From Verrucomicrobiales bacterium (GTDB lineage Bacteria; Verrucomicrobiota; Verrucomicrobiia; Verrucomicrobiales; DEV007), in NCBI GenBank assembly GCA_016795505.1, contig JAEUHH010000105.1, positions 1 to 64,000 of the forward strand: a stretch of 64,000 bases of DNA, in the 5' to 3' direction. The translations under genes were made by a program, and so were the position numbers. Every line of letters starts with the position of its first letter. Position 1 is the first letter of the stretch. Below the pieces are notes generated by a model that was not told where the DNA came from, made no database searches, and saw only the letters and a list, made by a program, of their open reading frames with translations. Shown in pieces: positions 1 through 64,000 of this stretch.

Positions 1-987
1 GGTGCGGCCACTGTAGCCGTCGGTGAGATCGATGTTGTGCATCGGCTCCTGGAAGTGATCGAACATCGCACGGATATGTTTCACCTGTTTCTCAAACAGC
101 AGCGGCGAGAGCAGGTTGGGCATCCCTTCACCGCCCGTCACCCTTTTCCCATCCGTCAGCAAATACAGTTCCGGGTGCTTCTGCTTCATCTCCTCACGAT
201 TGATGACAAACTTCATCCCGTGGCACATCTGCGGGAAACCCACGATGTCCGCGCCAAAGTTCAAACCGAGCCGCAGGTTCCACAGCGCCCGCTCGCCGAT
301 GCCCGTGTGCTGCGTGTAGTAAACGAAGCGCCGGAGGCTGAAGTCCGGCACCACGGTTCGGTTCAACTGAGACAGAGCAATCGTCGGCACCTGCGGCACC
401 ACCTCGCCGATCTCTCCGGGTGCAAACCAGCGGCAGCCGAGACCGCGCAGGAACTCATTCACCGCGTTGAAGGTGCCCGCGTCATCCATTTCCCAGACGT
501 CCAGATCCGCATGATATTGCTGATACAGAAAGGCGGCGGTGTTGGTGAAGGTGTCGCCTGTGATCTTGTCCCACTCCGTATTGACCCGCTTCAGTTCATC
601 CAGCGAGCGAACGCGCCCCCAGGGCTCAACGGGCACAAAGTCCCTGTCCGCGCCCAGCAGCGCCAGCCAATCCTTGCCGGAAGCCATGCGGAAGGCCCCA
701 TGCTTCAATTCCTTCGTCGATAGCCCCAGTTCCTCCGTGAACCGGCTCTTGCCGACAAAAACCGCCACTTTGCCCGCCGTGCGCTCATGGACGATGGGCA
801 GGGTGGCTCCCGTCATTTTCAATAGCGTGCCCTGCAACTCCTTCGCGGCCAGTTTGGTCATCCGCGCCGGTTTTTCGGCGATGACAATCTCTGCGAGAGG
901 CTGGCCGTTTTCGATGAGGACGGTATCCGCCGCCTGCAGGTGAGTGCAGGCCGAGGCGACCATAATTGAGACGATGAGTGGGCGCAT
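1..987 (-). CDS. DUF4838 domain protein, C-terminal part outside the window
   Basis: Translating the minus strand from the ATG at 987 gives 329 codons without a stop up to the window edge, so the gene is partial. It starts with a signal peptide (MRPLIVSIMVASACTHLQAA). Next comes an N-terminal domain of the type in glycoside hydrolase family 20 and alpha-glucuronidases (AAKELQGTLLKMTG, VFVGKS). The DUF4838 region follows (NEFLRGLGCRWFAPGEIGEV, residues about 175-195, then DFSLRRFVYY and LNFGADIVGF). Secreted DUF4838 proteins are thought to act on polysaccharides; the substrate is unknown. It begins 9 bases after the FecR-like gene and is the last gene seen of a sigma/anti-sigma operon. Both strands here contain shadow frames; this one has the coherent family match. 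Confidence 0.8.
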   Translation of the reverse strand, partial: MRPLIVSIMVASACTHLQAADTVLIENGQPLAEIVIAEKPARMTKLAAKELQGTLLKMTGATLPIVHERTAGKVAVFVGKSRFTEELGLSTKELKHGAFRMASGKDWLALLGADRDFVPVEPWGRVRSLDELKRVNTEWDKITGDTFTNTAAFLYQQYHADLDVWEMDDAGTFNAVNEFLRGLGCRWFAPGEIGEVVPQVPTIALSQLNRTVVPDFSLRRFVYYTQHTGIGERALWNLRLGLNFGADIVGFPQMCHGMKFVINREEMKQKHPELYLLTDGKRVTGGEGMPNLLSPLLFEKQVKHIRAMFDHFQEPMHNIDLTDGYSGRT

Positions 988-996
988 GAGAATGAA

Positions 997-1938
997 TCAA
1001 GGGAGGGTTGGTGATTCGATGAAGGACACCTGCACGGCATCCAGGTAATGCGGCAGCTTGGCCGGGGAACTGGCCTGATTCTTGACGCCGAAGAACAAGA
1101 CAAGGCATCGAGCCTTGCCGGGGGCTTGGATGCGCAGGCCAAAGGATTGCCAGCCTGTGGAGCTGGGCGGGTTGTCGAAGCTTGTCACGGCTGACGCGAT
1201 GGTTTCGTCCCGCTCAACAAACCAATGTCGGGTAAACCAATCGGGGCCAAGCCGGTCCGGTGCCTCGTTGACGGCATAAGCCCGGATCGTGTAGGAAGGC
1301 AAGCTGCCAGGGTCAGCGCTGGCGAAGGAAGCATTGACTTCGATCTCGCGCAGATCGGTGCCCGAGGGCGGCAAAGCGATGATTTGATACAGCCGTGGAA
1401 ACAGAACGGGGGCTCCATAGGTCGTGGTCTCCAGTCTGAGCATGTGATGACCATCCTTCGGCGTCACCCCATTCTCCGCAGGCACCACCTTCGCCACATC
1501 GCCGGTCCAAAGCGATGCACCAGGAGGAAAACCCTTCGCCAAAGGCATCTGCGCATCCTCGAAACTTGGCTCCATCACAGCCAGCGGAGTCCGCTCCTCC
1601 CCATGACGCTGTCCTACAAAACCAAAAACCACCGACGTGCACAGCATTCCAAACAGAATCCCCGCCGCCGACGCCGTGAGCGAGCGCCAGGAGAGCCAAC
1701 GTGCGGAACCGTGATGCGCCGATGACAGCGCCCGGTGCGAAAGCGGTACTGGCAGGCTCAGCGCCGTCTGTGCGGACTCCGCGGTCGATTCGAGCGCGGA
1801 ATCGAGATTGAGCGCGTCGAGATACCAGTCGCGTAACGCCGGATCCGCGGTGATCTGCTGCTCCAGCGATCGTGCCTCCGCGTCCGATATCGTGCCGGAG
1901 AGATAGCGCTGAATGAGATCGTGCCAGTTCGTGTTCAT
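997..1938 (-). CDS. FecR-like anti-sigma protein with one membrane segment and a C-terminal sensor-like domain
   Basis: A 313-residue protein. The first 45 residues (LIQRYLSGTISDAEARSLEQ, then ADPALRDWYLDA) form the short helical domain found at the start of FecR-type anti-sigma partners in Planctomycetes and Verrucomicrobia. One membrane segment follows near residues 90-115 (AAGILFGMLCTSVVFGFVG). The remaining 200 residues look like an extracytoplasmic beta-sandwich. Start chosen at 1938 because this ATG overlaps the sigma factor stop as ATGA, implying translational coupling. Inferred role: membrane anti-sigma factor or surface sensor holding the adjacent sigma factor. The outer domain is not assigned and may simply be a cargo domain. 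Confidence 0.72.
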   Translation of the reverse strand: MNTNWHDLIQRYLSGTISDAEARSLEQQITADPALRDWYLDALNLDSALESTAESAQTALSLPVPLSHRALSSAHHGSARWLSWRSLTASAAGILFGMLCTSVVFGFVGQRHGEERTPLAVMEPSFEDAQMPLAKGFPPGASLWTGDVAKVVPAENGVTPKDGHHMLRLETTTYGAPVLFPRLYQIIALPPSGTDLREIEVNASFASADPGSLPSYTIRAYAVNEAPDRLGPDWFTRHWFVERDETIASAVTSFDNPPSSTGWQSFGLRIQAPGKARCLVLFFGVKNQASSPAKLPHYLDAVQVSFIESPTLP

Positions 1939-2459
1939 ACCCCTTCCTCCTGTGCCAGTGAGCGTCGCACGCACTCCAGCAGCGCCTGCCGGATGCGGTG
2001 CAGTTTCTTGTAAAGCGCCATCGCGGTCTCGCCACGTTGCGCCGCCAAATCGTCCATGCGCGTGCCCTTCGTGTAGGCGGTGAGGACCAATTCGCGCTGC
2101 GTCAGCGGCAGTTTCTCCAAACACTGCTCCAGAGCCTCGCGTTGCGTGGCGTGCCGCTCCTCCAGCTCCGACTGACGGTCCGCCAGCCGCTGCATCAAGT
2201 CCTCGCCAAAGACATGCCGGTCGCGCTTCCGACGCTGATAATGCTGCAGCACCTTCAGGCGCGCCACACCGAAGGCCCAGCGGCGAAAGTCCTCCGCGCT
2301 CTCGAACTTCTGCCACAGTGTCACGATCACCTCCTGCATGACTTCCGAGGTCTCATGCCGGTCCGGCAGCATCGACCGCACATAGCCATGCAACGCCTGC
2401 TCGTGCTCCGCGTAGAGGCGGAGAAACTGGTCGTGTCGGGGATCGAGCGGCGTCGGCAT
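1935..2459 (-). CDS. ECF-type RNA polymerase sigma factor
   Basis: A 174-residue protein of sigma-70 region 2 plus region 4 only. Region 2 contains FLRLYAEHEQALHGYVRSML and the -10 recognition part AEDFRRWAFGVARLKVLQHY. Region 4 contains LPLTQRELVLTAY followed by a helix-turn-helix (LAAQRGETAMALYKKLHRIR). The family is the PVC-type ECF group that is usually paired with a FecR-like protein, as here by an ATGA overlap. It probably directs transcription of its own operon, including the DUF4838 gene. A 357-base gap lies upstream. Confidence 0.88.
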   Translation of the reverse strand: MPTPLDPRHDQFLRLYAEHEQALHGYVRSMLPDRHETSEVMQEVIVTLWQKFESAEDFRRWAFGVARLKVLQHYQRRKRDRHVFGEDLMQRLADRQSELEERHATQREALEQCLEKLPLTQRELVLTAYTKGTRMDDLAAQRGETAMALYKKLHRIRQALLECVRRSLAQEEGV

Positions 2460-2816
2460 GGTGATCTCTCACTCTTAAAGTCACAGTCTCCGGCCTCATT
2501 TGCCGAAAAAAGGTTTCGATGACTCAAATCGCCACACGTGATTGACGACTTCGGGCGTCACCACCCGCACCCAAGCTCACTACTTCCGAAGTTTTGCCTG
2601 ATTTCGCCGTTCCTCCGCGCGCAACGCCCGTTCAAACACGGCGACACCGCCGATTCAGGTGATGAAGCCGACGCCGCTGATATTGCCAGGGGTTTCCATG
2701 AAAATCGAAAACGCCGCTTTCAATTTTCATGGTAATTGTAACCACGACTTTTGCCACAGTTCACCGAGAGGCTTCGGCTAAAGTCGAAGCCTGATTGGCA
2801 CCGAGGACGTGATTTT
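2460..2816. other. Intergenic region with two hairpins
   Basis: No convincing gene. It should hold the promoter of the ECF operon (minus strand). Two inverted repeats are visible. CCATGAAAAT at 2696-2705 pairs with ATTTTCATGG at 2723-2732, extended by GAAA/TTTC. AGGCTTCG at 2769-2776 pairs with CGAAGCCT at 2785-2792. Neither is followed by a clear T-run, so terminator function for the FAD gene is possible but unproven. Confidence 0.5.
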
Positions 2817-4223
2817 TCACCCCACCTCCCGCGCCTTCTCAATCACCGGCCGTACCTCGCTCCACGGCACTTCATGGGGCGCGGTCTTGTTCTTCACGGC
2901 GACGGCGGCGGCGGCTCCGGCGGCCTCGCCCATGGCGACGGCGTTGCCGGTGACGCGATAGCTGGCGTGGGAAATGAAGTCGCCGCTGATGCAGCGCCCC
3001 GCCATCAGGAGACCGTCGACATCACGGGCGATGAGGGCGCGGAGGGGAATGTCGTAGGGTTTCATCTTCACGCCCGCGTTGTGGTAGGCGGCTTTCTTGT
3101 TGTCCTCGGCGGTGAGGGCGTGGATGTCGACGGGGAAGGTGACACGGACGACGGCGTCTTCCTGCACCGCGCCCTGGACGAGGTCCTCGCTCGTCATGAG
3201 GTAACGCCCGCGGATGCGGCGGCCGTCGCGGATGCCGATCTGTTCGGGCGTGGCGGCGACTTGCAGGCCATCCCACGGACCGCCGAGCTTGCGCAGGCCG
3301 CGCACGAGTTGATGAATCTCGCCACGGGCGCGCATCGTCGCCTCGGTGACCTGGGCGGCATTGGTGGCGTTGATGCCATACTCGTGGTTCGCCATGAGCA
3401 GGACGAGATTTCGCTGGATGGGAAAGAGGCAGGCCGAACCGTAGCTCGGAGTGACGCCCGCCCGCTTCAGTTCATCGCGAAAAGCCGGAGGCCCGACATG
3501 CCGGCCGTTGTCACCGACCGCGTGGATGAAACCCGCGATCTGTGACACATCCTTCACCACGAGCAGGGCATACATCGTCATGGGCTGGCAGGGACAGTCG
3601 TTGTCGCGGCCGATCTCGAATTCGCAGCCCGCCTGCGCCCCGAGGTCGCCGTCGCCGGTGGTGTCGATGAAGACAGGAGCACGCCAGGCCTGACGACCGC
3701 TCTTGGACTCCGTCACGATGGTGCGGAGCGAGCGCCCCTCGCGATAGGCGGCGGCGACACGGGTGTGGAGCTGCACTTGAACGCCGGCCGCGGCGCAGAG
3801 TTCCTCGAGGAGGAGCTTCATCTCCTCGGGCTGGTAGCTGAGCCCGTTCATGCCGCCGCCGTTGATGGCCTCGCGCTCGCGGAGACGGCGCACCAGTTCG
3901 ACGTTGAAACCCGGTTTGTCGAAATCGAGCAGGTAACCGAGGAGCGAGGAAGTCCACACGCCGCCGAGCGAGCCGTGCACCTCGAAGAGCCGCACCTTCG
4001 CTCCGGCCCGCGCCGCCGTGATCGCCGCGGTGACGCCGGCGGGCCCCGCGCCGCAGACGATGACATCGGCATCAGTATTGACGGGAAGATCGCGGGCCGC
4101 CTCGAGAAAGCCGGTGGACGTAGTGCCTTCGGCGGCGAGGAGCGCGGGGGACGACAAGACCCCGGAGGCGGTGGCGAGGGATCCGAGGAAACGGCGGCGG
4201 TCGGTGGTGGCTGGGGGAGTCAT
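2817..4223 (-). CDS. Tat-exported FAD-dependent oxidoreductase
   Basis: A 468-residue flavoprotein of the FAD_oxidored (PF12831) type. The start at 4223 places a twin-arginine signal (TDRRRFLGSLATASG) at the N-terminus, followed by the Rossmann FAD motif CGAGPAGVTAAITAARAG near residue 50 and GGVWTSSLLGY. The C-terminal FAD region reads GRCISGDFISHASYR and GNAVAMGEAAGAAAAVA. Such proteins are common in PVC bacteria near carbohydrate genes; the substrate is unknown. It is divergent from the LacI-type regulator at 4305 with 81 bases between starts, so that regulator is its likely controller. An in-frame upstream ATG near 4298 would leave almost no promoter and spoil the Tat signal, so it was not used. 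Confidence 0.8.
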   Translation of the reverse strand: MTPPATTDRRRFLGSLATASGVLSSPALLAAEGTTSTGFLEAARDLPVNTDADVIVCGAGPAGVTAAITAARAGAKVRLFEVHGSLGGVWTSSLLGYLLDFDKPGFNVELVRRLREREAINGGGMNGLSYQPEEMKLLLEELCAAAGVQVQLHTRVAAAYREGRSLRTIVTESKSGRQAWRAPVFIDTTGDGDLGAQAGCEFEIGRDNDCPCQPMTMYALLVVKDVSQIAGFIHAVGDNGRHVGPPAFRDELKRAGVTPSYGSACLFPIQRNLVLLMANHEYGINATNAAQVTEATMRARGEIHQLVRGLRKLGGPWDGLQVAATPEQIGIRDGRRIRGRYLMTSEDLVQGAVQEDAVVRVTFPVDIHALTAEDNKKAAYHNAGVKMKPYDIPLRALIARDVDGLLMAGRCISGDFISHASYRVTGNAVAMGEAAGAAAAVAVKNKTAPHEVPWSEVRPVIEKAREVG

Positions 4224-4304
4224 GGAATCGACTTGGGTTTTGCTCGCGGACAGGATAAGCGGCTTGTCCGGGAACGGGAACCGCGCTTTTGTGCTCATCG
4301 TAGC

Positions 4305-5324
4305 ATGAAAGGCCGAAAACCACCCAGCATGCAGGACGTCGCCGCCGCGGCTGGGGTCCACCGCACGACCGTTTCCCTGGCATTGCGCGACAGTCCGCGA
4401 CTGCCCGTAGCGCGGCGCGAGGAAATCCAGCGCATCGCCGAAGAGCTCGGCTACAGGCCGAATCCCCTCGTCTCGGCCTTGATGAGCTCGCGCGTGAGCC
4501 GTCGCGAACCGAAGCACCAGGCCACCCTCGCCTTCGTCAGCGTGGACCCGGAAGTGCCGCGCGGCTGGCCCGACACGGACTCGACCTACGGCATGATGTT
4601 CCGCGGCGCGCGCGACCGGGCGATGCGACGGGGTTACCTGCTCAGCCCCTTCTGGCTCGGCGAACCGAAACTCCAGGGCGAGCGCTTTGCGCGCATTCTC
4701 GCCGCGCGGAACATCCACGGCCTCCTCATCGCGCCGCACTTCGGCCCGGCCAACCGCATCGATCTCGACTGGCAGCGTTTCTCGGTGGTGGAGCTGGGCT
4801 ACAATCTGATCCAGCCCGCCTTCAACCGCGTCGTGCATGATTATTACCACTCCATGCAGACGGTGTGCGCCGAGCTGCTCGCGGCGGGACACCGTCGCAT
4901 CGGCCTGCTTTTGCCCCGGCATTCGGATGTGAAAACCCATCACCTCTGGTCAGCCGCGTTTCTGCATTTCCAAGAGGGGTTGGAACCGGGCGACCGGATC
5001 CCGATTCATCATCCCGAGCACCTCACGACCGCCAACGTCCGGAAATGGCTCCGCGCCGAACGACCCGAGGTCGTGGTCATCGGAGGCGTCCTCTACCCGC
5101 GCCAACCCGGCGAGCCGCAGTTCTTCGAGCTGCCCCGGAAACAGCGCCACGTGAGCCTGAACCTCATCGACCGCGACGATCCCACCCCGGGCATCTACCA
5201 GGACGCCCACCTCATGGGAGCCGCCGCCGCCGATCAGCTCATCAGCCAGCTCCAGCGCGGCGAGTTCGGTGTGCCGGAGTTGCCGACGAGTTTGTTGGTA
5301 AGCGGCATCTGGCAAGCGGGGTGA
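4305..5324 (+). CDS. LacI-family transcriptional regulator
   Basis: A 339-residue protein with an N-terminal LacI helix-turn-helix (SMQDVAAAAGVHRTTVSLAL, residues 8-27) and hinge (IAEELGYRPNPLVSALMS). A periplasmic-binding-protein-like sensor domain follows (GLLIAPHFG, LLAAGHRRIGLLLP, ending GVPELPTSLLVSGIW). The annotated start is the first ATG giving a normal LacI N-terminus; upstream frame extension is a shadow of the FAD gene. It is divergently arranged with the FAD oxidoreductase and probably represses it and itself in response to a sugar-like ligand. No strong palindromic operator was recognised in the 81-base gap. Confidence 0.88.
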   Translation: MKGRKPPSMQDVAAAAGVHRTTVSLALRDSPRLPVARREEIQRIAEELGYRPNPLVSALMSSRVSRREPKHQATLAFVSVDPEVPRGWPDTDSTYGMMFRGARDRAMRRGYLLSPFWLGEPKLQGERFARILAARNIHGLLIAPHFGPANRIDLDWQRFSVVELGYNLIQPAFNRVVHDYYHSMQTVCAELLAAGHRRIGLLLPRHSDVKTHHLWSAAFLHFQEGLEPGDRIPIHHPEHLTTANVRKWLRAERPEVVVIGGVLYPRQPGEPQFFELPRKQRHVSLNLIDRDDPTPGIYQDAHLMGAAAADQLISQLQRGEFGVPELPTSLLVSGIWQAG

Positions 5325-5397
5325 AGAGGAAAGGAATCCCTGAACTCCTTCGTCACGAAGTTCGCCGCGACCCAATCCCGTTGGCCCATTCGCAAGA

Positions 5398-5433
5398 TTG
5401 ACGCACCTTCGAAGTGATGTAAAAATGACATCA
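5398..5433 (+). promoter_or_regulatory. Putative promoter and autoregulatory operator of the toxin-antitoxin operon
   Basis: TTGACG at 5398-5403 and TAAAAA at 5420-5425 make a sigma-70-like pair with 16 bases between them. An inverted repeat TGATGT (5415-5420) / ACATCA (5428-5433) overlaps the -10 and the antitoxin start codon. This is where RHH antitoxins usually bind to repress their own operon. Confidence 0.45.
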
Positions 5434-5675
5434 TGACGCGCACCCAGATCCAACTCCCCGACGAGCTCTATCAGCGGGCCAAAGCCTTTGCGGCCGAGCG
5501 CGAGATCTCCCTGGCGGAGCTCACCCGGCGCGGATTGGAAACCTTTCTTGCCCGCTTCCCCGAACCTGGCTCGGCACAGAAAGAGTGGAAACCACCCCTG
5601 GTCCGCAGCGGTGGTGTCAAAGTGCCCTTGGAGAACCTCAAGGATGTCGTTAGGGATGATGAGGAGTCCCGATGA
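5433..5675 (+). CDS. Ribbon-helix-helix (CopG/VapB-like) antitoxin
   Basis: An 80-residue protein. The N-terminal half is a ribbon-helix-helix fold (RTQIQLPDELYQRAKAFAAE, then REISLAELTRRGLETFL); the C-terminal half is the flexible tail expected to wrap the toxin. Its stop overlaps the toxin start as ATGA. The pair is a type II toxin-antitoxin operon; this protein should neutralise the PIN toxin and, as a dimer or toxin complex, repress the operon at the inverted repeat over its start. Confidence 0.85.
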   Translation: MTRTQIQLPDELYQRAKAFAAEREISLAELTRRGLETFLARFPEPGSAQKEWKPPLVRSGGVKVPLENLKDVVRDDEESR

Positions 5676-6127
5676 CAAGGACCTCGATGATTTCCATCGA
5701 CACGAACATCCTCTTTCCCCTCGTCGTAGAAGACCATCCGCGGCACGGGGAAGCCTTGGTGTTTTCCGAATCCCTATACAAACACAGTGATGTCGCCATC
5801 AGCGAATTCGTTCTGCTGGAACTCTACAATCTCCTCCGCAACCCCGCGGTCATGACCCGGCCACTGGGAGCATCTGCCGCGGTCGAGATCTGCGAGGCCT
5901 TCCGGCAGCACCCCGTCTGGCAGACCCTCGGCTTCCCGCCCGAGAGCCGCTCCTTTCACGACGCCTTCTGGCCCCGACTCCGCTCTCCCAACTTTGCCCG
6001 CCGCCGATCCTTCGATTGGCGACTCGCCCTCTCGCTCCTCGAACAAGGCGTCACCGAATTTGCGACGGTGAATAAGAAGGATTTCGAGGGGTTTGGGTTT
6101 GAGAGGGTGTGGAATCCGTTCGACTGA
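5672..6127 (+). CDS. PIN-domain ribonuclease toxin (VapC-like)
   Basis: A 151-residue PIN-domain protein. The acidic residues expected to bind metal are visible in ISIDTNILFPLV (first Asp), SEFVLLELYNLLRN (Glu) and SFDWRLALSLL (Asp), with a final FATVNKKDFEGFGFERVWNP typical of this group. VapC toxins cleave tRNA or other RNA when freed from the antitoxin. It is translationally coupled to the upstream RHH antitoxin by ATGA. It is a different PIN subgroup from the broken copy at 6239. Confidence 0.85.
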   Translation: MTRTSMISIDTNILFPLVVEDHPRHGEALVFSESLYKHSDVAISEFVLLELYNLLRNPAVMTRPLGASAAVEICEAFRQHPVWQTLGFPPESRSFHDAFWPRLRSPNFARRRSFDWRLALSLLEQGVTEFATVNKKDFEGFGFERVWNPFD

Positions 6128-6252
6128 GGGATAACGCGCTTGCCCACGAGGAGCAGGAATTGCGCGCAGAACTCCGTGCCCGTCGGCTTGGCCTGAAGCC
6201 CCAGCACAACCTTTCCCGCGACGAACTCCACGATCGTCATGCGCTTCGTTGA
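6128..6252 (+). pseudogene. Remnant C-terminus of an antitoxin
   Basis: Directly after the VapC stop there is an open frame of 41 codons without a start. It ends in LRARRLGLKPQHNLSRDELH and DRHALR, then a TGA at 6250-6252 that overlaps the following PIN start at 6239. The spacing is that of an antitoxin C-terminus coupled to its toxin. The N-terminal DNA-binding part is absent, so I read it as the leftover of a deleted antitoxin. Family identity is inferred from position. Confidence 0.5.
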
Positions 6253-6496
6253 CACGAATATCCTCATCTACGCGCTCGATCTGGAGCCATTCCAGCCAGG
6301 GAAGACCGCCATCGCGCAGGAGATCCTAACCAGCACCGACATCGGCTCTTCGTGCAGGTGCTCCAGGAGTTCTACGTTCAGGCCACCCACGCCCGCCGCC
6401 AAGGCCGCCCGCTGCCGGCAACTCCCCAGCGAAGAACTCAACCACGGCCAGGACTACGACGGCGTGACGGTGGTGAATCCGCTTCTCTCAGAAGCA
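6239..6496 (+). pseudogene. Frameshifted PIN-domain toxin
   Basis: Frame 1 starts MRFVDTNILIYALD, the standard PIN N-terminus, and runs to about residue 36. The family match then jumps to another frame (VQVLQEFYVQATHARRQGRP, from about 6353) and returns to frame 1 for the typical PIN C-terminus EELNHGQDYDGVTVVNPLL. This needs a frameshift near 6345 and another change or deletion near 6420. About 86 codons remain where about 130 are expected, so an internal piece is also missing. It should be non-functional. Confidence 0.72.
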
Positions 6497-6515
6497 AGCG
6501 CCATATTAGCCGCCT

Positions 6516-7355
6516 TTACTCCCCCTCCAACAAGGGCTTCAGCCGCTCCGCATACACCGCATATCCCGCGGGCGAGAGATGGATGTGGTCGAGAGTGAAG
6601 AGTTCCTTTTTCAAGGTGCCGTCAGCGTTCATAAAATCGGTCGTCATATTGAGAACGCGGACCTTCGGATCGCCCTCGAGATTGAGGAGATCGAGGGCGA
6701 CGTTGGTGAGCTTGATATCCTCGTAAAAGCGGTTCCCCGGCGCGTGGGCGGGAAGGATTTTCGCGACGATGAGGGGCGTGTCGGGAAACTTCTCGCGCAA
6801 GTTCTTCACGCACATTTCGATTCCCTTCGCCGCCGCCTCGATCCCGGTCTCGGGGGTGAAGAACATGTTGTTGTTCCCGATCATGAGGACGATGGCCTTC
6901 GGCTGGAGTCCCTCGACCCCGCCGTGGTCGAGACGCCAGAGCAGGTTCTGGGTCTTGTCACCGCCGATGCCGATGTTGACGGCCTTCTTGTCAGGGAAAT
7001 GCTTCGCCCAAGAGTCGCCCCACTGGATCGTGATGCTGTCGCCGACGAGGAGCACATCGACCGGCCCCGCGTTGGCCTGCACCGTCCTGACATGGGCCTC
7101 GTGCAGCTTCAACCACGCGTCGCCCCCGAAATGACCGGCGGTCGGGACGACAGGCCAGAGTTGCGGCAGGTGTTTCCCAAGCTCGCGACCGGGACGGCGC
7201 TCGTGTTCGGCTTTGTCGACGACGTAGGCGCGCTCCTCCGCCGTGAGCGGCCAGCCGGTCTTCTGCGGTTCGTCGGTGACGTGGGGATACTCAATGGCGC
7301 GGGCAGTGAAAACGGCCAGCGTGAGCAGGGGGATGAGGACAAGTCGTTTCATCAT
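6516..7355 (-). CDS. Secreted SGNH/GDSL hydrolase
   Basis: A 279-residue protein with a signal peptide (MMKRLVLIPLLTLAVFTARA). SGNH blocks are clear: block I VDVLLVGDSITIQWGDSW (catalytic Ser), block II Gly in IGIGGDKTQNLLWRL, block III IVLMIGNNNMF (Asn), block V LFTLDHIHLSPAGYAVYAE (Asp and His). It resembles the platelet-activating-factor acetylhydrolase beta/gamma subgroup, which removes acyl or acetyl groups from small esters or glycans. The substrate is unknown. It stands alone, with a repeat-filled gap upstream. Confidence 0.88.
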   Translation of the reverse strand: MMKRLVLIPLLTLAVFTARAIEYPHVTDEPQKTGWPLTAEERAYVVDKAEHERRPGRELGKHLPQLWPVVPTAGHFGGDAWLKLHEAHVRTVQANAGPVDVLLVGDSITIQWGDSWAKHFPDKKAVNIGIGGDKTQNLLWRLDHGGVEGLQPKAIVLMIGNNNMFFTPETGIEAAAKGIEMCVKNLREKFPDTPLIVAKILPAHAPGNRFYEDIKLTNVALDLLNLEGDPKVRVLNMTTDFMNADGTLKKELFTLDHIHLSPAGYAVYAERLKPLLEGE

Positions 7356-7632
7356 CGGGAACTACGGAGAGAGGAGGCGATTCTCGACACAAACACTGAG
7401 CGATTCGGCCGAAAAGCAAAGCTGTCCTACGGGTAGAAATTCGATGCCGGAGGCATCGAAGCCGGTGGTTGAGCGAAGCGATACCACCGGAACCGGGGAC
7501 GAAATCGACACGCATCCCCGAGGAATGCCAGCGACCAGCGTGTGCCCTTCCATGCGCGCGGCTGCGACGCCGCGGGGTCGTGTGCAATCCGCTTCAGTTG
7601 GACAACCGACCCGCCGCCTTCATCTTGGGGCA
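7356..7632. other. Gene-free stretch carrying a PVC-type dispersed repeat
   Basis: Apart from the start region of the SGNH gene, nothing codes here convincingly; short frames on both strands lack family features. From about 7441 to 7493 the sequence ATGCCGGAGGCATCGA is followed by CGGTGGTTGAGCGAAGCG and ATACCACCGG. The last arms (CCGGTGGT / ACCACCGG) can pair. Sequences of this style recur between genes in many planctomycete and verrucomicrobial genomes. Whether it is multi-copy here needs the full genome. Confidence 0.5.
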
Positions 7633-7705
7633 TTCCGATCAGACCCTGTCTCCTCTCCGAGAGGACAGGGTCTCATCGGAGAGGCAACCCTGTTTCATCG
7701 GAAAG
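7633..7705. repeat. Palindromic repeat, composite copy
   Basis: This copy contains TTCCGATCAGACCCTGTC, then a central CTCTCCGAGAG palindrome, then ACAGGGTCTCATCGGAGAG, then CAACCCTGTTTCATCGGAAA. It is about one and a half units of the repeat family also seen at 15738, 21321, 41943, 48978, 53234 and 63875. It begins 10 bases beyond the stop of the AsmA-like gene (minus strand), where it could fold as a strong hairpin in the transcript 3' end. Confidence 0.85.
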
Positions 7706-7715
7706 CCGACCCGGT

Positions 7716-9920
7716 TCATTCGTTACCCGGCTGGGGCTGGGGAGCGGACGGCTCGGGTGGCGCGGAGTCGCGGCCTTTGCCGCCGCGGGGAATGATCTTC
7801 AGCAGGCCTTCGCCCAGCTTCTTCGCGCCTTCGCCGACCATGCGGGCGCCGTCGCCGAGACCGTCGCCGACGGCTTTCACCCCGCCGGTGACCACGTCGG
7901 CGCCCTCGCCCAGCACATTGCCGGTCGCCTTGATCGCCCCGGAGGCGGCTTGGTGGGCGCCCTCGATGCCACCCTTGGCCACGTCGAACACGCCGCGCAC
8001 GGCATCCGAGGCGAATTCGGCAGGCACATGCTTCAGCTTCAGGTCGAGATTGTCCACCCGGCCGCTGCCTTCGACGACGAGCGCCTTCGAGAGCAGCCCC
8101 GTGACCAGCCCCAGGGCGCCGACGAGGTTGCCCTGGGCTTCGAACTGGGTCTGCCAGTTGGTCAGATTCAGGGTGCCGCCGACTTCGACGCGGGTGCCAT
8201 CGGCCAGGATGACGAGATCGCGGGTCTCCAGACGTCCATCGCCGATGGTGAAGGTCGCGGTCAGTTCGCTGCGCTTGTCCGCATCGCCGAAGACGGGCAC
8301 CACGCTGCCCATCAGGTTCTGCACGGGACCGATGACGGGCACTTTGTAGAGCTTGGCGGCATCGAGCCGCAGACTTCCCTGCCCCCGCATGGTCGCAAGG
8401 GAGAAGCCGCCGCCGCCCTCGAAGTGACCGGTGAGCACGCCGGGTAGCTCGGCGCTGCCGCCGAGGTGATTCACGATCGCCTGCAGGGGCAACCCGGCGA
8501 GGTCGACGGTGCCCTGAAAGGTGCGGTCGGCTGTCTCCAGGTCGGCTTTGCCCCGATAGGTGAAGGCTCCTCCCAGGATGTTGGCCTGCAGGGACTCGGT
8601 CTGAAAGCCACCATCGCCCACGCGCACCCGTCCATTGATGCCCTCGATGAGGAGCGGTCGCTGGCCGATCATCACGGTCATGCCGGTCTGGTGGCGGTAG
8701 TGCACGTCGAGGTCGCTGTTCCAGAAATCTTTGATCCGCAGGGTGCCCGAGGCATTCAGCAGCGGCGGCTCGTCCTGTTTCAGGGTGGCGGCGAAGGGGG
8801 CGATCTTAGGATTGATGTCGCGCAGCAGGCCGAGGATATGGGCGGAGGATTGGAACCGCTCCACCGTGGCGATATTCGTGCCCGAGTCCCACACGGCCGC
8901 GCCGGTGATGAGCCCGCCCTGATAGACGAGATTGAACGCCGGCAGTTCCAGCCGCTCATCGCCCTCGGCAAAGGCAAACTCGACCGACGCAGAATCCAGC
9001 GGCACTTTTCGCCAGTTGAATTGCCGCCCCATGAAGCGGCCCTGTACGGTAACGGGAGCCTCGGCCGAATGATCGACGACAAAGCGGGCCTGCAACTCGG
9101 GCCGGACGCCTTCCTCGCGGCTCGTCACATCCAGCCAGGGCATCAGCGCCTTGAAAAAGGCAAAGTCGGCCACTTTTTTCGTCTTCGGTTTGCCGGCCAG
9201 CGCGGCATCCTTCTCTTTCTGATCGCGTTTGCGCCGTTGGTCGCGGGTGGACAGGATCTGGCCCTCCAGGTTGAAGTCGAGATCGCCGATGCGTCCGCGG
9301 AATTGCTCGACCAGTACGTCGTTCGGCCGCCCGATCACCGAGAGGCGGAAGTCCTCGATCGTCGCCACCACCCCACCGCTCTCGTAGCAGACCAGGGTGG
9401 CGTCGCGGGTGGTGAATGAGGTCGTCAGGCCGCCCGTGAGCCGTTTTTGGATCAAGCCGACCAGGTCGAAGCTGAAGCCGATCTCCGAGCAGGTGAGCAG
9501 GAGCCGGTCTTTCTCCGCTGTCTCGTAGAGCCTCACATCGTTCAGTACCAGGCCGCGGGTGAACACGTAGGAAGCCGAGCCGTAGTCCATGTGAATGCGC
9601 TGCCGGGCCAACTCCGCGGTGAGCAGCTTTTCGCCCTCCATCCGCAGCCAGCCACGGGAAAACCACACCGCCACGATCAGGGCGGCGGCGAGAAACAGCA
9701 CCATCAACATGCTGCCGACGACGAGCCGCTTGCACCAGCGAAACACCCCCACGCGCGGCCGGCGGCGGTTGGCGCCGTCGGGCTCGGAGGCATTGGCCTG
9801 CCGACAGCCCAGTTGGCGGCTCAGCCACCCGGCATCGCCATCGGAGTCGAGAAATACTGGATCTGCTCCGCGCTGATCGTCTGGCGCGTCTCTTCCTTCG
9901 GAATCGTTGATCTTACTCAT
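7716..9920 (-). CDS. Large AsmA-like membrane-anchored protein
   Basis: A 734-residue protein. It has a charged cytoplasmic N-terminus, a membrane segment near residues 65-90 (LVVGSMLMVLFLAAALIVAV) and a long beta-rich periplasmic part resembling the AsmA/TamB superfamily: repeated lines such as FRGRIGDLDFNLEGQILS, ALVVEGSGRVDNLDLKLKHV and the AsmA C-terminal pattern TIGDGRLETRDLVILADGTR. The last 100 residues are Gly/Ala-rich and amphipathic (VTGGVKAVGDGLGDGARMVG). AsmA-like proteins are thought to bridge the envelope for lipid transport. It is a single gene; the palindromic repeat follows its stop. Confidence 0.68.
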   Translation of the reverse strand: MSKINDSEGRDAPDDQRGADPVFLDSDGDAGWLSRQLGCRQANASEPDGANRRRPRVGVFRWCKRLVVGSMLMVLFLAAALIVAVWFSRGWLRMEGEKLLTAELARQRIHMDYGSASYVFTRGLVLNDVRLYETAEKDRLLLTCSEIGFSFDLVGLIQKRLTGGLTTSFTTRDATLVCYESGGVVATIEDFRLSVIGRPNDVLVEQFRGRIGDLDFNLEGQILSTRDQRRKRDQKEKDAALAGKPKTKKVADFAFFKALMPWLDVTSREEGVRPELQARFVVDHSAEAPVTVQGRFMGRQFNWRKVPLDSASVEFAFAEGDERLELPAFNLVYQGGLITGAAVWDSGTNIATVERFQSSAHILGLLRDINPKIAPFAATLKQDEPPLLNASGTLRIKDFWNSDLDVHYRHQTGMTVMIGQRPLLIEGINGRVRVGDGGFQTESLQANILGGAFTYRGKADLETADRTFQGTVDLAGLPLQAIVNHLGGSAELPGVLTGHFEGGGGFSLATMRGQGSLRLDAAKLYKVPVIGPVQNLMGSVVPVFGDADKRSELTATFTIGDGRLETRDLVILADGTRVEVGGTLNLTNWQTQFEAQGNLVGALGLVTGLLSKALVVEGSGRVDNLDLKLKHVPAEFASDAVRGVFDVAKGGIEGAHQAASGAIKATGNVLGEGADVVTGGVKAVGDGLGDGARMVGEGAKKLGEGLLKIIPRGGKGRDSAPPEPSAPQPQPGNE

Positions 9921-9980
9921 TCACAAAAATTCAATATTTCATAAATTCCACGATTCCTCCAAACCAGCAAGCGGACAAAC

Positions 9981-10001
9981 GCCTCCTATTCCTGAGGAGG
10001 C
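9981..10001. other. Hairpin between the NagB-like and AsmA-like genes
   Basis: GCCTCCT (9981-9987) pairs with AGGAGGC (9995-10001), a seven-base stem. It lies in the 184-base gap downstream of the NagB-like gene and upstream of the AsmA-like gene. It has no clear T-run on the minus strand and could be a weak terminator or a leader structure. The rest of the gap shows nothing recognisable. Confidence 0.35.
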
Positions 10002-10104
10002 GGCCCGAAAAGGCGCCCTTTTATCAGGAAAACGATCCCGAGGGCAATTTCTTTGATACGAAATGCCCCGCAAAGACGGCGTTTTGCTCCGAGGTCCGCC
10101 GTCC

Positions 10105-11037
10105 TCAGTGCATCTCCACCTCGCAACTGCCCAGGCCGCCGCGGAAGTAGTTGAACTGCACGTTCGGATGGTCAGCCAGCAGGGACATGGGCACGGCGGA
10201 GTCGGCGAGCCCCTTGGAAATCATGAGCGCGGTGAGCCGCTGGCCGAGAGGATTGTCGTGGGTGCCCGCCTGCCAGATGCTGACTTTCTCCGCCTTCCAG
10301 GTCTCGACCGGACCGACGGTGATCGCCTTGGCCGGCACGAGGGTGATGTTTCCCCCGCCCGAGGTGCGGGCATTCTGCGCCAGCGTCACAGGGTGCAGCT
10401 CGACGATGCGGGTGCCGAGGCGGCGATATTCCTCCGGGCTCGGCGGTGCGTCGGCGTAGGCGCCCTCTCGCTTCAGCGGATCGTTGAAAGCCCAGTGCTT
10501 GATGTCGCCCTGGCCGCCCTGCATCACCGCGCAGCGCACGCCGTCCCAGCTTTTCACATACTCGGAGACGTCGGCTTTGGGGAAATGCAGATGGGCCTCG
10601 GGAATGGCCAGCCGGGGGTCAATGCGGTCAAAACAGAGCTGGCGATCGGCTTTCTCGAAACTCAGGGGGTGGGACTGCGAAACTTCCCGGCCATCGTCGC
10701 CGAGCCACTCGTCCATGCCCCAGAAATGGGCCGCACCGAGGTTCAGGCCCAGTTCATTGACGAGGCGCGCCACCAGAGGCAGTTGCTCCGTCGGTCCGAT
10801 CGGGCCGCAGATGCCCACGGGATTGTCGGCCGTCGCCTGGCGCCACGCGGCGATGTACTCGAGAGCCTCGGCCAGGTAGAAATCCTCCAAGGTGTCGTAA
10901 AACTTCACCGTGAAGCCGGGGCGCGACAACTGCGCCAGATCGCGCTCCGTCAGGCGGGCGGCGTCATTGATCAGGTCGTTTTCGAGGGTGGTGTAGTCCC
11001 ACCAGTCGGGGGCGATGTGGCTGAGTTTGCGGGGCAT
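10105..11037 (-). CDS. NagB-like glucosamine-6-phosphate deaminase/isomerase family protein
   Basis: A 310-residue protein of the NagB/6-phosphogluconolactonase superfamily. Visible blocks are [21 protein letters not shown] (phosphate and substrate loop, residues about 92-112), [10 protein letters not shown] (the Asp-Glu pair), [17 protein letters not shown] (equivalent of the NagB GxGxxGHIAFNEP loop) and PAKAITVGP. NagB converts glucosamine-6-phosphate to fructose-6-phosphate and ammonia. The loop here is altered ([13 protein letters not shown]), as in the distinct PVC subgroup annotated as glucosamine-6-phosphate isomerase, so the exact substrate is uncertain. It is divergent from nrdR. Confidence 0.75.
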
Positions 11038-11181
11038 GGCTAGGGTCGGATCGGTTGAGGCTCAAAATCTCCCAGTGGAGAGCGTCTGGAATCAAAAACC
11101 GAAATCCAGAAAGCGCGAAGCGAAAAATCGCCCCCGAGCCACCCCGATCGCGGGATGAAGCCGGCCGAAAATCCGCCCGGA

Positions 11182-11229
11182 AAACCACATCTTGTGGCAT
11201 TTTCGCCTTTGACACCCCAATATCTTGTT
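11182..11229 (+). promoter_or_regulatory. Two putative NrdR boxes upstream of nrdR
   Basis: Two sites share ATCTTGT: AAACCACATCTTGTGG at 11182-11197 and CCCCAATATCTTGTTG at 11215-11230. Their centres are 33 bases apart, close to three helical turns. NrdR boxes are imperfect 16-base palindromes that normally come as a phased pair in front of regulated promoters. Here they precede nrdR itself, suggesting autoregulation. The palindromes are imperfect, so confidence is moderate. Confidence 0.5.
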
Positions 11230-11255
11230 GTAAGTCTCCCGATTGAGACGCAAAA

Positions 11256-11756
11256 ATGCGCTGCATCAAGTGTAACAGCCTAGAAGACAAGGTCATTGAC
11301 TCCCGGATGAGCAAGGATGGCATTTCCATCCGCCGCCGCCGGGAGTGCCTCGACTGCGGCCATCGCTTCACCACCTACGAGCAACTGGAGCACACCGACC
11401 TGCGGGTCATCAAGCGCGACGGCACCCGCGAGCCCTTCCGCCGCGAGAAAATCCTCGCCGGCATGGTCCGGGCCTGTGAGAAGCGGGCCGTCTCCATCCA
11501 CACTCTCGAAGCCGCCGCCGACGAGGTCGTCAATGATGTCGCCTGCGAAGGGCTCAAGGAGGTGCCCACCCGAATCATTGGGCCGAAGGTCATGGCCAAA
11601 CTCCAGGAGATCGATCCGGTGGCATTCGTGCGCTACGCCTCGGTCTATCGCCAGTTCCAGGATGTGGGCGAATTCATCGACGAGATCCAGTCGCTGGAGC
11701 GCCAGCCGGTCGATTCCGGGCTCCAGCCGGAGCTGTTCGAGTCCGGCGCCCGCTGA
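11256..11756 (+). CDS. nrdR: Transcriptional repressor NrdR
   Basis: A 166-residue protein, slightly longer than the usual 150-160. The N-terminal zinc ribbon has CIKC (residues 3-6) and CLDC (31-34) flanking SRMSKDGISIRRRREC, identical in layout to NrdR. An ATP-cone domain follows (VIKRDGTREPFRREKILAGM, then VPTRIIGPKVMAKLQEIDPV and RYASVYRQFQDVGEFIDEI). NrdR senses ATP/dATP and represses ribonucleotide reductase genes. No nrd structural gene is in the window. Candidate boxes lie upstream. Confidence 0.97.
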   Translation: MRCIKCNSLEDKVIDSRMSKDGISIRRRRECLDCGHRFTTYEQLEHTDLRVIKRDGTREPFRREKILAGMVRACEKRAVSIHTLEAAADEVVNDVACEGLKEVPTRIIGPKVMAKLQEIDPVAFVRYASVYRQFQDVGEFIDEIQSLERQPVDSGLQPELFESGAR

Positions 11757-11819
11757 GCTGCCTTTTCCCCCCATTTTTTACCCACCCACCTGCCAACTCC
11801 TCGCTCTCACCTGCCCTAC

Positions 11820-12380
11820 ATGATCGCCCTGCCAGCCGACATGCCCCTGATCCGCATCAGTCGGGAAAATCTCGCCCTATGTGAGCCCCAGTGGCTCCGG
11901 GACATGCTCAAAGCCGCCGCCAAAGCCGCCGATGTGCCGGACTGGCTGGCCGACGACGTGTGCAAGGGCATCGAATCCTACCTGAAAAACCACTACCCCG
12001 GCACCGTCATCGATCTGCCCGATCTCTTCGTCCGCATCAAGAGGACCCTCGGCCAGCTCGGACTAGGCGACTTTGCCGCCCAAGTCAACGAAGCCGCGCC
12101 CCCCGTGCGCATTTCGCTGCCCGACCTGGCCCGGCGGGCGGGCCCGGGATTCGAGCTGCTGTTCTTCGAATTGCTCAAAAACCGCTTCCGCGAAGCCGCC
12201 GACGGTGGTGCGCGCCGGCTGATCTGCTACGGCCTGCGCCCCTGCGTGAAGCAGCTCGCCACCGCGACGAAGTGGACCGTCCGCTGCGGCCGTTTGGAGA
12301 CCGAGATCATGGCTTTCCTCGCGCACGAACACAGCCGTCTGGCCGATCACCTGCCCGAACTGACCCTCTCCATCGACTGA
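11820..12380 (+). CDS. Unknown protein between nrdR and a HIT gene
   Basis: A 186-residue soluble, mostly helical protein with no signal peptide or membrane segment. It opens with ISRENLALCEPQWLRDMLKA and has GIESYLKNHYPGTVIDLPDL, faintly reminiscent in spacing of the second half of an ATP-cone (helix, hairpin, helix). The second half has LICYGLRPCVKQLATATKW. I do not recognise the family. It begins 63 bases after nrdR and ends 7 bases before the HIT gene, so it is probably co-transcribed with the latter. Coding is supported by frame length, codon use like the neighbours and spacing. Confidence 0.7.
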   Translation: MIALPADMPLIRISRENLALCEPQWLRDMLKAAAKAADVPDWLADDVCKGIESYLKNHYPGTVIDLPDLFVRIKRTLGQLGLGDFAAQVNEAAPPVRISLPDLARRAGPGFELLFFELLKNRFREAADGGARRLICYGLRPCVKQLATATKWTVRCGRLETEIMAFLAHEHSRLADHLPELTLSID

Positions 12381-12387
12381 GACGCCC

Positions 12388-12732
12388 ATGACCCTGTTCG
12401 AGAAAATCATCGCCCGGGAGATCCCGGCCGACATCGTCCACGAGGACGCGCGTTGCATTGTCTTCCGCGACATCAATCCCCAGGCTCCCATCCATCTCCT
12501 GATCGTGCCCAAAAAGCCGATCCCCCGCGTCGGCGAAGCCAGCCCGGATGACGAAGCCGTGCTCGGTCATCTCCTGCTCGTCGCCGGCCGCGTGGCCGAG
12601 GACCTGCGCATCCGCTCCATCGACAAAGGCTTCCGCCTCGTCATCAACCATGGCGCCGCCGGCGGCGAAGCGGTGCCGCACCTGCACATCCATCTCCTCG
12701 CCGGTCGCCCGATGCAGTGGCCTCCGGGCTGA
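12388..12732 (+). CDS. HIT-family nucleotide hydrolase (HINT-like)
   Basis: A 114-residue protein with the full HINT-type layout: FEKIIAREIPADIVHED at the N-terminus, FRDINPQAPIHLLIVPKKPI, and the histidine triad HLHIHLLAGRPMQWPPG at the C-terminus. HINT proteins hydrolyse nucleoside phosphoramidates such as AMP-lysine. Size and sequence are typical. It follows the unknown gene by 7 bases and is separated by 139 bases from the ATP-grasp operon. Confidence 0.95.
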   Translation: MTLFEKIIAREIPADIVHEDARCIVFRDINPQAPIHLLIVPKKPIPRVGEASPDDEAVLGHLLLVAGRVAEDLRIRSIDKGFRLVINHGAAGGEAVPHLHIHLLAGRPMQWPPG

Positions 12733-12871
12733 GTCGTGCCGGAAGGGCATTCACGTTTCTGCCTTGCCCGGCGTGAAAGAAGTGTCACCGCAGCGGGCCA
12801 AGTCCCCGTTGATTCCCGGACAAACAGGGCGACCATGGGGCGCCGCGCCGGAAGCTGGCGCCTCGCACCGC

Positions 12872-14140
12872 ATGTCGTCTCACGCCCCGCAGACCGCTCA
12901 CCGCCATTTCCCCGATTCGTCGCCCCCTCCTGCCATCGTTCTGGGAGCCGAGGATTTCAATGCCCTCGCCGTGATCCGCGCCCTCAGCCGCGGCGGCGTG
13001 CCGGTCATCGCGGCCAGTCCAGACCCGAAAGCCCTCGGCTTTCACTCCCGCCACACCCGGGAGCGGCTCCACCATGGCGACCCGGTGGCCGACCCGGCCG
13101 TGCTGGTCCGGGCATTGCTCGACCGGGCCGCCCAAGCCAACGCTGGCGATCCCCGGCCGATGCTGTTTCCCACCAGCGATCGCTACGTCAGTTTCCTCTC
13201 GGAAAACCGCGACGCCCTTGCCGACCACTACACCATCCACCTGCCTCCCGCCGACCTGATCGAGCGCATCCTGAGCAAGGACGAGCAATACCAGGAATGC
13301 GAGATCGACGGCATCCCCTACCCACGCACCTGGACTCGCGCGAGCCGTGCCGACCTGCACCGGCGCCTCGACGAGGGCAGCCTGGCCTTTCCTCTGCTGC
13401 TCAAGGCCAGCGCCGTCCTGCCCGATCCGGCTTTGAACCGGCTCTTCCGCCGCATCGAACTCTTCGACCGCGAGGCCCTGACCGCTGTGGAGGCCAAAGC
13501 CGACGAGCACGATGTCGAATACGTGCTCCAGGAGATCATCCCCGGCGGCGACGACCAGCTTTACACCCTCGGCACCGCCCTGTCGAAATCCGGTGAGGTC
13601 ACCGGCATCTTCACCGGCCGCAAGCTGCGCCAGATGCCGCCGAAGTACGGCATCTGCCGCACCGGCGAGAGCTTCGACGAGCCCCGCATCGTCGATCTCG
13701 GCATCCGTCTGCTGCGGCGCTTTCACTTTTTCGGCGTGTCGCAGGTTGAGTTCAAATACGACGCCCGCGACGACCAGTTCAAGCTCATGGAGATCAATCC
13801 CCGCACCTGGGCCTGGGTGGCTATCGCCGAAGCCGTGGGGGTCAATCTCGCGCTGCATCACTACCTCGATGCCTTCGGCAAGGCGCCCGAGTTCGCCTCG
13901 CAGCGACCCCAGCGGACCGTCTGGTTCGGCCTCTACGATGACATCCGCTACTCGTGGCGCCACCGCGACCACTGGCCGCTCACCTACCTGTTCGACGGCT
14001 ATGAGCGCTTTGTGGAATCCCGCTTCGAATGGCGCGACCCGAAGCCGGCCCTCCACTATTGGTTTACCGAACTGACCCGCCCCCTCGCCGGCCTCGGTCG
14101 CCGCGTGCGCCGGTTGACGGGCGCGCGCTCGGCAGACTGA
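12872..14140 (+). CDS. ATP-grasp carboxylate-amine ligase
   Basis: A 422-residue protein of the ATP-grasp type found in polysaccharide loci (predicted ATP-dependent carboligases). It opens with a Rossmann-like preATP-grasp part (AIVLGAEDFNALAVIRALSR, residues 20-39) and then the grasp domain: FPLLLKASAVLPD (nucleotide lysine), EYVLQEIIPGGDDQLYTLG, VEFKYDARDDQFKLMEINPR (Glu and Asn metal ligands). The start at 12872 gives a normal N-terminus; the frame upstream is a shadow of the HIT gene. The enzyme should join a carboxylate to an amine with ATP. As first gene of a tight operon with a deacetylase and sulfonate-type enzymes, it may attach a sulfonated acid to an amino group. The substrate is inferred. 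Confidence 0.85.
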   Translation: MSSHAPQTAHRHFPDSSPPPAIVLGAEDFNALAVIRALSRGGVPVIAASPDPKALGFHSRHTRERLHHGDPVADPAVLVRALLDRAAQANAGDPRPMLFPTSDRYVSFLSENRDALADHYTIHLPPADLIERILSKDEQYQECEIDGIPYPRTWTRASRADLHRRLDEGSLAFPLLLKASAVLPDPALNRLFRRIELFDREALTAVEAKADEHDVEYVLQEIIPGGDDQLYTLGTALSKSGEVTGIFTGRKLRQMPPKYGICRTGESFDEPRIVDLGIRLLRRFHFFGVSQVEFKYDARDDQFKLMEINPRTWAWVAIAEAVGVNLALHHYLDAFGKAPEFASQRPQRTVWFGLYDDIRYSWRHRDHWPLTYLFDGYERFVESRFEWRDPKPALHYWFTELTRPLAGLGRRVRRLTGARSAD

Positions 14141-14156
14141 ACCGGTTAGCCAGCCC

Positions 14157-15206
14157 ATGAGCGTCGTCCATCGCGTCAAACAAGCCGTCTTTCGCCGGCT
14201 ACGCCGCCTCGCGGGACCGCTCACCCACGGACGCGGCGCCATCCTGTGCCAGCACCGCGTGCTGCCCGAGTCGGAAAAATCGCCGATTAGCGTGCCACGC
14301 GACCTCGAACTCTCCACCGGACATTTCGCCAGCGTGCTCGACATGCTCAGCCGCCAGGGTTGCGAGTTCGTGCCCCTCGACGGCCTGACCGACCGGTTGT
14401 CCCAAGCCGGGCGCCGCCGTCTCATCGCCGTGACGCTCGACGACGGCTACCGGGACAATCTCACCGTGGCTCTGCCCCTTTTCGAGCGATTCGGGGTCCC
14501 TTTCACCGTCTATATCACCCCCGGTCTGCTCGACGGCACCGTCGATCCCTGGTGGTATTCCCTGCAAACCCTGTTGCTGGGTCGCCAAACAGCGATCCTG
14601 CCCGGTTCCCCGCCGACATCACTCCCCTGCGACACGCCCGCGGACCGCGAGGCGGCCTACCGCGCGCTCTACCGACAGGTCGTCGATGCCGGAGCCGGCC
14701 GCCTCGCCGTTCTCGAAGCCATCTGGCGCGCCAATGGCCTCGATGCCCCACCACCCGCTGCACCAGGACTGTTCCTGACCTGGGATGAACTCCGCGACCT
14801 CGCCGCCCACCCCCTCGCCACCATCGGAGCCCACACCCTGACTCATCCACGCCTGATCTGGCTCGACCCGGCCGGCATCGTGGCCGAGTTGCGCGGCTCC
14901 CGCGAGCGCTTGGAGCAGGAAATCGGCCGTCCCGTCCGCCACGTCGCCTATCCCCATGGCAGCGAGCGCGACATGCCACCCGGCATTGCCCAACTCGCCC
15001 GCGAGGCCGGCTTTGAAACCGGCACCACCACCATCCCCCGCTGCCTGTCGCCATCCGACCGCGACCGCGTCTGGACCCTGCCCCGCAAGGCCCTGCCCGG
15101 CCACGGCGAGGACCTCGACATCGCCGACCGCATGCTGCGCGGTTGGGACGACCGCTTTGATCCCCGCTTGCGGCGACGCCTGGAGGCGACGAAAACATTC
15201 TGCTGA
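14157..15206 (+). CDS. Polysaccharide deacetylase family protein (NodB domain)
   Basis: A 349-residue protein. The NodB core shows motif 1 IAVTLDDGYRDNLTVALPLF (residues about 92-111, with the Asp-Asp pair) and motif 2 TIGAHTLTHPRLIWL (two metal histidines), then VRHVAYPHGSERD. An early RGAILCQHRVL is the usual lead-in of this group in exopolysaccharide loci. No signal peptide is seen, so it probably acts in the cytoplasm, exposing an amine on an N-acetylated sugar or intermediate. It starts 16 bases after the ATP-grasp gene and ends 13 bases before the flavoprotein. Confidence 0.87.
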   Translation: MSVVHRVKQAVFRRLRRLAGPLTHGRGAILCQHRVLPESEKSPISVPRDLELSTGHFASVLDMLSRQGCEFVPLDGLTDRLSQAGRRRLIAVTLDDGYRDNLTVALPLFERFGVPFTVYITPGLLDGTVDPWWYSLQTLLLGRQTAILPGSPPTSLPCDTPADREAAYRALYRQVVDAGAGRLAVLEAIWRANGLDAPPPAAPGLFLTWDELRDLAAHPLATIGAHTLTHPRLIWLDPAGIVAELRGSRERLEQEIGRPVRHVAYPHGSERDMPPGIAQLAREAGFETGTTTIPRCLSPSDRDRVWTLPRKALPGHGEDLDIADRMLRGWDDRFDPRLRRRLEATKTFC

Positions 15207-15219
15207 ATACCCATCCATC

Positions 15220-16458
15220 ATGACCGCAGCGGCAAATCGGGACACAACAGACTGGGACGTGGTCGTGATCGGCTCCGGCGGGGCCGGCTGCGCCGCCGCG
15301 ATCGAAGCCAGCTTGCTCGGCGCCCGTGTCCTGATCCTGACCAAGTCAGATCCCTTTGACTCAAAGACCGCCCGCGCCCAGGGAGGCATCCAGGCCGCCA
15401 CCGGCCCCGGCGATTCCGTCGAGCGGCATTTCCAGGACACCTGGGAAGCCGGCAAGCGCCAGGCCAGCGAGCCGCTCGTCCGTCTGCTCGCCGAGAAGGC
15501 GCCCGACACCATCCGCTGGCTCGAAGAACTCGGTGTGGCTTTCGACCGCGACGGCGACGACTACCGACGCCTGTCCGCCGCGGGCCTGAGCGCTCCCCGC
15601 GTCCATACCAGTGGCGACGCCGCTGGCCGCGGCATCGCCGGAGCCGTGCTCCGCCGCGTCGAGGACCTCGGCATCCCGGTCTGGCACGGCACCGGGGTGA
15701 TGAATCTGGAGAAAACCGCCGACGGCTTCCGCCTGTTTCTGATCAAACAGGGTATGATCGGAGATCAGACCCTGTCTGCTCGCACCGTGATCCTCGCCAC
15801 CGGCGGCACCATGCCGGCGGAAAAAGGCGCCGGCCTCGTCGAGGAGGGCGTGCCCGGCGCCCCGGACGGGCTCGCCCTGGCGGAGCGCCTCGGCGCCCGC
15901 GTCGTGATGCCCGATCTGGTCCAGTATCACCCCACCGGCATCGTGCTACCCAAATCGCTGCGCCGCAAACGCCTCCCGGAGACCATGCGCGGCTGCGGCG
16001 CCCGTTTCCTCAATCGCGACGGCGAGGAGTTCGTCGATCCCCTGCTCACCCGCAACGACCTGACCCAGGCCATCATTGAGGAGTGCCGGCGCGGCAAGGG
16101 CATCGAGACCGATGACGGACGCCAGGGTGTCTGGCTCGACACCCCGCGCATCGACCAGATTCACGGCCCCGGCTACCTGCGCGAGCATTTTCCCACCTTC
16201 CACGAGCTCTTTCTGGCCGAGGGACATGACCTCAGCACCGAACCTGTGCTGGTTTTCCCGATTTTACATTATACCTTGGGCGGCGTGGAGATAGACGAGC
16301 ATGCCCAGACCGCCGTGCCCGGCCTGTACGCCGCGGGGGAAACGACCTGGGGCGTGCATGGCATGGAACGCCTGATGGGCAACTCCCTGCTCGACATCTT
16401 CGTTTTCGGGCGCATCGCCGGCCAGGCCGCGGCCCGCGCCGCCCTGCAGCTTTCGTAA
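15220..16458 (+). CDS. Fumarate-reductase-like FAD enzyme, candidate sulfoacrylate reductase
   Basis: A 412-residue flavoprotein of the SdhA/FrdA/NadB superfamily without the C-terminal helical domain. FAD binding: VVVIGSGGAGCAAAIEASLL (residues 11-30). Catalytic positions of fumarate reductases are present: QYHPTG near 237, ETMRGCGARFLNRDG near 253, LTRNDL near 275 (matching the proton-donor Arg), HYTLGGVEID near 350 and GVHGMERLMGNSLLDIFVFG near 380. The ending is of FrdA/SdhA type, not the NadB type (HGANRLASNSLLE). No haem or flavin-transfer site is seen. It overlaps the lyase gene by one base (TAATG). A palindromic repeat is inserted in frame at residues 173-187. Proposed reaction: sulfoacrylate to 3-sulfopropionate; aspartate oxidase is the main alternative. 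Confidence 0.85.
   Translation: MTAAANRDTTDWDVVVIGSGGAGCAAAIEASLLGARVLILTKSDPFDSKTARAQGGIQAATGPGDSVERHFQDTWEAGKRQASEPLVRLLAEKAPDTIRWLEELGVAFDRDGDDYRRLSAAGLSAPRVHTSGDAAGRGIAGAVLRRVEDLGIPVWHGTGVMNLEKTADGFRLFLIKQGMIGDQTLSARTVILATGGTMPAEKGAGLVEEGVPGAPDGLALAERLGARVVMPDLVQYHPTGIVLPKSLRRKRLPETMRGCGARFLNRDGEEFVDPLLTRNDLTQAIIEECRRGKGIETDDGRQGVWLDTPRIDQIHGPGYLREHFPTFHELFLAEGHDLSTEPVLVFPILHYTLGGVEIDEHAQTAVPGLYAAGETTWGVHGMERLMGNSLLDIFVFGRIAGQAAARAALQLS
15738..15778. repeat. Palindromic repeat inside the flavoprotein gene
   Basis: TCTGATCAAACAGGGTATG is followed by ATCGGAGATCAGACCCTGTC, a near-perfect palindrome around ATCGGAGAT. It is in frame and encodes LIKQGMIGDQTLSA. It lies between ADGFRLF and ARTVILATGG, the surface beta-loop before the last FAD-domain strand, where insertions are tolerated. 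Confidence 0.88.
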
Positions 16459-17981
16459 TGGACTCCCACTCCCCCCAATCCCAGACCTTTTCCGATACCT
16501 ACGGTGCCGATGGCCGGCTGTCCCAGTCCGCCGCCGATGCCCTGGTCGCCTCAGCCTACCGACACGACTGTGCTGATGCCGATGTATTGCTCGAGGGAGT
16601 CAGCCTCGCCGATCTCGCCCACGCACTCGCCCTGATCGAGTGCGGCGCCATCCCTGCGACAGTGGCCCCCCGGCTGCTCCGCGGATTGCTGGAACTGCAC
16701 GCCATCCCCATCGCGGAATTTCCCATCCGTCCCGAACTGGGCGATGTCTACAACAGCCGCGAAGCCCTGCTCAAGGAGCGCATCGGCCACGACTCCGGCT
16801 GGCTCCATGCCGGTCGGCCGCGGCGGGAGGCGGTGAATATCGGCTACCTCATTGCCGTGCGCGACCGCATCGCCCGCCTCATGCAATCGCACGCGGCACT
16901 CGGCTTCGCGTTCACCGATCGGGCGGAGGAGCACATCGGCACCCTGATGCCGGACTTCACCTATCTCCACCACGCGCACCCCACCAGCCTCGGCCACTAC
17001 CTCCTCACCTATGCCCAGCCGATGCGGCGCGACCTCGACCGGCTCTCCGCCGTCCACGCGCGGGTCAATGCCAGCCCCGCCGGCTCCGGCAGCGTCAACG
17101 GCACCCGCCTGCCGATCGACCGGGCGCGCCTCGCCAGCCGGCTTGGCTTTTCCTCGGTGGCCATTCACACCCGCGACGCCATGTGGCAGCCCGATGTGCC
17201 GATCGAGTGCATCTCGGCAGCCGTGACCCTGATGGTGAATCTCGACCGCTTCGCCGAGGAATTGCAGATCTGGGGCACGGCGGAATTCGACTTCGCCGAC
17301 CTGCCCGATTCCCTGTCACGCTCCAGCGTGATCATGCCGCAGAAAAAGAACCCCTATCCGCTGGCTTACATTCGTGGTCTGACCGGGCATCTCCTGGGAA
17401 AAACGGCCAGCTTCGCCGCCGTGGGCAAGACCTTTTCCGGCAATCCCGACAGCCGGGTCTTCATCTACGGCGAGTTGCCGCGCTCGCTGGACCGCGTCGC
17501 CGAGGCGGTGAACCTGTTCGCCGCGGTGATCACGGGATTCACCCCCCATTTGCCCCGCATGCGGCGCGGCCTCGACGAGGGCTATCCCGAGGCCACCGAT
17601 CTCGCCGACCACCTCATGCTGGCGCAGGAGATGGACTACCGCACCGCGCACCATCTCGTCGGACGGGCCATCCGGCTCGCCATTGATGAGAGTCATGCGG
17701 GACCGCTCACAGGCGCCCACCTCGACCGGGCCGCCGACGCGCTCGGCATCGGGCGCCCCGGCCTCACTGACGACGCCCTGGCCACCATCACGGCGCCGGA
17801 TAGCATCGTCGCCAGCCGCGAGGGCATCGGCGGGGCCGCGCCCGACCGGGTGCGCGACATGATCGCCGACGCGCGTAGCCACTTCGACGCCGCCCGCCAC
17901 GAAGCCGCGCGGCTCCTCACCCAGACCGCCAGCAGCAAGGCCGAACTCCTGGCCGAAGCCACCCGACTTTCCCAATCCTGA
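16458..17981 (+). CDS. Argininosuccinate-lyase-like enzyme (aspartase/fumarase superfamily), candidate phosphosulfolactate lyase
   Basis: A 507-residue protein aligning along its length with ArgH. Shared: ELGDVYNSREALLKERIG, HHAHPTSLGHYLLTYAQPM (residues about 172-190) and the superfamily signature SSVIMPQKKNP (about 288-298). Changed: ArgH has TGRSRNDQ for argininosuccinate binding, here AGRPRREA (about 117-124). ArgH has NSLDAVSDRD, here SVAIHTRD. The Glu after the signature (PDxLELIRG) is replaced (PYPLAYIRG). These losses argue against argininosuccinate. Bacterial coenzyme M synthesis uses a superfamily member to eliminate phosphate from phosphosulfolactate, giving sulfoacrylate. A ComA homologue is the next gene, 11 bases away, which makes this reaction the best guess. 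Confidence 0.85.
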   Translation: MDSHSPQSQTFSDTYGADGRLSQSAADALVASAYRHDCADADVLLEGVSLADLAHALALIECGAIPATVAPRLLRGLLELHAIPIAEFPIRPELGDVYNSREALLKERIGHDSGWLHAGRPRREAVNIGYLIAVRDRIARLMQSHAALGFAFTDRAEEHIGTLMPDFTYLHHAHPTSLGHYLLTYAQPMRRDLDRLSAVHARVNASPAGSGSVNGTRLPIDRARLASRLGFSSVAIHTRDAMWQPDVPIECISAAVTLMVNLDRFAEELQIWGTAEFDFADLPDSLSRSSVIMPQKKNPYPLAYIRGLTGHLLGKTASFAAVGKTFSGNPDSRVFIYGELPRSLDRVAEAVNLFAAVITGFTPHLPRMRRGLDEGYPEATDLADHLMLAQEMDYRTAHHLVGRAIRLAIDESHAGPLTGAHLDRAADALGIGRPGLTDDALATITAPDSIVASREGIGGAAPDRVRDMIADARSHFDAARHEAARLLTQTASSKAELLAEATRLSQS

Positions 17982-17992
17982 ATCCAGATCCC

Positions 17993-18766
17993 ATGCAAAC
18001 CGTCACCTTCCTCAATCTCCCCGAGCGCACCCCGCAGCCCCGCGAAACCGGCATCAGCATGGTCATCGACAGCGGCCTCGTGCCCGCCGAGATCGATGGC
18101 CTGCTCGCCAACGGTCGCGGGCTCGTCGATTACGTGAAGCTCGGCTGGGGCACCGCCGTGGTGACACCGCTGCTGCGGGAAAAGCTCGAAGTCTACTCCC
18201 GCCACGGCGTGCCGGTGTGTTTCGGCGGCACCTTCTTTGAGATCGCCTACCTCCAGGGCAAGGTCGACGACTACATCGCCTTCGCCAAGGACCTCGGCAT
18301 CACCATGATGGAGATCTCCGACGGCAGCATCGAGATGCCCGCCGAGGAAAAGCTGCGCCAGATCGAGCGATTCGCGCGCGATTTCCGCGTCCTGTCCGAA
18401 TTCGGCAGCAAGGATGTCGCCGTAGTCCATGCGCCCAGCAAGTGGGTACGAAACATGAAGGCCGAACTGGAGGCCGGCGCCTGGAAATCCATCGCCGAGG
18501 GCCGCGAGTCCGGCACCGCGGGCATGTACCGTGACACCAGCGAGCTGAGAACCGGCCTCGTCGACGAAATCGTGGAAAACATTCCCCAGGAAAGCCTGCT
18601 CTGGGAGGCGCCGCAGAAGCATCAGCAGGCCTGGTTCATCAAAAAATTCGGCCCCAACGTGAATCTTGGCAACATCGCCGCCCGCGACATCATCCCGCTG
18701 GAAACCCTGCGCCTCGGCCTTCGCGGCGACACCCTGCAACACTTCCACGGTGCCCGCCCGGCCTGA
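17993..18766 (+). CDS. comA: Phosphosulfolactate synthase family protein (ComA)
   Basis: A 257-residue protein, the usual ComA length, matching the family from end to end: GLVDYVKLGWGTAVV (residues about 42-56), CFGGTFFEIAYLQGKVDDY, EISDGSIEMPAEEK and the signature WEAPQKHQQAWFIKKFG, then NVNLGNIAARD and LETLRLGLRGDTL. ComA joins sulfite to phosphoenolpyruvate to give phosphosulfolactate, the first step of coenzyme M synthesis in methanogens and Xanthobacter and of sulfolactate formation in Bacillus. No other coenzyme M or sulfolactate-specific gene (ComB-type phosphatase, ComC-type dehydrogenase) is nearby. The flanking lyase and reductase suggest a different end product. Confidence 0.92.
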   Translation: MQTVTFLNLPERTPQPRETGISMVIDSGLVPAEIDGLLANGRGLVDYVKLGWGTAVVTPLLREKLEVYSRHGVPVCFGGTFFEIAYLQGKVDDYIAFAKDLGITMMEISDGSIEMPAEEKLRQIERFARDFRVLSEFGSKDVAVVHAPSKWVRNMKAELEAGAWKSIAEGRESGTAGMYRDTSELRTGLVDEIVENIPQESLLWEAPQKHQQAWFIKKFGPNVNLGNIAARDIIPLETLRLGLRGDTLQHFHGARPA

Positions 18767-18778
18767 GCCACACCTGCG

Positions 18779-19912
18779 ATGGGGCTTTACCGATACCTGC
18801 TGGCAGCCGCGGTGGTCATCGGCCACTCCGCCCCCATTCCCGGCCTCCCGCTCGTCGGCGGAGGCCTGGCGGTGAAGCTCTTTTTCATCGTATCGGGCTT
18901 CTACATGGGCCTGATCCTGACGGAGAAATATCAGCCGCTCCCCGGTGGCCTGCGCCTTTTCTACTCAAATCGCCTCCTCCGCATCTTCCCCATCTTCTGG
19001 CTCGTTCTGGCCATCGAACTGGTCGTCGCGATCGCCTTTCACCGCCTTTCCGATGCCGGAGATCCCTGGCTGGCCCTCAATGCCTCCCTGATCGACGAGG
19101 GGCAATACGGAGCTTTGGCCGCCCTCGTGGTTTCCCAATTCACCTTGCTCGGCACGGAGATCGTGTCGTTGCTCAATTGGCAGGCCGGCTCCGGATTCGA
19201 CTGGCACGCCGCCACCCCGTCCGGAGCGGAGACCGTGCGCGGATGGCGCTTTCTCCTCATGCCGCACACCTGGACGCTGGCCTGCGAGCTGTTCTTCTAC
19301 GCGCTGGTGCCCTGGCTCAACCGCCTCCCGACGGCCGCCCTCGCCGGCATCGTGGGCGGAAACATCGTGATTGCCCGATTGCTTCCCCACTGGATCGATC
19401 CCGCGCTGGCCGAGGTCGCCACCGACTCCTTCGCCCCGCTGCAGCTCGGATTCTTCGCCGCCGGCCTGCTGGCGTATCGTCTCTATGCCAGACACGACGC
19501 CCGACTGGAAAAGGGTCCGGTCGGGACACTCCTCATCGCCGGTCTGGCGGTCGCCGTGATCGGCTTCAACCAGATCGCCGCCATCAGCCACAAGCTCGGG
19601 CTCTGGTCGCTCCTCCTCCTAGGCACCCTCGCCCTGCCCATCCTCTTCGCCCGCACCAGCCGCCTGCGGTGGGATCGACGCATCGGCGATCTTTCCTACC
19701 CGCTCTACCTGGTCCACGCGGTGGTCATCATGGCCCTGCACCGGCTCGTGCCGGCTGAGGTCCCGGTGTTGGGAGATTTTTTCAAACACCCCGCATTCCC
19801 CCTCGGGGCCGTCGCCCTGTCCACGCTGCTCGCCTGGACCCTGGAAACGACGCTGGACCGGAGGCTCGATCAACTGCGCCAGCGCCGCGTGGCCGAAAGC
19901 CGATCGCACTAA
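18779..19912 (+). CDS. Acyltransferase 3 family integral membrane protein
   Basis: A 377-residue polytopic protein with about ten hydrophobic segments. Family marks: the N-terminal His motif AAAVVIGHSAPIP, FFIVSGFYMGLIL, the Arg-containing FYSNRLLRIFPIFWLVLAIE, and PHTWTLACELFFYALVPWL in the middle. Acyltransferase 3 proteins add acyl groups to extracytoplasmic sugars or move modified groups across the membrane. It starts 12 bases after comA and ends the operon, its stop overlapping that of the convergent ECF sigma gene by three bases. It may finish decoration of a surface glycan. Confidence 0.88.
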   Translation: MGLYRYLLAAAVVIGHSAPIPGLPLVGGGLAVKLFFIVSGFYMGLILTEKYQPLPGGLRLFYSNRLLRIFPIFWLVLAIELVVAIAFHRLSDAGDPWLALNASLIDEGQYGALAALVVSQFTLLGTEIVSLLNWQAGSGFDWHAATPSGAETVRGWRFLLMPHTWTLACELFFYALVPWLNRLPTAALAGIVGGNIVIARLLPHWIDPALAEVATDSFAPLQLGFFAAGLLAYRLYARHDARLEKGPVGTLLIAGLAVAVIGFNQIAAISHKLGLWSLLLLGTLALPILFARTSRLRWDRRIGDLSYPLYLVHAVVIMALHRLVPAEVPVLGDFFKHPAFPLGAVALSTLLAWTLETTLDRRLDQLRQRRVAESRSH

Positions 19913-20535
19913 GCCGCCAAACGCGTCGCCCGCGCGGCGCCGGCTTCCTCGCCGAGCCAGATCGGCCCCAGTTGGTCGCGCAGGACCTGCTTGGCCCGAT
20001 GGATCAACACCCAGAGGTTCGCTTTGGAGATATTCAGCGCCCGGGTGATCTCCTCGGTGGTCCGACCCTGGATCTCGCGCATCCGGAAGGCCCGGCCCAT
20101 CGTGCCGGGCAGCCGTTCCACCGCCTCGTCCAACAGGGCCAGCATCTCGGCGCGATCGGCCGCCGTGTCGGGATCGAAGGTGTCGCGGTGATCTGCCCGG
20201 TTTTCCAACCAGGGTGTGCCGCCGCTCTCCTCGCGCTCTTCGTCGAAATCGCCCGCCAGGGTCAGCGGACGCCGCGCCACCCGGCGCCAGTGGTCGACGA
20301 TCTTGTTGCGCAGCACACCGGTCAGCCAGGTGCGCTCCGCGCAGTCGCCCCGAAACGAAGCCCGCGCATTCCAAGCGGACAGAAATGTGTCCTGAACGAG
20401 ATCCTCGGCAGTTCCGTGATCTTTCACCCGCGACAGCGCGAACCGCAGCAGGTAGTCCCCGTGCAACTCGCTCCAGCGTGCGGGATCGAGGGCATGACGG
20501 GCGTTGGCGGTGAGAGACAAGGACATGGCATTCAT
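19909..20535 (-). CDS. ECF-type RNA polymerase sigma factor
   Basis: A 208-residue protein with region 2 (YLLRFALSRVKDHGTAEDLV, QDTFLSAWNARASFRGDCAE, TWLTGVLRNKIVDHWRR) and region 4 (LPGTMGRAFRMREIQGRTTE then ITRALNISKANLWVLIHRAK), joined by an acidic linker. It is of the group often paired with zinc-finger anti-sigma factors, but none is adjacent in the window. The gene is convergent with the sulfonate operon. Upstream lies a 16-base site matching the operator in front of the TetR gene, suggesting TetR control. An ATG three codons downstream (MSLSL) is a possible start. Confidence 0.87.
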   Translation of the reverse strand: MNAMSLSLTANARHALDPARWSELHGDYLLRFALSRVKDHGTAEDLVQDTFLSAWNARASFRGDCAERTWLTGVLRNKIVDHWRRVARRPLTLAGDFDEEREESGGTPWLENRADHRDTFDPDTAADRAEMLALLDEAVERLPGTMGRAFRMREIQGRTTEEITRALNISKANLWVLIHRAKQVLRDQLGPIWLGEEAGAARATRLAA

Positions 20536-20564
20536 GATTTCAGCGTGTTGAATGAGAGATTAAA

Positions 20565-20580
20565 CAGACCGTTCTGTCTG
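20565..20580. promoter_or_regulatory. Putative TetR operator in front of the ECF sigma gene
   Basis: CAGACCGTTCTGTCTG has arms CAGAC and GTCTG separated by six bases. Its reverse complement, CAGACAGAACGGTCTG, agrees at 13 of 16 positions with the site before the TetR gene. It sits 30 bases upstream of the sigma start. Confidence 0.65.
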
Positions 20581-20597
20581 ATTGGAGTGAAATTTTT

Positions 20598-21182
20598 TTA
20601 GCTGGCAGTGGGATCCGACTCGCGGGCGCACAATTCACCGGCCGCCGCGCGGGCTGCCTCGACCGGCCAGAGCGACCGCAGGTTCTGTCCCTCCACCGTC
20701 GCGCCGGAAAACAACAGGAACAGGGTGTCACCCAACGCCTTGGCGCGTCGCCCCGTCGGACACAGTTCCGCGGTGAGTTTGTGGAAAAATGCCCGGATCG
20801 CGAGCTTGTGACTTTCGATTTTCTCCCGGATGCAGGCGCACTCCTCGTCGATCACCGCCCCGGTATTCGTGTAGGGGCATCCGCGGAAGTCGTTCTCTTC
20901 CAGAAACTGGCCCAAACCCACAAAATACCGGTCGATCTTTTCGGCCGGAGCCAGATCCGAATCCAGAATCTCCTGCCGGACGCGCTCCGAGCGTTCGTGC
21001 ACCGCCTTCAGCCATTCCGTGCACAGCGACTCCTTCGACGGAAAATGCTGGTAGAAAGTCGCCTTGGCCGTATCGGCCTTGTCGATGATCTCGTTGATCC
21101 CGACCTCGGAATAGCCGCGCTCCTGGAAAAGCTGCGAAGCGGTTTCCAGAATGCGATCGCGGGCGCTGGATCGTTTGATCAT
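20598..21182 (-). CDS. TetR-family transcriptional regulator
   Basis: A 194-residue protein. The N-terminal helix-turn-helix is canonical: RDRILETASQLFQERGYSEV, GINEIIDKADTAKATFYQHF, PSKESLC. The C-terminal ligand domain carries Cys residues (RGCPYTNTGAVIDEECACI) as in the AcrR/NemR-like group that includes thiol-reactive sensors; this is only a resemblance. It likely represses itself at 21197-21212 and the ECF sigma gene downstream at 20565-20580. Confidence 0.93.
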   Translation of the reverse strand: MIKRSSARDRILETASQLFQERGYSEVGINEIIDKADTAKATFYQHFPSKESLCTEWLKAVHERSERVRQEILDSDLAPAEKIDRYFVGLGQFLEENDFRGCPYTNTGAVIDEECACIREKIESHKLAIRAFFHKLTAELCPTGRRAKALGDTLFLLFSGATVEGQNLRSLWPVEAARAAAGELCARESDPTAS

Positions 21183-21196
21183 GCCTCAATCATAAA

Positions 21197-21212
21197 CAGA
21201 CAGACTTGTCTG
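21197..21212. promoter_or_regulatory. Putative TetR autoregulatory operator
   Basis: CAGACAGACTTGTCTG, with arms CAGAC and GTCTG six bases apart, lies 15 bases upstream of the tetR start. Shape and position are typical of TetR self-repression, and it matches the site before the neighbouring sigma gene. Confidence 0.7.
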
Positions 21213-21320
21213 TAAAGTGCTTTTTTCTCATTCACCCGAAAATTTTCTGATTTCCTCCCGTCCGCGGAAAGTTCCCACGTTCCCGGCTTGAAGGTCAGAG
21301 GCAGCGAGGCCAATGTGGCG

Positions 21321-21378
21321 GGCTTTCCGATGCAACCCTGTTTCATCTCCGATGATACCCTGTCTGATCGGAAAGCCC
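21321..21378. repeat. Palindromic repeat, intergenic copy
   Basis: GGCTTTCCGATGCAACCCTG, TTTCATCTCCGATGATACCC and TGTCTGATCGGAAAGCC form an inverted repeat whose outer arms (GGCTTTCCGAT / ATCGGAAAGCC) pair perfectly. It lies between the divergent tetR and methyltransferase genes, close upstream of the latter. The minus-strand frame reads FPIRQGIIGDETGLHRK, the same peptide as in the intragenic copies. Confidence 0.87.
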
Positions 21379-21427
21379 GGGCGTTCTCTCCGTCTCGTCC
21401 CGCGTGCTTCGTCCGAACTTTTTTCTG

Positions 21428-22294
21428 ATGCCCCCCTCCGACAGCAGCAATCTGCTCCCCGGCTTTGAACTGCCAAAGCCACCGCTCAAGACTCGATTCG
21501 ACCTGCATCGGGGCGACTGCATCGCGGGGATGGAGCGACTGCCGGCGGAGTCGGTGAACGTGGTGGTGACTTCGCCGCCCTACAATCTCGGCATCGACTA
21601 CGGCACCTATCAGGACGACCTGTCGGAATCGGCCTACCTCGACTGGACGCTGCGCTGGGTGGAGGGCGTGAAGCGGGTGCTCCGGGCGGACGGCTCCCTC
21701 TTTCTCAACATCGGAGGCAGCGCCAAGCAGCCCTGGCTCCCCCTGCTGGTGCCGCTGGCCCTGCGCGATACGCTGGTGCTGCAGAACACGATTCACTGGA
21801 TCAAATCGATCACCATCGAGTCGGGCGATGCCGAGCCGGTGTCGGTTGGTCACTTCAAGCCGATCAACTCGAAGCGTTATCTGAACGACTGCCATGAGTA
21901 CGTCTATCACTTCACCAAGTACGGCGACGTGCCGGTGGACCGGCTCGCCATCGGCGTGCCCTACGCGGACAAGAGCAACATCGCCCGCTGGCAGCACACC
22001 GCGGGTCGCGACCGGCGCTGTCGTGGCAATGCCTGGTTCGTCCCCTACGAGACAATCAAGGAACGATCAAAGGATCGGCCGCATCCGGCCACGTTTCCGG
22101 TGAAGCTGGCTGACTACTGCGTGCGCCTGATCGGCAAGGCACCGGAGGAGGTGACGATGCTCGATCCGTTCCTCGGCATCGGCCACGCGGCCGTCGCAGC
22201 AGCCGAACTGGAGGTGGCGCATTTCATCGGCTACGAGATCGACGATGTGTATCTGTCCGCCGCCTGCGAGCGACTCGGGGTCAAGCCGATCTGA
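21428..22294 (+). CDS. Orphan site-specific DNA methyltransferase
   Basis: A 288-residue amino-methyltransferase. Motif IV VVVTSPPYNLGIDYG is near residue 45, and motif I (LDPFLGIGHAAVAAAELEVA) is near the C-terminus, giving the beta-class order IV - target recognition - I. SPPY-type motifs occur in N4-cytosine and some N6-adenine enzymes, so the modified base is not decided. No restriction endonuclease gene flanks it, so it is probably a solitary epigenetic methylase or a relic of a restriction system. A GTG start at 21404 is possible; the ATG at 21428 was preferred. Confidence 0.88.
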   Translation: MPPSDSSNLLPGFELPKPPLKTRFDLHRGDCIAGMERLPAESVNVVVTSPPYNLGIDYGTYQDDLSESAYLDWTLRWVEGVKRVLRADGSLFLNIGGSAKQPWLPLLVPLALRDTLVLQNTIHWIKSITIESGDAEPVSVGHFKPINSKRYLNDCHEYVYHFTKYGDVPVDRLAIGVPYADKSNIARWQHTAGRDRRCRGNAWFVPYETIKERSKDRPHPATFPVKLADYCVRLIGKAPEEVTMLDPFLGIGHAAVAAAELEVAHFIGYEIDDVYLSAACERLGVKPI

Positions 22295-22383
22295 GATGGA
22301 CGCGAACGCGCCTCCACCGGCAGGGAGAAATGCTGGAGTCAGCCAGTCGCGGGGAATAAGATTCCAGCACGTGATTCTCCCCC

Positions 22384-25300
22384 ATGCCCGCGACCATGTC
22401 ACTCCTGCGCCGAGCCCTACCCCTCCTCTCCCTTTGCCTGCTGTCTCCCGCTCTGCTGACGGCGGCACCGGACGCTCCTCCATCGGCTGGCTATGGTGAG
22501 CAGATTCGTCAGCTACTCCCGGTGGCCTGGTGGAGTTTTGACGACGCGAAGCGGCCGGATCTGGGCGAGATCAGCGGCGAGGTGAAGCTGGGGGTTCCGG
22601 GTCCCGGCGCGAAGGATTTCAAGACGTTCCCGGACACCAACCGGGCGGCCGGCTTTTCGGTGAAGGACGGCAAGGCGGCGGGATTCATCCGCCTGGAGGA
22701 CGTGGGTGCGGGCAGTCAGTTCGATTTCGACAATGGCGACCCGATCACGATCGAAGCGTGGGTGAATGTCGATGCCTCGGTGGCGAAGGGGGCGAACATG
22801 TACGTCCTCGGCAAGGGGCGCACGGGCAATCCGGGAGAGGCGGCGAACAACCAGAACTACGGTTTCCGGCTGTTCGAGAGCGGGGGCTACCTGAACCTGA
22901 GCTGGCTGTTCCGCAGCCGGGACGACGGCGACTCGGCCGGAGACTGGCATCGGTGGGACAGTTCGACGGGATTCAAGGCCGGCACCGGCTGGCATCACGT
23001 GGCGATCGTCTATGTCTTCGGGGAACCGGAGAGTGTGCGCGGTTACATCGATGGGGAGGCTGTCGACGGCGTCTGGAGCAAATCCTACGCGGGGGCAACG
23101 AAGCGACCGCCGGTGATCGACAACGACGAAATCTGGGTGGGCACCTCCGGCGGTCTCAATGCCAGCACGAGCTTTCAGGGCTCGCTGGACGAGGTGGCAC
23201 TGTATCGGCGCGCGCTCACCGCCGAGCAGCTCACGGCGCGGTTTCCGGTCGAGCCCTACACGCCGAAGCTTCCGGAAGGCGGTCTGACCACCGGCAAAGT
23301 GCGGATGGAGATCGTCGAGGAACTGGGCAAGACTGGCAAGTGGCCGAATCGCTTTGCCGAGCCCACCTTGGTCTATGAGGAGGAGGCGTTCGGCTTTTTT
23401 CAGATCCCCCAAAAGTACATCGGCTCGGGCATTCGCGGCGACTGGACCAATCCCTATTTGCTCCGCGCCCTGTCCAAGATCCAGTTGCCCGTCGGCGAGC
23501 AGAAGCTGTTGATCCGGGCGCGAGGAAAGAGCCGGGTCTGGCTCGACGGAAAGATCATCGCCGATCTCGACTATGGCAATCTCGGCGGCGGCGGCCACAA
23601 CGAAGTCGGCGAGCTGGCCGAGGTGAATGGGCAGGAACTGCGCTATCTCGGACCGGGCGACCGCGAAAGGCTGATCTCCGTGACCGGCGATGGCCGGGAG
23701 CATGTGCTCGTCCTCGAGATGATCGCGGGCAACGGCCGGGTGCGGGCCACGCTGGGTGAGACCAGCGTGAGTCTGTTGCGTCCCGACGGGCGATTCGCCC
23801 TGATCGCACCAGGCGGCCGCGATGTCCCCCTGACTGACGCCGGCTGGGAGGCCTACCGCAAGGAACGCACCGCCCATCTCGACACCGTCAATCGCAATCA
23901 ACGGCTCGCGCTGAGGGCCGGCGAGGCGGATTTCTGGGAGAAACGCCACGAATTCGCGCGGAACCATGTCGCTTCCCTTCCCAAGCCGGCGCACGAGAGC
24001 ATCGACGCCTTTCTCGCCGCCTCTTGGGAGGGAGCCAACGCCGCATCGGCTGGCGCGGTCGGCGGGATTGATTTCGGCCGGGAGATCAAGCCCATCCTCG
24101 CGGAGCATTGCTACCGCTGTCACGAGGACAAAGCCAAAGGCGGCCTGCGCCTGAGCGATCGCGAGGCAGCACTGACCGGCGGCGACTCGGGTGAGCCGGC
24201 ATTGGTGCCGGGAAAACCCGACGAGAGCCTGCTGCTGACGCTGATTCACCCCGATGCCGGCGACGACATCATGCCGCCGAAGGGCGACCCGCTACCCGAA
24301 GCGGATCGCCAAAAAATCGCCGAGTGGATCCGGCAGGGCGCCTCCTATGCCAGCGCCGGCAAGAAGATCGAGCCGGCTCCGCTGACTACGGACCTGGACT
24401 TTCTGCGGCGCGTCACCCTCGATACCGTGGGGGTGATCCCCTCCGCGGATGAGATCGCGGCCTTTCTCGCTGAAGATGCCAAAACCCGGCGCGCCACAGC
24501 GATCGACCGGTTGCTCGACGACCCGCGTTGGGCGGATCACTGGACCGCCTACTGGCAGGACGTACTGGCGGAAAATCCCAACATTCTCAAGCCGAGCCTG
24601 AACAATACCGGCCCCTTCCGCTTCTGGATCCATGAGGCGCTGCGGGACGATCTGCCGATGGACCGCTTCGTCACCGAACTGGTGATGATGGAGGGCAGCA
24701 AACTGGGCGGCGGTCCGGCCGGGTTCGCCATGGCGGCACAAAATGACGTGCCCATGGCGGCCAAGGCCCACATTCTCGGGACGGCCTTCCTTGGCGTGGA
24801 GATGCAGTGTGCCCGCTGCCACGACTCGCCTTACCATGAAACGAAGCAGCGGGATCTCTTTGCGATGGCTGCCCTGCTGAACCGCGAACCGATCAAGCTG
24901 CCGGAAACCTCCTCCGTCCCGCTGACCACCTTTGCCGGACGCAAGCCGCTGATCGAGATCACCCTGAAGCCGGGCGAGACGGTCGAGCCGGGATGGCCGG
25001 AGTTGTTTGCCCGCCAGTTCGTCGACGGCATCGATGAGTCGCTGGTGCGGAAGCCGGACGACAGCCGGGAGCGATTCGCCGCCCTCATCACGTCGCCCCG
25101 CAATGAACGCTTCGCGCAGGTGATCGCCAACCGAATCTGGAAACAACTCATGGGGCACGGCATCGTGGAAAATGCCGGCGACTGGGAGTCGTCCAAGCCG
25201 ACCCACCCCGACCTGCTCAATTGGCTCGGCCAGGAATTGACCGCCCACGGCTACAGCGTGAAGCATCTGGCCCGGCTGATCCTGAATTCCGAGGCTTACC

Positions 25301-26085
25301 AACGCGTGGCACGCCCCCTCCCTCCCGGCGAGGCCCCCGATTTCTCCGCACCGGTGCAGCGCCGGATGACCGCGGAGCAGGTCGTGGACTCGCTGTTCTC
25401 CTCGGTCGGCAAGGATCTGGACTCGGAGGAGATCTCGATGGACATCGATGGCACGCAGGTCGAGAGCACCATGATCAGCCTCGGCATTCCGCGGCGGGCC
25501 TGGGAATTCACGTCCCTTTCGAACGAGCGCGACCGCCCGAGCCTCGCCATCCCCAAGGCCCAGGCCATCGTCGATGTGCTGGAGAATTTCGGCTGGCGTT
25601 CCTCGCGTCAGGAGCCCAAGACCGACCGGGAAAGCGAGCCGAATCTGCGCCAGCCCGCCATCCTGGCCAATGGATCGCTGGGACGCTGGGTGACGACACT
25701 GAGTGACCGCAGCGACCTCACCCAACTCGCCCTGCGACCGGACCTGTCCCAGGATGAGTTGGTCGAGAGCGTCTTCCTGCGCCTCCTGACACGCAAGCCG
25801 ACCGACGATGAGCGCATTCGTTATGCCGAACTGCTCAGCGAAGGCTTTGCCAGTCGCATCCTTCCGCCCGACAAGCGCCCCCCGGCAATCAAACGCGAAC
25901 CGCTGAAGCACGTTTCCTGGTCGAACCACCTGTCCGCCGAAGCCAACCGCATCAAGATTGAGATGGAAAAGCGCGCCCGCGAGGGCGAGCCGCCCACGGT
26001 GGCGCTAAGCAGCGACTGGCGCGAACGCCTCGAGGACATGGTCTGGGCGGTGATGAACTCGCCCGAGTTTGTTTACCTCCCCTGA
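22384..26085 (+). CDS. Large secreted LamG / cytochrome-like PSCyt1 - DUF1549 - DUF1553 protein
   Basis: A 1233-residue exported protein; signal peptide from the ATG at 22384 or 22396 ([20 protein letters not shown]). Residues about 45-300 form a LamG/concanavalin-like domain ([45 protein letters not shown]). Near residue 575 comes a PSCyt1 haem motif CYRCH, then DUF1549 ([19 protein letters not shown], with a second haem-type motif CARCH) and DUF1553 at the C-terminus ([40 protein letters not shown]). These proteins are hallmarks of Planctomycetes and Verrucomicrobia and are thought to act in extracellular polymer breakdown or electron transfer. The DUF1501 partner follows 46 bases later, the usual pairing. 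Confidence 0.93.
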
Positions 26086-26131
26086 ACCAGCGAATCATCC
26101 CGCCTTCCCCTTTTTCCAAACACTGCATATC

Positions 26132-27418
26132 ATGAAACGCCGCCGCTTTTTCCAATTTGCCGGGGCCGGCAGTCTCGTTCTGGGCCGTCCGTTCGGTCTC
26201 TCTGCCTCTACCACGCCAGTCGCCGAGTTTCCCCTCGGAAAGGCGGAACACTGCATCCACATCTGGCTCGGCGGAGGCGCCGCCCAGATCGACACCTGGG
26301 ATCCCAAGGCACTGGGAGACGCCAAGGCCAAGAAAGCCGGCAGCTACTACCCGTCGATCGAAACCAACGTGCCGGGGGTGCAGGTCTGCGAACACTTGTC
26401 CCGTTGCGCCCAGATGATGGACCGGATCACCGCCGTCCGAACCGTGAATCACGATGTGATCGACGAGCACGCGGCCGCCTCGAACCGCATGCACACCGGA
26501 CGCAATGTCAGCGGCACCACCGTCTATCCCTCGATCGGTTCCATCGTGGCCCACGAACGCGGAGCCGCCGCCGAGGGCGTGCCGGCCTACGTGGTCATCG
26601 GCTATCCAAATTTCTCCCGCGGCCCCGGATTCCTTGGGGCAAAGGCCGGCTTCCTCTACCTGCTCGACACCGAGGCCGGTCCGGCCGGTCTCAAGCGACC
26701 CGAGCATGTCACCGATGCCCGCCAGGCTCGCCGCGAGGAGTTACTCGCCGCGATGCGCGAGAGCGCCCGTCAATTTCGCCCCACGGAAGTCGTGGGAGGC
26801 TACGATGCGGCACTGGCGGACAGCCTCGCCCTCGCCGGCCCGAAGTTCATGGAGGTTTTCGACCTCAAATCAGAGAAAGGTGACCTGCGCACCGCTTACG
26901 GCGATGAGTTTGGTCAACGTTGCCTGCTCGCGCGGCGACTCATCCAGCGGGGCGTGCGTTTCATCGAGGTTTCTCATAACCTCAATTTTGTGAATGGAAC
27001 CGGATGGGACACCCACAACCAGGGCCAGCTCAACCAGCATATCCTGATTCAGGAACTCGACCGGGCGCTGTCCACGCTGATCACCGATCTCGAAGCCCAC
27101 CAACTGCTCGACAAGACATTGATCGTCGTGAACACCGAGTTTGGTCGTCCCGCGGCCTTCGATGGCGGCGGCGGCCGGGGTCACCAGGGCACGGCTTTCA
27201 GCGTGGTGCTGGCGGGCGGCGGGCTGAAGCACTCAGGTGCCTGGGGCATCACGGATGACGAATGCAAGCTCCCGGTGGAGAATCCCGTCGGCGTGCCGGA
27301 CCTGTTCGCCACCATCCTCGCCGATTTGGGAATTCAACCCCGCAAGGAACTCTTCGACGGTGATCGTCCCGTGCCGATCACCGATCAGGGCACTCCGATC
27401 GCGGCACTGATGGGCTGA
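26132..27418 (+). CDS. DUF1501 family Tat-exported protein
   Basis: A 428-residue protein with a twin-arginine signal ([18 protein letters not shown]) directly at the chosen ATG. DUF1501 (alkaline-phosphatase-fold, sulfatase-like) features: [58 protein letters not shown] and [14 protein letters not shown]. It forms the classic pair with the PSD1 gene upstream and is presumably exported with it to act on the same extracellular substrate. Confidence 0.92.
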
Positions 27419-27471
27419 AGGCCGGCGTCGAAGGTGCTCACCTCCGTTGGAACCATTCCGTTTGGGAAGGC

Positions 27472-30438
27472 TCAATCCACGAACAGGAACTCATTGGTCC
27501 CCAGCAGCGCCTGTGCCAGATTCTCCCACGCATCGGACAGTTCGGCTGGTCCGCCAAACTGGGAGGTGAAGTTCCACCGAATGGCGGAATTGGACGCATC
27601 ACGAATCTCGGGTGACCACGAAAAGCTGTCGAAACTGCCGTTCGCTCCCGGTTCGACTACAAAGTCCAAACGATCGCCCGCACGAACCGCCAGCGATGGC
27701 AGGGCAATCGATTCACCGGTCGAGGCAGCCGGCACGTCGCGGCTCAGAACCACGCCCTTGCCGGACTGGACGATCCGGGCGACGACGCCATCCCCCTTGC
27801 CCACATTGCCCTGACCACGAGTGAGGCTGCCGGTGATCTGGATCGTGGTGTCGCGGGGCGCCGTCCAGCGGAGGATCCAGGCATGACGGGCATCGGATCC
27901 GGTGTGACCCGAGCCATCCCGGCGCACTCTCAAGTACTTCGCCGGGCCATCAGGACCTGGGTAGTTGCCCGCCACCTGCCAGCCCTCTCCGTCAAAGACC
28001 GGGTAACGCTGAAAACTCACCGCCGCGCTCTCGGGATCGATCCCGCCATAGCCATACTCCCACTCCGTCATCGTCTGGCGGTCACCGATCGATCCCAGCG
28101 TCTCACCGGCTTGACGGATAAAGCCCAAGGCCAGCCGAGCCTCCTCGGCATCCGGCTCGCGGGACAACGCGGCGCGATACAACGCGGCCACTTTGTCCTC
28201 TGGCGTGGCAGATGAGACGATCTCCGGCCGTTTCAATAGACGATCGGCCTGCTCCTGGACGAAGGGACCATTCAGCAGGAAAAGCGCCTGCATGGGAATG
28301 GAGGTGCGGGGGCGTTTACCAGTGTGCTCCTGGGGATTGGAGAAGTCGAAGTTCCGGAAAGTCGGATCGACATTCTGCCGGTCGATGTAGGCATACACCG
28401 CACGGCGATTCGCGAACGGTGGCTGCAACAGGGTCACTGAGCGGCCATACAGGTCGCCCTTCAGGTTACCAGCGACTTGGAGCAGGCTGTCGTGCATTTG
28501 CTCAAAATCGAGACGCTGGCGGTTTTGACGCCAATAGAGGCGATTCTCAGGATCGACAGAAGCAAAGCGAGCCGCCCGCTCGGGATCCGAGGCCGCCGGA
28601 TGCGCCGACGCTCTCCGCCACGTCTCGGAGGTCAGGATCAGACGGTGCAGCTTTTTGATCGACCAGCCATTTTCCACGAACCACGAGGCGAGCCAGTCCA
28701 ACAACTCGGGATGACTGGGCCTGTCGCCCTCGATGCCGAAGTCGCTGACCGTGCGGACCAGGCCTTCGCCGAAATGCCAAGACCACACGCGATTCACGAT
28801 GACGCGGGCCGTTAGGGGATTCGCCGGATCGGCGATGGAGCGTGCAAGTTCGAGACGTCCGCTGCCTTTCTGGTATTCGGGAGCCGCCCCTCCTGTGAGA
28901 ATATCGAGGAACTTCCGAGGAGCCAACTCGCCACGGCGGCCCGAGTTGCCCCGGATGAAGACGTCTTGGGAAATCGGCTTTTCCCGGTCCTCCAAGATCA
29001 GGGCGCGATCCGGTTCCATCCCGGAGTCGGCGACGAACTTGTCCACGACCTTTTCCAGATCGTCCAATTTCCGGCGGTCCTCCCGGGGCAGTTTGCCGAT
29101 CAGCGCGGCCGGACGGTTGGCGATCTCAGGATGCTGCTTGCCCAACTCCGCGAGCTTCGGCTGGAGGAAATCGTCGACCACCTTCTGCTTTTCAGCGAGT
29201 TGCTTCAGGTAGGCATCATACTCGGGTCCTTTGCGGGGCTGGCCGATCTCCGGTGCGGATTCCGGCTCCACGGAGTTGAGAAAAATACCGTAAAAGCCGT
29301 AGTATTCCTTGGTGCCGATGGGATCGGACTTGTGATCGTGACAGCGCGCACACCCGACCGTGAGCGCCTGGAGACCGCGAAACGTGGTGTCGATGCGATC
29401 CGCGAAAATCTCCTCCTGCGCCCCATTTTTGCTCAGAGTCAGGAATCCCAGAGCCGCGAGATGGCCGCGCTTCGCCGCGTCGTTACGGTCGACGAGTTGC
29501 TCGGCGGCCAATTGGTAGAGCAAGAACTGATCGTAGGGCAGATCCTCGTTGAAAGCACGGATCAGCCAGTCGCGATACGTGTAGCTGAAGATGAAGCGCC
29601 GCTCCCGACCTCCGGCCTCGTATCCCTTGGTATCGGAGTAGCGGGCCACATCCATCCAGTGCCGCGCCCAGCGCTCGCCGTAGTGGGGCGACGCCAGCAG
29701 ACGATCCAACACGCCGCCCCAGGCTTCGGCATCCGGCTTCGAATCCCCGACGAAGCCGCTCTGATCCGCAAAGGTGGGCGGCAATCCCAGCAAACTGAAG
29801 TGCGCGCGCCGATACAGCGTGGCCCGGTCCGCAGTTGGAGCCGGTTCAAGTCCGGCCGCCGACAACTGGCGATTGATGAAGAAATCTATCGGGTTGCCGG
29901 TGTAGCCCTCCGGCAAGGCGGGCTTCACCACCGGCTGGAAGGCCCAGTGCTTTGAGGCGGTGTCGCCGCCGCCACCGGTCAAATCGCCTGCCTTGTCGGC
30001 CGGCCACGGCAAACCCATGCCGATCCACTGCTCCAGATCAGCCACCGCTTCGGCGGAAAGCTTGGCGCCTTTTTCAGGCATGCTGGGGATCTTTGCCGCG
30101 CCACCGACGTGTTTCACCGCCAGGATCAGGGCGCTTTCCGCCGGCTTTTCGAGATTCACGACCTTGCGATAGTCGCTCCCCTTCATAATCCCGGCCCGAC
30201 TGTCGAGCCGCAGCCCGTTCTTGGCCTTGATCCCCGTATGACAATCAAGACAGGACTCCGCGAGCACGGGACGGATCTTGTTTTCGAAAAACTCAATCTG
30301 CTCGGGAGGAAATGCCGCCGATTCCGCCGCCCAGACACCCATCGGTGCCAACAGTCCAGCGGCGAATCCACCCAGCACCAAGCTCCGCCTCCATCGGGAG
30401 ACGCTTTCCTGAATTTCCGTCTTTTGAGCCATGTCCAT
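27472..30438 (-). CDS. Secreted PSCyt1 - DUF1549 - DUF1553 protein
   Basis: About 988 residues from the ATG at 30438; the frame is open to 30471, so the start is uncertain by a few codons. Signal segment: SLVLGGFAAGLLAPMGVWAA. The PSCyt1 haem motif is CLDCH near residue 67 (LAESCLDCHTGIKAKNGLRL). DUF1549 follows with RRAHFSLLGLPPTFADQ and the second motif CARCHDHKSDPI, then DUF1553 (ARVIVNRVWSWHFGEGLVRT) and finally a beta-rich carbohydrate-binding-like tail (RWTAPRDTTIQITGSLTRGQ). It is convergent with the DUF1501 gene, with 53 bases between stops. It has no DUF1501 partner of its own. Confidence 0.92.
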   Translation of the reverse strand: MDMAQKTEIQESVSRWRRSLVLGGFAAGLLAPMGVWAAESAAFPPEQIEFFENKIRPVLAESCLDCHTGIKAKNGLRLDSRAGIMKGSDYRKVVNLEKPAESALILAVKHVGGAAKIPSMPEKGAKLSAEAVADLEQWIGMGLPWPADKAGDLTGGGGDTASKHWAFQPVVKPALPEGYTGNPIDFFINRQLSAAGLEPAPTADRATLYRRAHFSLLGLPPTFADQSGFVGDSKPDAEAWGGVLDRLLASPHYGERWARHWMDVARYSDTKGYEAGGRERRFIFSYTYRDWLIRAFNEDLPYDQFLLYQLAAEQLVDRNDAAKRGHLAALGFLTLSKNGAQEEIFADRIDTTFRGLQALTVGCARCHDHKSDPIGTKEYYGFYGIFLNSVEPESAPEIGQPRKGPEYDAYLKQLAEKQKVVDDFLQPKLAELGKQHPEIANRPAALIGKLPREDRRKLDDLEKVVDKFVADSGMEPDRALILEDREKPISQDVFIRGNSGRRGELAPRKFLDILTGGAAPEYQKGSGRLELARSIADPANPLTARVIVNRVWSWHFGEGLVRTVSDFGIEGDRPSHPELLDWLASWFVENGWSIKKLHRLILTSETWRRASAHPAASDPERAARFASVDPENRLYWRQNRQRLDFEQMHDSLLQVAGNLKGDLYGRSVTLLQPPFANRRAVYAYIDRQNVDPTFRNFDFSNPQEHTGKRPRTSIPMQALFLLNGPFVQEQADRLLKRPEIVSSATPEDKVAALYRAALSREPDAEEARLALGFIRQAGETLGSIGDRQTMTEWEYGYGGIDPESAAVSFQRYPVFDGEGWQVAGNYPGPDGPAKYLRVRRDGSGHTGSDARHAWILRWTAPRDTTIQITGSLTRGQGNVGKGDGVVARIVQSGKGVVLSRDVPAASTGESIALPSLAVRAGDRLDFVVEPGANGSFDSFSWSPEIRDASNSAIRWNFTSQFGGPAELSDAWENLAQALLGTNEFLFVD

Positions 30439-30778
30439 GTCGTCTTCGCAAAGAATCCTTCGGGCCACCATCGACCGAAACCGGCGCCATTGCGCGAAAA
30501 AATCGCCTCAACGGAACGCGGAATCCTGGGAAACGAACTCCGCCATTTACGAGATCCGCCGCCAACTTCAGGACGCGAAAGAGGCTGTTTTTTCGACCAG
30601 AACCCCTCACAAGGATCGATGTTCGAACCAACGACTACATCCAACCGGCGGCAAATCGCCGTCGACAGGAAGGGGTACGCAGTGCCCCCGGCCGCCGGGC
30701 GCGCGCCGCCGAGCTCTTCTTATGGTTTGAGCATGGCCGGAAATCAGGGTTTTCTCCCTACTTTCCGGCTCTGGAACT

Positions 30779-31393
30779 TCAGCAGCGTCCGCCAGCCCTC
30801 ACCAGACCGACCATCACGCCCTGAATCATCAGTTCACGGGCGGGAATGAGATCTGGAAACGCCGGATTCTCGGCTCGGAGATACGGCTTGCGCTGCTCCA
30901 TCACGTAGCGCTTCAGCGTCGTCTCACCGTCGATCAGGGCGGCGACGATGTCCTGATTGCGGGGCTCGCGTTGTTCCAGAATCACGTGGTCGCCACTCAG
31001 GATATGCGCTCCGATCATGGAATCCCCCCTCACCCGCAAGGCGAAGGTCTTCGCGCTCGGCTTGACCCCGATAGACCGGGTATCCACGGAGAGGCAACCC
31101 TCTGGCTCCGGAGGCCCTGCCTCGCCGTAGCCGGCCGGAATCATGCCGTAAATGGGAATGTCCACGATCGGCTCGCGATCCAGGCCATCCTCCACCATCA
31201 GGGCGCGCGCCTTGTTGGGCAGGCGCTTGATGGCTCCCTTGCGCTCCAGGGCGCGGATATGGCTCACCGCTGCAGTCTGGCTGGCAAACCCAAAATGCTC
31301 CTGAATCTCCCGCGTCGAAGGCATAATGCCCGAGCGGGCATGCTCCTCTTTCAGATAGTCCAGTAGCTCTTGCTGTCGATTGGTCAGTTTCAT
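30779..31393 (-). CDS. lexA: SOS repressor LexA
   Basis: A 204-residue protein with the winged-helix DNA-binding domain (NRQQELLDYLKEEHARSGIM, PSTREIQEHFGFASQTAAVS, HIRALERKGAI) and the S24 self-cleavage domain. The Ala-Gly cleavage site is in IPAGYGE, the catalytic Ser in RGDSMIGAHI and the Lys in ETTLKRYVME. Upon RecA activation it cleaves itself and releases SOS genes. The start at 31393 gives the standard LexA N-terminus. A TGTTC-N4-GAACA box lies 9 bases upstream of the start, showing autoregulation. Confidence 0.97.
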   Translation of the reverse strand: MKLTNRQQELLDYLKEEHARSGIMPSTREIQEHFGFASQTAAVSHIRALERKGAIKRLPNKARALMVEDGLDREPIVDIPIYGMIPAGYGEAGPPEPEGCLSVDTRSIGVKPSAKTFALRVRGDSMIGAHILSGDHVILEQREPRNQDIVAALIDGETTLKRYVMEQRKPYLRAENPAFPDLIPARELMIQGVMVGLVRAGGRC

Positions 31394-31395
31394 AG

Positions 31396-31415
31396 GAACA
31401 GTGTTCTCGGGAACA
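31396..31415. promoter_or_regulatory. LexA operator (verrucomicrobial type)
   Basis: TGTTCTCGGGAACA at 31402-31415 is a perfect TGTTC-N4-GAACA palindrome. An additional half site GAACA at 31396-31400 makes a second, overlapping pair GAAC-AGT-GTTC. The motif is the one described for Verrucomicrobia LexA, which supports both function and taxonomy. Confidence 0.88.
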
Positions 31416-31524
31416 GATCGGGATTTTTCGGTGGTTCGCAAGTGGAAATTGCGTTTTATTTCACAGAACTGAAACAACGAGCCGCCTCCCCGGGCTCTTT
31501 TCAGCCGTCCTCCTTCCCTCCCTG

Positions 31525-32475
31525 ATGGCCTTTCTTTCCCCATTTCGCCTGATTCCCCGCCTTCCCAGCTGGGGGGTGGCGCTGATTTTGGCGACGGGGT
31601 CGGTCTGGGGACAGGCCCCATCGCCCGAGCGCCCCGCCGTTCCGCGGCCGGAACCGGAAGTGGCCCCGAAAAGCGATGCCGAACCGGATGCCGATCCCAC
31701 CGCCGGTGCCAACAAGCCCTCCCAGTTTGGCGCCCAGCAGAATCCCACCGGTCTGGCCATCGGCGTGTTGGACGAGGCGGTGGACAATCAGGGGCTTCCC
31801 GCTGAATTGGAGTCGCTCGCCAAGGAGGGCGCCCTCGCCTCGGCCGATCAGAATTGGGAGAAAGCTCACGCCGCCTACGAGAAAATGATCGCGCTGGCTC
31901 CCCGCAATGCCCTCGCCTACGCCAACCTGGGCATCGTGGAATACCGCCGCAAGAATTACGAAGCCGCCCGCACGGCCCTGCGGCGTTCGTTGCAATTGAA
32001 TCCCTCCATTTCACAGAACTGGATCACCCTGGGGCTCGTTTATCATCAGGAGAGGAATCTTGAACTGGCCATCGCCTCACTCGCCCGCGCCCTGCATCAG
32101 GACCCGAAAGATCCGCGGGCCCATCTCTATATGGCCGTCGTGATCCACGATTACGGCTGGGGTAGCGCGGCCGAGATCGAGTTGCAGCGGGCCATCCAAC
32201 TCGATCCCACCTACGCCGACGCCCATTTCAACCTCGCGCTCATGTATCTGGAAAAGGATCCGCCGGCCATCGAACTGGCGCGCAGGCACTATTTCATGGC
32301 CATCGACCTCGGGGCTCCACCCGATGAGGAGATCGAGAAGCAGGTCAGCTCGCCCGCCTCGCCGGTACCTGCTCGCCTGGGCCAGGGATTGGGCGGATCC
32401 CCCAGACCGGCCGCTCCCGCCTCCAGCCCGGGCAACCCACCCGCCGCCGGCGATTCACCTCCCAAACCTCGGTGA
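31525..32475 (+). CDS. Secreted tetratricopeptide-repeat protein
   Basis: A 316-residue protein with an N-terminal signal (LPSWGVALILATGSVWGQ), a Pro/Glu-rich linker, and three to four TPR motifs: NWEKAHAAYEKMIALAPRNA, ALAYANLGIVEYRRKNYEAA, NWITLGLVYHQERNLELAIA, AEIELQRAIQLDPTYADAHF. The C-terminal 60 residues are Pro/Ala/Ser-rich and probably disordered. Likely a periplasmic scaffold. It is divergent from lexA and sits upstream of a D,D-carboxypeptidase gene. Confidence 0.82.
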   Translation: MAFLSPFRLIPRLPSWGVALILATGSVWGQAPSPERPAVPRPEPEVAPKSDAEPDADPTAGANKPSQFGAQQNPTGLAIGVLDEAVDNQGLPAELESLAKEGALASADQNWEKAHAAYEKMIALAPRNALAYANLGIVEYRRKNYEAARTALRRSLQLNPSISQNWITLGLVYHQERNLELAIASLARALHQDPKDPRAHLYMAVVIHDYGWGSAAEIELQRAIQLDPTYADAHFNLALMYLEKDPPAIELARRHYFMAIDLGAPPDEEIEKQVSSPASPVPARLGQGLGGSPRPAAPASSPGNPPAAGDSPPKPR

Positions 32476-32625
32476 CTGACCGGACTGGGAAAATCCCCCG
32501 GATGTCCGATCTGGGATGGAGCCGATTTTTCCCTGTCGATTGCACTGATGCCTGCTATCTCTTTCGCCATTCTTTCGACACTGCGTTCGTCCTCCTTTTC
32601 TGATCTGTCCGCCTCGTTCCCAGCC

Positions 32626-33615
32626 ATGTCCGTATTCCACTTTCGCTTTGACTTCACCGCCCCCAGGATCGCCGGTCGTTCCGCGGTCTGGATGACGCTT
32701 TTGGCCCTGGCTTCCTGCCAGAGCCGGCAGGCACCGCCGGTCTCCCGGCCACCCGCTCCGGCGCCGACCGGCTATCAAACCCAGCCCGGTCAGCCTCCCC
32801 AGGGGCCTTACGGCCAACCTCAGCCAACCCTGGCCAGCTACCCGGCCAATCCCGGCTTCCAAAACCTCGACCCCAAACGAAATCCCCCGGCCGTCTCCGC
32901 CCGCGCCGCCATCGTGGTCCAGGCCAACACGGGCAAAGTGCTGTTCCAGAAAAACGCCGACTCCCGCATGCCGGCCGCAAGCACCCAAAAACTGCTGCTG
33001 GCCCTGCTGGTTGCCGAGCGCGGCGGACTCAACGAGCGCATCACCGTTCAGAAGAGCGACACCTACTGCGAGCCCACCAAGATGGGTATCCAGGCAGGAC
33101 AAACCTACACGCGGGCCGAGTTGCTCCGCGCCGTCCTGATCCGCAGCAGCAACGACATCGCGCGCTGTCTCGCCCGCGACCATTCGGGGAGCGATGGTGC
33201 CTTCGCTGCCGCCATGACCCGCCGCGCCCGCCAGTTGGGAATGAACAACTCCTATTTCACCAATTCCAACGGCCTCCCCGATCCGCCCGGCCAGTATTCC
33301 ACCGCCCGCGACCTTTCCATCCTCGCCGCCGCCTGCATGCGCCACGCCGTGATCCGCGAAGCCGTCGGCACCGCCTCCACCACATTTCGATTTTCCGATG
33401 GCCGGACCGTTCCCCTCACCAATACCAACAAGGTGCTCCGCTCCTTTCCCTACTGCACCGGCATGAAAACCGGATACACCAACGCCGCAGGCCGCTGCCT
33501 CGTCTCGAGTGCCAGCTACAATGGGAAAAATGTCATCACTGTTATTCTCGGCAGCCAGACACCCCAGGTCTGGACCGAATCCCAGTCTCTACTCCAGTGG
33601 GGGCTCGGACTCTGA
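32626..33615 (+). CDS. D-alanyl-D-alanine carboxypeptidase-like lipoprotein (S11 family)
   Basis: A 329-residue protein. From the ATG at 32626 it starts with a signal ending in a lipobox (LLALASCQSRQ), then a Pro/Gln-rich linker. The penicillin-binding triad is present: SxxK in PAASTQKLLLALLV, SxN in RSSNDIARCLARDH, KTG in GMKTGYTNAAGRCL. Such enzymes trim the terminal D-Ala of peptidoglycan stem peptides in the periplasm. An upstream in-frame ATG at 32548 would bury the signal peptide, so it was not used. Confidence 0.9.
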   Translation: MSVFHFRFDFTAPRIAGRSAVWMTLLALASCQSRQAPPVSRPPAPAPTGYQTQPGQPPQGPYGQPQPTLASYPANPGFQNLDPKRNPPAVSARAAIVVQANTGKVLFQKNADSRMPAASTQKLLLALLVAERGGLNERITVQKSDTYCEPTKMGIQAGQTYTRAELLRAVLIRSSNDIARCLARDHSGSDGAFAAAMTRRARQLGMNNSYFTNSNGLPDPPGQYSTARDLSILAAACMRHAVIREAVGTASTTFRFSDGRTVPLTNTNKVLRSFPYCTGMKTGYTNAAGRCLVSSASYNGKNVITVILGSQTPQVWTESQSLLQWGLGL

Positions 33616-33784
33616 TCGACCGCTGGCGCGACGACCTTGACTTCCCGAACCGCTGATGGCGGCAGCCGGGGATGACCTGGCAAACCAAGAAAGCCGGGCC
33701 GCTTGGTCCCGTTCGGCTCAAAGCCAGCCAGATCGACCCACGCCCCTGTCTTTCCGCCGCCCTCAGGCTGGAGACGGGTCCATC

Positions 33785-34543
33785 TCACACGCCGCGCTTG
33801 GCTCCGAAGAGCCGCAGGTGCAGGCGATCCGAATAGCGGAAGCCCCGAATCACACAGGCGGCCGCCACCCATCCGCCGGCCCGATCCAGCTCTGCCACAC
33901 TGGTGGCGCGGGGCATCAGAAAGACCCGGCCCGGATCGACTCCCAGCTCGGTCGCCAGCCGATCCACCTCGGCGAGATCGGCCTCCGTCGCCACGACAAA
34001 TTTGAGATCGGCTTTTCCCGTTTCCAACAGCGATCTCAGGACCGTTGGACGCAGCCGCAGTTTTTCCTCCACGCCTGAGTTGCCGAGCTTGGGTGAGACA
34101 TTGATCTGATCGATGGCGGCCAGGAACTCCGCTCCGGGCAACTGGGTGCCGTTGGTTTCGACCTCGAAATGGCATGACTCGACAAACCGGCCCCTCAAGT
34201 TCACCATCAGCGCCACCCAATCCGACTCGTGCAGCAGCGGCTCGCCGCCGGTGAAGACAAAGTTCGGGCAGCCGTAGCCCGCAGCCCGATCCGCCACCGC
34301 CCCCACCGGCAGATCCACGATCTGCTCCTCCCGCCGGTATTTCGCATAGCCCGGCTCCGCGTCACGATCATGGGCAAAAGGCGTGCCCACCCAATTCCAG
34401 GTGTAGTCGGTGTCGCACCAGCGGCAGTGCAGGTTGCAAAGCGACGCGCGGATGAAGACGCTGGGCAGACCGATGCCGCGCCCCTCACCTTGAAGGGTGT
34501 GAAAGATCTCCGGCTCTCCGTCCGGCATGCGGGCGAGTTTCAT
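33785..34543 (-). CDS. queE: 7-carboxy-7-deazaguanine synthase (QueE)
   Basis: A 252-residue radical SAM enzyme. From the start at 34543: IFHTLQGEGRGIGLPSVFIR, the cluster motif CNLHCRWCDTDYTW (CxxxCxxC), FVFTGGEPLLHESDW and HFEVETNGTQLPG, then INVSPKLGNSG. QueE contracts 6-carboxytetrahydropterin to the 7-deazaguanine core of queuosine. The CxxxCxxC spacing and GEG loop are those of QueE. It ends opposite the carboxypeptidase gene and is preceded by an HD protein on the same strand (19 bases). Confidence 0.92.
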   Translation of the reverse strand: MKLARMPDGEPEIFHTLQGEGRGIGLPSVFIRASLCNLHCRWCDTDYTWNWVGTPFAHDRDAEPGYAKYRREEQIVDLPVGAVADRAAGYGCPNFVFTGGEPLLHESDWVALMVNLRGRFVESCHFEVETNGTQLPGAEFLAAIDQINVSPKLGNSGVEEKLRLRPTVLRSLLETGKADLKFVVATEADLAEVDRLATELGVDPGRVFLMPRATSVAELDRAGGWVAAACVIRGFRYSDRLHLRLFGAKRGV

Positions 34544-34562
34544 GCACAACCTCGTTTCCAAA

Positions 34563-35213
34563 TCAGGCGGTGCCGGTTTCGAACCCGCCCGTCCATTGCG
34601 AAATCTCGCTCTGAAGATTGCTCCGCGCCAGCGATTCATACCGACCTCGGAAATACGGCGTCGCAAAGATCCATTCCCTGTCCAAAAAGGACTGCAGGAC
34701 AGCAGCCCGACCTATCCGGTAGCTGGACGCCGACACGAAGTGGTATTCTTGCCGAATGGCGGCAGCGTAGGCCTCGTATGCCGATGCCGGCTGCCCCAAG
34801 ATCGAAAGGTCGATGTCGCAGATCCAATTCTCTGCCTCCGTTCGCGGCAATCGACGGTGATCGGTGACCAGAATCAGTCGCTTGACTTGGTCTATGAAAT
34901 CAGGCTCCAAACCACCGTCCTCCATCGCAGTTGCCGCCCATTCGGCACTCCGCAACTCGTTGTCCGATGCCTCGGGCCGGTAGATGACATCATGGAACCA
35001 AATCGCCGCCTCGATGGCCAACCTATCCTCACCTACTGGAAAATCATTCCGCATGACCTCCCACTCCGACAGGCAGTGGCGGATGTGCGAAAACGTGTGG
35101 TAAAAGCGGGTTGGCTCCGCGTAGGCCGCTTCCATCCGTTCATAAATGGAGTCCTGCGACTTCGAATCGAAGCCCACCCGATCACACCATGCCAGCCACG
35201 CCTCACGCAACAT
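34563..35213 (-). CDS. HD-superfamily predicted metal-dependent phosphohydrolase
   Basis: A 216-residue soluble protein. Metal-binding residues of the HD fold are seen in YHTFSHIRHCLSEW (first His), AIWFHDVIYRPEASDNE (the HD pair) and LILVTDHRRLPRTEAENWIC, DIDLSILGQP. This is the COG4339 type (predicted HD-domain phosphohydrolases) of unknown substrate. It is 19 bases upstream of queE on the same strand and may be co-transcribed; it is divergent from the peroxiredoxin gene. Confidence 0.82.
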   Translation of the reverse strand: MLREAWLAWCDRVGFDSKSQDSIYERMEAAYAEPTRFYHTFSHIRHCLSEWEVMRNDFPVGEDRLAIEAAIWFHDVIYRPEASDNELRSAEWAATAMEDGGLEPDFIDQVKRLILVTDHRRLPRTEAENWICDIDLSILGQPASAYEAYAAAIRQEYHFVSASSYRIGRAAVLQSFLDREWIFATPYFRGRYESLARSNLQSEISQWTGGFETGTA

Positions 35214-35347
35214 GATGCGAATTCTGTGCCACTTCCATCACTCCGTCCACCCTCGGTTTACCCGCCCAGCCGGCCCGCTGTTCCGCCCCGCGTTCGTGCC
35301 ACCAAATTCCCTTGGCAAATCGGCCGCCAGCCCCCCACATTCTCCTC

Positions 35348-35863
35348 ATGAAATCGCTCACCTCCCTTCTGTCCCTCGCCACCGTGTTCGCCATCTCCCT
35401 CTCTGGAGTGTTCGCCGAGCCGCTCAATGTCGGCGACGCGGCGCCGCAACTGAAGACGACCGACCAAAACGGCAAGGAAGTCGACCTCGCCAAGGAACTC
35501 GCCACCGGCACCTCGCTGGTCTACTTCTACCCGAAAGCCGACACTCCCGGCTGCACCAAGCAGGCATGTAACCTGCGCGACGAGTTCGAAGCCGTCAAAG
35601 CCGCCGGCATCAAAGTGTTCGGCGTCAGCGCCGACACCGCCGCGGATCAGAAGGCGTTCGCCGACAAGTACACCCTCCCCTTCACCCTGCTGGCCGACAA
35701 GAGCGGCGAGGTGATCAAGGCCTTCGGCGTGCCGACCAATCCCAAAGGCTTCGCCTCCCGGCAAAGTTTCCTCGTCCGCGACGGCAAGGTGATCTGGCGC
35801 GACCTGAAAGCCAATCCGACCACCCAGGCCAAGGACGCCATCGCCGCGGCCAAGGCGGAGTGA
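35348..35863 (+). CDS. bcp: Exported Bcp-type peroxiredoxin
   Basis: A 171-residue peroxiredoxin. From the ATG at 35348 there is a signal peptide (LLSLATVFAISLSGVFAEPL), unusual for Bcp, which is normally cytoplasmic. The thioredoxin-fold core has FYPKADTPGCTKQACNLRDE, with the peroxidatic Cys and the resolving Cys five residues later as in Escherichia coli Bcp, then FGVSADTAADQKAFADKY and SFLVRDGKVIWRDLKANPTT. It reduces peroxides, probably in the periplasm. A strong hairpin follows the stop. Confidence 0.92.
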   Translation: MKSLTSLLSLATVFAISLSGVFAEPLNVGDAAPQLKTTDQNGKEVDLAKELATGTSLVYFYPKADTPGCTKQACNLRDEFEAVKAAGIKVFGVSADTAADQKAFADKYTLPFTLLADKSGEVIKAFGVPTNPKGFASRQSFLVRDGKVIWRDLKANPTTQAKDAIAAAKAE

Positions 35864-35881
35864 TCTCTCTCCGGCTCGAGC

Positions 35882-35909
35882 CCGGTGTGAATGAGGCCAT
35901 TCACACCGG
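35882..35909. terminator. Strong hairpin after the peroxiredoxin gene, in a 336-base gap
   Basis: CCGGTGTGAATG (35882-35893) pairs perfectly with CATTCACACCGG (35898-35909), a 12-base stem with a four-base loop, 19 bases after the stop. It is flanked by direct repeats GGCTCGAGCCC / GGCTCAAGCCC. There is no T-run, so it may be an RNA-stability hairpin or part of a dispersed repeat. The remaining gap to 36199 shows no gene; the sequence near 36080-36190 is unassigned. Confidence 0.5.
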
Positions 35910-36199
35910 CTCAAGCCCGCCGGTTAATGACAATCGCCGCGAGGTGTGATCGGAAAGTCGACGACGCCGGACATTTCTGGTCAGGGTGTGACGTTCCCTG
36001 AGTAACCGGTCTCTGGGGCAACAGGGCTCGGAGCCTTTCGATTTGGCGAATTCGGAATTGCTTCGGATTTAAGGCTTAGGATCTCGGATTTCCATTCCTC
36101 ACGCTCCTCACACCGAGGGACCTTCTCCGCAGGGGTTCCATTTCTCGTTGCAAGCGTGCCCCTCATGGTGTCCCACTGTCCGTCCGCGTCATCGTCGCC

Positions 36200-36700
36200 A
36201 TGGCCCTGCTCCGACCATCCCCCCTCTCACCGACCGACGCCGCCGCCGAGCGACTGGGCGTGGTCGACTTCTACCGCCTCCTGCTACGACTGGTGCTGGC
36301 GGTGCCGATGTTTTTTTACCAGGCGATGTCGCAGACCTCACAAGCCTGGGGATTTGTCTGGGAAAAGCGGGAATGGCCGCTGGTCAAGGCGATCGAGGAG
36401 ATGGCCCTGCCCCAGCCCAGCGTCACCGCGATTTCACTGATTTTCATCCTGCTGTTTTGCCCGATCGGGGTGGCGGTCGGATTCCTGACCCGGGTCAATG
36501 CCGCCCTGACTCTGTTGGCCACCGGCTTTTTCTTCATCTCGGGGCTGCCCCTTTCGGACTGGCTATCAGGCCAGACCTACCTACTGTTCATGGGGCTCTG
36601 CGCCGTGCTGGTCCTGAGCGGTCCCGGCGCTTTCTCGATCGACGGGATTTTCTTCTTTCTCCGTCGCCGCCGGCAAATGCGCAAGGCTTCAACCCTCTGA
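36200..36700 (+). CDS. DoxX-like integral membrane protein
   Basis: A 166-residue protein with four hydrophobic helices: LGVVDFYRLLLRLVLAVPMF, VTAISLIFILLFCPIGVAVG, NAALTLLATGFFFISGL and TYLLFMGLCAVLVLSG. Size and the pattern FLTRVNAALTLLATGFFF ... LSGPGAFSIDGIFF fit the DoxX family of membrane proteins of uncertain redox-related function. Signal peptide absent. No close operon partner; it is convergent with the pterin dehydratase gene. Confidence 0.7.
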   Translation: MALLRPSPLSPTDAAAERLGVVDFYRLLLRLVLAVPMFFYQAMSQTSQAWGFVWEKREWPLVKAIEEMALPQPSVTAISLIFILLFCPIGVAVGFLTRVNAALTLLATGFFFISGLPLSDWLSGQTYLLFMGLCAVLVLSGPGAFSIDGIFFFLRRRRQMRKASTL

Positions 36701-36862
36701 GGGCACCAGCCAAAAACAGGCCCTCGGCCGCCCCAAGACGACGCCCAAGGCCGAAACCCAAGACAGGAAGAAGCCGATGGGTCGGCAGGCCTCCGATCTC
36801 CTCGACGACCGTCCGACCACTCGCGCGACGAGTCGGTCGGCATCGGTCGATCTGGGTGAAAA

Positions 36863-37147
36863 TCAATCCAGCAGATTGTCGATCCGCTGAGCCAGCTCAA
36901 AATCGGAGTCGGTGAGCCCGCCCTGGTCGTGGGTCGTCAGTCGCAGCGTGACCGTGCAGTAGCGGATGTCGATCTCCGGATGATGCGAGGCCTCCTCGGC
37001 GATTTCCGCCACGCCATTGACGAAGTCGATTCCTTCCATGAAGTCGTCGAACTCCAGCGAGCGGGCGATGGAATTCTTCTCCAGCTCCCACTCGGGAGCC
37101 TTTTTCATGCGGCTCTTGATTTCTTCAGCTGTGAGCAGATCGGACAT
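36863..37147 (-). CDS. 4a-hydroxytetrahydrobiopterin dehydratase
   Basis: A 94-residue protein of exact family length. Key residues lie in AEEASHHPEIDIRYCTVTLR, giving the paired His and Pro-Glu of the active site, followed by TTHDQGGLTDSDFELAQRID. The enzyme dehydrates 4a-carbinolamine pterins during regeneration of tetrahydrobiopterin or acts in related pterin metabolism. No phenylalanine hydroxylase gene is nearby. It is divergent from cysK across 229 bases. Confidence 0.92.
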   Translation of the reverse strand: MSDLLTAEEIKSRMKKAPEWELEKNSIARSLEFDDFMEGIDFVNGVAEIAEEASHHPEIDIRYCTVTLRLTTHDQGGLTDSDFELAQRIDNLLD

Positions 37148-37376
37148 GTGAGTCAGTGGTTGGTCGTTGTGTGGTCGTATCCGGGTTTCGGGCTTTATCG
37201 CATAGGTGAAGGCTTTGCGTCGCGCAAGTCCCATTTCCAGCCGAAATCGCGGATTTTCACCAGTATTTTCGCTTTGCGGACGTTTTCTGGATGGCTTATA
37301 GCCTCTCCCCGCCCCTGATGGCCTCCAAAGAGGCCGAAAAAGGGCCCTGTTTGAACCGAATAACCCATCCCCCGCC

Positions 37377-38372
37377 ATGGCTCACGGAAAGATCTACAAC
37401 AACATCGTCGAAACCGTCGGCAGCACCCCGCTGGTGAAGCTCAACAAAGTCACCGACGGCATCCCGGCGACGGTCGCGCTGAAGTGCGAGTTCTTCAATC
37501 CCCTCGGCTCGGTCAAGGACCGCATCGGCAAGGCCATGATCGAAGCCGCCGAGCGCGACGGCCTCATCAACAAGGACACCGTCATCATCGAGCCGACCAG
37601 CGGCAACACCGGCATCGCCCTCGCCTTCGTCTGCGCCCAGCGCGGCTACCGGCTTATCCTCACGATGCCCGAGACCATGAGCCTGGAGCGCCGCACCCTG
37701 CTCGCCCTGCTCGGTGCCGAACTCGTGCTCACCGAGGGACCGAAGGGCATGAAAGGCGCCATCGCCAAAGCCGAGGAGTTGGCCGCCGCCACCCCGAACA
37801 GCTGGATCCCGCAGCAATTTTCCAATCCGGCCAATCCCGAGGTGCACCGCCAGACCACTGCGGAGGAAATCTGGGCCGACACCGCCGGTGCCGTCGACAT
37901 CGTGGTCGCCGCCGTCGGGACCGGCGGCACCGCCACCGGCTGCGTGGAAGTGCTGAAGGCCCGCAAGCCCTCCGTGCAGGTCATCACCGTCGAACCCGAG
38001 GACTCTCCCGTCATTTCCCAGACCCTCGCCGGTGAGGAGATCAAGCCCGGACCCCACAAGATTCAGGGTACCGGCGCCGGCTTCGTGCCCGGAAACCTGC
38101 ATCTCAATCACCCGTCCACCGGCTCGCCCCAGATCACCGAGTCCGTCAAAGTGAGCAACGACGCCGCCTTCGCCATGGCCCGCCGGCTTGCCAAGGAGGA
38201 AGGCATCCTCGTCGGCATCAGCACCGGGGCGAACGTCGTGGCCGCGCTGGAAATCGCCCGCCGCCCGGAAAATGCCGGAAAGCTCATCGTTACCGTGGCC
38301 TGCTCCACTGGAGAGCGCTATCTTAGCACCCCGCTGGCCGACGAGGCCCGCGCCATGCTGGCCGGTTCCTGA
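37377..38372 (+). CDS. cysK: Cysteine synthase A
   Basis: A 331-residue PLP enzyme. The lysine that binds PLP is in [16 protein letters not shown] (near residue 46), the substrate loop is [16 protein letters not shown], and the phosphate-binding GTGGTATGC follows near 180. [16 protein letters not shown] and [14 protein letters not shown] close the protein. It makes cysteine from O-acetylserine and sulfide in the cytoplasm. The TPR/Pro-Ala repeat gene follows 55 bases later. Confidence 0.96.
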
Positions 38373-38427
38373 CCCGCTTCCTCTCCCCGCATCCCACCTC
38401 CTCCGTTTTCCCCACCGCTCCTTCGTC

Positions 38428-39651
38428 ATGTCGAACAAAAAGCCCCTCCAAAATCCCTCCCCGGAGATCCACCCCGACACGATCCCCGTGCCCGGCGAAG
38501 CCGGACTCAAGGCCATCGAGTTGCTCGACAAACACCGCAACTTCGTGATGATCGGCACGGTGGGTATCGCCCTCGTCATTTGCGGCGCCTTGGTGATGCG
38601 GGAGCTGGGCCGTCAGAAACGGAGCGAAGCCGCCCAAGCCTTTTCAGCAGCCGCCGGAGAGCGCTCGATTGAAAAGCTCGACGCCGTCGTCTCCACCTAC
38701 CCCGGCAGCATTCCCGCCGGCAATGCCCTGCTGAGCAAGGCCGAGATCCAGCTCAATCAGGAGAAAAGCGAGGACGCCAAAGCCACCTTCCAGACTTTCG
38801 TCGATACCTACAAGGACCATCCCCGCCTCGCCCAGGGCCTGTATGCCCTCGGCAATCTCCACCACGTCGCCGGCGATCTCGACCAGGCCGCCAGTTTTTA
38901 CGATCAAGCCGCCAAGGCCGATCCCAATACCGATCTCGGCCCGCTCCTCGAGATCCGCCAGGGAGACATCGCCCTCGCCCGCGCCGATGCCCTGCGCAAA
39001 GAGGGCAAAGCCGAGGAGGCCGATGCCAAAGTCGCCGAAGCCAAAAAACGCTACGAGGACAGCATCACCCGTCCCGCCTTCCGCGCCAGCCCCTTCATCG
39101 AAATCGCCGAAGCCCGTCTCGCCCTTGCCGATGTCGGCGATGTGCCCGTCGTCCCCGCTCCCCCCAAGCCCGAGCCGAAACCCGAGACTCCCGCTCCAGC
39201 CACGCCTGCGACTCCCGCTCCAGCCACGCCCGCGACTCCCGCTCCGGCCACCCCTGCGACTCCCGCTCCAGCCACGCCCGCGACTCCCGCTCCGGCCACG
39301 CCTGCCACTCCCGCTCCGGCCACGCCTGCCACTCCCGCTCCGGCCACGCCTGCGACTCCCGCTCCGGCCACGCCTGCCACTCCGGCTCCGGCCACGCCTG
39401 CGACTCCGGCTCCGGCCAAACCCGCCGACACTCCCAAAGCCGCCACTCCTGCCCCGGCCACACCCGCGACTCCGGCTCCTTCTGCTCCGGCAACCCCGGC
39501 TCCGGCCAAACCAGCCGAAGCTCCCAAAGCCGAAGCGCCGGCCCCTGCTGCCCCGGCTCCAGCCAAACCCGCCGACGCTCCCAAAGCTCCAGCTCCGGCC
39601 GCTCCGGCTGACGCTCCCAAAGCTCCGGCTCCAGGCGGCGGTACCAACTGA
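38428..39651 (+). CDS. Membrane-anchored TPR protein with a long Pro-Ala-Thr repeat tail
   Basis: A 407-residue protein. One membrane segment near residues 38-55 (FVMIGTVGIALVICGALVM) separates a short cytoplasmic part from an extracytoplasmic TPR domain (YPGSIPAGNALLSKAEIQLN, KDHPRLAQGLYALGNLHHVA, DLDQAASFYDQAAKADPNTD), like the TPR_21/YfgM type. From residue about 245 to the end the sequence is almost entirely Pro, Ala, Thr and Lys, driven by a 24-base DNA repeat encoding PATPATPA. The tail may span cell wall or bind lipids or sugars; this is inference. The reverse strand is open too (a GVAGVAGAG frame) but is a repeat artefact. Confidence 0.78.
   Translation: MSNKKPLQNPSPEIHPDTIPVPGEAGLKAIELLDKHRNFVMIGTVGIALVICGALVMRELGRQKRSEAAQAFSAAAGERSIEKLDAVVSTYPGSIPAGNALLSKAEIQLNQEKSEDAKATFQTFVDTYKDHPRLAQGLYALGNLHHVAGDLDQAASFYDQAAKADPNTDLGPLLEIRQGDIALARADALRKEGKAEEADAKVAEAKKRYEDSITRPAFRASPFIEIAEARLALADVGDVPVVPAPPKPEPKPETPAPATPATPAPATPATPAPATPATPAPATPATPAPATPATPAPATPATPAPATPATPAPATPATPAPATPATPAPAKPADTPKAATPAPATPATPAPSAPATPAPAKPAEAPKAEAPAPAAPAPAKPADAPKAPAPAAPADAPKAPAPGGGTN
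39187..39426 (+). repeat. 24-base tandem repeat inside the TPR gene
   Basis: Units begin ACTCCCGCTCCAGCCACGCC at 39187, 39211, 39235, 39259, 39283, 39307, 39331, 39355, 39379 and 39403 (ten units, the last diverging), each followed by four more bases, giving PAPATPAT. Units differ at few positions (CCCGCT/CCGGCT, CCTGCG/CCCGCG), a sign of recent expansion. Confidence 0.92.
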
Positions 39652-39686
39652 CCGCGGCCGGGTCACCTGCCCCGCCCCATCCCGCC

Positions 39687-40400
39687 ATCAGCCCGTTTCC
39701 CTTCAGCGCCTTTCCCGAGACCCTGGCCGGGCTGAGGGATCTGGTTCGCCGGCTGGTCATCGATCACCGGGCACTGAGCCAGCCGCTGAGCCGCTGCGAA
39801 CTCGCGCGCTGCCACGGCACCTGCTGCCATGATGGCGTGTACCTCGATCGCGACGAAGTCGCCGGGCTGGCACAAGTCATCGACCGCCACCGCACCGACC
39901 TCGATGCTCTCGGCGCTGACCTGCCCGTCCAGCCCATCGTGACCGGCGACTGGCGCGGAGTCGTTTCCGGCCCCAAAACCGCCACCCGGCCGCGGCCCCT
40001 CTCCCGGCTGGTGGCCGATTACCCCGCCCACTTTCCCGACACCGCCTGCGTCTTCCTCCTGCCCGACGCCCGGTGCGCCCTTCAGAAGTTGGCGACCGAC
40101 CTCGGCCATCATCCCTGGCACTTCAAGCCGGCCACCTGCTGGCTGCATCCCCTGTCCATCGATCAATCCGACGACCCCACCTCCCCACCGCTGCTCACCC
40201 TGCATCACCCGTCGACCGATCCCCAGCGCTTTCCCGACTACGATGGCTTTGCCAGCCGCACCCCCTGCGGCCGCGTGCGGGAAGGCGGCGAAACAGGCGA
40301 ACCCGCCTGGGAAGTCCTCTCTGCCGAACTCGCCCACCTCGGACGCATCGGCGGACGCGACCTGCTCGGAGAAATCCGCGCCGCCAGCTCCGCTCTCTGA
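39687..40400 (+). CDS. YkgJ-like Cys-rich metal-binding protein, start uncertain
   Basis: The frame reads through CELARCHGTCCHDGVYLDRDE, a CxxxxCxGxCC cluster typical of YkgJ-type zinc/iron-chelating proteins, and later CALQKLATDLGHHPWHFKP and TCWLHPLSI. The first ATG/GTG/TTG in frame is the GTG at 39837, which would cut off the Cys cluster. No normal start exists between the stop at 39611 and 39837. The family-conserved part must start earlier, so I give an ATC at 39687 as a placeholder; CTG codons at about 39723 are alternatives. It starts right after the TPR gene, so read-through coupling is possible. Confidence 0.6.
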   Translation: MSPFPFSAFPETLAGLRDLVRRLVIDHRALSQPLSRCELARCHGTCCHDGVYLDRDEVAGLAQVIDRHRTDLDALGADLPVQPIVTGDWRGVVSGPKTATRPRPLSRLVADYPAHFPDTACVFLLPDARCALQKLATDLGHHPWHFKPATCWLHPLSIDQSDDPTSPPLLTLHHPSTDPQRFPDYDGFASRTPCGRVREGGETGEPAWEVLSAELAHLGRIGGRDLLGEIRAASSAL

Positions 40401-40478
40401 ACCCCGGCCCCATGCCACCGCGTGGCGCAGGTGCGGCATAGCCGGGAGCGAACCATCCGTGGTAGCCTCCGGAGCATC

Positions 40479-41942
40479 ATGCAGATCCGTACCCGGCATC
40501 GCTCCACCGCCCCCGATCCTCTCGCCCGGCGGCGGTTCCTGAAATCCCTCACCGCCGGCGCCCTCGGCCTCGGCCTGCCCGAGTGGCTCGCCCTCGAGGC
40601 CCGCGCCAAGAGCGGCAGCGGTCCCGCCCTGTCCACCGGCGACGGCGCGGCGCGCCGGGTGCTCGTCATCTACGAGGAAGGCGGCATCAGCCAGATGGAC
40701 TCCTTCGACCCCAAGCCCGGCGCCCTCGCTGACCACCGCTCGCCCTTCGGCCCCATCGCCACCAGCGTGCCGGGCACCCACTTTTCCTCCCTCATGCCCC
40801 TGACCGCCCGTCAGGCCCACCACCTCGCCGTGGTGCGGTCCATGACCTCGGCCAGCACCGCCGGCCACCGGGAATGCTGCCAGGAGTTCTTCAAAGGCTA
40901 CCGTTTCACCTCGCCCTTCGACTTTCCCGACATCGGATCGGTCGTCACCGACATCCTCGGCACCGAACGGCCCGAGATGCCCGGCTACATCTTCTGCCCC
41001 GGCATCAATATGCCCAACGCCGTGTCCTCCACTGGCTTTCTGCCCGCAGCGCGTGCGCCATGGAAGCTCGGTACCCGCAGCCTCGGCGAGAATCTCGCCG
41101 AACCCGGCTGGGAGGTAAAATCCCTGCGTCCCTCCCGCGGTCTGGGCCGCGACCGCTTCACCGAGCGCGAGGCCCTGCTCGACTCTCTGGACCGCTCGCC
41201 ACTGGCCGCCAGCGCCGACGGCCGGGCCATGCGCGATCATACCGCCCACGCGCTCGATCTCCTCACCAGCCCCACCGCCCAGGCCGCCTTCGATTTGTCC
41301 CGTGAGTCCGAGGCCACCCGAGACCGTTACGGCCGGGACCATCGCGGCCATTGCTACCTGCTCGGCCGCCGCCTCATCGAGGCCGGCGTGCGCTTCGTCA
41401 CCGTCACCGTCATCCAGCCACCCGAACACGTCGGCCGCCCCGGCTACGGACAGGACAAAGGGGTCTTCCTCAACTGGGACCACCACGAGGGCATTTACCA
41501 CAACGGTCCCTGCGGCGGCCCGCAGGGCAACAGCAACCAGGAGCGCTACGGCCTGCCCCACCCCGTCATGATGCCCAGCCTCGACCGCTCCTTCAGCGCC
41601 CTCATTGAGGACATGCACCAGCGCGGCCTTCTCGACGACACCCTGGTCTGTTTCGTCACCGAGATGGGCCGCACGCCGAAGATCAACCGCTGGGGTGGTC
41701 GCGACCACTGGAGCCGGGCCATGTCCATCGCCTTTGCCGGAGCCGGCTGTCCCGGCGGCGCCGTCATCGGCGCCACTGACAAGCACGGCGGCGACGTGAC
41801 CGAGCGCCTCTACACACCCTACGACTACGCCGAGACCATCTATCGCAAGCTCGGCATCCCCGAAAGCCAGCGCCTCGAAAAGCCCGACGGCGTCGCCATC
41901 CCCCTCAGCGACGGAGGACAGCCGATCCGGGAACTGTTCTGA
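40479..41942 (+). CDS. DUF1501 family Tat-exported protein, without a partner
   Basis: A 487-residue protein with a twin-arginine signal (PLARRRFLKSLTAGALGLGL) from the ATG at 40479. DUF1501 features include VLVIYEEGGISQMDSFDPKP, HHLAVVRSMTSASTAGHREC, FVTEMGRTPKINRWGGRDHW and YDYAETIYRKLGIPESQRLE. Unlike the copy at 26132, no DUF1549/DUF1553 gene adjoins it. The palindromic repeat begins at the first base after its stop codon. Confidence 0.9.
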   Translation: MQIRTRHRSTAPDPLARRRFLKSLTAGALGLGLPEWLALEARAKSGSGPALSTGDGAARRVLVIYEEGGISQMDSFDPKPGALADHRSPFGPIATSVPGTHFSSLMPLTARQAHHLAVVRSMTSASTAGHRECCQEFFKGYRFTSPFDFPDIGSVVTDILGTERPEMPGYIFCPGINMPNAVSSTGFLPAARAPWKLGTRSLGENLAEPGWEVKSLRPSRGLGRDRFTEREALLDSLDRSPLAASADGRAMRDHTAHALDLLTSPTAQAAFDLSRESEATRDRYGRDHRGHCYLLGRRLIEAGVRFVTVTVIQPPEHVGRPGYGQDKGVFLNWDHHEGIYHNGPCGGPQGNSNQERYGLPHPVMMPSLDRSFSALIEDMHQRGLLDDTLVCFVTEMGRTPKINRWGGRDHWSRAMSIAFAGAGCPGGAVIGATDKHGGDVTERLYTPYDYAETIYRKLGIPESQRLEKPDGVAIPLSDGGQPIRELF

Positions 41943-41993
41943 TTCCGATCAGACCCTGTTGCCTCGCCGATCAGACCCTGTTCCATCGGAAAC
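41943..41993. repeat. Palindromic repeat immediately after the DUF1501 stop
   Basis: TTCCGATCAGACCCTGTTGC, CTCGCCGATCAGACCCTGTT, CCATCGGAAACC. It starts at the base after the stop codon (TGA 41940-41942). The minus-strand frame reads FPMEQGLIGEATGSDR, matching the family peptide. Confidence 0.85.
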
Positions 41994-42022
41994 CAGCACC
42001 CCGGCCAAGAAAAGAAAGTAGA

Positions 42023-42096
42023 TCGGGCTTCAGCCCGAAATCGCTGCCCTGGGGCAATGCGTTGCAGACAAAATCATGCCGGGGCAAAATCATGCC
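42023..42096. repeat. Small hairpin and a short direct repeat between DUF1501 and pyrG
   Basis: TCGGGCT / AGCCCGA (42023-42029, 42032-42038) is a tight hairpin. CAAAATCATGCC occurs twice, at 42069-42080 and 42085-42096, 16 bases apart. No gene fits the interval 41994-42134. Confidence 0.5.
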
Positions 42097-42134
42097 CGGC
42101 TTGCGGTCTGAGCGTCGCTCGGTCGATCCGAACC

Positions 42135-43748
<1,614 letters not shown>

Positions 43749-43761
43749 AATGGGAACGTGT

Positions 43762-44544
43762 TTAACGGGTCAAAAGCCGATCCAGTATCGCTGCCTGCTC
43801 GGGGGTGTCAACGCCGGGCGAGTCGTCGTCGGTCAGAACCATCCTGATGGCGGCGCCATTCTCCATGGCGCGGAGTTGCTCGAGTCCCTCGACGCGCTCC
43901 AGCAGGGAGGGACGCCAGCGGACGAACTGGAGGAGAAAGGCGCGGCGGTAGCCGTAGAGGCCCTTGTGCCGGAGGTAACGCAGGCCGGCGACACTGGGAT
44001 CGCGGGGATAGGGAATGGGGCTGCGGGAGAAATACAGCGCCCGACCGTGGCGATCGATGGTGACTTTGACCACATTCGGATCGTTCACCTCCGGCGCGGT
44101 GGGATCGAGGGGATTCGCCGCGGTGATCATGGGCAGGTCGGGAGCCTTGACCATCTCCTTGGCGAGCTTGCCGATCAGGGCGGGGCTGATGAGGGGCTCG
44201 TCGCCCTGGATGTTGATGATGATGTCGTAGCCGGGGCGCCGGCGGGCGACTTCCGCGATGCGGTCGGTGCCGCTGGGATGGTCGGCCCGGGTCATGACCA
44301 CCTCGCCACCAAACGCGCGCACCGCGTCGGCGATGCGGTCATCGTCGGTCGCCACGACGACGGCATCGAGCTGGCGACATTTCCGGCACTGGTCCCAGAC
44401 ATGGTGGATGAGGGCCTTTCCCGCGATGGGGTGCAGGGGCTTGCCGGGGAATCGGGTGGAGCCCCAGCGCGCCGGGATCACACCGAGCACGCGATCGGAC
44501 GCGGCGGAGGTCGGTGAAATAGGCTGTTCCCGGCGGGAAGGCAT
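43762..44544 (-). CDS. kdsB: 3-deoxy-manno-octulosonate cytidylyltransferase
   Basis: A 260-residue protein. The CTP-binding N-terminus is [20 protein letters not shown] (residues 19-38); then [50 protein letters not shown] and [15 protein letters not shown]. It activates Kdo as CMP-Kdo for lipopolysaccharide, so the host has an outer membrane with Kdo. The start at 44544 gives a usual N-terminus; the frame is open further upstream. It pairs with pyrG, which supplies CTP. Confidence 0.95.
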
Positions 44545-44734
44545 GTCGAAGCAAGGGTGGGTGGCGTTTTCGTTGCGACGGGGCGGAGGCTCTGCCATAC
44601 TGGCGGACCCGACGCTGAGATACCGACACCGGCCCGAACGTTCCGCCATGCTGTTTTGCACCGCTCCCCTGCCCGATACGCACGATCCTGAGCGGGTTCA
44701 AGCGCGACTTGTGAGCAAGTTGCCGTCGCAGGGA

Positions 44735-45172
44735 ATGAAGTGGCGTTTTTTCCCGATCGCGGGTCTGCTGGCACTCTGGCTGGTCGTCTGGCCGGCCTGG
44801 GCGGTGCTGGACGAAGCGCTGAGCCTGGCCTTTGAGGCGGCGGTGCCCTACGTGGAACAGGGTTTCGAGGTGCGGGAGGACAGTTGGAGCGGCGAGATCC
44901 CGTCCGGCGAGCCGAAGCTGGTGCGCCACCAGCTTTTCCGGGGCAACGAATATTGGTTCTGGCTGGGCACGAGCTTTGAGAACTGCGAGGTGCTGGTGGA
45001 GATCTTCGACAGCGAGGGCACCTCGGTGGGCCTGGAGAGCTTTTTCAAAGGCCAGACCGCCGGCGTCCGGGTGCTGCCGCAAAAGACCGGCACCTACTAC
45101 CTGCGGGTGACGGTGACCTCGAAGGAAAGCGAGCCAGTACTCGACTGGGCGCTCGTTTACGGCTATCGCTGA
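44735..45172 (+). CDS. Small secreted protein of unknown function
   Basis: A 145-residue protein. From the ATG at 44735 it has a clear signal peptide (WRFFPIAGLLALWLVVWPAW). The rest looks like a beta-sandwich: YWFWLGTSFENCEVLVEIFD, GVRVLPQKTGTYYLRVTVTS, the last resembling the end of bacterial pre-peptidase C-terminal domains. An ATG at 44648 in frame would add 29 residues in front of the signal and is less likely. It precedes phoH by 45 bases. No specific function can be given. Confidence 0.68.
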   Translation: MKWRFFPIAGLLALWLVVWPAWAVLDEALSLAFEAAVPYVEQGFEVREDSWSGEIPSGEPKLVRHQLFRGNEYWFWLGTSFENCEVLVEIFDSEGTSVGLESFFKGQTAGVRVLPQKTGTYYLRVTVTSKESEPVLDWALVYGYR

Positions 45173-45217
45173 GGGCCTTATCCCCCCTGTGTTTCCCCCG
45201 CCCTGCCAGCCTCCGCC

Positions 45218-46234
45218 ATGGAAAGCCAGACGCTAGAGTTCGAGAGCCCGCACTTCCTCCAGTCGCTCTTCGCCCACGACCACCGGCTGCTCGAGCCGCT
45301 GGAGCAGGCCTTTGGCGTCGGCATCGCCACCCGCGACGGCTGGCTGAAGATCCAGGGACCGCCCGACGCGATCCTGATGGTGGAAAAGGTGTTCGAACAA
45401 CTGGAAAACGCCCGCCGCCGGGGAGGCGACATCACCCCGCAGACCTTTCAGCTCGCCATCGAGAATGTGCAGCAGGGCCGCGGCAGCGAGGAGCTGGAGG
45501 CCATGGTCGACATACGCCTGCTCGGCTCCGCCACCCGCAAGCCGGTCCGCCCGCGCACCCAGACGCAGTTTGCCTATCTCCGGGCGCTCCGCAGCCACAC
45601 CGTGGTGTTCGGCATCGGCCCGGCGGGCACCGGCAAGACCTACCTCGCCATGGCCCATGCGCTCCACCAACTGCGCAATCGCGAGATCGACCGCATCATC
45701 CTGACCCGTCCGGCGGTCGAAGCCGGTGAAGCCCTCGGCTTCCTGCCCGGCGCGCTGGAGGAAAAAGTGCTGCCCTACCTGCGGCCGCTCTACGATGCCC
45801 TCTACGAGATGCTCGAGCCCGGCGAATCCCAGAAATACGTCGAGAAAAACCTCATCGAGATCGCCCCGCTCGCCTACATGCGCGGCCGGACGCTGAACCG
45901 CGCCTGCGTGATCCTCGACGAGGCGCAAAACACCAGCCGCGAGCAAATGCTGATGTTTCTCACCCGGCTGGGCAACGAGTCCACCTGCGTCGTCACCGGC
46001 GACCCCTCGCAGATCGACCTGCGCCCAGCCCACAAGTCCGGCCTGCTGGAGGCCATGCGCCTGCTGCGCGATGTCGAGGGCATCGCCTTCACCGAGTTCA
46101 GTCGCCGGGACGTGGTCCGCCACCCCGTGGTGCAGCGCATCATCACCGCCTACGAGACCGGCCGCGCCGAGGCGGAGCCGGATGGGACCGACGATTCCGA
46201 CGCCGCCCCGCGCCGGCGGCGGTTTTCCCGCTGA
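45218..46234 (+). CDS. phoH: PhoH-family ATPase
   Basis: A 338-residue protein. The N-terminus has a KH-like RNA-binding part (LLEPLEQAFGVGIATRDGWL). The PhoH ATPase core has Walker A VVFGIGPAGTGKTYLAMAHA near residue 130, then RIILTRPAVEAGEALGFLPG, Walker B CVILDEAQNTSREQMLMFL and VVTGDPSQIDL. PhoH proteins are cytoplasmic ATPases linked to RNA metabolism; they often adjoin ybeY, but no ybeY is here. Confidence 0.95.
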   Translation: MESQTLEFESPHFLQSLFAHDHRLLEPLEQAFGVGIATRDGWLKIQGPPDAILMVEKVFEQLENARRRGGDITPQTFQLAIENVQQGRGSEELEAMVDIRLLGSATRKPVRPRTQTQFAYLRALRSHTVVFGIGPAGTGKTYLAMAHALHQLRNREIDRIILTRPAVEAGEALGFLPGALEEKVLPYLRPLYDALYEMLEPGESQKYVEKNLIEIAPLAYMRGRTLNRACVILDEAQNTSREQMLMFLTRLGNESTCVVTGDPSQIDLRPAHKSGLLEAMRLLRDVEGIAFTEFSRRDVVRHPVVQRIITAYETGRAEAEPDGTDDSDAAPRRRRFSR

Positions 46235-46243
46235 CCGACCGCA

Positions 46244-46849
46244 TCACCCGGCAGCCAGCCGCTGCCTCACGGCCTCGAACAGGCACACCGCCGTGGCATT
46301 CGACACGTTCAGGCACTCCACCTGCCCCAGCATCGGGATGCGGACCAGCGTGTCGCACAGATCCTCGGTCAGGCGACGCAGTCCTTTTTCCTCCGAGCCC
46401 ATCGCGATGGCCAGCGGCCCGGTCAGGTCGCAGGCATAGAGATCCGCCGTCGCCCGGTCCGACGTGCCGATCACCCGGACCCCGTAGTCCTCGCGAATGC
46501 GCTCCAGAAAGCGGGCCAGATTCGTCACCGCGACCACGGGCACGGATTCCGCCGCGCCACAGGCGATCCGCACCACCGTCTCCGTCACCGGCGACGAGCG
46601 GTCCTTCGGGATCACCACGGCATCGACCCCGGCGCCGTCCGCCGTGCGGAGACAGGCCCCGAGATTGTGCGGGTCCTGCACCCCGTCGAGCACCAGCAGC
46701 AGGATGTCCGGCGTCTCCTCGATGATCGGGTAGAGATCCTCCTCCAGCAGCCGCGCCACCCCGCTCCCCGGAGGGCCGGCATGCCGGTTCGCGCGAGCTT
46801 CCGGAGCCCCGGAGCCAAATCGCCGTTTTTGCGGTCTCGGTCTTCCCAT
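46244..46849 (-). CDS. SpoU-family RNA 2'-O-ribose methyltransferase (RlmB-like, short N-terminus)
   Basis: A 201-residue protein carrying the whole SPOUT catalytic domain: motif 1 [20 protein letters not shown], motif 2 [16 protein letters not shown], motif 3 [20 protein letters not shown]. RlmB methylates G2251 of 23S rRNA. The usual N-terminal L30e-like substrate-binding domain is almost absent; the first 35 residues are basic ([20 protein letters not shown]). The frame is open upstream to 47359 but carries no domain match and overlaps infA. The target RNA is therefore uncertain. It is convergent with phoH. Confidence 0.85.
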
Positions 46850-47035
46850 AGTCCAGCCATGATGCTGCGAAAACCGCCGCTTTCCACCCGATTTTCCCCG
46901 CGGGCCCCGCTTCCGTGGCAGAAAAGTTTCTCGAAATCGAGAAATAAACGCTTCCCAAGCGAGCGATCCGGGTTCATCTTGACGGCTTATCGCACCCCCG
47001 ACCGTATTTCGGGTCCCGCGAGCAACGCTCTCTTT

Positions 47036-47371
47036 ATGCCGAAGCAAGAAAAAACCGTCGAACTCGAAGGCACCATCCACACCGTCCTTCCCGGCACCAT
47101 GTTCCGGGTGGAATTGGAAAACGGCCACCTCGTCCTCGCCCACATCTCGGGCAAAATGCGCAAGCGTTTCATCCGCCTCGTCGCCGGGGACCGCGTGAAG
47201 ATCGAAATGTCTCCCTACGACACCGAGAAGGCCCGCATCGTCTATCGACTCGACAACCGCCGCCCCATGTCCGGTCCCGGACCAGTCGGTGGCCCGCCCC
47301 GCCCCGGCGGTGCCGGCGGACCGCGCCGCAGCGGTCCCGGTGGTGGTCCCGGCGGTCATCGCCGCCGCTGA
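47036..47371 (+). CDS. infA: Translation initiation factor IF-1 with a Gly/Pro/Arg tail
   Basis: A 111-residue protein. Residues 1-74 are normal IF-1 ([60 protein letters not shown]), an OB-fold that binds the ribosomal A site during initiation. IF-1 usually ends there (about 72 residues). Here about 37 residues follow, nearly all Gly, Pro and Arg ([20 protein letters not shown]). The start codon choice is fixed by homology. The tail may contact rRNA or be a lineage trait. Confidence 0.95.
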
Positions 47372-47537
47372 TCAGCCCACTGGCTCGATTTCTTTCCCCC
47401 AGCCCTCTTCCCCAGGGCTACTCGGTCCGAATCGGCCGGCCACTTTCCGCAGCCCCGTGGGAAATCGGCCGTTGTTCCTGCGTCCGGCCCGGTTATCATA
47501 GCGCTTGTTCGGAACGTATCGCACTGCCAGGCCCGCC

Positions 47538-48974
47538 ATGACCCCGACTGCCCGCCGCCTCTCGACTCGCCGGCTCACGCCCCTGCTACTCGCCCTCGCC
47601 GCCGCCCTGCTGACCCCCTCCTGCGAAAAGGAAGAAGCCAGCCTCATGACCCGGCTCGAGGAGGCGCTCAAGCGAAAGCCGGCCGCCCACGCCGACAAGG
47701 CCGCCGACCAGCCGGATCCGCAGCAACTGCTCGCCGACGAGCCCGACTCCGTCATCCCGCCGCCGCCGGAGCCGGTCAAGATGGAGCCCGTCATCAACAA
47801 GAACGCCCGCGTCAGCATCCTGGGCTATCACGACTTCACCGACGGTCGTTCCACGAACGACATGATCATCAATGTCGATGATTTCCGCTCCCAGTTGCAG
47901 GCCATCAAGGACTCCGGCCTGCCCGTCATCAGCATGAGCGACTTTCTCGCCTGGAAAAAGGGCGAAAAGGACATTCCGGCAGAGAGCGTCATGATCACCA
48001 TCGACGACGGCTGGAAAGCCACCCACACCCTCGCCATGCCCGTGCTGCGAGAGTTCGGCTACCCCTACACCGTCTTTCTCTACAAAAAATACATCGGCGT
48101 CGGCGGCCGATCCCTGAGCCATGATGAAGTCAAGGAACTCATGGCCAACGGCGCCGACATCGGCAGCCATAGCGTGAGCCACCAAAACATGGCCTCCCGC
48201 TCCGGCCGCAGCGCCAGCGAGCACACCGCCTGGCTCAAGACCGAATTGGAGGACTCCTGGAACTACCTCAACGAGCATTTCGGCGCCCATGGTCAGGTGC
48301 TCAAGACCTTCGCCTATCCCTTCGGCATTTACAGCGAGGAAGCCGTGAAGATCGCCCTCGATTTCGGCTACGAGGCCTGTTTTACCGTCAATGGCAAGAA
48401 AACCAAGTGGGAGGACCCCGATGCCGAACTCGGTCGTTACGTCGTGCATGGCCGCACCCTCGCCAACTTCGATGTGGCCCTCGACTTCGGCGGAGGCGGC
48501 ACCGTCGGCAGCGGGCGCAAACTCATGACCGAGTCCCGCACCGAGACCGGCGAGGTGCGCGGCCCGCTCATCACCACCTGGCCCGCCGACGGACAAGTCA
48601 TCATCGACCGTCTGCCCGAGATCCAGATCGATGTGTCCAAGCTCGAAGGCGTCGCCGCCGATAGCATCGCCCTGCGCGTCAGCGGTCTCGGGCGCGTGAG
48701 CCACCGTTACGATCCGCAGACCGGCATCATCAGCTATCCCCTGCCCCAGCGCCTCCGCACCGAGACCTGCGGGGTGCGCCTCAGCTTCAAACACGCCGGC
48801 AACCGCGACTTCGAGATCATCGCGTGGAATTTCAAGATCGACCGCCTCGCCGGCTATCTGCCGCCGGACGCGCTCGAGAAATTGCGCGACAAACGAGAGT
48901 CCGCCCCTGCCGAAGAGGCTCCCGCAGCCGAGCCCGTCCCGGTCGTGGGTGAGACGGCCGCCATCGCCCGATGA
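47538..48974 (+). CDS. Polysaccharide deacetylase lipoprotein
   Basis: A 478-residue protein. From the ATG at 47538 it has a signal peptide with a lipobox (LLALAAALLTPSCEKEE). The NodB domain starts ARVSILGYHDFTDG and shows SVMITIDDGWKATHTLAMPV (Asp-Asp), GADIGSHSVSHQNMASRSGR (metal histidines) and KTFAYPFGIYSEEAVKIALD. A beta-rich C-terminal domain of about 150 residues follows, then a Pro/Glu/Ala tail. It likely deacetylates an extracellular glycan. The palindromic repeat starts three bases after the stop. Confidence 0.88.
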   Translation: MTPTARRLSTRRLTPLLLALAAALLTPSCEKEEASLMTRLEEALKRKPAAHADKAADQPDPQQLLADEPDSVIPPPPEPVKMEPVINKNARVSILGYHDFTDGRSTNDMIINVDDFRSQLQAIKDSGLPVISMSDFLAWKKGEKDIPAESVMITIDDGWKATHTLAMPVLREFGYPYTVFLYKKYIGVGGRSLSHDEVKELMANGADIGSHSVSHQNMASRSGRSASEHTAWLKTELEDSWNYLNEHFGAHGQVLKTFAYPFGIYSEEAVKIALDFGYEACFTVNGKKTKWEDPDAELGRYVVHGRTLANFDVALDFGGGGTVGSGRKLMTESRTETGEVRGPLITTWPADGQVIIDRLPEIQIDVSKLEGVAADSIALRVSGLGRVSHRYDPQTGIISYPLPQRLRTETCGVRLSFKHAGNRDFEIIAWNFKIDRLAGYLPPDALEKLRDKRESAPAEEAPAAEPVPVVGETAAIAR

Positions 48975-48977
48975 GCG

Positions 48978-49027
48978 TTCCGATCGAACCCTGTTCGATC
49001 TCCGATCATACCCTGTTTGATCGGAAA
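48978..49027. repeat. Palindromic repeat after the deacetylase stop
   Basis: TTCCGATCGAACCCTGTTCG, ATCTCCGATCATACCCTGTT, TGATCGGAAA. It starts three bases past the TGA (48972-48974). The minus frame reads FPIKQGMIGDRTGFDR. It ends 22 bases before the yjbQ start, so the shared gap is almost all repeat. Confidence 0.87.
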
Positions 49028-49049
49028 TCCCAACCGCCCCCAACGGCCG

Positions 49050-49472
49050 ATGAAAGTCCACTCTGCCCGATTCAGCGTCTCCACCCGCGGCAAGGGCACC
49101 TACGAGATCACTGACCGCGTCGCCACCATTGTGCGGGAAAGCGGCATCCGGGACGGCGTGACGACGGTGTTCGTCTCCCACACGAGTTGCAGCCTCATCA
49201 TCATGGAAAACGCCGATCCCTCGGCCCGGACCGATCTGCATGCCTATTTCGACCGCCTGGTGCCGGAGGACGCGCCCTACTTCGTCCACACCTGCGAGGG
49301 TCCCGACGATATGCCGTCGCACATCCGCATGGTGCTGACCGATGTGGACAAAAACATCCCGCTGATCGGCGGCCGCCTCGCCCTCGGCACCTGGCAGGGG
49401 CTGTTTCTGTTCGAGCACCGCCGGGCGCCGCACACGCGGCACATCGCGGTGAGCGTGATGGGGATGGGATGA
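49050..49472 (+). CDS. YjbQ/UPF0047 family protein
   Basis: A 140-residue protein of family length. Conserved parts: VTTVFVSHTSCSLIIMENAD, FVHTCEGPDDMPSHIRMVLT (the His and acidic motif of the putative active site), IPLIGGRLALGTWQGLFLFE. YjbQ proteins have secondary thiamine-phosphate synthase activity in Escherichia coli but their true role is unclear. The start at 49050 gives the family N-terminus; an upstream TTG at 49017 falls in the repeat. Confidence 0.9.
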   Translation: MKVHSARFSVSTRGKGTYEITDRVATIVRESGIRDGVTTVFVSHTSCSLIIMENADPSARTDLHAYFDRLVPEDAPYFVHTCEGPDDMPSHIRMVLTDVDKNIPLIGGRLALGTWQGLFLFEHRRAPHTRHIAVSVMGMG

Positions 49473-49522
49473 CACGCGGGCCAATCTGTGGTTTGCTTTC
49501 CCAGTCACCGCTCCGCATTGCC

Positions 49523-49882
49523 ATGATCCCCCGCCTCCTGCCCCTTCTCGCCGTCGGCCTGCTGCTCGGTGTGCCCACCGACTCGGCGCGGTCGGAAATC
49601 GTCGAGCGCGAACTCGGCACCGATGCCGAGGGCCGGCCCGTGATGGGCCATGTGTTTCAGGGCGGGCGCGATTTCCACCGTTCCCGCCGCGACTCCGGAC
49701 TGCCCGTCCGCCGGGTGGTGCGGCTGGCCCGGCCGGTGGACCGTCATCCGGCGGTTCACTACGGCGATGCCTGGTGGTATGTCCCGGTGATCCCGCTCCA
49801 CTGCGGCGGGCACGGCTCCTTTGGCGGCTTGAGCCTGTGGCACGGCTGGGGCGACCGGGTTTCCATTACCGTCATCCGCTGA
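49523..49882 (+). CDS. Small secreted protein of unknown function
   Basis: A 119-residue protein with a signal peptide (IPRLLPLLAVGLLLGVPTDS). The mature part is rich in Arg, Gly, His and Trp (YGDAWWYVPVIPLHCGGHGS, FGGLSLWHGWGDRV), with no recognisable domain. It ends 7 bases before the phosphoesterase gene, so the two may be one unit. Coding status rests on the signal peptide, spacing and frame length. Confidence 0.6.
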   Translation: MIPRLLPLLAVGLLLGVPTDSARSEIVERELGTDAEGRPVMGHVFQGGRDFHRSRRDSGLPVRRVVRLARPVDRHPAVHYGDAWWYVPVIPLHCGGHGSFGGLSLWHGWGDRVSITVIR

Positions 49883-49889
49883 GACGCGC

Positions 49890-50708
49890 GTGCAGGGTCC
49901 GGTCCGCATCCTCTCCGACCTGCATCTGGGCCATCCCGGCTGCCGGATCGGCTCGGTGGAAGCTCTGCGCCCGCTGATCGAGGGTGTCGGCACGGTGATT
50001 TTCAATGGCGACACGGTGGAGCAACGGCATCCCGCGCTCGCCGCGGCGGGCGCCCGGCTGCTGGGCGATCTCCAGGCCCTGCTGGCCGAGGCCGGAGCCG
50101 CAGGCACCTACCTGCGCGGCAATCACGATCCCGGCATCTCCGCTCTCGACTGGCTGGACCTCGCCGGGGGGAGGCTTTTCCTGACGCATGGCGACGCCCT
50201 GTTCCGCCACTTGTCGCCTTGGAGCCCGAAGGTGTGGAAAGCGATCCCGCAGATGGAGGCCATCCGCGGGGAATACGACGAGGCCGACCTGCGCGGCAGC
50301 CTATCCACGGTGCTGGACTACACACACCGTTGCCGCAGCGTGGCCGAGGGCACGGAGCTGGAGTTCAAGTCAGGCCGATTCAAGAATCTGCGCAGCGCCG
50401 CCCGGCTGGTCTGGCCGCCGGGCCGCCCGGTGCGCATCCTCGGCACCTGGCTCACGGTACCCGGCCGGGCGCATGATTTCGTCCGCCAACACCGGCCGGA
50501 GGCGCGGGCGATTCTCTTTGGTCACTCGCACTTCGCGGGCATCTGGCACCGCGGCGGCCGGGTGGCGGTGAATACCGGCGGCTTTGTGTCGGTGATGCCC
50601 GCGCGCTTCGTCGATTGGTCAGGCGACGGCCTCGCTGTGCGACGCGTGGACGAGGCTCACGGGCGCTTCACTCCCGGTCGCGAGGTGGCGCGGATCGATC
50701 TGGGCTGA
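49890..50708 (+). CDS. Calcineurin-like metallophosphoesterase (UDP-2,3-diacylglucosamine hydrolase-like)
   Basis: A 272-residue protein starting with GTG at 49890. The five metal-binding blocks are present: SDLHLGHPG, FNGDTVEQR, LRGNHDPG, LTHGDALFR and LFGHSHFAGIW. The layout resembles LpxH/YbbF-type hydrolases acting in lipid A synthesis, but the protein lacks clear LpxH-specific segments, so the substrate is open. kdsB in the same window shows that lipopolysaccharide is made here. Confidence 0.85.
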   Translation: MQGPVRILSDLHLGHPGCRIGSVEALRPLIEGVGTVIFNGDTVEQRHPALAAAGARLLGDLQALLAEAGAAGTYLRGNHDPGISALDWLDLAGGRLFLTHGDALFRHLSPWSPKVWKAIPQMEAIRGEYDEADLRGSLSTVLDYTHRCRSVAEGTELEFKSGRFKNLRSAARLVWPPGRPVRILGTWLTVPGRAHDFVRQHRPEARAILFGHSHFAGIWHRGGRVAVNTGGFVSVMPARFVDWSGDGLAVRRVDEAHGRFTPGREVARIDLG

Positions 50709-50710
50709 CC

Positions 50711-51625
50711 TCAGGGCACGGAATGCCCCTGGGCCGCCTCCCAAAGCGCGTACCAGTCCTGGCGATCCAGCCGGATCTGCGACGCCCGCGCCTGGGAGCG
50801 GATGCGGTCGGGCTGGTTGGTGCCGATGATGGTAACCGGACGGCTGGGATGGGCCATCACCCAGGCAAAGGCGAGGGCGTCATCCGCGGCGCCGTCGTAT
50901 TTGTCGCGCAGCCCGTCCAGGCAGCGGCGCACCCGGACGGCGGCCTCGTTCTGCGGATCGAACAGCCGGCCTCCGGCGAGGGGCGACCAAGCCATGGGCC
51001 GCACGCCGCGCTGCTCGCACTGGGCGAGGGTGCCGTCATACAGGGCGTCCATGCGGAGCAGGCTCGCCTCGATCTGATTGGTGACCAGCGGGCGATCGAC
51101 GCAGGCAGAAAGCAGTTCATACTGGTGCCAGGTGTAGTTCGACACGCCGGCGTGGCGGATTTTTCCCTCCGCGATGAGCCGGTTCAGTCCCGCGGCGGTG
51201 TCGTCGGCGCGGCACAGCCAGTCGGGACGATGCACCAGCAGCACGTCGATGCAGTCCACTTGTAGGAGACGCAGGGACTTCTCCGCGCAGGCGACGAGGT
51301 TGTCCGCCGAGGCATTGTAGTGCGGCAGCCGGGCGGTGGCTTTCTCCTCCGACGGCACGTCGATACCGCACTTCGTGACGAGGGTGAAACGGTCACGCAA
51401 GTCCGGCCGCGCCCGGAAAACTTCTCCGATGGCGGCTTCCACGGTATAGCGGCCGTAGATCTCGGCCGTGTCGAGCGTGGTGATGCCCAACTCGAGGCAC
51501 AACTCAAAACGGGAGGCCAGATCCGCCACCGTGGGGCGCGGTTCATCTGCGAGCAGGCGCCACGTGCCGTAGATGACATCGGATACGAGGGGACCATCGG
51601 GCGAGAGAGAGACTTGATTGACCAT
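50711..51625 (-). CDS. Aldo/keto reductase
   Basis: A 304-residue TIM-barrel NADPH oxidoreductase. Catalytic residues: Asp-Tyr in TTLDTAEIYGRYTVEAAIGE, Lys in FTLVTKCGID, His in IDVLLVHRPDWL. The cofactor end is TIIGTNQPDRIRSQARAS. It resembles the YdhF-like group (IRHAGVSNYTWHQYELLSAC). It is convergent with the phosphoesterase gene, with only two bases between the stops, and divergent from dnaG. Confidence 0.92.
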   Translation of the reverse strand: MVNQVSLSPDGPLVSDVIYGTWRLLADEPRPTVADLASRFELCLELGITTLDTAEIYGRYTVEAAIGEVFRARPDLRDRFTLVTKCGIDVPSEEKATARLPHYNASADNLVACAEKSLRLLQVDCIDVLLVHRPDWLCRADDTAAGLNRLIAEGKIRHAGVSNYTWHQYELLSACVDRPLVTNQIEASLLRMDALYDGTLAQCEQRGVRPMAWSPLAGGRLFDPQNEAAVRVRRCLDGLRDKYDGAADDALAFAWVMAHPSRPVTIIGTNQPDRIRSQARASQIRLDRQDWYALWEAAQGHSVP

Positions 51626-51788
51626 GGGAAAGCTGTAAAACGGCCCGTCCCGGAGGCAACGAGAAAAACCGCCCCACGGCTGGGCCATTCCGGCTATCGT
51701 CTCGCCCCTTGCCTCCCCACCGGGGGCCACCTAGGGTGATGGTCACTCTTTTTCCGCCACTTCCCGCTCCTTTTTTCCCCGCCTCCCC

Positions 51789-53711
51789 ATGGGCCAGATC
51801 TCCCGAGAAACGGTCGAACGCATCATCGACGAGAACGACATCGTCGAGGTGATCGGCTCGTACTTTCCGCTGAAGCGGGCCGGGTCGCGCTACGTGGCGC
51901 TGTGCCCGTTCCACTCGGAGCGGACGCCGAGCTTCGGGGTGAATCCGCAGCGGCAGATCTTCCACTGCTTCGGCTGCGGGGCGGGCGGCGACGTGATCCG
52001 CTTCGTAATGCAGTATGAAAACCTGCTGTTTCCCGACGCCGCTAAGAAACTGGCCGAGCGGGTCGGCATCCATCTGATCGAGGAGGCGTTCGATCCGAAG
52101 GAGGAAGCCAGCCGCAAGCTGCGCCGCGATCTCCAGTCGCTGAATCGCAAGGCGGCGGAGTGGTTTCACCATCTCCTGATGCGCGCCCATGAGGCCCAGG
52201 CGGCACGCGAATACCTGAAAAGCCGGGGCTTTGACAGCGATCTGGCGAAACGCTGGCAGCTCGGCTACGCGCCCGAGTCCGGTGGCATGCTGGTGGACTG
52301 GGCCAAGCGCGAGGGCTTCACGGTACGTCATCTGGTGGACAGCGGTCTGGCCCAGTGGCGCGAGGAGCATCAGCCCAATCGCGGGGCATACGCGCGCTTC
52401 CGGCACCGGCTCATGTTTCCAGTGGCGAACGACTTCGGCGAGGTCATCGCCTTCTCCGGCCGGGTGCTGGCGAAGGATCAGCCGGGCGGCAAGTATGTGA
52501 ACTCGCCGGAGACGGTGCTGTTCAACAAGAGCAAGACCTTCTTCGGCCTCGACAGAAGCAAGCGGGCCATCATCCGCGACAACCGCGCCGTGGTGGTGGA
52601 AGGCCAGATCGACCTGATCAGCGCCTCCGAAGCCGGGATCGACAACATCGTGGCCCCGCTGGGCACGGCTTTCACCGACCAGCATGCCCGCATCCTGAAA
52701 CGGCACACCGGTGACAGCGGCGAGGTGGTGCTGTGCTACGACTCCGACACGGCGGGCTACAACGCCGTGGTAAAAGCCTTTCGCCAACTCGCCGCCGTGG
52801 GCCTGCTGGTCCGGGTGGCGGCGCTCCCGCCGGGTGAGGATCCGGATTCGCTGATCCGGAAACAAGGCGCCGATGCACTGAAAGCCATCCTCGCCAACGC
52901 GCCGGAGTTCTTCGATTTCCAGATCGACCGCCATGGTGGCACGCGGAATCTCGACGGCCTGCGGGAGCGGCTCGCCTTTGCCCGTGAGTTGGCGGAAAAC
53001 ATCGCCCTCGTCGATGACAAAATGCTCCAGGACTCCCTGATCCATCGCGTGACCGCCCGCCTGGGCGTAGGCGAAGCCGACATCCGCCGGCTCGTTGCCG
53101 AGGCCAAACGCGCCGCCGACCGCGTGGCGCGCACCGTCTCGAAGCGGGAAGCCGCCGAGATCCGCCGCGCCGAGCAGTCCGCCGGGCCTCCCGGCGCCCC
53201 ATCCGGACATCCGGGGGCACCGGGTGCGTCGGCCGATCCGATGCAACAGGGTATGATCGGCGATCTGACCCTGTCCAATCGATCTGTGCGCATGCTCTGC
53301 CAACTCCTCCTCGGCGATGCCAGCGCGAGACGCACCCTGACCGCCCAGCCGCCGCCGGACTACCTGCGGGACCTGCCGGAGACGGAGTTTCTCACCCGCC
53401 TGTGGCTGGCCGACTTCGACCCGGGCTCGACTGCCAGCGTGGCGGCTTTCACCGGCTCCCTCTCCCGCCCGGAGCAGGACGCAGTGGCGCGGCTGATGGA
53501 CCAGCCCCTGCCTCCCGATGCCGGCAACTACGCCCCGGAGTGTCTGGCCAGTCTGTGGCGTCAGGCGACGCAAAACCGCATCCGCGGACTGAAGGCGCAG
53601 CTCAATGATCCGAGGCTGGAGCCCGCCCGGTTGGAGGCTCTGACCAAAGAACTCCTTGACCTCACCAACCGGCTCAACGATACTCCTCCGCTCGCCCCGC
53701 CGGGCGGGTGA
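51789..53711 (+). CDS. dnaG: DNA primase
   Basis: A 640-residue primase. The N-terminal CHC2 zinc finger is visible ([33 protein letters not shown]). The catalytic core has [18 protein letters not shown] and the Toprim motifs [18 protein letters not shown] and [14 protein letters not shown]. From about residue 450 a Gly/Pro-rich linker ([20 protein letters not shown]) carries an in-frame palindromic repeat at residues 482-499, before the C-terminal helical domain that binds DnaB. It makes RNA primers for replication. The rpoD frame overlaps its end. Confidence 0.97.
53234..53284. repeat. Palindromic repeat inside dnaG
   Basis: CGATCCGATGCAACAGGGTA, TGATCGGCGATCTGACCCTG, TCCAATCGATC. It encodes [17 protein letters not shown] within the linker between the Toprim core and the helicase-binding domain. 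The frame is the same as in the flavoprotein copy (QGMIGDxTLS). Confidence 0.85.
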
Positions 53712-53767
53712 ATCTCCCTTTCGGCCGGGATTTTCCCCCCAATTTTCCCCCGGTCGATTTCTCTGCC

Positions 53768-55555
<1,788 letters not shown>

Positions 55556-55651
55556 GTGAAAGGCGAACGATCTGGAAAAAAGGCCGTTTGTCGCAACTTT
55601 CTCGCGGCGGCGGGTTTTCATGAACAGTCGGGCGAACCGACTTTCACGACC

Positions 55652-56077
55652 ATGCCACTCCCCGAAGAACAGAATGATCCCACGTGGGAATTGCTGAAAA
55701 AGGCGCGCCGCACCGAGCCGAGCCCCTTTTTCTCCCGCAACGTGGTGCGCGAAATCCGACGGCTTGAAGCCGAGTGTGGTCTGCTCGCCACGTGGCTGGA
55801 GCGTTTCACCTTTCTGCGCCGCCCGCTGGTGCTGGCCTCCGGTCTCGCCGCGGTGGCGCTGATCCTGTCGGCGGTGGCTTTGCTCCCCCGGATCCCGGCT
55901 CCCGGCGCAGGCCCGGTGGCGGAAGCCGACACGCCGGCTCCGGCCGAGGTCTTGGCTTCGGAAACCGACTACGATCCGGCCTCCGAAGTGGGCAATCTGG
56001 AGTATCTCGGCCAGCTCATGGCCGTGGCCGATCCCGCCGCGCTCGACGACGCCGCGCTGGCCGACCTGCTTTTCTGA
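55652..56077 (+). CDS. Small single-pass membrane protein of unknown function
   Basis: A 141-residue protein with a charged N-terminal half (PTWELLKKARRTEPSPFFSR, NVVREIRRLEAECGLLATWL) and one membrane segment near residues 66-85 (LASGLAAVALILSAVALLPR), then an acidic, Pro/Ala-rich tail ending DDAALADLLF. The layout is like small anti-sigma-type proteins of PVC bacteria. It follows rpoD by 96 bases; the earlier frame start at 55556 is non-conserved. Confidence 0.6.
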   Translation: MPLPEEQNDPTWELLKKARRTEPSPFFSRNVVREIRRLEAECGLLATWLERFTFLRRPLVLASGLAAVALILSAVALLPRIPAPGAGPVAEADTPAPAEVLASETDYDPASEVGNLEYLGQLMAVADPAALDDAALADLLF

Positions 56078-56185
56078 GGGCCGGTCCGGCTTCCGACCTC
56101 ACGGACTGCACGCGGGTCGGCAAACCAAATTGTCGATACTCCCGCTTGAAACCGGGTCCGGTCTCGGTTCCACTGGCGTTACGCC

Positions 56186-57619
56186 ATGACACCGATCGAA
56201 TCCCTGAAACAGGCGCTCGCCTTTTCCCCCGAAAACGTCCCCCTGATCCTGCTGCTGGGCCGCGCCTACCTCGATGGCTTTCACCTCGAAGAAGCGCGCG
56301 CCCACTTCGACCGCGCGCTGGCACTCGATCCGTCGAATGTCGATGCCCGCGTCGGGGTCGCCCAGATCCTCGATCTGAACGGACGGACCTCCGAGGCCAT
56401 CCTGCGCCTGGAGCAGGTCTGCGCCGAGGCGCCGAATTACGCCCCAGCCTGGCTGCTGCGATCAAAAATGGCGCTCAATGAAGGAGACGCCCGCGCCGCC
56501 CGCGCCCACTACGACCGCGCCGTCTCATTGCAGCCCGAAAGTGCCGACGAGGCCTTGTTGCGCCGCATCGAACAAGCTGGCGGCCGGCCCGCGTCCCACA
56601 CCGGTCCCGAATCGCACGCCCAGCCCCAGGCAGCCGGAGACTGGCAGGCGGGCGCCTATTTTGAGGCCGATCCCGACGATGACGACCTCGATTTTCCCTT
56701 CGACGATCCATTCGGCGACGGGTCGTCGCCCAACGATCTGGAGCTCGATATCGTGCAACGCACGGATGTGAAATTCGACCAGGTCGGGGGCATGGAGGCG
56801 GTCAAGGAGGACATCCGCATGAAGATCCTCTACCCGATGCAGAATGCTTCACTCTTCGCCGCGTATGGCAAGAAAGCGGGGGGCGGCGTGCTGCTCTACG
56901 GACCGCCCGGCTGCGGCAAGACGCTGATCGCCCGGGCCACCGCCGGCGAGATCGACGCGAAATTCATCAGTGTCGGCTTGCATCAGATCCTCGACATGTG
57001 GATCGGAAAATCGGAGGAAAAACTGCACCAGATCTTCGAATTCGCCCGGAAACACGCCCCCGCGGTGTTGTTTTTCGACGAAGTCGACGCCCTCGCCGCC
57101 GATCGCAAGGACATGCGCACCTCGGCCGGCCGCACGCTGATCAATCAGTTTCTCGCCGAACTGGACGGGAACATCGCCGAGAATGACGGCGTTCTCGTGC
57201 TCGGCGCCACCAATGCCCCGTGGCACCTCGACTCGGCTTTCCTGCGGCCCGGACGCTTCGACCGACTCATCTTCGTGCCCCCGCCGGACGCCCCCGCCCG
57301 CGCCCAGATCATCGAGATCATGGCCCGCGGAAAGCCCGTGGTCGGTCTGGACGCGCCGGCTTTGGCCAAAAAAATCGACGACTACTCGGGCGCGGACATC
57401 AAGGCCATGTTTGACCAGGCCATCGAGGCAGCGCTCACCGAGGCGATGAAGTCCGGCCAGATCGTGCCCGTGTCGCAGAAAATGCTGCTCCAGACCGCCA
57501 AACAGGTGAAGCCCAGCACCCGGAAATGGTTTGAGAGCGCGAAAAACTACGCCCTTTACGCCAACCAGAGCGGCTTCTATGACGATGTGCTGAACTATCT
57601 CGGCATCCGCAAACCCTGA
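56186..57619 (+). CDS. TPR-containing AAA+ ATPase
   Basis: A 477-residue protein. Residues 1-130 are TPR helices (ALAFSPENVPLILLLGRAYL, HFDRALALDPSNVDARVGVA, EAILRLEQVCAEAPNYAPAW). An acidic linker (DDDDLDFPFDDPFGDGSS) precedes a single AAA+ domain: Walker A LLYGPPGCGKTLIARATAGE (near residue 237), Walker B APAVLFFDEVDALAADRKDM, arginine finger region DSAFLRPGRFDRLIFVPPPD. It resembles the VPS4/spastin/FtsH-type meiotic-clade ATPase. A role in protein unfolding is likely, but the partner is unknown. A second TPR gene follows after 57 bases and is probably co-transcribed. Confidence 0.85.
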   Translation: MTPIESLKQALAFSPENVPLILLLGRAYLDGFHLEEARAHFDRALALDPSNVDARVGVAQILDLNGRTSEAILRLEQVCAEAPNYAPAWLLRSKMALNEGDARAARAHYDRAVSLQPESADEALLRRIEQAGGRPASHTGPESHAQPQAAGDWQAGAYFEADPDDDDLDFPFDDPFGDGSSPNDLELDIVQRTDVKFDQVGGMEAVKEDIRMKILYPMQNASLFAAYGKKAGGGVLLYGPPGCGKTLIARATAGEIDAKFISVGLHQILDMWIGKSEEKLHQIFEFARKHAPAVLFFDEVDALAADRKDMRTSAGRTLINQFLAELDGNIAENDGVLVLGATNAPWHLDSAFLRPGRFDRLIFVPPPDAPARAQIIEIMARGKPVVGLDAPALAKKIDDYSGADIKAMFDQAIEAALTEAMKSGQIVPVSQKMLLQTAKQVKPSTRKWFESAKNYALYANQSGFYDDVLNYLGIRKP

Positions 57620-57676
57620 CCGCCTTTCCCCCGCCGTCCCCTTGGAGCCGGCCTTCCGTCCCCCACCCCACTCCGC

Positions 57677-58951
57677 ATGAGTGATCTCATCGCCCGAGGC
57701 CGGCTGCTTCGTCAGCAGGGCCGCCATTCCGACGCGGAGGCCTGCCTGCGCCAGGCCATCGCGGCCGAGCCGGATGATGCCCTCGCCTTTACCGAACTCG
57801 CCCAGTGCCTGCTGGAACAGGACGGACGGCGCACCGAAGCCCTCGGCGCCATCGACCGGGCCATTTCCCTGGAGCCCGGCTACTCTCACCTCCACGCCCT
57901 GCGGTCGCAGATCCTGTCCCGCCTCGACCGCGACCGCGAAGCACTCGACGCCGCCGATGCCGCCATCGCCATGGACCCGGATCAGGGCTGGTATTTCGCC
58001 GTGAAAGCCGGCGCCCTGGCCGGTCTCGAGCGCTATGCCGAGGCCGAAGCCACCTGCCGTCAGGCCCTCGCTCTCGATGCCGATGACGATCTGGCTGCAA
58101 ATCTTCTCGCCCATCTGCTGAGGATACAGGGAAAAACCGCCGAGAGCCGGCTCGCCGCCGACCGCCTGCTGGCCGATGAACCAGAGAGTCCCTACGCGCA
58201 TTTCAACGCCGGCTGGACAGCCCTCCAGGGCGGCGACCATCGACGCGCCGAAAGCCACTTCCGCGAGGCACTCCGGCTCGACGCCGGCTTCGAGCCCGCC
58301 CGCGACGGGCTGCTGGAGTCGTTCCGCGCCCGATCCCCCCTTTATCGGGCTTATCTTTGGTGGAATTTCCAGATGCAGCGCTTTTCCACCCGCGCCCAGT
58401 GGGCCATCCTCATCGGCTTCGTTCTGGCGGTCAACTTCGGACGGCGGCTCCTCGAACTGCTCCACCCGCTCGCCGGCACCGCGCTCATCACCGTCTATGC
58501 CTGCCTCGTGCTGTGGTCATGGCTCGCACCCGGATTGGGGAATCTCCTCATCGCGGCCGACTCACAGGCCCGCCACGCTCTTCGGACCTCCGAGCGCCGG
58601 CTCGGCTTCGTGGCCGGCGGAGGCTTCATCCTCGGGCTGCTGCTCGTCGTGGTAAGCCTGATGTTGGATTTTCTACCCGGTTTACTGATCGGCGGAGCCC
58701 TCGCCCTCGGAGCGGTGCCGGCCCGCCTGTTCATTGGCAACGAATCACCCCGCGGCCGGGTGCTGTTCGGTTGCATCCTCGCATTCGTCTACCTCGTCGG
58801 ACTCGGCACTGCCATCGGCGAGGCCTTCCGCGGCGAGTCGGCGGAACTTTCCGGCAGGACGGATCAGTCGATCACCGCAGCCGTCATCGCCGTGGCCGCC
58901 TGCACCTGGCTCGGCAGCGTGCCGGCCCTCGTCCGCGAGCGTCCCCGGTGA
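57677..58951 (+). CDS. TPR-rich integral membrane protein
   Basis: A 424-residue protein with about six TPR repeats in the first 220 residues (QGRHSDAEACLRQAIAAEPD, DALAFTELAQCLLEQDGRRT, AEATCRQALALDADDDLAAN, HFREALRLDAGFEPARDGLL). Four to five membrane segments follow (WAILIGFVLAVNFGRRLLEL, GTALITVYACLVLWSWLAPG, GFVAGGGFILGLLLVVVSLM, VLFGCILAFVYLVGLGTAIG). A cytoplasmic TPR scaffold attached to the membrane is the likely topology. It may be a receptor for the AAA+ ATPase encoded just upstream. Confidence 0.78.
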   Translation: MSDLIARGRLLRQQGRHSDAEACLRQAIAAEPDDALAFTELAQCLLEQDGRRTEALGAIDRAISLEPGYSHLHALRSQILSRLDRDREALDAADAAIAMDPDQGWYFAVKAGALAGLERYAEAEATCRQALALDADDDLAANLLAHLLRIQGKTAESRLAADRLLADEPESPYAHFNAGWTALQGGDHRRAESHFREALRLDAGFEPARDGLLESFRARSPLYRAYLWWNFQMQRFSTRAQWAILIGFVLAVNFGRRLLELLHPLAGTALITVYACLVLWSWLAPGLGNLLIAADSQARHALRTSERRLGFVAGGGFILGLLLVVVSLMLDFLPGLLIGGALALGAVPARLFIGNESPRGRVLFGCILAFVYLVGLGTAIGEAFRGESAELSGRTDQSITAAVIAVAACTWLGSVPALVRERPR

Positions 58952-58972
58952 CCCAGCCTCTACCGAAACGAA

Positions 58973-60031
58973 TCAGCCGTGAATCCGCTCCGCCATCCAG
59001 GCGAGGCCGTGCCGGTTGTGGGCTTCCTCCTCCGCCAACACCGTCTCGACCGGCTTTCCACTCACCTGCGGCGGCGCCTCGCGGGGCGGATGCGCCTTCA
59101 CCCAGGCCATCGTGGTCTCCAGACGGCTCTCGCGGTGACCGGGGGAAAAAGTCGCCCAGTAGCCATCGGTCAGACACGGAATGCGCAGCGGATCGCGCGT
59201 CGCCATCTCCAGATTCACCACCACATCGGCTCTGGACCGCGTCAGCGCGGCCAGCACGCGCGGTAGATCGATCAGCCCCGTGCCCAGCGGCACCTCGCTG
59301 AGGAGAAAGCCGTCCGGAGCAGCCTGCACGGCCATGTCCTTCAGGTGGATGCTCCGCACCCGTGGCGCGAGCGCCTCGATCACGGCGTGGGGCTCCTCCA
59401 GCAGCGCGATGTTGTTGCCGGTGTCGACCAGTATCCCGATCCACTCACTCTCGATGCGTCCCAGCACATCGAGTAGCTCCTCGGTGGTGAAGTCCTTGTG
59501 ATTCTCCACCGCCAGCGTCATTCGGTGGCGGCTCAGCACCGGCTCTGCCAGCTTCAGTGACCGCTCCGCCCCGGCTTGGAACTGGAGAAAGTCCTCGCGT
59601 GTTTTGAACAGTTCATAGCGTCTCCCTCCGGTGAACACCGCCCGCGCGACCGATGCCCCCGCCTCGCGGGCCAGCCCCAGCGCAGCGTCGAAGGCCGCCA
59701 CATCGCCTTCCGACCGCGGCAGGGACACATCGGCTTCGAAATAGCCGCCATCCGTCTCCACCGCCGCCCGCAAGGCCCGCGCCGTCGTGGCATCCATCCC
59801 GCGAAGAGCCGCCTGAACGCCCTCCGCCCCCAGCGAGCGGCCGTAGCGATAAAAACCCGGCGTGTCGTGGAATTTCACCCCGTCATGGCCCGAGCCGACC
59901 GCTTTCCAATGCTGGTGACAGGAAAACCCGCAGATGCCCACGCGAGCCCGGGGGCTGCCCGCCGCCGCCAGGAGGTTTCGGACTCCGGCCAGAGCCGGCA
60001 GAGTGAATAGACAGGATCGACGACTCAACAT
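58973..60031 (-). CDS. Sugar phosphate isomerase/epimerase-like TIM-barrel protein, probably exported
   Basis: A 352-residue protein. The N-terminus from the ATG at 60031 (LSRRSCLFTLPALAGVRNLL) resembles a Tat signal. The AP-endonuclease-2/xylose-isomerase-like barrel shows the metal ligands in TLAVENHKDFTTEELLDVLG (Glu), ILVDTGNNIALLEEP (Asp), RSIHLKDMAV (His) and VVVNLEMATRD (Glu). Such proteins are abundant in Planctomycetes and Verrucomicrobia; the substrate is unknown. It is convergent with the TPR membrane gene. Confidence 0.82.
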   Translation of the reverse strand: MLSRRSCLFTLPALAGVRNLLAAAGSPRARVGICGFSCHQHWKAVGSGHDGVKFHDTPGFYRYGRSLGAEGVQAALRGMDATTARALRAAVETDGGYFEADVSLPRSEGDVAAFDAALGLAREAGASVARAVFTGGRRYELFKTREDFLQFQAGAERSLKLAEPVLSRHRMTLAVENHKDFTTEELLDVLGRIESEWIGILVDTGNNIALLEEPHAVIEALAPRVRSIHLKDMAVQAAPDGFLLSEVPLGTGLIDLPRVLAALTRSRADVVVNLEMATRDPLRIPCLTDGYWATFSPGHRESRLETTMAWVKAHPPREAPPQVSGKPVETVLAEEEAHNRHGLAWMAERIHG

Positions 60032-60231
60032 GATCCAGAGCATGAAACCTCACAGACCTGGGGGTCAAGTGCTTTGATCTTCCGCACACCGGGAACTCGT
60101 TCGCTCCTCGGTCCTGCGGCTCCTCAAGGCCGTTCAACCCATTTCGCTCGCAGTTGCGCTCGGAGGCATCGGCCACGCCGATCCTTGGCGGCACATGATA
60201 GTGGGAAGCTCGTCCAGCCGCTGACGCGAAA

Positions 60232-60612
60232 TCACTTCTCCGAATGCAGACCGATCATGTTTCCCTCCGGGTCGACCACCAGCGAGATGTAGCCCCACTG
60301 ACCGACCGAAAACTTCGGCCGCGCGATCTTTCCCCCCGCCGGAGCTACCTTCGCCTCCTCCACCGCACAATCCTCACAACTGAAATAGACCAATGTGCCA
60401 CCACCTCCGGGAGGACAACCCTCCAGTTTCACCAGCGCACCCGCGGCACCGGGGCCACCCTCCACCCAGGGAAAAGCCCACATCTCCAAGTCGCCGGCTT
60501 CCGGCACCGGAATCGGGTTCAGCGTCTTGCCAAAGACCGCCTCGTAAAACGCCTTCGCCCGCGCCATATCGGCGACATAGATCTCAAACCACCCGACCGG
60601 ATTATTGTTCAT
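60232..60612 (-). CDS. VOC-family (glyoxalase-fold) protein
   Basis: A 126-residue protein with the two-module vicinal-oxygen-chelate pattern: VGWFEIYVADMARAKAFYEA at the start, LEMWAFPWVEGGPGAAGALV in the middle and YISLVVDPEGNMIGLHSE at the end. It is of the YdcJ/PhnB-like group that often binds metals or antibiotics; no substrate can be named. The start at 60612 is chosen from the family N-terminus; an ATG at 60651 is in frame. Confidence 0.87.
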   Translation of the reverse strand: MNNNPVGWFEIYVADMARAKAFYEAVFGKTLNPIPVPEAGDLEMWAFPWVEGGPGAAGALVKLEGCPPGGGGTLVYFSCEDCAVEEAKVAPAGGKIARPKFSVGQWGYISLVVDPEGNMIGLHSEK

Positions 60613-61096
60613 GGGGCGATCCTGCCACGACCGACCCGCTTCGTCAATCATGCCGGCCCACCGGTTGAAGTGTCGAAATCGTCACCCGTTTCTCACCGGC
60701 TGCCGCATCTCCCTCTCAGCCCTGAGAGGGGCGTGCAGCCCGGCTGGCAAAGCGCAGGAAAAACCCCCATAAAACCTGCCAAACTTTAAAGCCAACCGGG
60801 CTGCACTGGTGTTGTTTCAACCCTCTGGTTGCCTGCGGGACGAATCCCGCAGACAGATCTCTTAAAAAGCATCCCCCGTGCCAGAATCCGCGCTTTTTGC
60901 CGGTGAATGGGGGAAAATTCGGCCTTTTCAGGCGCCCATACTCCGGACCACCGGTAGTCCGGTGATGCGACCTACAGAGCTTCAGGCAGTCGCCGCATCC
61001 CGGCCAAAATGCCATCTGGTTCGCCCTTCGTCGTCATTGCCCATTGCCTCGCCCCGCGTAACATGGTAGGCCCTCGCAGAGAGACCCGAGCCCCCG
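60613..61096. other. 484-base gap with a 16-base inverted repeat and a hairpin
   Basis: No gene is convincing. GTGCAGCCCGGCTGGC (60733-60748) and GCCAACCGGGCTGCAC (60791-60806) are inverted copies matching at 15 of 16 positions, 42 bases apart, with weaker pairing inside. Further on, CTGCGGGA (60833-60840) and TCCCGCAG (60845-60852) form a perfect eight-base hairpin with a four-base loop. The rest up to the dGTPase start shows nothing recognisable. Confidence 0.55.
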
Positions 61097-62386
61097 ATGC
61101 GCAACCACTTCTACGGCGACTTCGATACCGCCACCCGCCTGCCCGACGACCGGGCTCGCGGCGACAGCTCCGAATACCGCGGTCCTTTCCAGATCGACCG
61201 CGACCGCATCATCCACACGTCGGCCTTCCGCCGACTCCAGAGCAAGACCCAGGTCTTTGTCTCCGGCGAGTACGATTTTTATCGCACCCGCCTCACCCAC
61301 TCCATCGAAGTCGCCCAGATCGGCCGCAGCCTCTGCACCCGGCTCCGCGCCACCAGCCCGGACCTCGCCGCCGATCATTTCATCGACCCCGATCTGGTCG
61401 AAGCCGCCTGTCTCGCCCACGACATCGGTCACCCCCCATTCGGCCACACCGGAGAGCGCACCCTGCACCGGCTCATGAAGCCCTGGGGCGGCTTTGAGGG
61501 GAATGCCCAGACTCTCCGCCTCCTGACCCACACCATTTTCAACGAACGCGCCGGCATGAACCCCACCCGCGCCTTCATGGATGGTGTGTTGAAATACAAG
61601 ACCCTCTACCCCGAGCTTCAGGATCCCCCGAACCACTTCCTCTACGCCGATCAGTCTGACGCTCTGGGTTTCGTGCTCGGTGGCAGCGACTTTCCCGCCA
61701 GCCTGCCGCCCGGAGACACCCGCGATGCCCACCGTGCCATCGAGTGCCAGATCATGGACTGGGCCGATGACACCGCCTATTCCCTCAATGACATCGCCGA
61801 CGGCATCGGCGCCGGTTTCATCACCATCGCCCGCATCGAGCGCTGGGCCGAGGCGCGATCCCTGACCGACACCGAGACCGGACACCTCGACGGCCTGTTC
61901 AAAGCCATCCGGCGCGATCGGGTCGAGGCCCGCATGAACCGCCGCATCGGCGACTTCATCGCCGCCGCCAGCCTGGAGACCACCCCGGACGGCCATTTCC
62001 TCGCCGACCTCAGCCACCGCTACCGCCACCGTCTCGCCATCGACCCCGGCATCCATGCCGAGTGTCGGCTCTACAAGCGGCTCGCCTACGATCTCGTCTT
62101 CCGCTCCCACCAACTCCAGCAACTCGACCGGAAAGCCGACTACATCCTGACGCGGCTGTTCCAGGTCCTCGCCGACCTCTACATTGTGCCCGACCGACCC
62201 GGTTCCGACCATTTCCGCATCCTGCCCGACGATGTCGAAAGCCGCATCTTTACCGACGGTTTGACCCAGGCGGACCGCGCCCGGCTCGTCTGCGACGCCA
62301 TCGCCCGCATGACCGACAGCGCCGCCGCCCAGACTTACCGCCGCCTGTTCGACGCCGATTTTGGCTCGATCACCGACCTCGTTTAG
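61097..62386 (+). CDS. dgt: Deoxyguanosinetriphosphate triphosphohydrolase-like protein
   Basis: A 429-residue HD-domain enzyme. The N-terminus is DRDRIIHTSAFRRLQSKTQV and RTRLTHSIEVAQIGRSLC (first metal His); the HD pair is in CLAHDIGHPPFGHTGERTL; IMDWADDTAYSLNDIADGIG holds the later metal Asp. The enzyme cleaves dNTPs to deoxynucleosides and triphosphate and so controls dNTP levels. Size and motifs fit the dGTPase-like family of non-enteric bacteria. Confidence 0.93.
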   Translation: MRNHFYGDFDTATRLPDDRARGDSSEYRGPFQIDRDRIIHTSAFRRLQSKTQVFVSGEYDFYRTRLTHSIEVAQIGRSLCTRLRATSPDLAADHFIDPDLVEAACLAHDIGHPPFGHTGERTLHRLMKPWGGFEGNAQTLRLLTHTIFNERAGMNPTRAFMDGVLKYKTLYPELQDPPNHFLYADQSDALGFVLGGSDFPASLPPGDTRDAHRAIECQIMDWADDTAYSLNDIADGIGAGFITIARIERWAEARSLTDTETGHLDGLFKAIRRDRVEARMNRRIGDFIAAASLETTPDGHFLADLSHRYRHRLAIDPGIHAECRLYKRLAYDLVFRSHQLQQLDRKADYILTRLFQVLADLYIVPDRPGSDHFRILPDDVESRIFTDGLTQADRARLVCDAIARMTDSAAAQTYRRLFDADFGSITDLV

Positions 62387-62405
62387 TGCTACGCTACCCG
62401 TGGCC

Positions 62406-62753
62406 ATGAAGACCAAAGCGCTTGTGGGCATCGCCAGTCTGATCTGCCTCCTCTGCGGCATCGTCGTGGGGGCTTTTTTCCTCGGATTCCGTCTTCAGGA
62501 GCGCCTCCTGATGAAATCCGATCGGAATCCCCTGAGGCTCGAGTTGCAAATTGCCACCCTCGAAGTCGAGAACCAAGCCCTCACCACCCAGATCGCCGAA
62601 TTACAGAAGCAAGTCGAAGCCGGCGTCAAAGGCCAGACCGAGCGCGCCGCCCAAATTGCCACCCTGGAGGCCCAGGTCCGCGACGCCAAAGCCGAGATCG
62701 AGTCGCTGCGCTCCAAAAACACCCAGGCTCAGCCACCCAAGGGCGAAAACTGA
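62406..62753 (+). CDS. Small membrane-anchored coiled-coil protein
   Basis: A 115-residue protein. A membrane segment occupies residues 6-24 (LVGIASLICLLCGIVVGAFF), followed by heptad-like helix (LQIATLEVENQALTTQIAEL, QIATLEAQVRDAKAEIESLR) and a short polar tail. No family is recognised; it looks like a structural or division-associated membrane coiled coil. Start at 62406 was chosen because it places the membrane segment at the N-terminus. It is 19 bases after dgt and probably in one transcript. Confidence 0.68.
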   Translation: MKTKALVGIASLICLLCGIVVGAFFLGFRLQERLLMKSDRNPLRLELQIATLEVENQALTTQIAELQKQVEAGVKGQTERAAQIATLEAQVRDAKAEIESLRSKNTQAQPPKGEN

Positions 62754-62772
62754 ACCGTCAACGGCACCCGCC

Positions 62773-63753
62773 TCACAGATGGGCGGCAAATTCCTCGATC
62801 GACCCGCATCGGATGGCAGCCCGGTGGAGTTCCCGAAGCTTTTCCTCGTCCGAGATCCCCAGCACCGCCTCGCGAAGCCCGTCCGCCAGCTCATCGAACC
62901 GGATCGCTAAAGCCTCCAGCACATCCTCCTGACGCCCCCTCAACAAGCCTTCCTGACGGCCTTCCTTACGGCCCTCCTGCCGACCATCCTGATAGTAACG
63001 TTGCGCGAGCGTCATGGCATTCGTTCGAGTTTCCGGATCACGAATCTCCTTCAGCCTAGTTTCGAAAGACTCCCTGTCAAGATCAGCTCCCAGAATGAAG
63101 CGCAGAACCAACTGGAAAATTTCCCGCGGAACCTTCAGGATCAACTCCTCATCCCAAACCACCTCGTCGAGCAATCTTCCCAGCCGCTCGGCTTTCATCG
63201 CCCGCAAGACCAGGACACCCGCCGCCGTTCCCGGTATCGACTCGAACGTCATCCCGGCCAGTTGGAGGTCGTGATAGGTGAAATCCGGAACGAACGGCAT
63301 GATCTCCTCCCGTATCGATGGCGGAATCTCCAGCAGATCGGAAAGCCGCACCGGCAGATCCCACAACTCGGCATTCTGGGAGATCACCACAGGCAGGACC
63401 GGGGGAAGCCGATCGGTGCCGGAATGCCTCTCTCCATGCGCCTCCCAAATGCGGGTCATGTAGCGAAGCAAACGGAGCGGCAATCGCCTGTCCGGAGTGC
63501 TTTGATGCTCAAACAAGACATACAGATAGCTCTCCCGACCGGCCACTGGCGCCGAAAAGAGCAGATCCGTGTGAGACCGCCGATACTGCGAATCGACAAA
63601 CGAACCCGGCAATGGGCTCAACCGCGACCAGTCGATCGCCTCCACCAGAGCCGCCGGCAGCCTTGCCTGAAGAAGCGCCGCCGTATTCGCCGACACCCTG
63701 AACGTGGCCGTGAAAAGCTTGTCATTTGGCTGATGAATATCCTCGTCAGGCAT
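62773..63753 (-). CDS. Rpn-family PD-(D/E)XK nuclease (YhgA-like)
   Basis: A 326-residue protein. The nuclease core is in the first 120 residues: HTDLLFSAPVAGRESYLYVL with the Asp and then FEHQSTPDRRLPLRLLRYM (Glu-x-Gln). A long helical part and a basic repeat GRQEGRKEGRQEGLLRGRQE (near residue 265) follow, typical of the family, then a C-terminal helical domain. Rpn proteins promote DNA cleavage and recombination and are often annotated as transposase-like; no terminal repeats or target duplication were seen. It is convergent with the coiled-coil gene. Confidence 0.85.
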   Translation of the reverse strand: MPDEDIHQPNDKLFTATFRVSANTAALLQARLPAALVEAIDWSRLSPLPGSFVDSQYRRSHTDLLFSAPVAGRESYLYVLFEHQSTPDRRLPLRLLRYMTRIWEAHGERHSGTDRLPPVLPVVISQNAELWDLPVRLSDLLEIPPSIREEIMPFVPDFTYHDLQLAGMTFESIPGTAAGVLVLRAMKAERLGRLLDEVVWDEELILKVPREIFQLVLRFILGADLDRESFETRLKEIRDPETRTNAMTLAQRYYQDGRQEGRKEGRQEGLLRGRQEDVLEALAIRFDELADGLREAVLGISDEEKLRELHRAAIRCGSIEEFAAHL

Positions 63754-63874
63754 TGCTCCGCATCATCGTGAAATGCCGCCCGAAGTCAATCCTGCGGACA
63801 TCGCCACTTGGGCAATGAGCAAGAGGCATGCAGGTCAATCAGCGGCCCTCGCGCACCCCCCAGCCTGTCGGGCC

Positions 63875-63925
63875 TTTCCGATCAAACAGGGTCTCATCTC
63901 CGATCAAACAGGGTCTCATCGGAAC
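63875..63925. repeat. Palindromic repeat at the right edge
   Basis: TTTCCGATCAAACAGGGTCT, CATCTCCGATCAAACAGGGT and CTCATCGGAAC. It lies five bases beyond the stop (63931-63933, minus strand) of a gene leaving the window. The plus frame reads FPIKQGLISDQTGSHR. Confidence 0.85.
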
Positions 63926-63930
63926 CCCCG

Positions 63931-64000
63931 TCACGCGCCCAAGCCCCGACCCGTCGCGAGATAGCCGCGCACGTAGTCGGCCACGGCATCGCGCAGGGAC
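63931..64000 (-). CDS. C-terminal end of an unidentified gene
   Basis: Reading the minus strand from the right edge gives SLRDAVADYVRGYLATGRGL and GA, then a TGA at 63933-63931. The helical SLRDAVADYV pattern resembles the end of some NAD-dependent epimerases, but only 22 codons are visible, so the family is not assigned. Support comes from an in-frame stop followed directly by the palindromic repeat, as at three other genes in the window. Confidence 0.35.
   Translation of the reverse strand, partial: SLRDAVADYVRGYLATGRGLGA

Follow-up and report, generated by a model that had tools for sequence, protein, structure and literature searches.

MatP/matS-type systems consist of short sites read by a dedicated chromosome-organising protein, and matS and maoS each serve a single macrodomain. 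Repeats of the REP/BIME/REPIN class are short and extragenic, lie near gene ends and comprise several units per site. HIP1 of cyanobacteria is a highly iterated palindrome found across the genome (PMC4390886), and the Rickettsia palindromic elements (RPE) are insertions of ~150 bp (PMC10969869). The uptake sequences USS and DUS are reported to be significantly evenly spaced and to lie partly in coding DNA, and an origin in place by point mutation has been suggested for them (PMC1939737). The element described here is like HIP1 in being highly iterated, palindromic and genome-wide, whereas the HIP1 sequence is an invariant 8-mer (GCGATCGC) with a link to methyltransferase sites and the element is paired, degenerate, evenly spaced and 47 bp long. 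Its short sites, putatively read by a chromosome-organising protein, recall MatP/matS, but unlike matS and maoS they occur genome-wide in hundreds of copies. A literature search returned no description of the element, and we found no known system with hundreds of paired dyads this evenly spaced and kept inside essential genes.

The window (the whole 64,000-nucleotide stretch analysed) belongs to a 6.55-Mb draft genome of an uncultured bacterium of the Verrucomicrobiota. Its dnaG gene carries, in frame at positions 53234-53284, the sequence GATCCGATGCAACAGGGTATGATCGGCGATCTGACCCTGTCCAATCGATCT, which encodes 17 residues and is laid out as TCC-GATGCAACAGGGTATGATC-GGC-GATCTGACCCTGTCCAATC-GAT. Pfam matched a zinc ribbon, DNAG_N, Toprim and DnaB_bind (residues 375-429) in DnaG, and the element starts at residue ~483, past the core and ahead of the C-terminal domain. 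The sequence and the Pfam domains thus agree with the sequence-only reading, which had placed an in-frame repeat in the linker from Toprim to the helicase part. A second in-gene copy lies in the gene of a FAD-binding enzyme (the flavoprotein), and further copies in the window are intergenic (Table 1). The gene downstream of the intergenic copy that starts at 48979 is adjoined by an element in all three sister species. A search of viral contigs gave no match to the element. Unrelated to it, positions 39139-39621 of the window hold a low-complexity tandem repeat with 24-nt and 36-nt periods, whose translation would be rich in proline, alanine and lysine.

Table 1. Elements in the window and the genes that host them
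Feature	Position	Strand	Details
Host gene dnaG (DNA primase)	51789..53711	+	640 aa; translation and Pfam
dnaG element, two dyad units in 22-bp phase	53237..53283	.	symmetric part, exact extent
dnaG unit 1, GATGCAACAGGGTATGATC	53240..53258	.	core ACAGGGT at 53246-53252; 0 mismatches
dnaG unit 2, GATCTGACCCTGTCCAATC	53262..53280	.	core ACCCTGT at 53268-53274; 0 mismatches
Host gene of a FAD-binding, L-aspartate oxidase-like protein (the flavoprotein)	15259..16458	+	399 aa
Element in the FAD-enzyme gene, LIKQGMIGDQTLSART	15738..15784	.	same frame as in dnaG
Intergenic element, four units 22 bp apart	7634..7724	.	motif search
Intergenic element, two units	21326..21372	.	motif search
Intergenic element, two units	41944..41990	.	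motif search
Intergenic element, two units	48979..49025	.	motif search
Intergenic element, two units	63877..63923	.	motif search

The 22-bp unit has the dyad motif GATNNN-ACAGGGT/ACCCTGT-NNNATC, with ACAGGGT or its reverse complement ACCCTGT as the core. Each dyad spans 19 bp (GAT-N3-AC-MSK-GT-N3-ATC) around an asymmetric 3-bp centre, and successive dyads start 22 bp apart. Genome-wide, 1,326 units were found at ≤1 mismatch compared to 3 for a backwards-pattern control, together with 556 full pairs at ≤3 mismatches and 699 pairs of cores set 22 bp apart. The element rule, gene calls and spacing analysis were applied to 1.57 Mb (24%) of the genome, window included, where the fixed rule returned 164 elements, of which 121 were pairs, 33 triples, 5 larger and 5 single. 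A chance origin was considered and is ruled out by the controls in the same 1.57 Mb, since reversing the motif or permuting the dyad in four ways gave 0-2. The element-finding rules, the gene caller and the window of the codon test below were our own, each tried in few forms.

In this sample 203 of the 204 steps between units measured 22 bp. The spacer between units was almost always TCC, GGA, GCC or GGC, and the elements ended sharply with TTTCC and GGAAA, without a conserved flank. One fifth of the units had ACCGGGT or ACCCGGT cores, which are single-step intermediates linking the two core orientations. A centre with A on both sides was never seen (55 expected), as expected if the two half-sites are read together, and complementarity of the variable arms was not above chance (7% seen, 11.6% expected). 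The absent A/A centre and the non-complementary arms would fit a dimer reading two half-sites. An RNA hairpin or a transcription terminator placed after genes is very improbable as an explanation of the repeat. The palindromic units did fold better than shuffles and many elements follow stop codons, but the lack of excess arm complementarity speaks against it, as do the elements inside genes and the absence of any Rfam match in the window. Nor was the hairpin followed by a T run of an intrinsic terminator found, a T run adjoining only 6 of the 164 elements.

The elements were spaced far more evenly than by chance. Mean spacing was 8.1 kb with a coefficient of variation of 0.52, while placing the same numbers at random within intergenic and genic sequence gave 1.08 (lowest of 300 trials, 0.89), and 7% of the gaps were under 3 kb as opposed to 38% for random placement. 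By gene calls from a home-made codon model, which is adequate for the frame analysis below and gives no annotation, 131 elements were intergenic (80%, with 11.5% expected for random 47-bp windows), 25 genic and 8 partial. Convergent gaps were enriched (26 vs 13.9 expected) and divergent gaps depleted (23 vs 37.6 expected), and same-strand copies lay nearer to the stop codon by 50 to 23. This indicates that the elements are not typical operators. None of the 38 gene adjacencies that sister species share contained an element, as against 27% of the broken ones, gene order being otherwise much rearranged. We considered the elements as rearrangement breakpoints and rejected this, because the shared adjacencies are probably operons, where few elements would be expected in any case, and the contrast is thus no sign of recombination.

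The comparison across species covered three in-gene sites, in dnaG, tatD and hemC, and at each of these an element occupies the corresponding codons of sister species, whose proteins are 68-77% identical to ours. The dnaG site has the same position in our own species and its three sisters, the four species of the genus; it reads GACTCAACAGGGTCAAGTCCCCGACCTAACCCTGTCAAATC in G001, is nearly identical in G003 and has a degenerate first unit in G002. By this comparison the dnaG element is not a recent insertion. A dnaG ortholog of another genus is without the element, and its LSNRS-like segment is native. In tatD, G001 and G003 have elements with AGAGGGT cores and the G002 copy is degenerate. In hemC, an element occupies the corresponding codons of G001 and G003, its two cores both reversed in orientation, and no hemC match was found in G002. 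The flip of both cores is seen on comparing L298:3304-3344 of our genome with L311 and L312 of the sister species. Since ACCGGGT and ACCCGGT intermediates are common, a path of point changes exists between the two hemC orientations.

With a test window extending 6 bases past each core, 11 of 14 conserved residues in and around the dnaG and tatD cores had identical codons, compared to 24% outside (p=4e-5). Selection on the dyad at the DNA level, as for a matS-like site, was therefore significant for dnaG and tatD together and not for hemC alone, where 3 of 5 codons were identical compared to 40%, no clear excess. The kept codons were CAG GGT and ACC CTG in dnaG, and GGT and AGA GGG TTG in tatD. 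This conservation appears to fit the DNA and not the peptide, as codons were kept where the DNA motif needs them.

The sequence-only reading had noted that the dnaG and flavoprotein copies share a reading frame, and had proposed that a single frame and orientation is tolerated or that the peptide is harmless or even selected. The shared frame is correct and the bias is general: among 20 in-gene pairs or triples away from gene ends, 15 were in the favoured frame, and 3 and 2 in the others. The proposed tabulation of in-gene copies thus upheld a strong bias but no absolute rule. The pairs in the other two frames contradict a single tolerated frame, and a single orientation means little for a dyad. 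The frame bias is mostly explained by stop codons. In intergenic pairs the favoured frame was open in 97% of cases, and the remaining frames in 50% and 55%. From stop avoidance alone 48% would be expected to use the favoured frame, compared to the 75% seen (P=0.014), and avoidance of some residues may add to the bias. This preference beyond stop avoidance is what speaks for the encoded peptide, QGMIGDxTLS, being itself tolerated by design or selected, an explanation to which we give almost no credence. Most elements lie between genes and other frames also occur, conserved codons follow the DNA motif, and the hemC peptide of the sister species differs (IQPSSIDDLTLLDR vs MQQGLIGDATGLDR) with the element kept in place.

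We also considered that the element is a non-autonomous mobile repeat (of the REP/REPIN, MITE or RPE type) that has spread to sites of low harm, which we regard as rather improbable. Like REP/BIME/REPIN repeats, the element is short, multi-copy, palindromic and extragenic, lies near gene ends (here 3′ ends) and has several units per site, and like RPE it is a short repeat in frame within unrelated genes. Nearest neighbours within 3 mismatches were found for 30 of the 121 pairs (9.6 expected from shuffled arms and cores), and this mild similarity means that some copying of elements may occur. An IS200-like transposase fragment also lies 0.6 kb from a five-unit cluster. However, none of the 121 pairs were identical, which speaks against recent copying, and, unlike REP/BIME/REPIN repeats, the elements have non-complementary arms, are evenly spaced and are kept in coding genes, their positions in dnaG, tatD and hemC being shared between species. 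Unlike RPE, the element is ~47 bp long, is common to sister species and has no matching insertion in the hosts checked. Relative to solved relatives, hemC, tatD, an oxidoreductase and the FAD enzyme had no more than ~5 additional residues where the element lies, while an inserted element would add ~15, so that none of these four host proteins is lengthened by it. The in-gene copies that could be compared are, on this evidence, old and not insertions, and the idea of an inserted in-frame repeat is not borne out. For the flavoprotein, the best sister-species matches are ~36% identical and longer, with no close ortholog. Transposase-like matches numbered 2 in the 1.57 Mb, both Y1-type, at 0.6 and 3.3 kb from an element. 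The IS200-like fragment (PF01797) occupies L158:9080-9322 and 9801-9913, and the cluster near it has mostly ACCCGGT cores.

We give most weight to the even spacing, the same codons across species and the frozen codons in and around the cores. These point to a DNA site on which selection or drive acts, and speak against both the insertion of a repeat and selection for a peptide. In our preferred reading, which we believe has about an even chance of being right, the element serves as a recognition site on double-stranded DNA that organises the chromosome, and is neither a coding insert nor recently moved. We prefer chromosome organisation because of the double-dyad pairing, the genome-wide even spacing and the avoidance of promoters. 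The site would be bound by a putative dimeric protein and might serve, for example, in nucleoid folding or as a topological-domain site. Each 22-bp dyad unit would be read by one dimeric protein, and two units 22 bp apart would bring a pair of dimers onto one face of the helix. Selection would keep in place, essential genes included, some 700 such pairs, which occur about every 8 kb and are mostly intergenic and close to 3′ ends. More tentatively, the sites may act as a ruler, in which a dimeric protein on paired dyads every ~8 kb would set near-equal nucleoid domains, with the sites fixed, essential genes included, and the arms co-evolving with that protein by genus. No candidate for an autoregulated binding-protein gene was found beside the largest clusters.

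Among the genomes searched, the core pair occurred in hundreds of copies only in three genera of one family, in some rather than all of their genomes (699 in our genome, 321 in G001, 321 in G003, 640 in G025, 565 in G098 and 952 in G101). Named carriers include JAGROX01 (isolate HKST-UBA29), JARGPH01, JARGPJ01 and JARGOP01; JAGROX01 agrees with G001 in counts and in dnaG coordinates. The core pair was at background in the family's remaining genera and in the further families sampled from the order. Among 388 genomes drawn from the phylum, with our genome the sole member of its family, there was no other carrier, and the highest count, 8, came from another motif. Related genera had the same core, pairing and step, with arms that differed by lineage. 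Four pairs with the arms of our own genome were seen on contig C14 of G050, from another genus (at 6297, 18858, 23491 and 44801); the contig may have been assigned to the wrong genome or may contain transferred DNA.

The main rival to chromosome organisation is a self-DNA uptake sequence, in which cells of the family would take up site-bearing DNA, and uptake and recombination would drive the motif into tolerant places and produce lineage dialects. Even spacing and point evolution in place were both found, as in USS and DUS, and the rival shares these with the preferred reading. Like the USS and DUS of Pasteurellaceae and Neisseriaceae, the element also has a high copy number and is partly coding, and its motif shifts between related genera with the core unchanged. 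Nevertheless, we consider an uptake signal unlikely. Unlike USS and DUS, the element is a dyad pair with a fixed 22-bp step and is largely intergenic; one pair per ~8 kb is sparse, and the strict 22-bp dyad pairing points to a protein on double-stranded DNA. An uptake signal would be the first known to us in this phylum. If an organising protein reads the sites, the family would offer a direct test of whether sequence sets bacterial domain size. Under either reading the sites could be used as bait for finding the putative binding protein, and what limits codon choice in dnaG and tatD seems to be the chromosome rather than the protein.

Two observations concern other motifs. A different palindrome, approximately ACACTGTGGAAAAAAGTTTTCCACACTGT, occurred in few copies each in G218, G243, G359 and G390, from another family of the phylum. 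In G234 the backwards control pattern gave 57 matches compared to 0 for the pattern itself, which may reflect another repeated motif with a 22-bp step.
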